This document shows positions 1 to 24,756 of a stretch of 24,756 nt of DNA, piece after piece. A program made the translations under genes and the position numbers. Numbering within the stretch: the stretch's first letter is position 1; each line of letters opens with the position of its first letter. The DNA lies in the IMG/VR virus record IMGVR_UViG_3300046471_000131, positions 1-24,756 of that record; one strand, written 5' to 3'. This stretch comes from a virus. The notes beneath the pieces were generated by a model. It was not told the DNA's origin and did no database searches. It worked only from the letters and a program-made list of their open reading frames with translations.

Positions 1-1447
1 CATTACCGAGTGACGTGTCGTCTGCTCCAGAAGTTGGCTGTCCGCCTGCGCCTGGCTTGTCGTTGGCATCTTCTTTGTCCAGGTTGATGCCGGCCGACTC
101 GCGTTCATCGCTGATCAGGTCGGCTTCATCTTCATATGGGCGGTCCGGTAGCTTGCCGGTGGTGAGGTACTGCCAGTAGGTGTCGGCGCTGATCGTGCCA
201 GCCATCACACCTTTCAGCAGCTCGGCGAGTACTTGGGCGTCGACCACCGGGGTCACGAACTCAGGACTTACCTTGAACTTCACTTGCTTCGGGTCGTAGC
301 CCTTCCACTCGGCGGCGTACCGCAGCCCCTGCTCCACCGCTTCTGCCACCGTGATGACAATGCTGTGCAGTGTGGCGTGCTGATCGTTCTGGCGTGTCTT
401 GCGCGCCTCGCCCGACTCAGTGCCGCCCATGTCCATGACCTTGGCGCCGGCTTCAAGCGCGGCGTTTTTCTGGTCATCCATGGCCTTGCGGACTGCTTCA
501 ATACCGGCGCCCTGGAATTCCAGGTAACCGCACTCGCCATTCGGACCCAGGTCCCATGCAGCCGATGGACCAGTTACGCTCAGTTCAACTTTGTCGTCCA
601 ACCCCGAAACCCAAGGCTGCGGATGGCTGGTTTGATGCAGTGCGGTGAAGTAATCAGCACTAAGCTGGTATGACTTCAACGCGGCCCGCGCCATGGTCAG
701 CAGCGGCACCTCGTCGACGTCCGGCGAGTTGTCGGTCGAACCGCAGTAGATAACCGGCAGGTATGCCAGCCCTTTGACCAAACGGTTGTCGGTGCCGGTG
801 GTGCCCAGTGCCTTTTCGTCCTCGACAAGCTCGCCCCCCTCGTTCCGCACTGCGGTATGGCACACGCTGCCCTGCATGAAGAACTCACGGAAAACCGTAT
901 CGCAATCGTGGCTGTAACGATCGCCGCCCTTCTTGCGAAACTCGCGAAACACCGAAAGAACCAGATCCTGCCGGCCGCCCTGATCAGCGGTATCCCAGTT
1001 GATGGCGTTGCGTGTGGCATACGTCGAGAAATAGGGCTCGCCGCGCTCATCGATGTTCACCACCAGCGGCACCCGACCGTGCGAGATAGCTTGGCGCACC
1101 ATTCGGAAGAACAGCTGCTTCAGACCGAAGCCGTCCGCTGTGGCGTTGTCCTCCAGTCCTTTAAGGCCGGTGGGTAGCTCGATCTCTGGAATCAGTCGCG
1201 AGACTAGGCCCATCATCGAACGCAGCGAGTCACGCACCCAGTGTTCGTACTGAGCCCGGTTCGTGTAGTTCTCGTAGAGGTATTTGTTGCCGGCGGCGTC
1301 GATCTTCTCAGCTTCGACCATGCCGCTCGGCTTGGGCAGGTTGCGTTCGTTGCGCTTCACGGCGCACTCACCCTCGAGCGCGTCGTCCATCATCTCCCAT
1401 TCGGCGATGTGCGTGTCGTAGTCTGGGTTTGTCGATTGCACTGGCAT
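1..1447 (-). CDS. Phage portal protein, DUF4055 family (C-terminus cut by window edge)
   Basis: The reading frame is open from an ATG at 1447 to the window edge (about 482 codons). The protein should form the dodecameric portal ring through which the terminase pumps DNA into the prohead. The middle part carries the pattern of DUF4055 proteins: a YLP-V-YCGS segment, an SADY helix and a GxGIEAVRKAM stretch, typical of this portal-like family next to terminases. The acidic, Gly/Ser-rich end at the window edge suggests only a few C-terminal residues are missing. The start overlaps the terminase stop by one base (TGATG), and a GGAGG lies about 10 nt upstream, so the two are translationally coupled. 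DUF4055 membership is recognised by eye; the portal role follows from family and position. Confidence 0.85.
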   Translation of the reverse strand, partial: MPVQSTNPDYDTHIAEWEMMDDALEGECAVKRNERNLPKPSGMVEAEKIDAAGNKYLYENYTNRAQYEHWVRDSLRSMMGLVSRLIPEIELPTGLKGLEDNATADGFGLKQLFFRMVRQAISHGRVPLVVNIDERGEPYFSTYATRNAINWDTADQGGRQDLVLSVFREFRKKGGDRYSHDCDTVFREFFMQGSVCHTAVRNEGGELVEDEKALGTTGTDNRLVKGLAYLPVIYCGSTDNSPDVDEVPLLTMARAALKSYQLSADYFTALHQTSHPQPWVSGLDDKVELSVTGPSAAWDLGPNGECGYLEFQGAGIEAVRKAMDDQKNAALEAGAKVMDMGGTESGEARKTRQNDQHATLHSIVITVAEAVEQGLRYAAEWKGYDPKQVKFKVSPEFVTPVVDAQVLAELLKGVMAGTISADTYWQYLTTGKLPDRPYEDEADLISDERESAGINLDKEDANDKPGAGGQPTSGADDTSLGN

Positions 1448-2772
1448 CAGGCCAAGCCTCCAATTCGGCGTGTTCCGCCTGTGCGTGTTTTGATCGGGAA
1501 CCGCTTGGCAATGAAGTAGCCAGGGGCATCCACCAGGTGGTCATAGCCGGCCTTCTTATCGGGCTCGCCCTTGTCCGTGTAAATCTGGCGCTCTAGGCAC
1601 TGCGTGTATTTCGGACACTGGTCGACGTTGACCAGATATCGATGCTCACCATACGTATTGGCGAACATCGCGCACATGGCGTTGACCCGATCCTTCACAG
1701 CGGGGTTGGTCGAATCCACTACTACGGTAAATCCAGCCTTTTTCAGCAGTGACAGGTCAGATTCGCTCGCGCTCTTACTGCTTGTGTTCTGGCCGCTGGC
1801 ATCCGGGTAGATGGCAATGCTGTGGTCAGGAAAGCGGAGCTTGATCTTTTCAATCATCTCGGGCGTGTCCCGCACATCTGAAAACTCGCTGAGTGCCAGT
1901 GGCAGGTCATCGCGAATGACGTGCACGACTGCCGCCATCTTCATGACGTTGAAGTCCATACCGATGTGCAATGCCTCGCCGCGCTTGATCGTCTCGCTGG
2001 TTCGATTTGCCTCACGATTGAACGTGTAATAGACGACACCCGCGTAGTTCTCAAAGCTGGCCTCGTATTCCTGTCGAAAGGTTCGAGGGTCCATCTTGCG
2101 ACGGGCCGCATCCAGTTCTTCAGCTGGCACGTTACCGCCATCGAGCGAGGTGTAGAGCCAGCTCTTGTGGTCAGGCTCATGCCCTGGCCGGCCGTCTTGG
2201 AAAGTGTCGTAGCAATGATTGAAGCCCTTCGGGGTGCCGATGCGTAGCGCGTGCCCCCCCTTTCGCATGCCAATGCCTGGTATCGAGTATTGGCAGGTCG
2301 AGAGCATCGGCCGGAGGACTTCTTCCCAGGCTTCCCACGGGCAGTCTGCCCATTCATCCACCAGGACAAAGAACAGGCCGGAGCCTCGGAGGTTGTCGTA
2401 GTTGTCGAGCCCCACCACGCGCATTACGTGGCCGGACTTGAGCGTGATCGAGCATTCAGTCTCGTTCGGGCGGTGTGCACGCCACGCCTCGGGAATGGCT
2501 TGCTTTAGGCGCCTCCAAAACACGCGCTTAGCCTGTTTAAAGGTCGGCGCGCCGTACCAGATCTCATCCTCGACGCTTACACCCCACTCCGCAGCCAGGC
2601 GAGCAGCGCGGCGCATCTCCGCCTTGCCCAGAAACGTCTTGCCGAACCGCCGGCCACAAACTGCATCACGGAAGCGCGCCTCAGGCTGGAAACCCCAGCA
2701 GTAAATGTTCGCCTGCTTGGGCGTCAGCTTCACCGGCGGGTCAAAGGTACGGGGTAGCGGGGACATTCTCAT
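1447..2772 (-). CDS. Phage terminase large subunit (packaging ATPase/nuclease)
   Basis: This is the motor that cuts concatemeric phage DNA and pumps it into the procapsid. From the chosen start the protein is 441 aa. The N-terminal ATPase shows a Walker A GRRFGKT at about residues 40-46 and a Walker B FFVLVDE ending near 140. The C-terminal RNase-H-like nuclease shows candidate acidic residues at about D273 (HIGMDFN), D324 (IYPDAS) and D411/D415 (DHLVDA). The open frame extends to 2844, but that part overlaps the preceding gene and has no ribosome site. ATGs at 2772 or 2766 follow a GGAG and give the usual small overlap with the small subunit gene. All key motifs are intact. Confidence 0.93.
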   Translation of the reverse strand: MRMSPLPRTFDPPVKLTPKQANIYCWGFQPEARFRDAVCGRRFGKTFLGKAEMRRAARLAAEWGVSVEDEIWYGAPTFKQAKRVFWRRLKQAIPEAWRAHRPNETECSITLKSGHVMRVVGLDNYDNLRGSGLFFVLVDEWADCPWEAWEEVLRPMLSTCQYSIPGIGMRKGGHALRIGTPKGFNHCYDTFQDGRPGHEPDHKSWLYTSLDGGNVPAEELDAARRKMDPRTFRQEYEASFENYAGVVYYTFNREANRTSETIKRGEALHIGMDFNVMKMAAVVHVIRDDLPLALSEFSDVRDTPEMIEKIKLRFPDHSIAIYPDASGQNTSSKSASESDLSLLKKAGFTVVVDSTNPAVKDRVNAMCAMFANTYGEHRYLVNVDQCPKYTQCLERQIYTDKGEPDKKAGYDHLVDAPGYFIAKRFPIKTRTGGTRRIGGLA

Positions 2773-3217
2773 CAGGCTCCAAGGTGTACTCAGCAACTGC
2801 GTGCTGCTGGTCAGCGTGGGAGCCCAAAGGCTTTTCAGGTTCAAGGCGGCGGTTCACGTAGACGTCACCCACCTCTTTGGCCGCCTGCTCCAGTAGCTGG
2901 GCAGTAAGCGCCATGTTCTTCATGTTCTCGGCCTTCTCGGCCATGCGTCCCAAGGTGCGCAGTCGATAAGCTCGGTTGGCGATCGGGATCTCTGCCGTCT
3001 CTTCGCGGAATCTCTTACGGGTGTCGTTGAACAGCGTCTGCCACTTCACGTGCAGATTGCGTCCAACGTACTTGGTTGGGTCGTATGCCTCGCACTGCTG
3101 GCGGGTAACTTCGAGCCCGAATCTTTCTTTGACGGACGCTACCACTTGCGATGGCGTGTCAAAGCAGGCGAGAGCCTGTACAACAAAGGCTTTCACCTCG
3201 TCTCTGAGTGCGGCCAT
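2741..3217 (-). CDS. DUF2280 protein, probable terminase small subunit
   Basis: This 158-aa protein matches the DUF2280 family seen directly upstream of terminase large subunits in Pseudomonas phages. Visible family blocks are the N-terminal ALRDEVKAFVVQALACFDTP, a DPTKYVGRNL segment near residue 46, and a helical ETAEIPIANRAYRLRTLGRM stretch. The N-terminal part (about residues 15-50) resembles a small DNA-binding domain. The rest is a long helix ending in AAKEVGDVYVN, which fits an oligomerising small terminase that recognises the packaging site. It overlaps the large subunit gene by about 30 bp. The ribosome site before the ATG is weak. The terminase role is inferred from position; the family match is strong. 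Confidence 0.85.
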   Translation of the reverse strand: MAALRDEVKAFVVQALACFDTPSQVVASVKERFGLEVTRQQCEAYDPTKYVGRNLHVKWQTLFNDTRKRFREETAEIPIANRAYRLRTLGRMAEKAENMKNMALTAQLLEQAAKEVGDVYVNRRLEPEKPLGSHADQQHAVAEYTLEPDENVPATPYL

Positions 3218-3247
3218 AAGTGGGCATCCGTCAAAGTACTGTCAAAG

Positions 3248-3871
3248 TCAGGCCGACTTGAGCAGACAGGTTCCGCAGGCCCTCGATATGTTCAATTTCC
3301 CTACCTCAGCAGGATTGTTTGCAGCGTCCACCAGCTCTTGAACCGCCGGGCTCGCACCGTACCGACGAACCACACCGACGAACTCTTCAATGTCGTGTCC
3401 GCGCATTTCAAGCTTTGGCAAACCGTCTTGGGTGAAAGCTGGCTGACCGTACTTATCCGTCGCCTGGGCGATGTGATACAGCTCGTGCTCGACCAGCGCG
3501 CAAAAGTCAGCGTCACTACACTGAGCGCAGTAATCGGCAGCCAGGGTGATGATGTAGGCCGGCACATCGCCGAACCAATCACGCATCTGCTGCTCCATCC
3601 GGGCCTTTTGCCAACCACCGGCGCGGAACGCTACCTGCTCAGCCTGACCTACGACTGTTCTACCCTTCTTTGTGAAGGCGGCAGACGCCCACATCACACG
3701 GATGTCTGCGTCGATCAGATGGGCGTGGTCTTCGTTGGGGATGCTTCCGGTGTTGGCGAGGATCTCGGTTTGGAGCCAGTCCCACACCTCCGGTGCAGGG
3801 GTTAGGCGGATACCAAAGCTGTGCGTATCCGCCAAATCAAGCACAGACTCTGCTGGTGTCGGCCTGTCCAT
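3248..3871 (-). CDS. Putative phage metallopeptidase
   Basis: This 207-aa protein has a zinc-peptidase motif HELYH (H129, E130, H133) within VEHELYHI. A downstream MRGHD (H159) may supply the third ligand. This arrangement matches the small 'putative phage metallopeptidase' family found beside terminase genes in Pseudomonas and other proteobacterial phages. Its substrate is unknown. Four cysteines are visible, C115 and C118 before the active site and two near the C-terminus. A GGAGG lies 4-5 nt before the ATG. It is the first gene of the packaging group, 30 bp upstream of the DUF2280 gene, after a terminator that isolates the AT-rich gene to its right. A virion or prohead function is possible but not shown. 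Confidence 0.8.
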   Translation of the reverse strand: MDRPTPAESVLDLADTHSFGIRLTPAPEVWDWLQTEILANTGSIPNEDHAHLIDADIRVMWASAAFTKKGRTVVGQAEQVAFRAGGWQKARMEQQMRDWFGDVPAYIITLAADYCAQCSDADFCALVEHELYHIAQATDKYGQPAFTQDGLPKLEMRGHDIEEFVGVVRRYGASPAVQELVDAANNPAEVGKLNISRACGTCLLKSA

Positions 3872-3921
3872 ACCACCTCCCAGTCGAGTTGCTTGATTAC
3901 AAAAAATTTGCCTTGGAAATG

Positions 3922-3945
3922 AAAAGGTCCCGCGCAGTGCGAGAC
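3922..3945 (-). terminator. Candidate intrinsic terminator after the AT-rich gene at 3988
   Basis: On the minus strand GTCTCGC and GCGGGAC form a 7-bp stem (one T-G wobble) around ACTGC, followed by CTTTTC. It lies 40 bp downstream of the 3988-4578 gene. The T-run is short, so efficiency is uncertain. Confidence 0.45.
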
Positions 3946-3987
3946 TTGAGGTTCAACGGACATCTAGGCCCAAAAAAAACAATTCGA

Positions 3988-4578
3988 CTATAGGAATGCG
4001 CTGATGGCTGCCCCTATCTTGAGGATGTTCGCCGCATGAGGAAGGGACGATAAAAGTGCAGTGACGATAGATCGCTTTGGCTTACCACCAACGAACTGCT
4101 GCTGGATTTCATCGACAATTTCCAGCGCCTCAACCTTCTCCTCAGGAGTTAAGCTTACGGAGGAAAGTTCTCGACGCAACTCATCTAAATGCATACCGAC
4201 CTGAGAGTTGACTACCGCTAGGTTCGTAGAGTTATCTACTGATTCAATATTGACTCGAGAATTATTTCCAGTGAGGTTATACGTAATCCTCTGGACTGCT
4301 GCCTTAGCCTCTGGCAGACCAAGCTTTTTCACCTTCAGCTGATAGTGCGCGCCCCCAGGGCCTCTCTCATAAAATACAGGGTCAACGACTTCGTATGTCT
4401 CCTCGTCACCATTCGAGAGCTTTCGCCGAAGAAGGTCAGTAGGCTTTACGACAATCGATTTCCCGCGATTTGCCCCCATTTTGATCACGATAAGATTGCT
4501 TCCGCTTACCGTCGAAAATATTCCTTCAGTCACACTCCCATCAGGCTTCAGCAAATCCACTCTGTCTTGATCGAACAT
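3988..4578 (-). CDS. Unknown AT-rich cargo protein
   Basis: I do not recognise this 196-aa protein. The N-terminal 70 residues are rich in short beta-type segments (FSTVSGSNLIVIKMG, GKSIVVKPTDLLRR) and could be a small barrel. A middle region has a repeated N-x-S/N pattern (NLTGNNSRVNIESVDNSTN). A charged helix follows (about 128-155), then a C-terminal hydrophobic helix, ANILKIGAAISAFL. Beta-part, Asn/Ser linker and terminal amphipathic or membrane-seeking helix are compatible with a membrane-acting effector, but that is a guess. An AAGGAG precedes the ATG by 10 nt. Base composition is clearly more AT-rich than the flanking packaging and lysis genes, suggesting separate acquisition. A candidate terminator follows it. 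Confidence 0.75.
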   Translation of the reverse strand: MFDQDRVDLLKPDGSVTEGIFSTVSGSNLIVIKMGANRGKSIVVKPTDLLRRKLSNGDEETYEVVDPVFYERGPGGAHYQLKVKKLGLPEAKAAVQRITYNLTGNNSRVNIESVDNSTNLAVVNSQVGMHLDELRRELSSVSLTPEEKVEALEIVDEIQQQFVGGKPKRSIVTALLSSLPHAANILKIGAAISAFL

Positions 4579-4647
4579 CGACGTCTAGCTCCTTTGTTTG
4601 ATGTTAAGAGTGGATCGTAGACAGAAACCCTCGCTTTGCCAGTAATA

Positions 4648-5001
4648 CTATTTCAACTGCTTCCTGCGCTCGCTCCCTTCCGGCCTCCTATCACAGCGCA
4701 GGCAGTGATCACAGTTCAACGTCCGACAGAGCAAGGTTTTCACCCGCTGCCACCAGATGACCATGAAGATGTGGCGCATGGCGGCAAGAGCCAGCGAGAC
4801 GTGCAGCGTGATCCCGGCGGTGGTTGGCCCCATCATGAAGATGTTCTGCTCCCGGCTCATCACGACAAACCCGCTGATGGCGATCGCCGAATAGATCAGC
4901 TTGCCGATGACGCCGTCCTGCACTCGACCGCTCAGAACACACCAGATCGCCCACAAGGCAATCAAGCCGCAGGCGATAGAGTTGATCAGTTCAAGATTCA
5001 T
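4648..5001 (-). CDS. Small three-helix membrane protein of the lysis region
   Basis: This 117-aa protein shows three hydrophobic segments (about residues 4-22, 34-50 and 56-81). A positively charged tail follows, containing a cysteine cluster C-x4-C-x2-C-x2-C (CRTLNCDHCLRC). Its start overlaps the stop of the preceding membrane protein by 4 bp (ATGA), with a GGAGG about 9 nt upstream. A holin or antiholin pair partner is the natural reading of two adjacent small membrane genes between the Q-position gene and the terminase. The cysteine-rich tail is unusual for a holin and could bind metal. No endolysin is visible beside it. Confidence 0.75.
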   Translation of the reverse strand: MNLELINSIACGLIALWAIWCVLSGRVQDGVIGKLIYSAIAISGFVVMSREQNIFMMGPTTAGITLHVSLALAAMRHIFMVIWWQRVKTLLCRTLNCDHCLRCDRRPEGSERRKQLK

Positions 5002-5336
5002 GGTGGATTGCCTCCCCCGAACCGCTGGCGAATAAGCGCCCAGAGGTCAGCGGATTTGATGGCTCGATTGATGGCCGCCAGGAGCGAGCCGCCGAATGCC
5101 CCCAGCAGGAAGCCGATACCTGCGACGATCTTCGGCTCGGTCACGCCCAGGTAAGTGCTGACCATGCTCGTCAAGTAGATCGAGCAGGCCATGCCAGTGA
5201 TGAGGAAGATCATCCAGGCACGCCAGTCGTTCAAGTCATCCTTGTGCCACCAACTGGCGATCACGGCGCCGACCAGTCCTGCGATCAGCAATTCGAACCT
5301 GTCGATCTTGTCGAGCAGGCGCTGTAGATACTCCAT
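4998..5336 (-). CDS. Putative phage holin
   Basis: This protein of 112 aa has three predicted membrane helices (about residues 14-31, 41-62 and 69-90), a charged N-terminus and a basic C-terminal tail, the layout of class I holins. Holins accumulate in the inner membrane and open at a set time to start lysis. An upstream ATG at 5357 is possible but has no ribosome site. The ATG at 5336 follows GGAG at 8 nt, so I chose it. It is the first gene after the terminator at 5424-5449 and is coupled by a 4-bp overlap to the next membrane protein. Holin identity rests on topology and location, not on a recognised family motif. Confidence 0.7.
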   Translation of the reverse strand: MEYLQRLLDKIDRFELLIAGLVGAVIASWWHKDDLNDWRAWMIFLITGMACSIYLTSMVSTYLGVTEPKIVAGIGFLLGAFGGSLLAAINRAIKSADLWALIRQRFGGGNPP

Positions 5337-5423
5337 GCGCTCGACTCCGTGGGGCATGTTTGAAATAGGTCAGCCCCGGCGGCACTCCCTGCTCAGTGCG
5401 AAGGGTGTGGCGGGGCCAAAAAC

Positions 5424-5449
5424 GAAAAAGCCCCAGCAAATGCCAGGGC
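5424..5449 (-). terminator. Intrinsic terminator upstream of the holin gene
   Basis: On the minus strand GCCCTGGC and GCTGGGGC form an 8-bp stem (two G-T wobbles) with loop ATTT, followed by TTTTTCG. It ends the 5482-5736 gene and lies in the path of late transcription. Confidence 0.8.
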
Positions 5450-5481
5450 CTAGAAGTACTCATATTTAAGAAAAAAACAAA

Positions 5482-5736
5482 CTATGCGAAATCGATTTTT
5501 ACGTCGTAGTTTCCGCCGTTGAGACTTAAATGCACTCGAGAAGACCCATACGCCTCTGACAGGCGAATTCGCAACTCCTCTCCAATCAGACGCGCGCGAT
5601 CAGGATGATCATCTCCGAAGGAAACACTGGTTTCGAAGGGTTCCCCAGTAAAGCGCTTATCCAAAAAATGCTCCGACGCCATCTTCTGCATAGCTTCGGT
5701 GATCCTGCTTACCTCGATTGTTGCTTCGCGATCCAT
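5482..5736 (-). CDS. Small unknown protein
   Basis: This 84-aa protein is not recognised. It is acidic and mixed alpha/beta, with a helix rich in charged residues (HPDRARLIGEELRIRLSEAY) and a beta-like end (VHLSLNGGNYDVKIDF). An ATG at 5748 is also open, but the ATG at 5736 has a GGAG 6 nt upstream and is preferred. It is a single-gene unit bounded by terminators at 5785-5812 and 5424-5449, and it is more AT-rich than the nin-type genes. That makes it a likely independently expressed cargo gene. Confidence 0.7.
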   Translation of the reverse strand: MDREATIEVSRITEAMQKMASEHFLDKRFTGEPFETSVSFGDDHPDRARLIGEELRIRLSEAYGSSRVHLSLNGGNYDVKIDFA

Positions 5737-5784
5737 CACAAGCTCCATCTATAAATTGGATGCAAATGATTTCACAAGTCACAA

Positions 5785-5812
5785 AAAGCAAAAAGCCCTA
5801 CTTAAGCAGGGC
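5785..5812 (-). terminator. Intrinsic terminator
   Basis: On the minus strand GCCCTGC-TTAA-GTAGGGC (one G-T wobble) is followed by TTTTTGCTTTTTG. It is directly downstream of the 5831-6136 gene. Confidence 0.82.
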
Positions 5813-5830
5813 CTCTAAAATCTGATGGAT

Positions 5831-6136
5831 TTACTTTAAGCCAAGAGTTGCAGCATAAAGCCGAATCATTTCTATTGCCTGAAGGCCATCGCGGGTGATC
5901 CCGTGAATGATCGACATTTCTGTCACTGGCTTGTCGATAGCGATAATCCCAGCCAACTCGGCGTGTTTCAAAGCCTCCAGCGCGACTGTTGCATTGGCGA
6001 ATTGAAGCGCGTCAGTGTGACGATCAGGCAGCTCACTATCCAAATACTCCGAAACCAGCATCGGAGAGTTCTTTAGCGAGTCAACGTAATGACGAAGATT
6101 TTCCAAATCCTTTGAAACTTTGGCCACTTTAAGCAT
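5831..6136 (-). CDS. Small unknown protein, possible winged helix
   Basis: This 101-aa protein is unknown. The C-terminal half (VALEALKHAELAGIIAIDK, then ITRDGLQAIEMIRLYA) looks like the end of a winged-helix fold of the 'short helix, wing, GI/GL-x-x-I' type. A regulator is possible but weakly supported. The start is ambiguous. The ATG at 6136 is preceded immediately by AAGG with no spacer, whereas a GTG three codons later (6127) sits 8-9 nt after AAAGGA and fits ribosome rules better. It is AT-rich, stands alone, and is flanked by terminators on both sides. Confidence 0.7.
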   Translation of the reverse strand: MLKVAKVSKDLENLRHYVDSLKNSPMLVSEYLDSELPDRHTDALQFANATVALEALKHAELAGIIAIDKPVTEMSIIHGITRDGLQAIEMIRLYAATLGLK

Positions 6137-6190
6137 CCTTTCGTGATTAGCTATTTTAACGATACAGTAATCGCTCTTAGGCTAAACATA

Positions 6191-6218
6191 CAAAATAAAA
6201 CCCGCGCTTGGCCGGGTT
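6191..6218 (-). terminator. Intrinsic terminator after the Q-position gene
   Basis: On the minus strand AACCCG and CGGGTT pair around an 8-nt loop and are followed by TTTATTTTG. It closes the early leftward (replication/nin) operon about 75 bp beyond the Q-position gene. Confidence 0.72.
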
Positions 6219-6294
6219 CAGGCTTTGGTGTGCGTTTCGCGTTACTTGTGCACTATGGGAAAAGTACGCGCAAATCCCCGTCATGTCAATATGA

Positions 6295-6972
6295 TTATGC
6301 CGCCTCTTGATCTTTTTCCGAGCGGATCACCTGCCATAGTGGTTGTTGAGCCTGAATATCCACTTCCTTTATCACTTCTTTAAGGGATTCCCACAGGTCG
6401 AGCCAGTCCCTCGTCCAGTTCTTCGGGTCGATGGTGAGGCCGAAGAACGTGTTCATCTCGGCTGCTACCCGCGCCGGCCCCCACTCTGCCGATCCGGCGA
6501 CCTCCCCCTTGTACGATTGCAGGGCCAGAGTAACTAGGTACTGCGCCTTCACGCGCTTGGCCGAGGTCAGGTCTGGCAGCGCAGCTTTGGCGGTAATCAG
6601 CAGCACAGCATTCAGCAAATGCCGCATGTTCATCGCCGGGTGATACAGGTAGTGCCCAAACTGCTGGACCTGGAACGGCAACGTATCGATCGCGCGCAGC
6701 ACTTTGCCGATCATGGCCAGGTGCGCGGCGCGGGCGGTGGATCGGCCAAGGGGAGTACGCCGCGTCTCGCTGATGCTGACCCTCTGGCGAACGATCTCGA
6801 TGCGCTCTTCCTTGTCATCACCCATCGCAGCAAACACGGCCTCATGCCGGCGCATGCGGGCGCCCTTCTTCACCGGTGCCGATTCACCCCGCTCAATTGC
6901 TACAGCACTGATCGACGCGTTCGATTCGTGCTGAGCCTCAGTCCATACCTGCCTTGCGTTGATCAGTTTCAT
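6295..6972 (-). CDS. Q-position protein, candidate late antiterminator
   Basis: This protein of 225 aa starts at the ATG overlapping the ninG stop by 4 bp (ATGA). The longer open frame upstream is just the other frame of ninG. It has a basic N-terminal half (SAPVKKGARMRRHEAVFAAM, then SISETRRTPLGRSTARAAHL) and a helical C-terminal half ending in a Trp-rich WTRDWLDLWESL segment. I see no clear zinc motif as found in lambda Q. It is the last gene of the early leftward operon, after ninB and ninG and just before terminators and lysis genes. That is where the late-gene antiterminator sits in lambdoid phages. The Q role is inferred from position only. Confidence 0.7.
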   Translation of the reverse strand: MKLINARQVWTEAQHESNASISAVAIERGESAPVKKGARMRRHEAVFAAMGDDKEERIEIVRQRVSISETRRTPLGRSTARAAHLAMIGKVLRAIDTLPFQVQQFGHYLYHPAMNMRHLLNAVLLITAKAALPDLTSAKRVKAQYLVTLALQSYKGEVAGSAEWGPARVAAEMNTFFGLTIDPKNWTRDWLDLWESLKEVIKEVDIQAQQPLWQVIRSEKDQEAA

Positions 6973-7550
6973 GCTGCTTCCTTTTTCAGTTCTCTGGTCT
7001 TTGCCCGATATTCGGCCTTGATGGTTTTGATTTCTTCGACGGTGTGCTTGGAGGCCGGGTGAGGCCCTTCCAGCCAATCGACCTTTTCCGGACCGATCAG
7101 CTGCAAGAGCGAAAGCCGGTAATTCACTAGGTTGCCGGACAGGTGCGTGTTGCATGGCGCGCACTGCTTCCACACATTGAGCGGCTCGAATCTCAGCTCG
7201 GGGTTTGCTCCCACAGAGCGATAGTGCCCAGCGTGGTATTGGCCTTCATGGTGGCGACCGCAGCTCACGCAAGGGCGATCGGAATCACGCAGGCGGACCC
7301 ACTCGTTGAACGCGGCTTGGGCTTCGCGCATGCGCTCCGCCCTACTCTTCAGCTTCTCCTTGCGGACCTTGATCTCGCGACGCTCGATGCTCGCCAGTGC
7401 CTTGCGCTTCTTCTCCTGTTTACCGCGAGCGATGACGACGGCGCAGTCGGGCGAACACCAGGATTGGAAGCTCACTCGCGGGACGAATGAGGCCCTGCAA
7501 GTTTTGACCGCGCATTTTTTAGGGCGAGGATTCCTTGCCGTGAGACTCAT
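6969..7550 (-). CDS. ninG: NinG/Rap recombination protein
   Basis: This 193-aa protein matches the NinG (Rap) family, nucleases that act on branched recombination intermediates in the RecF-like pathway of lambdoid phages. An N-terminal metal site is visible as C13, C18, C32 and C36. After a long basic coiled segment (about 43-80) comes the second site, C94-x2-C97, GHY (H109) and C130-x2-C133-N, an HNH-like nuclease centre. It overlaps ninB by 4 bp and the Q-position gene by 4 bp, so the three are translationally coupled. Length and motif order are normal for the family. Confidence 0.92.
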   Translation of the reverse strand: MSLTARNPRPKKCAVKTCRASFVPRVSFQSWCSPDCAVVIARGKQEKKRKALASIERREIKVRKEKLKSRAERMREAQAAFNEWVRLRDSDRPCVSCGRHHEGQYHAGHYRSVGANPELRFEPLNVWKQCAPCNTHLSGNLVNYRLSLLQLIGPEKVDWLEGPHPASKHTVEEIKTIKAEYRAKTRELKKEAA

Positions 7551-8017
7551 GCGGCCTCCTGGCTCAGCAAATCATCGAAGTACACGCCCTGCTGGGCGAA
7601 GCGCGCGACGATGCGGTCTGTGTAGGCCACGCCCTGGGCGCGGTTGAACAGGCTGGTCACCGGGAACCCGTCCGGGCCGAAGAGTTTGCAGCCGCCCATC
7701 ATGGCCAGCTTCGTCTCGTACGGGAGGTGGCGCATGACGCGGTACCACTCAGCCTGAAAACCGGCGTCCTCGTTCAGCAGGATCTGCACGCCGACGTGCA
7801 ACTTGCAGTACCGGCGAGCGTCGGCCTCGTCGCCGATCTGGGTCATCTCTGCGATGCGCTTGTACATCGCGAACCACAGCCGGTTTTGGTCGAGCGTGCG
7901 GTCCTTTCCCGGGCGTAGCGATACGACTACGAACTTCTTGTCGCGGTACATGGCGCTAAGCTTCGTGATGGCCTCGGAGAGTTTCGCCTGACAGTTCACG
8001 GAGATTTTGTCAGCCAT
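7547..8017 (-). CDS. ninB: NinB/Orf recombination mediator
   Basis: This 156-aa protein matches the NinB (Orf) family. Lambda Orf binds single-stranded DNA and SSB and substitutes for RecFOR in loading recombinases. Family blocks visible are an N-terminal beta region (KFVVVSLRPGKDRTLDQNRL), the NRLWFAMYKRIAEM helix with the conserved Q-N-x-L-W, and the YETKLAMMGGCKLFGPDG segment near residues 100-118. It lies in a tightly overlapping gene run: 8 bp with the small gene upstream and 4 bp with ninG downstream. The RecT and YqaJ nuclease encoded at the other side of this prophage are probable partners. Confidence 0.92.
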   Translation of the reverse strand: MADKISVNCQAKLSEAITKLSAMYRDKKFVVVSLRPGKDRTLDQNRLWFAMYKRIAEMTQIGDEADARRYCKLHVGVQILLNEDAGFQAEWYRVMRHLPYETKLAMMGGCKLFGPDGFPVTSLFNRAQGVAYTDRIVARFAQQGVYFDDLLSQEAA

Positions 8018-8237
8018 GGGTGGCCACCTTGTTCGGCAATCCGTTGATCAGCTCGCCGAGTTGCTGTGTCAGTCGCTCGTTCTCGGCCAGCAACTCAAGC
8101 GCCACCTCTTCCACGGTTTTCTCCCCGAGGAATTCCTGCAGCGCCTCAGTGTTGCGCTTCCAGTCTGCGCAGTCGGCACGGTAGGACGCGGCTTCGGCCC
8201 ACAGCAGCTTCTGGAGTTTTTGTTTATCGATGCTCAT
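8010..8237 (-). CDS. Small helical unknown protein
   Basis: This 75-aa protein is almost entirely predicted helix, with a leucine-rich heptad-like C-terminal half (VEEVALELLAENERLTQQLG) that could form a coiled coil. It is not recognised. It overlaps the upstream replication-position gene by 4 bp and ninB by 8 bp, which makes expression with the operon likely. Confidence 0.75.
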   Translation of the reverse strand: MSIDKQKLQKLLWAEAASYRADCADWKRNTEALQEFLGEKTVEEVALELLAENERLTQQLGELINGLPNKVATHG

Positions 8238-9031
8238 TGAGCCGCACTCCTTGCTTCCAATTGTTCGGCCTGCTGAATTAGCAGCGCCCGGCGATCCGCC
8301 AGCTCGTTGGCTGCCAGAATTCGCAGTTCTGTTTTTTCCTCTGCCGATGCTTGGCGCATGGCGAGCATCGAATCCTTCACCGCGGCGAGCTTCTCGCGCA
8401 GTTTCGGCGAAGGCCGCGCTACATCACCGTTGAGCAGCGCAACGACGGCACGGCCGTCTTCGGTAACCGGTGCGACACTCAAGTCGGCCAAGTACAACTG
8501 CCCGCGTTCATGTGGGATCCGTTGCATCTGCACCGCCTTGGTGATCGCCTGGGTACGGCGGTTGGCGTCGAAGCCGACAGACACATGCCAGTTCACCTCT
8601 TTGCTGTCCTCCCGAGCCTGCCCCACCAGGCGCTCGTAAGCGCTGTTGAACGCCATGCGCGCACCAACCTTGTCACCGGCATCGAGAACAGGTTTCGCAG
8701 CTGCTAGCGCGAGCTGGATCTCGTCGGTCAGCACCACCGTTTCGAACTCGTCGTTTGTGGTCATGGCGATCGCCCATGCTTCGTCTTTGCCCGGGCGACC
8801 GTCAGCGGCCTGCACGCGCTGGAGAATGTCAGCCATGGCCAGCTTGCCCTTCACCTCGAAACGGCAGGCCTTCAGCGCGGCTTTCACGGTCGGGATTGAG
8901 TAAGCGCAGAGGTCTTCCGCCATCATCGCCGCGGTGCCTGGGTTCATTTCCTGACCCATGGCCTCGGCGGTGGCGCAGATCGCTGCAGCTAGCCCGGCAA
9001 CCTGTTGGTCATTCATTTCAAAGGTATTCAT
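8234..9031 (-). CDS. Putative replication protein in the helicase-loader (P) position
   Basis: This 265-aa protein follows the O-like initiator with a 14-bp overlap, the place occupied by the lambda P helicase loader. The N-terminal 90 residues are helical and alanine-rich, with a segment (CAYSIPTVKAALKACRFEVK) that resembles the helical N-terminus of some phage replication partners. The middle has a WHVSVGFDANRRTQA stretch and the C-terminus is a long charged helix. No Walker motif is present, so it is not an ATPase loader. A DnaB-recruiting role is an inference from order alone; the family is common as a hypothetical protein in Pseudomonas phages. Confidence 0.75.
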   Translation of the reverse strand: MNTFEMNDQQVAGLAAAICATAEAMGQEMNPGTAAMMAEDLCAYSIPTVKAALKACRFEVKGKLAMADILQRVQAADGRPGKDEAWAIAMTTNDEFETVVLTDEIQLALAAAKPVLDAGDKVGARMAFNSAYERLVGQAREDSKEVNWHVSVGFDANRRTQAITKAVQMQRIPHERGQLYLADLSVAPVTEDGRAVVALLNGDVARPSPKLREKLAAVKDSMLAMRQASAEEKTELRILAANELADRRALLIQQAEQLEARSAAQ

Positions 9032-9944
9032 TGCGCTCCCCTGCTTGGCGCTTGGCCAAGACCATTTGCGCGGCCTGCTCGGCGGCGGAGACGTTCGCTT
9101 CGGTCCGTTCCATCTGGCGTGCTGTCGTGCCGTTGATGCGCTGACCTGTCACCCACTGGGTGTGGTAGCTCTCGGCGTTCGCCAGCAGTTCGTTGAGGCT
9201 GTGGCACTTCCGCAGCACAGCGGCATCGCTGGTTTTCAGGAAGTGTGCAGCGACGTGGTGAGCGACATCGGCACCGAGGCGGTCGACCAATTGGCCGAGT
9301 TGCCCACCGACCTTGCCGTTCCACACCGGCCAAGTTCTGTAGCGCTTGCGGTAGGCCATTGCGTAGTTCGCCCAGACCTTGAAGGTTTTGCAGGACTGGT
9401 CTTTGGGGCCTGGCATGTCGGCGGGAATCTCAACCCGTGGCGCATCGGTGCGATCAACCACCAGAATCAGATTGCGGGACTGAGCCGGCACAACCTCGGC
9501 GGAAGCCGGGAGTGCAATTGGTTCAATGACCGGTTCATTGACTGGTTCAGAAGAGTGACTGGTTCTGGGTGCAGCTCCTGCACTACCCCCTAGTGCAGGA
9601 GATTCACTAGGGGGTGAACCTGCTGCACCACCCTGGTGAATCTGCTGCACTACCCCTGGTGCAGGAGGTGCACCACCATCAAGCGTCAGGAAGTAAACAT
9701 TCGACGAATTGCCCTTCGGCCCACCCTTCCTGATTTCCTTGCGCAGCAACCCTGACTCACACAACGCGGTGATGTGGTTCATAACGGAACGCTTGCTGAT
9801 CTCGCACTGATCGGCGATGTGCTGATAGGACGGCCAGCACTCCCCCATATCACTGGCATTGTCTGCCAGCTTGATGAGAACCAGCTTGCGAAGTGGATTG
9901 CCGACGCGAAGCTTCATCGCGGCGACCATGAGACCCATGCTCAT
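9018..9944 (-). CDS. O-like replication initiator with N-terminal winged helix
   Basis: This 308-aa protein has an N-terminal winged helix-turn-helix (about residues 39-69, SYQHIADQCEISKRSVMNHI followed by a wing) of the type used by phage initiators to bind iterons. A Gly/Pro/Ser-rich linker (about 90-130) follows, whose DNA contains the iteron array. The C-terminal helical domain (about 180-290) should contact the helicase or its loader. A strong GGAGG lies 6 nt before the ATG, and the start overlaps the 30-aa ORF upstream by 4 bp. DNA-binding head, iteron-encoding linker and partner-binding tail match lambda O in design. It should start phage replication in cis. Confidence 0.85.
   Translation of the reverse strand: MSMGLMVAAMKLRVGNPLRKLVLIKLADNASDMGECWPSYQHIADQCEISKRSVMNHITALCESGLLRKEIRKGGPKGNSSNVYFLTLDGGAPPAPGVVQQIHQGGAAGSPPSESPALGGSAGAAPRTSHSSEPVNEPVIEPIALPASAEVVPAQSRNLILVVDRTDAPRVEIPADMPGPKDQSCKTFKVWANYAMAYRKRYRTWPVWNGKVGGQLGQLVDRLGADVAHHVAAHFLKTSDAAVLRKCHSLNELLANAESYHTQWVTGQRINGTTARQMERTEANVSAAEQAAQMVLAKRQAGERNEYL
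9576..9675. other. Iteron array, probable phage replication origin inside the O-like gene
   Basis: Four related units of about 20-25 bp, most built as inverted repeats, are packed into roughly 100 bp. Unit 1 is a perfect palindrome with 10-bp arms TCCTGCACTA / TAGTGCAGGA around CCCCC (9576-9600). Unit 2 is TTCAC-N6-GTGAA (9603-9618). Unit 3 is CTGCACCA-CCC-TGGTG (9624-9638). Unit 4 is CTGCAC-N8-GTGCAG (from 9644). A shorter GGTGCACCACC follows at 9667. In lambda the origin iterons also lie within O. The codons used give only a low-complexity linker, which allows such repeats. Confidence 0.8.
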
Positions 9945-10033
9945 GCTGCACCTCCAGTAACGAGCAAGGCTTGCTGGAAGTTCACACCCAACGTGAATGC
10001 CTTCACCTGGTTGATCGTGTCGGTAAACTGCAT
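9941..10033 (-). CDS. Possible 30-aa leader ORF before the initiator gene
   Basis: A 30-codon ORF beginning MQFTDTINQVKAF ends in an ATGA overlap with the O-like gene. Its ATG is preceded by AGGA at about 9 nt. The frame is open further upstream to 10207, but that part crosses an inverted repeat and an opposite-strand terminator, so it is probably not translated. It could be a small protein or a coupling leader that loads ribosomes onto the initiator gene. I do not recognise it. Confidence 0.45.
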   Translation of the reverse strand: MQFTDTINQVKAFTLGVNFQQALLVTGGAA

Positions 10034-10071
10034 GTCAGGTGTTCCTGACGCTAGGAGCAAAGAAATAGATG

Positions 10072-10107
10072 CGCGACACGTTTTTCGAATTTTGAAAACG
10101 TGTCGCG
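10072..10107. repeat. 13-bp perfect inverted repeat upstream of the initiator gene
   Basis: The arms are CGCGACACGTTTT (10072-10084) and AAAACGTGTCGCG (10095-10107), separated by 10 nt. The right arm runs into a second small palindrome, TGTCGCGACA (10101-10110). It lies in the untranslated leader of the replication genes and has no adjacent T-run beyond the stem on either strand, so it looks more like a protein-binding or RNA-structure element than a terminator. Confidence 0.75.
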
Positions 10108-10122
10108 ACATTGTTCGGGGTA

Positions 10123-10151
10123 TTGCTCGAATTGGGTTGGCTCTGCATAAT
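10123..10151 (+). promoter_or_regulatory. Candidate promoter for an oop-like antisense RNA
   Basis: The -35 is TTGCTC (weak) and the -10 is CATAAT (10146-10151), separated by 17 bp. It points rightward, against the cII/replication operon, and would start near 10158, just before a strong terminator. The -35 is poor, so confidence is limited. Confidence 0.4.
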
Positions 10152-10157
10152 CGGGCT

Positions 10158-10202
10158 TCTCTAGTTTTGCGAATCAGCCGACCTTCTCCGTCGGCTTTTT
10201 TG
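10158..10202 (+). ncRNA. Candidate short oop-like RNA
   Basis: If the promoter at 10123-10151 is active, a transcript of about 45 nt would end at the strong rho-independent terminator. In lambda, the oop RNA starts near the origin, between cII and O, runs antisense to the early operon and ends at its own terminator. This RNA has the same location and direction but stops just short of the 3' end of the YdaT/CII-like gene at 10213. Confidence 0.4.
10177..10201 (+). terminator. Intrinsic terminator between the CII-like and O-like genes
   Basis: GCCGAC and GTCGGC pair around CTTCTCC and are followed by TTTTTTG. It is oriented rightward, opposite to the flanking genes, so it must serve an opposing transcript. 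Confidence 0.8.
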
Positions 10203-10212
10203 TGCACGCTGT

Positions 10213-10827
10213 TCAGGCGATCTTCAAATTCGGTCGGTGTTTTGCGATCAGTGCCTCAGCCTTCCGGCCCAGCTCCCCTGCCCGCGCTTCAACCTGACGG
10301 CATTGCTCGGCGAACATCGGCAGGTGCGGCAAGTCCTCTTCGCACATCACCTGGTCATCAAAGACTTCGCTGCCGGTATCAATCACATCGCCCAGCGCGC
10401 GGATCAACGCACCGAAGCTTTTGTTGGCGCATTGATCGCTTTGCATTTGACGGGCGCCGATCAAGCCGTGGCGCCCGGCCAGCTCGTTGATGCAGTGGAC
10501 GCGGAACTCTGGCTCCAAAGCGTTCACCCAAGACTCTTCCAGCCAAGTTGGCATTTCCTGCTCACCGGAGAGCCAGCGCTGCACGCGCTTCAGCCAGCGG
10601 CCAGTCGCCTTCACGAACTCACTGACGTCACCGGCCAGTTCTGGCGAATAGAAGTCAGGAATTTCCTTCTTCTTAGCGCGCTCAGGAATCGATAGGTGCA
10701 GTTCAAGGCTCAACGCCTGAGCGAAATCGTCCTGGCTAAGGCTGGTGCGGGCTATCTGATTTGCCGCGTGCGCCACCAACACCTGGTCGCGAGTTTGGGC
10801 GCTATGTCTTGGACTGGACGTTTCCAT
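10213..10827 (-). CDS. YdaT/CII-like transcriptional regulator
   Basis: This 204-aa protein resembles the YdaT family of the Rac and CP-933P prophages. A helical N-terminal domain contains FVKATGRWLKRVQRWLSGE, then a WLEESWVNALEPEFRVHCIN block like the 'RWL...ALLPAI' signature of YdaT. A long helical tail follows (about 120-204) that could mediate oligomerisation. YdaT was first called a toxin, but structural work on CP-933P describes it as a functional equivalent of CII. Its place directly after the YdaS/Cro-like gene and before the O-like gene fits a CII role: choosing lysogeny by activating repressor synthesis. Family assignment is by pattern, not search. Confidence 0.65.
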   Translation of the reverse strand: METSSPRHSAQTRDQVLVAHAANQIARTSLSQDDFAQALSLELHLSIPERAKKKEIPDFYSPELAGDVSEFVKATGRWLKRVQRWLSGEQEMPTWLEESWVNALEPEFRVHCINELAGRHGLIGARQMQSDQCANKSFGALIRALGDVIDTGSEVFDDQVMCEEDLPHLPMFAEQCRQVEARAGELGRKAEALIAKHRPNLKIA

Positions 10828-10848
10828 AGGAACTGCTCTCTTATAATC
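10819..10848 (+). promoter_or_regulatory. Candidate pRE-like promoter pointing toward cI
   Basis: A perfect TATAAT (10842-10847) lies rightward, just upstream of the YdaT/CII-like start codon and antisense to the Cro-like gene. The -35 region is poor. Instead there is an inverted repeat TTCC-ATA-GGAA at 10822-10832, overlapping the CII-like ATG. Lambda pRE has the same geometry: good -10, no -35, activated by CII. Confidence 0.4.
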
Positions 10849-10881
10849 TTGCTTCGACGGATTGGCGGGCAGGGATGTCGC

Positions 10882-11097
10882 TTAAGCGGCTATCTCGGCC
10901 CAAGGAAACGAAGGGCATAGGTTTTCTTTTTTGAAAGCGCCTCCGGTCAATGCTTCCGCTCGCTTGGCAATAACCGGAGACATGCCGTGCTTCCCTCGAA
11001 CCCAACCGGAAACGGTGCTTTGATCAACCTTGAGCTTTTCGGCGGTGGCCTCCTGAGTGCCGAAGTAGTCAACGAGTCCCTTGTAAATTGCATTCAT
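10882..11097 (-). CDS. YdaS-like Cro repressor
   Basis: This 71-aa protein has a helix-turn-helix in YFGTQEATAEKLKVDQSTVSGWVRG (about residues 11-35), the signature of YdaS/Cro-type proteins. It should bind the operators at 11110-11173 and shut off repressor synthesis on entry to the lytic cycle. The frame is open to 11124, but the ATG at 11097 has a strong GGAGGA 5 nt upstream, and the longer start would lie within the operator. It is the first gene of the leftward early operon. Confidence 0.85.
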   Translation of the reverse strand: MNAIYKGLVDYFGTQEATAEKLKVDQSTVSGWVRGKHGMSPVIAKRAEALTGGAFKKENLCPSFPWAEIAA

Positions 11098-11109
11098 GAC
11101 GCTCCTCCA

Positions 11110-11173
11110 TACGGGAATACCCATATATTAGGTTATGGGAATACCGATTTGCAAGAGTATGGGAGCGCCCGTA
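11110..11173. promoter_or_regulatory. Tripartite immunity operator (OR analogue)
   Basis: Three 16-bp sites lie at exact 24-bp spacing: TACGGGAATACCCATA (11110-11125), TATGGGAATACCGATT (11134-11149) and TATGGGAGCGCCCGTA (11158-11173). The consensus is a near-palindrome, TATGGGAATACCCATA. The first two cover the leftward promoter and the third covers the spacer of the rightward one, the same logic as lambda OR1-OR3. Regular 24-bp phasing allows cooperative binding on one DNA face. Confidence 0.88.
11125..11154 (-). promoter_or_regulatory. pR-like promoter for the Cro operon
   Basis: On the minus strand the -35 is TTGCAA (11154-11149), the spacer is 18 bp and the -10 is TAATAT (11130-11125). 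The middle operator fills the spacer and the left operator abuts the -10, so repressor bound there would block it. Confidence 0.6.
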
Positions 11174-11177
11174 ATAC
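11149..11177 (+). promoter_or_regulatory. pRM-like promoter for cI, sharing the -35 with pR
   Basis: The -35 is TTGCAA, the spacer is 17 bp and the -10 is TAATAC (11172-11177). TTGCAA is its own reverse complement, so the same six bases serve both divergent promoters. The expected start (about 11184-11185) coincides with the A of the cI ATG, and no ribosome site precedes that ATG, implying a leaderless message as in lambda PRM. Confidence 0.55.
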
Positions 11178-11184
11178 TCCGCGG

Positions 11185-11916
11185 ATGGAATTCAAAGACC
11201 GACTTAAAGCAGCCCGCAGCCACGCCAAGCTTAATCAGACAGAGCTTGCGGAGCGTGCTGGCCTCACCCAGACCTCAATCTCCGATTTGGAGAGGGGTAA
11301 ATCGAAGGCTACAGCCTTCGCGGCTCAGATCGCCTCAGTTTGTGGCGTATCCCCTATGTGGCTGGCGGAGGGCGTCGGCGAAATGATCAAGGGCGTCCCC
11401 GAAGAGCAACTTCAGCGGATCCAGCCCAGCGTAAAACTCGGCAACATCGAGACTTGGGACGACGAAACGCCGCTCGATGACGATGAGGTCTACGTTCCCT
11501 TTCTTCATGAAGTAGAACTAGCAGCAGGATCTGGCACGTTTGCAATTGAGGAAAGCGCTAATTCCCGTCTGCGCTTCTTTAAGAAAGACCTTCGCCATAA
11601 CGGCGTTCAGTTTAGCAACGCTAAGTGCGTGAGGGTTGGTGGAAATAGCATGGTGCCGGTGCTGCGTGACGGCGCCACTGTTGGCGTGAACGTTGGAAAA
11701 AACTCGCTAAGCGATATTGTCGACGGCGAGATGTACGCCATCAACCACAACGGTCAGCTTCGTGTAAAACAGGTTTACCGCATCCCGACCGGGCTTCGCC
11801 TGCGCAGCTTCAACCGTGAAGAGCATCCGGACGAGGACTACACATTCCAGCAAATTCAAGAGCAGCAAATTTCGCTTTTAGGGCATGTGTTTTGGTGGGC
11901 AATGTATTCAAGATAA
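11185..11916 (+). CDS. cI: CI-type phage repressor (HTH plus S24 peptidase)
   Basis: This 243-aa protein has an XRE-type HTH at residues 8-62 (LNQTELAERAGLTQTSISDL) and a C-terminal LexA/CI S24 self-cleavage domain. The catalytic serine is S155 in GNSMVP, the lysine is K195 in LRVKQVY, and the probable cleavage bond is A114-G115 in LAAGSG. It keeps the prophage silent by binding the operators at 11110-11173 and 13558-13598. It should self-cleave when RecA is activated by DNA damage. The frame is open back to 10987, but the earlier part runs through the operators and lacks a ribosome site; the ATG at 11185 begins the HTH and matches a leaderless start. Confidence 0.93.
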   Translation: MEFKDRLKAARSHAKLNQTELAERAGLTQTSISDLERGKSKATAFAAQIASVCGVSPMWLAEGVGEMIKGVPEEQLQRIQPSVKLGNIETWDDETPLDDDEVYVPFLHEVELAAGSGTFAIEESANSRLRFFKKDLRHNGVQFSNAKCVRVGGNSMVPVLRDGATVGVNVGKNSLSDIVDGEMYAINHNGQLRVKQVYRIPTGLRLRSFNREEHPDEDYTFQQIQEQQISLLGHVFWWAMYSR

Positions 11917-11949
11917 TCACCAGCTTCAATTACCAAGAATGGATTCAGC

Positions 11950-13395
11950 ATGAATGATAGCGCAAGCCAACTATTGACAAATCTAGTTAAAGTACATAGA
12001 GAAATTGAAGAAAAAGACTTTGAAAAAATCTGGAAGGAGGGAATTTTTGTTTTCGACTCCAACGTTCTCCTGGATTTATATCGCCTTCCCGAGTCTGCAA
12101 GCAAAGACCTCCTGAAAGTTCTCAAAAATAAAGACTTCACTGATCGCATCTGGATAGGCTTTCAGGTAATGGTGGAATTCCTGAACAATCGCCATGAAGC
12201 AATTAGTGATCAGAAAAATAAATTTGAAGAGGTCAGGAAACATCTTGCGCACTCTATGTCTCAGTATCATGAAACATTCAGCACGCTAACCAACTCCCTT
12301 AAGGGCTTAAAACTAAAGCAGCGCCACTCGCTTATCGACCCAGACAAATACATCAACGAACAGAAAATAAATTCCGGCGTAGAATTCATTGAAGAATTTA
12401 TTGAGCATTTAAACTCCCTTGAAAAAAAACAGTCCGATGTCAATGACAAAGATACGATAAAAAGTATCGTACTCAGTCTTTTCGAGGGCAAGATAGGCCA
12501 AGGCTTCACCAAATCCGAACTTGAAAAGCATTACGAAGCAGGCGAAAAGCGGTATGTAAACAGTATCCCTCCAGGGTATAAAGACAAAGCAAAAACTGGA
12601 TCTTACCTCGTAGACGAACGGGAATTCATTCGCAAGTTTGGCGATCTCATTCTATGGCATGAAATAACACGAAAAGCAAAAGCAGAAAGCTTAAAGTATA
12701 TAGTACTAGTAACTGGCGACGTTAAAGAAGACTGGTGGTATGAAAAACGAGGTAAGAAATTAGGACCCCGGAAGGAGCTACTGAATGAGATCTATCACGC
12801 GGCTCCAGAGTTAGAATTCTTTCACATGTATGACACCTCGAACTTTCTATTACGAGCCAGAGATGCATTCAGCATTAATGTCCAAGAGTCGTCAATCAAG
12901 GAAGCAAAAAACCTCATTGAAAATAGCCGCACAGACAGTTCAAGCAACGATGTAGGCGCAATCTCACTGCAGCAGTTATTGTTAAAAATAAGCGGACACT
13001 TCTCCAACGCAAACTTAAAAATGACCGCAGCCTTCCAGCGCGTACCACCGTTAACCTGTAATGAAAATTTGCTTTATGATGCTTTTTTTGAGTTTTTCTC
13101 CATCTGTTTAACATACGGAAAAGGCAGCAGCATTATTGCAGGTGCTGGTACTCAAAATGGACAGCTAACGGTGCGTATCCAAAATAAATTACCTGATGAG
13201 CCTGCGTATGATTTGCTTCGTTCTGGCGAAAATGACGAGATGTTTAGTTCCAACTTATCAAGGATTCGACTAAGCCTTACAAAAGAAGGAATAACAAGTA
13301 CAGTTAAGTATGCCGCCCAGAAATTCTTGGTGGATGTCACTTTTTCCACCGAAAAACTTCTCAAGCAAATCACCACGCTTGCTGAGGACGTATAA
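11950..13395 (+). CDS. PIN-like nuclease fused to an unknown C-terminal domain, rex position
   Basis: This 481-aa protein has an N-terminal PIN-like domain (about residues 30-300) of the long type with a helical insert. Candidate metal-binding acids are D36 (FVFDSN), E76 (VMVEFLNN), D232 (FGDLILW) and D257/D261 (VTGDVKED). PIN proteins are usually metal-dependent RNases. The C-terminal part (about 335-470) is separate; its ENLLYDAFFEFFS helix and two later beta-rich stretches recall a degraded GHKL/histidine-kinase ATPase fold, without the usual GxGxG box. The gene is strongly AT-rich against its neighbours. It starts 33 bp after cI with no promoter evident between, so it should be expressed with cI in the lysogen, as lambda rexAB is. 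Defence against other phages is an inference. Confidence 0.82.
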   Translation: MNDSASQLLTNLVKVHREIEEKDFEKIWKEGIFVFDSNVLLDLYRLPESASKDLLKVLKNKDFTDRIWIGFQVMVEFLNNRHEAISDQKNKFEEVRKHLAHSMSQYHETFSTLTNSLKGLKLKQRHSLIDPDKYINEQKINSGVEFIEEFIEHLNSLEKKQSDVNDKDTIKSIVLSLFEGKIGQGFTKSELEKHYEAGEKRYVNSIPPGYKDKAKTGSYLVDEREFIRKFGDLILWHEITRKAKAESLKYIVLVTGDVKEDWWYEKRGKKLGPRKELLNEIYHAAPELEFFHMYDTSNFLLRARDAFSINVQESSIKEAKNLIENSRTDSSSNDVGAISLQQLLLKISGHFSNANLKMTAAFQRVPPLTCNENLLYDAFFEFFSICLTYGKGSSIIAGAGTQNGQLTVRIQNKLPDEPAYDLLRSGENDEMFSSNLSRIRLSLTKEGITSTVKYAAQKFLVDVTFSTEKLLKQITTLAEDV

Positions 13396-13435
13396 GGCAA
13401 TATTCGGAATCTAATATCGATAGATTGCCCTTTTT
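13396..13435 (+). terminator. Candidate intrinsic terminator of the cI-PIN operon
   Basis: GGCAAT and ATTGCC (13396-13401 / 13424-13429) enclose a competing AATCTA / TAGATT hairpin and are followed by CTTTTT. It begins at the base after the PIN gene stop. The stem is weak, but the location is right. Confidence 0.5.
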
Positions 13436-13473
13436 CCTAACACACCTCGCCTCGTCCTCAGAGCGCTTGAAAC

Positions 13474-13495
13474 GGCGGCGATTCTGATCGCCGCC
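13474..13495. repeat. Perfect 9-bp hairpin upstream of pL
   Basis: GGCGGCGAT and ATCGCCGCC are separated by TCTG. There is no T-run on either side. It lies about 80 bp before the pL operators in otherwise empty DNA (13396-13557) and may back up the preceding terminator or bind a protein. Confidence 0.6.
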
Positions 13496-13557
13496 AGCCC
13501 TCCATTTATAGAATTCTCACGATTTTCCCCACGAGCAACCATGAGCAACGCAAAAAA

Positions 13558-13600
13558 TATGGGTATTCCCATTGACGATAAATATGGGATTGCCTATATT
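13558..13600 (+). promoter_or_regulatory. pL-like early promoter with two repressor operators
   Basis: The -35 is TTGACG (13572-13577), the spacer is 17 bp and the -10 is TATATT (13595-13600), a strong sigma-70 match. Operator copies TATGGGTATTCCCATT (13558-13573) and TATGGGATTGCCTATA (13583-13598) overlap the -35 and the spacer/-10, spaced 25 bp. They match the cI-proximal operators, so this is the second repressor-controlled promoter, driving the rightward early operon from about 13607. Confidence 0.87.
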
Positions 13601-13643
13601 GCGCTTAAGCCGTGCACCGCGGACCTAGCAGCGAAAGCCGCGC

Positions 13644-13691
13644 CGCTCTTTAAAAGTCAGGAATCTTCGCGGATCGATCCCCGGAAACGGG
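13644..13691 (+). promoter_or_regulatory. Candidate nut site: boxA and boxB-like hairpin
   Basis: CGCTCTTTA (13644-13652) is an exact match to the boxA consensus bound by NusB/S10. About 27 nt later CCCG-GAAA-CGGG (13680-13691) forms a hairpin with a GNRA tetraloop, the loop fold of lambda boxB. It lies some 40-85 nt into the pL transcript, as nutL does. The boxA-boxB gap is longer than in lambda. Confidence 0.55.
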
Positions 13692-13722
13692 CATAGCGCG
13701 AAACACAAACTTCGATCTCCAT

Positions 13723-13901
13723 GCAGGCTCTGGAACCTGCCGTCCTCCCCATATGGGAGGACGCCAAACCATGCAAGCCAGCCGGCGAAGAACACCGAAC
13801 ACGAAATGTGTGACGCCGGCCAGGTGGGGAAACCGCGGCGCCGAGCATGGGGCGGACAGCAACACGGAATTTTTCACTGATGCACCTGGTGACGGGTGCA
13901 T
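13723..13901. repeat. Hairpins in the early leader (13723-13740, 13741-13763, 13880-13901)
   Basis: Three inverted repeats lie in the untranslated leader before the first clear gene. GCAGG/CCTGC is immediately followed by a perfect 9-bp CGTCCTCCC/GGGAGGACG hairpin, and ATGCACC/GGTGCAT lies further on. The 3' arm of the second contains a GGGAGGA that would be the ribosome site for an ATG at 13771, so that start is sequestered when the stem forms. Leader structures of this kind can control transcription elongation or translation. Apart from these and the nut-like site, 13601-13926 holds no convincing gene. Confidence 0.55.
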
Positions 13902-13926
13902 TGGGAAAACAACCGGAGGCAGCAGC

Positions 13927-14199
13927 ATGCAAATCAACACGCAGAAAACAGTGCAGGTCGACGTGACTGAACTGCACCTCTACATCAAGGTGCGCGATGG
14001 ATTCGCCGCAGGTCTGAAAGATGCTCAGGGCGAGGAAGTCGGCAGCTATGAAGGCTACGTGCCGGACTTCTTCCCCGGCCAGCACTACGGCGACTACTTG
14101 ATCCTGAACATCGATCTGGAAACCGGGCAGATCAAGAACTGGAAGAAGCCTGGCGCCGCTGACATTGAGAAGATGCTCGCCCAAGGCGAAGACGACTGA
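13927..14199 (+). CDS. Small unknown early protein
   Basis: This 90-aa acidic protein is of a type common in Pseudomonas phages but without a known role. It begins MQINTQKTVQVDV. A beta-rich N-terminal half (VTELHLYIKVRDGF), a GQHYGDYLILNID block and a short C-terminal helix are visible. A GGAGG lies 7 nt before the ATG at 13927. The frame is open back to 13753, and an ATG at 13771 would add 52 residues beginning MQASRRRTPNTK. That ATG's ribosome site lies in a hairpin arm, so a longer form is possible. It is the first gene of the pL operon. Confidence 0.8.
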   Translation: MQINTQKTVQVDVTELHLYIKVRDGFAAGLKDAQGEEVGSYEGYVPDFFPGQHYGDYLILNIDLETGQIKNWKKPGAADIEKMLAQGEDD

Positions 14200-14253
14200 A
14201 CAACCAGCGCCACGACAGCCCTGTCGTTAACTTCCCGATCCTCTCTATGAGAG

Positions 14254-14372
14254 CGCATAGGGGTGTGATCTGAATCCTGCCGCCAAGCAGCACAGCTTCT
14301 ATCCAGCGAGATTCGGAGGAATGAACTCGGGTCGATGCAGGGATTGCGCCTGCCTGATCACACCCCGATGCG
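14254..14372 (+). ncRNA. Candidate structured RNA element
   Basis: A long inverted repeat pairs 14254-14270 with 14356-14372: CGCAT and ATGCG, one A-G mismatch, then an 11-bp perfect GGGGTGTGATC / GATCACACCCC. Inside it AATCCTGC (14273-14280) pairs with GCAGGGATT (14337-14345, one bulge). The enclosed segment offers two hairpins, AAGC-N6-GCTT (14285-14298) and CGAG-A-TTC / GAA-CTCG (14307-14329), the second holding GGAGGA in its loop. This layout suggests a folded cis-regulator or small RNA. The rest of the gene-free stretch 14200-14555 has a CGACAG/CTGTCG hairpin (14212-14227) and a GCCGG/CCGGC hairpin (14467-14484), with no other gene that I can support. Confidence 0.45.
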
Positions 14373-14392
14373 GACGAAACTGCGGCCTATAA
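14270..14392 (+). CDS. Possible cysteine-rich micro-protein
   Basis: The frame through the structured element encodes NPAAKQHSFYPARFGG, then a five-cysteine segment (CRDCAC...CGRNC) before a stop at 14390-14392. C-x2-C-x-C-x5-C-x3-C is a plausible metal-binding pattern. The only starts are a CTG at 14270, 7 nt after AGGGG, or an ATG at 14321 whose GGAGGA lies too close. The residue make-up looks protein-like, but the start problem and the RNA fold on the same bases keep confidence low. Confidence 0.35.
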   Translation: MNPAAKQHSFYPARFGGMNSGRCRDCACLITPRCGRNCGL

Positions 14393-14555
14393 CCGCCCAC
14401 CTGCATCAATCCCAGAATCGGTTGTCATCGAGCGCTGGTGAACTGAACACGGCCGTGGAACTCGGCGCCGGAAACGTAACCGGCAGCTCCGCAGCTTGAG
14501 ATGCTCCTGGCGGCATGGTCAAATAAGTAATGGCCTTTTGCTACGGTAATCTCAG

Positions 14556-14984
14556 TTGAAACAGAATCGCGGAATAATCATATTTTTCTCGGCAATGACT
14601 TTGCTCTTTATCTTGGTACAGGTATGGCATGCGAAGACTGCTCCGGAAGAGAAAATTCAGGAGCGGGAACGCCAGCTCAAAGGGCTCGCACTCATAATGG
14701 GCGCCCAGTCCGGAAAAGTATCTGACGATTCAACTCGCGTCGATTCTGTGACCTACAACGATGAGGTCATGCGTATCTCTTACACACTCACAAAACTTAC
14801 GAAAGACGAAATCGATTCTGATGAATTCACCAAGGACGCAAAAGCGCTTGCAGCTTCTGCATTCTGTAATGAAAAAGGTTTAGGGCAATTCGTGAAATCG
14901 GGTCTTTCCATTGACCTCCTCTACAAAGATTCAACCAGTTCACCGGTAGTCGAGTTTCAGATAGGCAAATCCGACTGCCTCTGA
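14556..14984 (+). CDS. Membrane-anchored or exported unknown protein
   Basis: This 142-aa protein begins at a TTG; an in-frame stop lies 6 nt upstream, so nothing longer is possible. A short basic N-terminus (MKQNR) and a hydrophobic segment (about residues 7-22) make a signal anchor, so the rest should be periplasmic. C104 and C141 in a C-terminal module ending in GKSDC resemble small periplasmic proteins with a closing disulfide. The ribosome site is weak. Composition is more AT-rich than the neighbours. It is followed by a strong terminator and may be an independent lysogenic-conversion gene. A surface or periplasmic exclusion role is possible but unsupported. Confidence 0.72.
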   Translation: MKQNRGIIIFFSAMTLLFILVQVWHAKTAPEEKIQERERQLKGLALIMGAQSGKVSDDSTRVDSVTYNDEVMRISYTLTKLTKDEIDSDEFTKDAKALAASAFCNEKGLGQFVKSGLSIDLLYKDSTSSPVVEFQIGKSDCL

Positions 14985-14997
14985 TGCCTGCCCCCTG

Positions 14998-15025
14998 AAG
15001 CCCGCCCCTCACGCGGGCTTTTTTC
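14998..15025 (+). terminator. Strong intrinsic terminator inside the rightward operon
   Basis: AAGCCCGC and GCGGGCTT pair around CCCTCAC and are followed by TTTTC. It is 14 bp after the anchored protein gene. Downstream recombination genes must be reached by antitermination or by another promoter. Confidence 0.85.
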
Positions 15026-15134
15026 TGCGCGTCGCACCGCTACGAGCCCGCGCAGCTAGTCATCAATAGCCCGACCAATCCCGAATGCACTCTCCTCCGC
15101 GCCCAACGGCAACCAGCGGAGCGGATGAGTGCAT
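15025..15134. repeat. Consecutive hairpins before the small-gene cluster
   Basis: CTGCGCG/CGCGCAG (15025-15031 / 15049-15055) is followed by a nested structure, ATGCACTC/GAGTGCAT (15085-15092 / 15127-15134) enclosing CTCCGC/GCGGAG (15095-15100 / 15116-15121). It ends 43 nt before the next start codon. It may be a leader structure; no T-run follows. Confidence 0.6.
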
Positions 15135-15177
15135 CCGAGTTTTGTTGGATCAACACCCCGCCACTCTGGAGACGACC

Positions 15178-15582
15178 ATGTCAGCTCTACGCAAGCTCAT
15201 CCCGGAAGACGACTTTCTCGATACGGAGGCAGGTCAAGACTGGCTGACCGAGTCGGTCGACGACCTGCTTTATCGGCGCCACGTCGAGGCACCAAATCCG
15301 GTAGGCCGAAGCAAGGTTCTGGTCAACGCCGACCACTTACCGGAGGCGCTGGCGGATCACATGGCTGCGAACCCAGATCCAGATCGGTACATCGAGAAGA
15401 TTTTGATCGAGCTGATCAGGCGCGCCGATAGTGGGATTCTGCACACCTGGGCCATCGAAGCCGTCGGCGGTGATCCGCAAATTATCCGGTCACTCGCCGG
15501 CGACCTGGTCGCGGTGCACGCCAACGAATACCGCGATTTCAAGCGCGAAAGCGATCGCGTCGAGCGGGAGTGCGGGTTTTGA
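15178..15582 (+). CDS. Unknown early protein
   Basis: This 134-aa acidic, mostly helical protein is not recognised. It starts MSALRKLIPEDDFLDTEAGQ and has a WAIEAVGGDPQIIRSLAGD helix pair in the C-terminal half. The ATG at 15178 has a GGAG 6 nt upstream. The longer frame from 15085 would run through the hairpin region and lacks a ribosome site. It is the first of seven tightly packed genes leading through RecT and the YqaJ nuclease, and overlaps the next by 4 bp. Confidence 0.75.
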   Translation: MSALRKLIPEDDFLDTEAGQDWLTESVDDLLYRRHVEAPNPVGRSKVLVNADHLPEALADHMAANPDPDRYIEKILIELIRRADSGILHTWAIEAVGGDPQIIRSLAGDLVAVHANEYRDFKRESDRVERECGF

Positions 15583-15770
15583 GTCCTCACATCCTGATCG
15601 ACCAAGCCCTTGATGGCGTGTCGGCGCCGGCCGGCGAAGAAGACATCAGCCTGCTGGTACAGGGACTGATCACCCGCCTCTTCACTGACGGCGCCATCAC
15701 CACTGACGAGTTCAACCACTACTGCAAACGCCTGCGTGACACCTGTCAGCGGCGCAAGGAGGACGCATGA
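15579..15770 (+). CDS. Small unknown protein with TTG start
   Basis: This 63-aa protein (from MSPHILIDQALDG) is not recognised. The TTG overlaps the upstream stop (TTGA) and has GGGAG 8 nt before it. A GTG at 15570 is in frame but has no ribosome site. It is acidic and helical, with a basic end (KRLRDTCQRRKEDA). It overlaps the following gene by 4 bp. Confidence 0.7.
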   Translation: MSPHILIDQALDGVSAPAGEEDISLLVQGLITRLFTDGAITTDEFNHYCKRLRDTCQRRKEDA

Positions 15771-15961
15771 GTACGGCACCGGTTAAATCGCTGATCGACG
15801 AGCGGCTGGAGGACATCGAACACAAGATCGCCCTGCTCGGCTTCGGCCTTCCCTTCAACGAGGTCATCGGTCGCAAGCGCGAGGATCTGGTCGCCAATCT
15901 GCCGCAGCGCCTGGCGCCTTCCATGAAGGGCAAGCGGATCGCGGTGAGGGTTCGGCCGTGA
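15767..15961 (+). CDS. Small unknown basic protein
   Basis: This 64-aa protein starts at an ATG overlapping the previous stop (ATGA), with a GGAGG close upstream. A charged helix (SLIDERLEDIEHKIALLG) is followed by a basic tail (MKGKRIAVRVRP). It is not recognised. Its stop overlaps the GTG of the next micro-gene. Confidence 0.7.
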   Translation: MSTAPVKSLIDERLEDIEHKIALLGFGLPFNEVIGRKREDLVANLPQRLAPSMKGKRIAVRVRP

Positions 15962-16074
15962 CCGGTCGCCAGCTTGCCCGTCGCATTCTGATTCGGCGCG
16001 GATCGTTCTCTGCCATCGGCGTTTTCACCTTCTTGATGCTGCTCAGCGCCCTCGCCGACCACATCACTCAGTAA
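15958..16074 (+). CDS. 38-aa single-pass membrane micro-protein
   Basis: A GTG start overlapping the previous stop (GTGA) opens a 38-codon frame. It has a basic N-terminus (TGRQLARRILIRRG), one hydrophobic helix (FSAIGVFTFLMLLSALA) and a short polar tail, which is a positive-inside single membrane anchor. The unbroken chain of 4-bp overlaps from 15579 supports translation. Function unknown. Confidence 0.6.
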   Translation: MTGRQLARRILIRRGSFSAIGVFTFLMLLSALADHITQ

Positions 16075-16117
16075 GCAACGCATTCAATCGCTGCGCATAG
16101 CGCGGCAAGGAACAATC

Positions 16118-17005
16118 ATGTCCGCTCAAAGTGTGACGCCAGTGGCGCACGACCGAAACCTCCACGTCCTTCCGCATGCAGCAACTAGCACCAGTTCTCT
16201 GGTATTGGACGGCGACAGCCTAGACAAAATGATGCGTCTGGCCGAAGTCATGGCCACCGGCCGAGCCACACTTCCGAAGCATTTCAACGGCAACCCAGCG
16301 GATTGTCTGGCGGTCGTCATGCAATCGATGCAGTGGAAAATGAATCCGTTCGCCGTGGCACAGAAAACGCATTTGGTGAATGGCGTGCTGGGCTACGAAG
16401 CGCAGCTGGTGAACGCGGTGATCACTACCTGCGCGCCGGTGCTGGATCGCCTGCATTACGAATGGTACGGCGCTTGGGAAAAGGTGATCGGCAAGTTCAC
16501 CATCAAGAACGGTGACAAAGGCGAGTACCGCGTCCCGGGCTGGAAGCTTGAAGACGAGCAAGGGCTGGGCGTGAAGGTCTGGGCAACCTTTCGGGGCGAA
16601 GACGAGCCGCGAGTCCTTGAGTTGCTGCTTGCCCAGGCTCGCACTCGAAACAGTACGCTCTGGGCTGACGACCCTCGCCAGCAACTGGCGTACCTCGCCA
16701 CCAAGCGTTGGTCGCGCCTCTACTGCCCGGACGTGATCCTCGGCGTGTACAGCCCGGATGAGCTGGAAGAAACCGCACCAACCATTCGCGACGTATCACC
16801 AGCGCGCGGCGCGGCACCAACTGAACTTCCTCCCTACCCCGACGAGAAGCTCGCCGAAAACCTGCCGAAATGGCAAATCGCTGTCGACGCCGGCCGCTCC
16901 GCCCCTGATCACCTGATCGCAACCGTCAGCAGCAAATTCACCCTGAGCGAAGAGCAGATCGCCAAGATCAAAGCGCTCGCGCCAATTGAAGGAGACCACG
17001 AATGA
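16118..17005 (+). CDS. recT: RecT family single-strand annealing recombinase
   Basis: This 295-aa protein has the RecT family blocks: LVNGVLGYEAQLVNAVI near residues 87-103, the aromatic WKLEDEQG segment, and a diagnostic QLAYLATKRWSRLYCPDVIL at about 188-207. It anneals complementary single strands exposed by its partner exonuclease, supporting phage recombination and concatemer formation. AAGGA lies 6 nt before the ATG. It overlaps the nuclease gene by 4 bp (ATGA), the usual RecE/RecT-style pair. The C-terminal tail after about 240 is Pro/Ala-rich and then helical, probably for partner contacts. Confidence 0.93.
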   Translation: MSAQSVTPVAHDRNLHVLPHAATSTSSLVLDGDSLDKMMRLAEVMATGRATLPKHFNGNPADCLAVVMQSMQWKMNPFAVAQKTHLVNGVLGYEAQLVNAVITTCAPVLDRLHYEWYGAWEKVIGKFTIKNGDKGEYRVPGWKLEDEQGLGVKVWATFRGEDEPRVLELLLAQARTRNSTLWADDPRQQLAYLATKRWSRLYCPDVILGVYSPDELEETAPTIRDVSPARGAAPTELPPYPDEKLAENLPKWQIAVDAGRSAPDHLIATVSSKFTLSEEQIAKIKALAPIEGDHE

Positions 17006-18630
17006 AAATCCACAATGTCGCTCAGGGCTCCGAAGCCTGGCACGCGCTCCGCGCCAACTACTTCACCGCTTCAGAAGCGCCGGCGATGATGGGCGCCTCG
17101 AAGCAGATGAAGCGCACCGAACTGCTGCATGCGAAAAAGACTGGCCTTGATCGCGACGTGTCGTGGTGGGTGCAGAAAAACCTCTTCGACAAAGGACACG
17201 AAGCCGAGGCACTTGCTCGGCCGATTCTAGAAGGACGAATTGGCGAGGACCTGTTTCCCGTCGTCGGCACCGAAGGTGACCTGCTCGCATCCCTCGACGG
17301 CTGCACAATCCTCGGAGACGTGCTGTTCGAACACAAAATGTGGAACGAGCAACTTGCTGCCGACGTTCGCGCCGGCAACCTCGATGCGCACTACTACTGG
17401 CAGCTCGAACAACAGCTGCTGGTGAGCGGCGCCGAGAAGGTAATCTTCGTCTGCTCCGACGGTACCGAAGAAAACTTCGTTTCGATGGAATACACGCCGG
17501 TGCCGGGCCGGGCTGCAACACTCGTAGCAGGCTGGAAACAGTTCCAAGCCGACCTACTGGACTTCACTCCCGCCGAGGTGGTGCCGGAGGCCGTCGGCAA
17601 AACGCCGGAATCGTTGCCAGCGCTGCGCATCGAAGTGACCGGTATGGTCACCGCCAGCAACCTGGAGCAATTCAAAGCTCACTCCCTCGCTGTCTTCGGC
17701 TCCATCAACACCGAGCTGGAAACGGATCAACACTTCGCCGACGCAGAAAAAGCGGTCAAATGGTGTGGCGATGTCGAGGAGCGCCTGGAAGCAGCCAAGC
17801 AGCACGCGCTGAGCCAAACCGAAAGCATCGATTCGCTCTTCCGCACCATCGACGAGATCAGCGCCGAGGCCCGCGCCAAGCGTCTGATGCTCGACAAACT
17901 GGTGAAAGCCCGCAAGCTCAGCATCCGTGAAGACATCGTCATGGATGCAGCGAAGGCGCTGCAGGTCCACATCGATCAGATCAACGCTTCACTGGGCGGC
18001 AAAGCGCGTATGCCGGCGGTGCCTGCAGATTTCGCCGGAGCCATTAAAGGCAAAAAGACGATCAGCAGCCTGCGCGACTCTGCCGATTCCGAGCTGGCCC
18101 GGGCAAAGATTGCCGCCAGCCAAATCGGCGACAGCATCCGGAGCAACTTGGCCAGCCTAGACGAGCTCGCCGCCGACTGCATGTTTCTCTTCAATGATGT
18201 GCAGCAATTGGTGATGAAGGCAAACGACGATCTGGTCGCACTGATCAAGGTGCGGATCTCTGAACACCAGAAGACCGAGGAGCAGAAGGCCGAAGCGCAG
18301 CGTGAACAGATCCGCCAGCAAGAGCTGAAGCGCATCGCGGACGAGGCGAAAGCCAACGCACCGGTTGAGCCTGCAACGGTCGCCAGTCCAGCGCCGGTAA
18401 AGGCCTCCGTGACGGTTCAGTCTGCCTCGAAGCCAGCAGCAACAATCGAGGCGCCGGTGAACCTGCAGGCCGAAGTGTTCGACCTGGAAGAGCTGATCAA
18501 AGCAGTTGCCTACGGCCAAGCGCCTATCTCTGTGTTGACCGTGAGCTGGGAACACCTCGACGCGCTGGTCGCAGATCAAGGCAACAACTTCAGTATGGCC
18601 GGCGTGAAGTTGGTCAAGGTGGCGGCATGA
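17002..18630 (+). CDS. YqaJ-type recombination exonuclease with long C-terminal extension
   Basis: This 542-aa protein has an N-terminal YqaJ/lambda-exonuclease domain (about residues 1-200). Visible active-site elements are E67 in GHEAE, D99 in SLDG, E110/K112 in FEHK and Q134 with Q137 in YWQLEQQ. It should resect double-stranded ends to feed RecT. The remaining 340 residues are mostly helical with coiled-coil character (about 235-450), then an Ala/Pro-rich linker and a small C-terminal domain. Many YqaJ proteins end near 200-340 aa, so this form carries an extra, uncharacterised module, perhaps for oligomerisation or host-factor contacts. Confidence 0.88.
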   Translation: MKIHNVAQGSEAWHALRANYFTASEAPAMMGASKQMKRTELLHAKKTGLDRDVSWWVQKNLFDKGHEAEALARPILEGRIGEDLFPVVGTEGDLLASLDGCTILGDVLFEHKMWNEQLAADVRAGNLDAHYYWQLEQQLLVSGAEKVIFVCSDGTEENFVSMEYTPVPGRAATLVAGWKQFQADLLDFTPAEVVPEAVGKTPESLPALRIEVTGMVTASNLEQFKAHSLAVFGSINTELETDQHFADAEKAVKWCGDVEERLEAAKQHALSQTESIDSLFRTIDEISAEARAKRLMLDKLVKARKLSIREDIVMDAAKALQVHIDQINASLGGKARMPAVPADFAGAIKGKKTISSLRDSADSELARAKIAASQIGDSIRSNLASLDELAADCMFLFNDVQQLVMKANDDLVALIKVRISEHQKTEEQKAEAQREQIRQQELKRIADEAKANAPVEPATVASPAPVKASVTVQSASKPAATIEAPVNLQAEVFDLEELIKAVAYGQAPISVLTVSWEHLDALVADQGNNFSMAGVKLVKVAA

Positions 18631-19148
18631 TCAGCAACCACCTCAACGACGTCGAGCGGCGGCGTCAGGACGCAAACTACCTTTCCGCTCAGATTGCCCA
18701 GTACCTGGCCGCCGGCGGAAAAATTCATGAGCCGGAACCGGCGCCGATCAAGTTCACCACCACCTCCGAGCGGAAGCAGCCGCCAAGCTTTCAGCGACCG
18801 AAGGTGAAGGACGAAACGACCGCTCGCGTTGCGAGAATCCGAGAAATGGCAAAGACGCTGACCCGGAACGAGACCTGCGAGCGGGAAGGAATCGCTCTGG
18901 CCACGCTGAAGGCGATCGCTTCCAAGCACGCAATCAAGTTCCAGGTTCGGCAGAAGATCGGCACGGCACCGAACAAGGCGCCGCCAGATGTGGAAGCGCG
19001 ATTGGTCTCCGAGATCAATAACTGCATCGCCGTTGGCATGAACCGAAGCCAGTGCTGCAAGGCTCTGGCGATCAGTTACAACATGCTCGACCGGATCATC
19101 CGGGATAACGAGATCGACTTCCCGAAGCTGAAGCCTGCATTTCGATGA
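18627..19148 (+). CDS. Tandem helix-turn-helix protein, unknown
   Basis: This 173-aa protein shows two similar HTH-like units. One is at about residues 65-108 (MAKTLTRNETCEREGIALAT then a recognition-type helix), the other at about 125-165 (CIAVGMNRSQCCKALAISYN then LDRIIRDNEIDF). Each has the pattern T/NR-x-x-C, a short turn, I-(x)-(Y/T)-x-L, and a final I-x-F. The N-terminal 60 residues are helical and then disordered. A DNA-binding or anti-host role is plausible. It overlaps the nuclease gene by 4 bp and belongs to the recombination operon. Confidence 0.72.
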   Translation: MISNHLNDVERRRQDANYLSAQIAQYLAAGGKIHEPEPAPIKFTTTSERKQPPSFQRPKVKDETTARVARIREMAKTLTRNETCEREGIALATLKAIASKHAIKFQVRQKIGTAPNKAPPDVEARLVSEINNCIAVGMNRSQCCKALAISYNMLDRIIRDNEIDFPKLKPAFR

Positions 19149-19327
19149 AACGAAGACCCCAACAACGCAAACGACAGACTTGGCTGGACTTGCCGGCCAG
19201 CGGAATTGAAGAGGTAGGCCATGGCCGAGGAAAAGGAACTGACGGAGGAAGCCAAGAAGCAGCGCAGGAAGCGCGAGAAGGCTGCAGCAAAGGACGCTGC
19301 ATTGGGCGTCGAGAAGTTTACGGTTGA
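19145..19327 (+). CDS. Doubtful small basic ORF
   Basis: A 60-aa frame starts at an ATG that overlaps the upstream stop (ATGA). Its first 25 residues (MKRRPQQRKRQTWLDLPASG) look plausible. The last 35 overlap the next gene for 107 bp and have the Gly/Arg/Glu-rich look of a shadow frame. It may be a real coupling peptide or only serve to carry ribosomes to 19221. Confidence 0.3.
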   Translation: MKRRPQQRKRQTWLDLPASGIEEVGHGRGKGTDGGSQEAAQEAREGCSKGRCIGRREVYG

Positions 19328-19613
19328 GGTGGCCGGCGTGTTCAAGCCAGACCTGAAGGCAGTCATGAAGGCCCACGGCATCAACAACCAGCAGGATATT
19401 CATCAGCGCCTACTGAAGAACCTGATCGGCGCGGACCTCGAAACGCAGGCTTGGATGCTGCGGAGTGTCACGACACCTTACGAGGTGCCAGAAAAGGTGT
19501 CGCGAGCATTTTACGAGAAGAGCATGGCCGAACTAAGGGCCGACCCGGGTGATGAGATTATTTCACCCCAAAGTGATAGGTATTCCCCTGTACGCAATGG
19601 CCAAAGCCACTGA
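19221..19613 (+). CDS. Unknown early protein, C-terminus possibly altered
   Basis: This 130-aa protein starts with a highly charged helix (EEAKKQRRKREKAAAKDAAL) and continues with a segment (FTVEVAGVFKPDLKAVMKAH) typical of small phage early proteins of unknown function. GAGG lies 6 nt before the ATG. The last 20 residues (about ISPQSDRYSPVRNGQSH) run through the 3' end of a convergent, differently composed gene with a 51-bp overlap. The original stop was probably lost when that gene arrived. Confidence 0.7.
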   Translation: MAEEKELTEEAKKQRRKREKAAAKDAALGVEKFTVEVAGVFKPDLKAVMKAHGINNQQDIHQRLLKNLIGADLETQAWMLRSVTTPYEVPEKVSRAFYEKSMAELRADPGDEIISPQSDRYSPVRNGQSH

Positions 19614-20138
19614 AGCTGCCGCTACTGCGGTGCTCATGACAATAACGGCCCATCGAGAAATTGATTTGAGCAACACGAAAGATGGTTCACCGCGCTTAAC
19701 TCTCTCCCATTCGGTTTTGAGAATCACCTGCGTCTCGCTAGCGAGATTCTCCATGTGAGCCTCCATCAAACTGTCGGAAGCTCCTATTCCTTCCGTATCT
19801 TTGACCAGAGTCAAAAGCTCATTGTGCTCCTCGGGATTGAGGCGAAGCCTAATTCGGGCGGATAGCATGGCTGTTTCTAAAAAATCCTTTTCTTTTGAAA
19901 GTATGAATTTCTGAATGTCTTGCTGGGGCTGTTTCCGAACAATGGCGGAAAGTGTTTTAACCACTGCAAGGTGGGCAATAAGTTGTGATACGTCATTGCG
20001 AAGCCCGTCAATCCAAGCTTGCCTAAACTCAGAGGTCTTTTGATCCTTCGAAAGGATCGACACCACAAGAGAAACAACACCTGCTATCAACGCCACAGCC
20101 AAAGTGGCAGAAATCGTAAACAATACTTCGTTATTCAT
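19563..20138 (-). CDS. Two-helix membrane protein, opposite-strand cargo
   Basis: This 191-aa protein has a membrane helix at about residues 7-28 and a second near 162-184, with a soluble helical middle (EFRQAWIDGLRNDVSQLIAH, then ARIRLRLNPEEHNELL). I have seen the EFRQAWI-x-x-LR-x-D pattern in unnamed bacterial membrane proteins but cannot name a family. It is AT-rich and lies against the direction of the rightward early operon, so it needs its own promoter and could be expressed in the lysogen. Superinfection exclusion or an abortive-type membrane effector is a reasonable hypothesis only. Confidence 0.72.
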   Translation of the reverse strand: MNNEVLFTISATLAVALIAGVVSLVVSILSKDQKTSEFRQAWIDGLRNDVSQLIAHLAVVKTLSAIVRKQPQQDIQKFILSKEKDFLETAMLSARIRLRLNPEEHNELLTLVKDTEGIGASDSLMEAHMENLASETQVILKTEWERVKRGEPSFVLLKSISRWAVIVMSTAVAAASVALAIAYRGIPITLG

Positions 20139-20225
20139 TGATAGACCTGAGCACGAAAATTATCGACGGCCAGAACATCAGCCCTATTCAAATATCTGTA
20201 ATTGAACACGAAAAATAATCTTGAG

Positions 20226-20414
20226 TCAGACAAGGCTCGGCGCCTCAACCAACCGATGCGCCGACTCCATGTAGCTGGCCAGGTCGATTACCTCCCGAAG
20301 GAACACGACCACCTCCAGCTTCACTGCATCGTCAGGCAGCCCTATCCGTTTCAGCATCGCTTTAGCGTCCTCTTCGATAGCCACCAGCGCGTCTACATCG
20401 CTCTGCAACCTCAT
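20226..20414 (-). CDS. Small unknown protein, opposite strand
   Basis: This 62-aa acidic helical protein starts MRLQSDVDALVAIEEDAKAM. A strong AGGAGG lies 5 nt before the ATG, which is the main support for its reality. It belongs to a group of three short minus-strand genes (20226-21178) inside the rightward operon. Confidence 0.6.
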   Translation of the reverse strand: MRLQSDVDALVAIEEDAKAMLKRIGLPDDAVKLEVVVFLREVIDLASYMESAHRLVEAPSLV

Positions 20415-20451
20415 GTCGGCCTCCTGCCAGTGTGAGATAGAAGTGAAGCGA

Positions 20452-20742
20452 TTAAGTGTACTGGTCGTTGGAGGACATCAGCCAGTAGAGCTCCCAAAGA
20501 TCCTTAAAGCAGCGCTCGATATCTGGATGGCTAATTGCGGTAGGGAGGCTTGGCTCGTACGTGCCGGAATACTCCACGATGCTCTCGAATAATTCACGAG
20601 CGTACTCATCTGGAAATTCGTCCGGCCGCAAAGCCATCAACTCTTGATGAACAGCGCGCAATCGCATGTGTTTTTCCACACCGGTGGCAGCGGCTTCCAG
20701 TGCATCAGTGAGTCGTTTCACTGTTGAATGTGGATCCTTCAT
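20452..20742 (-). CDS. Small unknown protein, opposite strand
   Basis: This 96-aa acidic helical protein starts MKDPHSTVKRLTDALEAAAT and ends in an aromatic DLWELYWLMSS segment. A G-run (GGGGGG) 4 nt before the ATG may act as a weak ribosome site. No family is recognised. It is 37 bp upstream of the 62-aa gene on the same strand, so the two could share a transcript. Confidence 0.6.
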   Translation of the reverse strand: MKDPHSTVKRLTDALEAAATGVEKHMRLRAVHQELMALRPDEFPDEYARELFESIVEYSGTYEPSLPTAISHPDIERCFKDLWELYWLMSSNDQYT

Positions 20743-20811
20743 GCATCCCCCCAGAAAATTTATGACAGCCGGAACTGCACTGGTTCACGACTATAGCTGC
20801 GAGGTAACCCC

Positions 20812-20910
20812 GTGCCCACTGCAATCGATTTGTTCGCCGGCCTCGGCGAATGGGTCACCTGCGCGCGCTGCATCGCCAGATTTACCGGGGGGCGGTCTGC
20901 AATCGCCACC
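20812..20910 (+). pseudogene. Remnant of a second C5 cytosine methyltransferase (N-terminus only)
   Basis: A GTG with GAGG 7 nt upstream opens VPTAIDLFAGLGEWVTCAR, which carries the motif I signature (DLFAGLG) of DNA C5 methyltransferases, including the usual phage start M-P-T-A-I-D. Similarity ends a few residues later and a stop comes after 32 codons. Motif IV and later parts are absent. The remaining DNA is the 3' end of a minus-strand gene. It looks like the scar of a lost methyltransferase gene replaced by the small-gene group. Confidence 0.5.
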
Positions 20911-21178
20911 TAGCGGCTTGGAGCAGTTGACCACTGAACAAGGAAGCGAAGTCGGGTCTGAGCATGATCGCCTCCACTGTCAGGTGCTCCCTTCCCTCTC
21001 GCAATAGCTTCCTGAAGCCGTCTTGAAACTCGGGGGATTGAACCAGTTTGATCGATGCTTCAACCGGATGCTGGGCTCGGTTCATTGCCTCCCATTTAGA
21101 TGGGTGGTATCCGAACTCGTGGCATTCCCTGATTGCTTCAAAAATCGCCTCAGCAAATGCAGCTCTGACCTGCTCCAC
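20882..21178 (-). CDS. Small unknown protein, opposite strand, GTG start
   Basis: This 98-aa helical protein starts at a GTG with AAGGAG 6 nt upstream. A longer frame back to a TTG at 21238 lacks a ribosome site. Visible segments are VRAAFAEAIFEAIRECHEFG and KLLREGREHLTVEAIML. Its last ten codons run antisense through the methyltransferase remnant, so the C-terminus may have been formed at the junction. Function unknown. Confidence 0.62.
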   Translation of the reverse strand: MEQVRAAFAEAIFEAIRECHEFGYHPSKWEAMNRAQHPVEASIKLVQSPEFQDGFRKLLREGREHLTVEAIMLRPDFASLFSGQLLQAARWRLQTAPR

Positions 21179-21270
21179 GCAAAACTCCTTGCTTATAAGG
21201 ATGGCACATTGCCGTCCCCAACCTCCTGAATACCCCAAATCATCAACTCACGCCAGCCGGCGAGGATCCC

Positions 21271-22128
21271 ATGTCGCCTTATAAAATCTTAGGGACGACC
21301 GTCGTGAGCTTCTCCGGCGGACGTACCAGCGCCTACATGCTGCGCCAAGTGCTGGACAACAACAATGACTTGAGCGATCTGGTCGTCACCTTCGCCAACA
21401 CCGGGAAAGAGCACCCAGCCACCCTTGAGTTTGTTCGGGAATGCGCCGAGCGCTGGGCCGTGCCGATCGTCTGGCTTGAATTCAGAAATAGCGAGACCGG
21501 GTTCGAGGTCGTCGACTTCGCGAGCGCAAGTCGCCAGGGCGAGCCGTTTGAGGAGCTAATCCGCAAACGGAAGTATCTGCCCAACCCGGTGACCAGATTC
21601 TGCACCATCGACCTGAAGATCCGGATCATCCACAAATACTTGCGCAGTCTGGGCCTTTCGACCGAAGAGAGCCCGGTGGACATGATGACCGGCATCCGCG
21701 CCGACGAGCCCCGCCGCGTCTTCAAGATTCGGCACCGAAAGAGCACCAGCGAAAGTAAGTGGGCCACCATGGTAATGCCGCTGGCTGATTCTGGCGTAGG
21801 CGTTCAGGTCGTGACGGACTTCTGGGCCAGCCAGCAATTCGACCTGATGCTGCCGACGATCAATGGCCGAACGCTTGAAGGCAACTGCGACCTTTGCTTT
21901 CTGAAGGGCGCCAAGCAGGTCTATTCGATCATCGCCAGCGACCGCCCCAAGGCTGAATGGTGGGCGCGCATGGAAAGCTCGGTGGTTTCGGGTGGCAAGT
22001 TCACAGGTGACGGTGCCAGATTTCGCAGTGACCGCCCCAGCTACCAGCAGATGCTCGATTACTCCGACACCCAAATCGACATGTTCGCCGACCACGACGA
22101 GGCAATTGACTGCTTCTGCGGAGATTGA
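21271..22128 (+). CDS. PAPS-reductase-like PP-loop enzyme
   Basis: This 285-aa protein carries the PP-loop of adenylyl-using enzymes, SFSGGRTS (residues 13-20), and belongs to the PAPS reductase/DndC-like group widespread in phages. Cysteines at C111 (TRFCTID), C206-x2-C209 (GNCDLC) and C281-x-C283 near the end could hold an iron-sulfur cluster. The PP-loop activates a substrate with ATP. In CysH it acts on sulfate adenylyl compounds and in DndC on sulfur transfer to DNA. The true substrate here is unknown. GAGG lies 5 nt before the ATG. Being close to a C5 methyltransferase, a part in DNA modification is plausible but inferred. Confidence 0.82.
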   Translation: MSPYKILGTTVVSFSGGRTSAYMLRQVLDNNNDLSDLVVTFANTGKEHPATLEFVRECAERWAVPIVWLEFRNSETGFEVVDFASASRQGEPFEELIRKRKYLPNPVTRFCTIDLKIRIIHKYLRSLGLSTEESPVDMMTGIRADEPRRVFKIRHRKSTSESKWATMVMPLADSGVGVQVVTDFWASQQFDLMLPTINGRTLEGNCDLCFLKGAKQVYSIIASDRPKAEWWARMESSVVSGGKFTGDGARFRSDRPSYQQMLDYSDTQIDMFADHDEAIDCFCGD

Positions 22129-22134
22129 ACAACT

Positions 22135-22542
22135 TTAATCATCAAGATTTACACAACGTCGGAACCGTCGATGCTGACTTCTTTTGATAAAGGCTATGGT
22201 TCTTTGAGCTTCAGCGATCACTGGTGCATAGCCCGCATTGCCCAGCGGCGCCCAAGACTTTAAGCACCGATCTAAAATTCTTAGGCTGATAGCGTGATAC
22301 TTCCTGAGACTTCGAAGCTCATAAATGATCGCCATCTGCCTATCAAGGTATTGCCCACTAGTTTTTCCATCTGGGTCTTTCTTCTCATTAAGGTCTTCGA
22401 GAAGTTTGTGATAGTTCGCAAACTGTCGAGCGTGCTCCTCTGAGATCTTTATCCAAAAAAACTGAACCAGTGCAGCGACTGCAACTAGTACCGCGACAAT
22501 TAGTGCAAGCACACCGTTATTTTCCACCAACCAATTCCACAT
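22135..22542 (-). CDS. Single-pass membrane protein, opposite-strand cargo
   Basis: This 135-aa protein starts MWNWLVENNG and has one strong membrane helix (about residues 10-32), then a charged helical cytoplasmic part (HARQFANYHKLLEDLNEK and later RSLRKYHAISLRILDRC). GAGGG lies 7 nt before the ATG at 22542; an upstream start at 22602 would overlap the methyltransferase ribosome site region. It is AT-rich, convergent with the PP-loop gene and divergent from the methyltransferase. Like the two-helix protein at 19563, it is a likely acquired gene, perhaps for exclusion. Confidence 0.68.
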   Translation of the reverse strand: MWNWLVENNGVLALIVAVLVAVAALVQFFWIKISEEHARQFANYHKLLEDLNEKKDPDGKTSGQYLDRQMAIIYELRSLRKYHAISLRILDRCLKSWAPLGNAGYAPVIAEAQRTIAFIKRSQHRRFRRCVNLDD

Positions 22543-22591
22543 CCCTGCGCCCTCATTAGATAAAGGCCAATTATACCGGCCAGGAGCCACT

Positions 22592-24199
22592 ATGCCCATC
22601 ACCTATGGTTCCGTGTGCTCAGGCATCGAGGCGGCAACGCTTGCATGGAAGCCGCTCGGCATGCGCGCCACCTGGTTCGCCGAGATCGAAGCCTTCCCCA
22701 GCGCGGTGCTGGCTCACCATTACCCGAACACGCCGAACCTCGGCGACATGACCAAACTCGGCGCCCAGGTGCTGGCCGGCAAGATCGCCGCGCCCGACGT
22801 CCTCGTCGGCGGCACCCCGTGCCAAGCCTTCAGCGTGGCCGGCATGCGCGAAGGCCTCACCGACCCACGCGGCGCCCTTACCATCAAATACGTGGAGCTT
22901 GCAGATGCAGTTGACTATGTTCGCGCCGGCCAGCGAAAGCCCGCCTGCGTTATCGTCTGGGAAAACGTCCCCGGCGTCCTCAGCGACAAAGGCAACGCCT
23001 TCGGATGCTTTCTTGGCGCGCTTGCTGGGGAAGACTGCGAACTGCAGCCTTCAGGGAAGAAATGGCCGGACGCTGGTTGTGTGTATGGACCCAAAAGAAC
23101 AATCGCGTGGCGGATCCTGGACGCCCAATATTTCGGCCTGGCCCAACGACGCCGCCGTGTGTTCGTTGTCGCAAGTGCTCGAGACGGATTCGATCCCGCC
23201 GAGGTACTTTTTGAGCGAGAAGGCGTGCGCCGGGATACTGCGCCGCGCCGAGGCGAGGGGCAAGACGTTACCGGATCAGCTCCTTTCGGCCCTGCGCTCC
23301 AGTGCGGATGTGGAAACGTCTTCCCTGAAGAACTCGGCCAATACGGCTGCGTGAACTGCGAAGGCGATGAGGGCCCAGCGGTATCAATGTTCGGTGGGAT
23401 TCCTGCGTTCGGCGCTGGTAACTCGGCCGGAGCAATTGATCGATCAGGCACCCTCACCCATCACGGCGGCCGGCAGGACTTTGAAAGCGAGACATTCTTT
23501 GTCGCGCCTACGCTGGCCGGTGGTGGGCGCAAGTCCGGAGGCTACTCTCTTGACGATATCCCGATCACCGCGCCAGCGCTTCGAGCTCAAGCGCAAAGCA
23601 GCCACCGCGCAGACTCCGAGGCGTTCATCGTGGCCGGCACACTCAATGCCAACGGCAAGGCGGCCGGCAGCGCCACACAGCAAGATGCCGAGTCTGGTTT
23701 GCTGGTAGTGCATGGCACGCAAGACCCCGGCGTGAGCGATTCAACAGCCTTCGCCCTTGGCCGGAACAATGGGCAGGAAAACGCCGTTCTCGCCTTCTCC
23801 TGCAAAGATCACGGTGCAGACGCCGGCGATATCGCGCCTACGCTGCGCGCAATGAACCACTCCAGAAGCCATGCAAACGCCGGCGGCCAGGTCGCAGTGT
23901 GCATCACTGGCGATATCACTCACACGTTGAAGGCCGACGGCTTCGACGGCAGCGAGGACGGCACGGGGCGCGGCCAACCGATGACGCCAGACCGATCTGG
24001 TGTTCGCCGACTAATCCCGCGCGAGTGCGAACGCCTCCAGGGCATGCTCGACGACTACACCATGATCCCGTGGCGTGGAAAGCCCGCCAGTGAATGTCCG
24101 GACGGCCCCCGCTATAAGGCGATCGGCAACAGCAAGGCCGTCACCGTCGTTCGCTGGATCGGCCGGCGCATCCTTCGTCAACTCAATCCGGATGAATAA
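22592..24199 (+). CDS. DNA C5 cytosine methyltransferase
   Basis: This 535-aa protein has all main C5 methyltransferase motifs: motif I CSGIEAA (9-15), motif IV GGTPCQAFS with catalytic C77, motif VI ENV (124-126), motif VIII QRRRRVF (185-191), motif IX-like RRLIPRECERLQG and motif X YKAIGNSKAV near the C-terminus. The region between VIII and IX (about 195-475) is very long. It contains a possible zinc ribbon (C238-x-C240, C253-x2-C256) and Gly/Ser-rich repeats with recurring APTL/GTL units. It would methylate cytosines in phage and perhaps host DNA, protecting against restriction or marking DNA. No cognate restriction gene is seen in this window. GGAG lies near the ATG. Confidence 0.93.
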   Translation: MPITYGSVCSGIEAATLAWKPLGMRATWFAEIEAFPSAVLAHHYPNTPNLGDMTKLGAQVLAGKIAAPDVLVGGTPCQAFSVAGMREGLTDPRGALTIKYVELADAVDYVRAGQRKPACVIVWENVPGVLSDKGNAFGCFLGALAGEDCELQPSGKKWPDAGCVYGPKRTIAWRILDAQYFGLAQRRRRVFVVASARDGFDPAEVLFEREGVRRDTAPRRGEGQDVTGSAPFGPALQCGCGNVFPEELGQYGCVNCEGDEGPAVSMFGGIPAFGAGNSAGAIDRSGTLTHHGGRQDFESETFFVAPTLAGGGRKSGGYSLDDIPITAPALRAQAQSSHRADSEAFIVAGTLNANGKAAGSATQQDAESGLLVVHGTQDPGVSDSTAFALGRNNGQENAVLAFSCKDHGADAGDIAPTLRAMNHSRSHANAGGQVAVCITGDITHTLKADGFDGSEDGTGRGQPMTPDRSGVRRLIPRECERLQGMLDDYTMIPWRGKPASECPDGPRYKAIGNSKAVTVVRWIGRRILRQLNPDE

Positions 24200-24461
24200 G
24201 CAGCTCTCGGTCGTCAGAGGTAAGAGTCGGTTCCAGATCCTGAGGCCGGTTAGGATCAAGTGGTTCTTGCTGCTTCTTTTCCCGCTTTGCTTCGAGCACA
24301 GCTCGGGTTCGGCCTATGTCGAACTCTTTACCTTCGGCCAGCGTTTCAAGCGTTGAAGAAATGCAGAAGTAGCCACCACACGGTGGGCAATCGAAACGCA
24401 ATCCTCCTGCAAAGGTTGGATGCTTAATTGCTTCAGCGTTACCGCAAATCGGACAGCCCAT
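24183..24461 (-). CDS. Small zinc-ribbon protein, opposite strand
   Basis: This 92-aa protein has an N-terminal zinc ribbon, C3-x2-C6 (MGCPICGNAE) and C25-x2-C28 (FDCPPCGGYF), followed by a charged helical tail. AAGGAG lies 7 nt before the ATG. It is convergent with the methyltransferase and overlaps its last 17 bp. Such ribbons bind nucleic acids or RNA polymerase in other phages; here the role is unknown. Confidence 0.72.
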   Translation of the reverse strand: MGCPICGNAEAIKHPTFAGGLRFDCPPCGGYFCISSTLETLAEGKEFDIGRTRAVLEAKREKKQQEPLDPNRPQDLEPTLTSDDRELLIHPD

Positions 24462-24548
24462 AGCGTTACTCCTTGTTGTGGTCGCTGAACTGTAGCTGAT
24501 CCCTCACCACCCTCCACCGCCCGGGCATGCCCCGGCATAGGACGCCCC

Positions 24549-24756
24549 ATGCCCACAGAAAAACAAAAGGCCGAGCCGCTGCCGACATTGGCGACCGGCG
24601 CCGCGCTTGATGCTTCGACCTGGACCGACTTCGTCGAACGCCTTCGTTATCACTGCAACGGCGCCGGCGTTAAATGGCACCACACTGCGGCCGCCATCTT
24701 CACCGTGCAGACCAAGCGAATCGATTACGGCTACGAAATCGACTACGCCGAGGGTC
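24549..24756 (+). CDS. Unknown early phage protein (cut by window edge)
   Basis: The frame opens at an ATG 6 nt after AGGA and stays open to the window end (69 codons). It begins MPTEKQKAEPLPTLATG and continues with a DFVERLRYHCNGAGVKWHHT segment that looks like a small structured domain. It is not recognised. It continues the rightward early operon after the convergent zinc-ribbon gene. Confidence 0.65.
   Translation, partial: MPTEKQKAEPLPTLATGAALDASTWTDFVERLRYHCNGAGVKWHHTAAAIFTVQTKRIDYGYEIDYAEG

Follow-up and report, generated by a model that had tools for sequence, protein, structure and literature searches.

The window analysed here, comprising the whole 24,756-nt stretch of viral DNA, carries a gene for a predicted two-domain protein (hereafter the PIN_8-GHKL gene) between a cI-type repressor gene and an oL/pL-like operator cluster, i.e. 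in the position that rexAB occupies in lambda (Table 1). Both this placement and the 33-nt distance from cI agree with a preliminary description of the locus. The operator palindromes TATGGGNNTNCCC are matched eight times in the whole window, compared to 0.75 matches expected. The open reading frame is a genuine gene and, as had been claimed, strikingly AT-rich, since its GC content of 0.406 contrasts with at least 0.503 in all segments of the same length (1446 bp) elsewhere. Over all copies of the gene, five sites differed in total, four of the changes being synonymous and one conservative, which is a small number of sites. Lowered GC values (0.46-0.51) were also seen at positions 4001-4800, 5601-6400, and 20001-20800 of the window, which may represent further cargo.

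Table 1. Features of the immunity region and of the PIN_8-GHKL gene (positions refer to the window)
Feature	Position	Strand	Description
cro-like repressor gene, divergent	10882..11124	-	phrog_35 transcriptional repressor, E 1.6e-13
oR operator cluster	11110..11170	.	palindromes TATGGGNNTNCCC, between cro and cI
cI-type repressor gene	11188..11916	+	phrog_4, E 6.7e-52; upstream partner in presumed pRM transcript
PIN_8-GHKL gene	11950..13395	+	ATG start, 481 aa, 33 nt after cI, GC 0.406
Predicted PIN_8 nuclease domain	12043..12780	+	residues 32-277; PF18476; acids D36, E76, D232, D257, D261
Predicted GHKL-fold C-terminal domain	12952..13359	+	residues 335-470; Ile385 for N-box Asn, Asn435 for G2 Gly
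Possible intrinsic terminator	13396..13435	+	GGCAAT...ATTGCC then CTTTTT; weak
oL operators and pL-like promoter	13558..13600	+	palindromes 13558-13595; TTGACG-17-TATATT

A search of the 33-nt gap between cI and the PIN_8-GHKL gene yielded no promoter-like site, and hence the lysogen is likely to express the gene together with cI, judging from the layout; the arrangement for co-transcription proposed earlier was thus borne out computationally. The further proposal that the gene is closed by its own terminator ahead of pL held only in part, as a pL-like site is indeed present but the candidate hairpin is weak, with a 6-bp stem (13396-13401/13424-13429), C-TTTTT downstream of it, and -8.3 kcal/mol, a value equalled by 22 out of 200 shuffled sequences. 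The terminator scan did not list this hairpin, whose loop exceeds the limit of the scan, and a terminator at this site is plausible but weak. No antitoxin-like gene adjoins the PIN_8-GHKL gene: upstream lies cI, no gene is found downstream before oL, and the next conserved gene begins only past oL, at 13927.

The N-terminal part of the protein (residues 32-277) matched the Pfam family PIN_8 (PF18476, “PIN-like domain-containing protein”) over the entire profile (positions 1-227 of 227) with 194.8 bits (cut-off 26.1; E 2.7e-57), confirming the long-type PIN-like domain that had been suggested from the sequence. The candidate catalytic acids named at that time were likewise upheld: an alignment of 17 sequences shows no variation at D36, E76, D257, and D261 and at least 90 % conservation at D232, none of the five varies in a separate set of nine sequences, and the 481-aa protein itself retains every one of them, in common with the PIN_8 family. 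In the AlphaFold2 model, a long helical insertion sets E76 apart from D232 and thus interrupts the PIN fold along the sequence. Given this fold and these acids, we infer that the domain would act as an intact metal-dependent RNase. Most PIN_8 relatives examined end in another C-terminus, and the GHKL fold is confined to a small subgroup; for instance, two homologues from Flavobacteriia possess a C-terminus without GHKL motifs that looks coiled-coil-like by eye, and more distant PIN_8 proteins bear other C-termini. Thus, the nuclease stays constant and the partner domain changes.

PIN domains are known best as VapC-type toxins, and the lysogen-type expression suggested by the layout would fit a role in stability. 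One could therefore envisage an addiction or stress toxin, whose PIN RNase would retain the prophage or slow growth upon damage while leaving other phages unaffected. However, RexA and other recognised exclusion genes occupy the same slot in sister phages, and the missing antitoxin-like neighbour, which led us to reject a VapBC-type toxin-antitoxin system, also speaks against this alternative, which we regard as rather unlikely.

The C-terminal part of the 481-aa protein had no Pfam match. The closest full-length relative, encoded on the Atlantibacter plasmid pTL13A (WP_284556528.1, 48 % identity over the full length) and sharing the two-domain architecture, matched HATPase_c_5 (PF14501) above the cut-off at residues 383-464, and three other relatives matched the same family below the cut-off. 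A hidden Markov model built from the relatives with the window copy left out scored the window C-terminus with 34.4 bits, as opposed to 7.2 bits for the best of 2000 shuffles, and a profile of the C-termini that included the window copy retrieved the ATP-binding domains of VanS (E 5e-4) and VraS (E 2e-3) from the PDB. The AlphaFold2 model of the full protein reached a mean pLDDT of 83.7 (about 83-89 for residues 341-410), and residues 331-481 modelled alone gave a pLDDT of 81.6 and a pTM of 0.77, so that the C-terminal domain is predicted to be ordered, in line with the separate C-terminal region noticed at the outset. Foldseek searches against the PDB returned histidine-kinase CA/GHKL domains as top matches for the full model (E 3e-7) and histidine-kinase CA domains for the C-terminal domain alone (E 3e-8; TMt 0.73 for the CA domain of VanSA). 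Because the model of the relatives, the PDB profile matches, AlphaFold2, and Foldseek all point the same way, residues 335-470 are predicted to adopt a GHKL (histidine-kinase CA) fold, and a chance similarity is ruled out by the shuffles and the two structure searches. A sensor histidine kinase was rejected as well, as no DHp/HisKA domain was found by Pfam and the CA-like domain is preceded by the PIN domain and a short linker.

Although the window protein shares its C-terminal fold with the histidine-kinase CA domains of VanS, VraS, and AdeS, it differs from these in being joined to a nuclease and in having lost two hallmark residues. In the N-box column, all six aligned relatives possess Asn where the window copy has Ile385, and in the G2-box column all six have Gly where it has Asn435; furthermore, Tyr389 stands in place of an otherwise present His. 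The Atlantibacter protein, unlike the window copy, retains both the N-box Asn and the G2 Gly. The description of the domain as a degraded GHKL domain proved apt, whereas its supposed novelty did not, since the fold is a known one from which this copy has diverged, and less diverged versions occur in relatives. The G1 DxG motif is absent from all seven aligned sequences, with a conserved Asn (N412) near its place, so that ATP hydrolysis is uncertain even in the relatives. Lacking Asn in the N-box and Gly in the G2 box, the GHKL-fold domain of the window copy has probably lost this activity. The protein appears to be an intact nuclease joined to a pseudo-ATPase partner domain.

The two halves of the protein have also diverged unequally. 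The window copy has the shortest terminal branch in the tree of the PIN half (0.27) and the longest in that of the C-terminal half (1.71), giving a C-terminal to PIN branch ratio of about 6, compared to about 2-3 in the others. Together with the missing N-box and G2 residues, such a long C-terminal branch could mean that the domain is decaying instead of sensing, i.e. that the gene arrived as a PIN-GHKL defence gene, that losing its GHKL motifs was the first step of pseudogenisation, and that this copy does little. Yet the reading frame is intact, the PIN half is the least diverged of the set, the C-terminal domain is still predicted to fold with a pLDDT above 80, and the few differences between the gene copies are, but for the conservative one, synonymous; accumulating decay is thus quite unlikely as an explanation.

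Relatives of the protein occur in several genetic contexts. The PIN-like gene of pTL13A lies near genes for SIR2 and an ATP-binding protein and near a restriction-modification system, another relative is located in a different prophage two genes from the integrase and beside a DUF5677-like gene (just under the model cut-off), and the relative of Pseudomonas sp. RIT288 adjoins a DEDDh exonuclease-like gene. Further PIN_8 genes were found in viral contigs, some of them apparently inserted among structural genes. One viral-classed contig possibly holds a defence island (L127:247-7491), in which a PIN_8 gene is found close to a cytosine-methyltransferase-like gene and to a large gene, GHKL-like by eye. 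In genome contigs, patterns from the single protein matched nothing, and those from a two-sequence alignment gave matches. Within the genus of RIT288, 21 out of 399 sampled genomes contained PIN_8 genes related to the family, only two of which had a GHKL C-terminus; in one of these two, the same gene follows the same cI on a contig of 6.7 Mb, where an integrase lies at a distance of about 14 kb, indicating that the module is carried by an integrated prophage. No homologue of the 481-aa protein was detected among the INPHARED phages at E 1e-5, PADLOC with its 2023 defence families assigned none to this protein or to the relative P0001, and no description of the PIN_8-GHKL architecture was found in the literature searched (PF18476, PIN-like/GHKL anti-phage, HATPase plus nuclease).

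The slot itself was surveyed in 80 viral contigs with related CI (L042-L121). In the 31 closest loci (window included), the oR operators lie at a nearly constant offset from the end of cI, and in close relatives where oL was located the distance from cI to oL ranges from 1.1 to 3.4 kb; the GC content of the slot in close relatives is 0.41-0.55, versus 0.56-0.59 in the flanks. Among 27 phage loci with CI at least 90 % identical, 17 different slot gene sets were present. In lambda-like Pseudomonas phages, the stretch between cI and oL is thus a variable cargo hotspot. Its contents over the 80 loci include RexA (in L074, PF15969, E 1.3e-53), IetS, RmrA, PDC-S42, and an AAA_15/AAA_21 ATPase. PADLOC, run on 18 distinct slot families picked by size, gave strong defence matches for five and none for the remaining 13, while a small control of six core genes from the window phage gave no strong defence match besides the HTH matches of cI. 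Hence, with 13 of 18 families lacking a strong match, residence in the slot marks the gene as cargo and no more. The slot at L045:6228-7872, and likewise that of L046, L080, and L084, holds a Peptidase_M78 (ImmA/IrrE-like) gene with a DUF4411 gene behind it, and at L094:5849-9152 a two-gene set stands straight after cI in a phage, its second gene matching IetS (subtilase). Slot clusters without assigned function (e.g. L043, L048, L072, and L085) make up most families and are candidate new exclusion genes.

For RexA, a second role in tuning the lysis-lysogeny switch has been proposed. With its gene directly behind cI and ahead of oL, the PIN_8-GHKL protein might likewise be a phage-internal regulator tuning that switch, e.g. 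by cutting phage transcripts. We deem this very improbable, as sister phages with CI at least 90 % identical carry unrelated genes in the slot instead, and homologues reside on plasmids and in chromosomes without cI.

The statement that genes in this slot commonly mediate exclusion, as had been put forward, is in keeping with the RexA and other recognised exclusion or defence genes of sister phages and with the precedent of RexABpp, a RexAB-type system which is encoded downstream of a CI-like repressor in the P. putida prophage P1 and protects P. putida (PMC12894663). Phage exclusion by genes placed behind a CI-like repressor is thus documented in Pseudomonas. The window gene shares this position behind a CI-type repressor with lambda rexAB and RexABpp, which are two-gene sensor-effector pairs, whereas here a single gene without sequence relation to them is found; a RexA relative was rejected, as the 481-aa protein has no PF15969 match. 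A second precedent is DS-3, a one-protein PIN defence identified by DefensePredictor, which requires its catalytic residues and for which autoinhibition has been proposed (PMC13092281). Going by its published description, DS-3 resembles the window protein as a single protein with a split PIN fold and no antitoxin, although the text (PMC13092281) mentions no GHKL domain, which the window protein has.

We consider it fairly probable, at roughly 60 %, that the PIN_8-GHKL gene is a single-gene, lysogen-expressed exclusion system in the rex slot that is inhibited in cis until infection. The module would be a piece of cargo that a lambda-like Pseudomonas prophage carries in its rex slot, and co-transcription with cI, as the layout suggests, would make the protein present in the lysogen. 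Because no antitoxin-like partner is evident, the PIN_8 RNase would be inhibited in cis, with the GHKL-fold domain as the probable inhibitor. This domain may provide a fast-diverging surface for docking, dimerising, or recognising the trigger. Upon infection, a trigger from the incoming phage would lift this inhibition, and the PIN domain would then cut cellular or phage RNA, thereby aborting the infection. A role in exclusion is favoured because the slot of sister phages carries RexA and the other genes named above, because relatives lie near SIR2 and restriction-modification genes on a plasmid and near an integrase in a prophage, and because four of the five differences between copies are synonymous; the gene thus probably acts against rival viruses. 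The earlier reading as an uncharacterised anti-phage system is supported, and the roles as RNase, in restriction, and as sensor are those we infer. More tentatively, one may envisage a whole family of immune effectors, each encoded by a single gene, that place a PIN_8 RNase under the control of a GHKL-fold domain. In this phage, with the nuclease still constrained and the ATP-site motifs gone, a kinase-type ATPase domain would have turned into a fast-evolving pseudo-enzyme that senses infecting phages.

If true, our interpretation would add a PIN-nuclease/GHKL architecture to the phage-on-phage exclusion systems. The relatives that keep the N-box and G2 residues, set against the copy without them, would provide a built-in comparison for studying the control of a toxic nuclease by a GHKL domain. 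Furthermore, lambda-like Pseudomonas phages have in their rex slot, extending from cI to oL, a bounded cargo hotspot that can be mined for more exclusion genes.

Follow-up and report, generated by a model that had tools for sequence, protein, structure and literature searches.

A phage RNA element that combines a conserved frame with interchangeable folded inserts

Bacterial Y RNAs (YrlA) are built as a long end-to-end stem capped by a tRNA-like domain, and the put RNAs of phage HK022, which act in antitermination, are early-operon RNAs with two hairpins and are not known to carry exchangeable inserts. Among RNAs that act on defence systems, three reports describe neutralisation of AbiF in trans by its RNA (PMC12373285), the use of RNA mimics by phages against CRISPR (PMC10651486), and RNA mimicry by phages against ToxIN (PMC5086642). 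Here we describe a locus in a 24,756-nucleotide stretch of viral DNA (IMG/VR record IMGVR_UViG_3300046471_000131; "the window" denotes this whole stretch) that can be compared with each of these. Its frame stem is topped by a tRNA-like insert as in YrlA, but there is no gathering-level Rfam match and no Ro/Rsr binding site was recognised, and the likeness to put RNAs, made by description only, consists of an early-operon phage RNA with two hairpins. Racr RNAs and pseudo-ToxI are similar in being small phage RNAs thought to mimic host RNA; unlike them, the locus has no CRISPR-repeat or ToxI similarity detectable with Rfam models at gathering level (including CRISPR-DR). A motif similar to abiF RNA (RF03085) lies in the same island of one related locus (L221) but is absent from the window. 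Rfam 15 holds no matching family for the window and none at gathering level for 20 further loci; relaxed thresholds yielded tRNA and Burkholderiales-2 in a Bordetella phage (L007) and otherwise only sub-threshold matches. Searches of the open-licence literature on phage RNAs and RNA mimicry found no description of such an RNA, so that, as far as could be checked, this family of a frame with inserts is undescribed.

A conserved frame around an exchangeable interior

The initial annotation had drawn attention to a 17-nt inverted repeat over 119 nt, and this repeat is present with arms at 14254-14270 and 14356-14372, a spacing of 85 nt, and a single mismatch (A14259 versus G14367). Arms of 17 nt with at most one mismatch inside 119 nt occur at 2 positions in the whole window and at none in three mononucleotide shuffles. 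The 119 nt fold with -48.3 kcal/mol (z = -2.71), a value equalled by 1 of 200 dinucleotide shuffles, in agreement with the earlier judgement that the pairing exceeds chance. The site was also correctly said not to be an intrinsic terminator, having no T-run and no entry in the terminator listing. Judged by sequence comparison, however, the structured RNA is larger than the 119 nt first noticed and extends from about 14200, just past a stop codon, to about 14407.

A blastn search with 14200-14520 returned 16 phage records with partial matches, 14 of them named Pseudomonas; seven matching records were inspected, and the Pseudomonas ones share a conserved frame with a differing interior. The homologues are two-part, with a frame (hairpin 1, a linker TAACTGCCCGA, hairpin 2, and the stem base GCATCGG/CCGATGC) and an exchangeable insert of about 30 to 200 nt. 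On the plus strand of the window, the 5' end of the frame (ACAACCAGCGCC, 14200-14211) directly follows the TGA closing the upstream ORF (13927-14199) and leads into hairpin 1 (ACGACA[GCCC]TGTCGT, 14212-14227), which is supported by covariation with 97% of cells paired and arm pairs such as ACGACA/TGTCGT, ACGTCA/TGACGT, and ACGGCA/TGCCGT. The linker (14228-14238, here TAACTTCCCGA) is conserved across the frame alignment, an invariance that is partly built in since the linker was in the search patterns. Hairpin 2 (CTCTC[TAT]GAGAG, 14241-14253) is one of several exchangeable types. The 5' strand of the closing stem (14254-14270) begins with the frame base CGCATAGG and continues as an insert-specific portion, and both it and the 3' strand (14356-14372) show compensatory changes, for the 5' strand across 41 insert clusters. 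The 3' module GACGAAACTGCGGCCTATAACCGCCCACCTGCATC (14373-14407) includes a small hairpin GCGG/CCGC, and its GCATC is a possible alternative partner of the GATGC of the closing stem; a GCATC within 70 nt downstream was found in 76 of 118 elements versus 8 of 118 after shuffling.

Scans with the frame pattern found at least 120 stretches in IMG/VR and 61 in GTDB genomes, the latter mostly Pseudomonas with a few chance matches. From at least 188 frame matches, 166 distinct and sufficiently long elements remained among the matches listed, and 153 of these 166 have a strong closing stem versus 8 in the shuffled set of 166. The 13 without one include at least four that resemble chance matches (L141, L151, L176, and L178). 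The inserts fall into about 40 sequence clusters among the matches listed (44 at one threshold, two of them unreliable), a count that hangs on a single greedy identity threshold, with some clusters impure (C00 includes members resembling C02 and C03) and one mis-parsed (C34, L086). One cluster, C43 from Asanoa (L171), was a chance match and was removed before the closing-stem, upstream-ORF, and modularity counts. C23 and C37 have no fixed-register arms and were left out of the stem analysis, and the resulting 41-cluster table retains two misregistered rows (C28 and C29). The frame base GCATCGG/CCGATGC hardly varies among these 41 representatives, and insert-stem pairs 9 to 18 show four to six standard pair types each, with 35 to 41 of 41 paired. 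Under maximised pairing, stem arms form a mean of 9.4 of 12 pairs with their own partner (at least 9 in 36 of 43) versus 5.8 of 12 when crossed between clusters (at least 9 in 371 of 1806, or 20.5%), a cross-cluster value that is inflated by a GTGATCTG-type arm common to 17 of 42 clusters. Hairpins 1 and 2 covary as well, with 88.8% of cells paired and a covariation score reached by 0 of 500 shuffles; the number of pair types is not above that of shuffles (412 of 500). Among 11 stretches inspected, some weaker matches within the genus keep hairpin 2 and the inserts but differ in the 5' part (TTCCCTGACAGCCGGAAAGACGGCCCGA), and one locus (L217) carries two frames in tandem.

This comparison shows the region to be a non-coding structured RNA in which a conserved frame holds an insert that can be exchanged. 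The strong covariation of the closing stem, hairpins 1 and 2, and the insert helices supports the suggestion of an independent phage RNA, one of two readings originally offered. Its structure is well supported, and its function is what we infer further below.

The tRNA-like insert of the window

The insert of the window (cluster C09, 14263-14362) matches its covariance model R2 with 112 bits. Comparison with homologues confirms that the two hairpins noticed earlier inside the repeat are real, with a pairing slightly different from the one first drawn, and backs three in all: a 5' hairpin with D-arm-like placement (CTGC[CGCCAA]GCAG, 14277-14290), a middle hairpin (GATTCG[GAGGAATGAACT]CGGGTC, 14310-14333) that holds the previously noted GGAGGA and AUG and in which 4 of 6 pairs changed on both sides, and a 3' hairpin with T-arm-like placement (GCAGG[GATTGCG]CCTGC, 14337-14353) that adjoins the 3' strand of the closing stem. 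The additional helix proposed between AATCCTGC and GCAGGGATT did not prove to be a conserved pairing; its bases fall mostly in the stems and loops of the 5' and 3' hairpins. The window copy is slightly damaged, with A14259 in the closing stem, a T-T mismatch of T14271 opposite T14355, and a 3'-hairpin loop shortened to GATTGCG, one base less than the consensus GATTGGCA.

An alignment of 18 sequences (A2) supports the closing stem and all three hairpins: 15 of 29 pairs changed on both sides, the covariation was reached by 0 of 500 shuffles, and pairing in register is 97.1% versus 22% to 37% in slides. Model R2 also picks up a large group of inserts of the GCGCAGGCTGATGCGC type (E 2.6e-7 to 0.03), and in the superfamily alignment of 37 distinct rows 22 of 29 pairs changed on both sides. 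The loops of the 5' and 3' hairpins stay complementary while changing (GCCAA/UUGGC, GCUGA/UCAGC, and, in L067, GCCGA/UCGGC), and these loop-loop pairs were absent from the model used for the superfamily alignment. They are paired in 96.6% of cells versus 3% to 48% in slides, with concordant changes from CG to UA and from AU to GC, and double-sided changes are seen in two of the five pairs, over 12 and 13 rows. Shuffles match or exceed the count of such pairs (467 of 500), but in changed cells and covariation score the alignment is above all 500; the changes mainly split two clades and so represent few independent events. By analogy with tRNA-like structures, the insert has a pair of hairpins set against the closing stem whose loops interact, as the covariation of both hairpins and of two of five loop pairs indicates. 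From these alignments, the window insert belongs to a tRNA-like superfamily with closing stem, 5', middle, and 3' hairpins, and loop-loop pairing.

The resemblance to tRNA lies in the hairpins of 4 bp (5') and 5 bp (3'), the latter stacked directly on the closing stem, and in the contact between their loops, and some other inserts carry T-arms of the GGTTCGAATCC type (L009, L113, and L170). Unlike a tRNA, the insert is predicted to have no free acceptor end or CCA, since its closing stem runs on into the frame so that it is fused end-on to the long frame stem; it has five loop-loop base pairs, and its middle arm is not an anticodon arm. Searches with the tRNA model (RF00005) gave no gathering-level match in the window and none at E <= 5 in 13400-15200, and ARAGORN found no tRNA gene in L001, which covers the site. 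Over 11 loci, ARAGORN reported one defective, nearly complete tRNA-like gene inside the insert of L078 (6783-6854, minus strand). Of 27 clusters scored, 10 have a T-arm-like hairpin next to the closing stem, versus about 5 expected from shuffled interiors, and we do not claim tRNA likeness as general to all inserts. The middle loop, GAG(G/C)AANGAAC, is exposed and largely conserved in the cluster of the window.

The insert pattern was found in 30 IMG/VR stretches and in 26 distinct contexts in all collected sequences, with one locus (L193) identical to the window at the insert. Among 298 Pseudomonas genomes, R2 matches 8, and a DNA search with the insert hits 11 at E <= 0.01, four of them as short fragments. 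In three loci (L256, L259, and L260) the insert lies outside the frame defined by covariance model R1 and is closed by other stems, for example GGTGTTGATG/CATCAACACC.

Distribution, genomic context, and the abiF-like motif

Model R1 matches 75 of 298 Pseudomonas genomes. In a class sample it matches 2 of 274 genomes, one being the Pseudomonas genome used as centre, and the only match outside Pseudomonas (1 of 273) is weak (E = 6e-4); plasmids gave no match. In the window, the element occupies the gap between a 90-aa ORF that belongs to no known family and stops at 14199 and the ORF 14556-14984. A cI-like repressor and a PIN_8 protein are encoded upstream in the same orientation, and RecT- and RecE/YqaJ-like proteins downstream. 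This position behind a cI-like gene and ahead of recT/recE-like genes resembles the left early operon of lambda. The PIN_8-domain protein (11950-13395), beside the same-strand cI-like repressor, is a candidate exclusion gene without a PADLOC match. Among seven window proteins, PADLOC matched only SspD and BrxP, both on a PAPS-reductase-like protein (21271-22128) whose SspD match is to the Ssp phosphorothioation system.

For 140 of 143 elements, GTTAAC is preceded by an ORF of 50 codons or more on the same strand whose end lies no more than 60 nt away, with 27 to 29 nt the commonest distance, and these 140 upstream ORFs form 50 unrelated groups. The group of the window's upstream gene (13 members) is paired with 12 insert clusters, at least two hairpin-2 types occur in 14 of 20 multi-member insert clusters, and the window and L023 have a common downstream ORF with different inserts. 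The inserts therefore travel independently of their neighbours, and this independent exchange suggests a product acting in trans.

Other features were observed in the vicinity. Downstream of the frame in related loci, a conserved Shine-Dalgarno sequence and AUG are followed almost at once by a stop, at codon 2 to 4 in 24 of 26 contexts (ATG TAA, ATG AAG TAG, ATG GAC TAG, ATG AAG CGT TAA, or ATG TGA; L004, L012, L017, L018, L029, L035, L040, L043, L045, L078, L088, L107, and others), an arrangement reminiscent of the lambda bar minigenes. At about 15078-15160, the window holds another probable structured RNA (GAATGCACTC..CTCCGC..CAACGGCAACCAGCGGAG..GAGTGCATC) whose core recurs in 59 distinct contexts in related loci, some with an outer stem GTCAGCACTC/GAGTGCTGAC, and 15122-15137 is a possible terminator-like end. 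The sequence at about 14444-14484 (GAACACGGCNGTGGAACTCNGCGCCGG..ACGTAACCGGC) is common to Bordetella phage L007, where it directly precedes tRNA-Arg.

In L221, an abiF-RNA-like motif scores 27.2 bits against a gathering threshold of 37 (E 0.77 over all families); its loop equals the consensus exactly, and hairpin 2 follows shortly after it in the same non-coding stretch. No Abi_2 gene was recognised among the listed same-strand ORFs within 4 kb, and a whole-genome search found one Abi_2 match on a different contig, with an abiF-like motif upstream. This coincidence is weak on its own, since an Abi_2 gene is found in as many as 66 of 298 Pseudomonas genomes. By comparison of coordinates, 20 of 24 genomes with an abiF-RNA match have it about 200 nt or less from an Abi_2 match. 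Among four IMG/VR records with the exact abiF core, none has an Abi_2 match and three have the core directly behind tRNA-like ends. Besides the prophage RNA island of L221, abiF-like motifs were seen in L228 (G280, contig C8), L249, L250, and L252.

Possible functions of the element

We tentatively regard the inserts as decoys or antitoxin-like mimics that would act in trans against a host RNA- or tRNA-directed defence effector, a reading that we consider possible rather than probable. The element would be transcribed together with the early operon, its frame may stabilise or process the insert, and the insert would bind the effector in trans, with insert diversity reflecting the diversity of such host effectors. 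Our leaning comes from the inserts, which form discrete and exchangeable types with conservation inside each cluster and occur stacked, and from the abiF lead at L221; the recurrence of the window insert without this frame likewise argues for trans action. The lambda-like operon position and the precedent of RNA mimicry by phages also favour this reading. Counting against decoys, the abiF resemblance concerns one locus and stays below the gathering score, no insert reaches gathering level for any Rfam family of tRNAs or known antitoxins (the window insert itself matches no known antitoxin RNA there), tRNA likeness does not extend to all inserts, the window copy is damaged, and the element always lies on the coding strand of the operon with a stop codon just before it, an arrangement that a cis element would account for too. 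Such an operon element, stable and partly tRNA-like, could serve as a processing site (RNase P, RNase III, or a similar enzyme), in protection of mRNA ends, or in counter-termination, and we hold it to be a plausible though doubtful explanation. It would account for the fixed strand and position behind the stop codon in 140 of 143 elements, for the conservation of the frame and 5' hairpins, and for the downstream GATGC/GCATC alternative partners in 76 of 118; the inserts would be exchangeable because any closed fold would serve. However, a generic stem would not need discrete insert clusters whose loops are conserved and whose middle domain is specific, RNAs are stacked in one island and sometimes form tandem frames, as in L217, and the insert recurs in other frames.

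The discrete and exchangeable specificities, together with the exposed middle loop of the window cluster, would also fit a trans-acting RNA whose specificity is set by the insert and which regulates phage or host genes by base pairing or through a global RNA-binding protein; lysogeny control and superinfection immunity are examples of such roles. The lack of linkage between insert and upstream gene across the 140 upstream ORFs speaks against it, and we think it distinctly unlikely. Strong inverted repeats, modular exchange, and GCATC/GATGC boundaries could instead mark a DNA-level element, either a recombination hot spot or a folded single-strand site with the inserts as passengers, but the insert helices contain G-U pairs, the internal hairpins and loop-loop pairs covary, and orientation is fixed relative to the genes, making this very improbable. 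We give next to no credence to the other initial proposal, a cis-acting translation switch for a Cys-rich micro-ORF starting in the middle-hairpin loop: GGAGGA directly precedes the AUG in the window, but the AUG is present in only 11 of 18 aligned homologues (ACG, GCG, or AUA in the other 7), neither GGAGGA nor the reading frame is conserved, and the micro-ORF frame differs between the window and L122 owing to a 1-nt difference in the length of the 3' loop. The pattern named in the initial annotation as refuting the RNA candidate, uncompensated variation in the arms together with a conserved Cys-rich frame, is opposite to that in the homologues.

A broader form of the decoy reading, which we rate as rather unlikely, is that the frame marks a hypervariable RNA cassette site where dozens of unrelated self-closed folds, some of them tRNA-like, would be swapped and would each fit a different host RNA-targeting effector. 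If true, Pseudomonas phages would possess, at the level of RNA, an equivalent of the protein anti-defence islands, exemplified by abiF-RNA-like mimics. The frame is present in about a quarter of the sampled Pseudomonas genomes, yet has no Rfam family, and with its exchangeable folded inserts it amounts to a ready-made natural library of stable RNAs. Should the inserts be cis elements, they would show how early-operon transcripts are processed in these phages; should they be decoys, pull-downs with inserts would identify host defence proteins directly.
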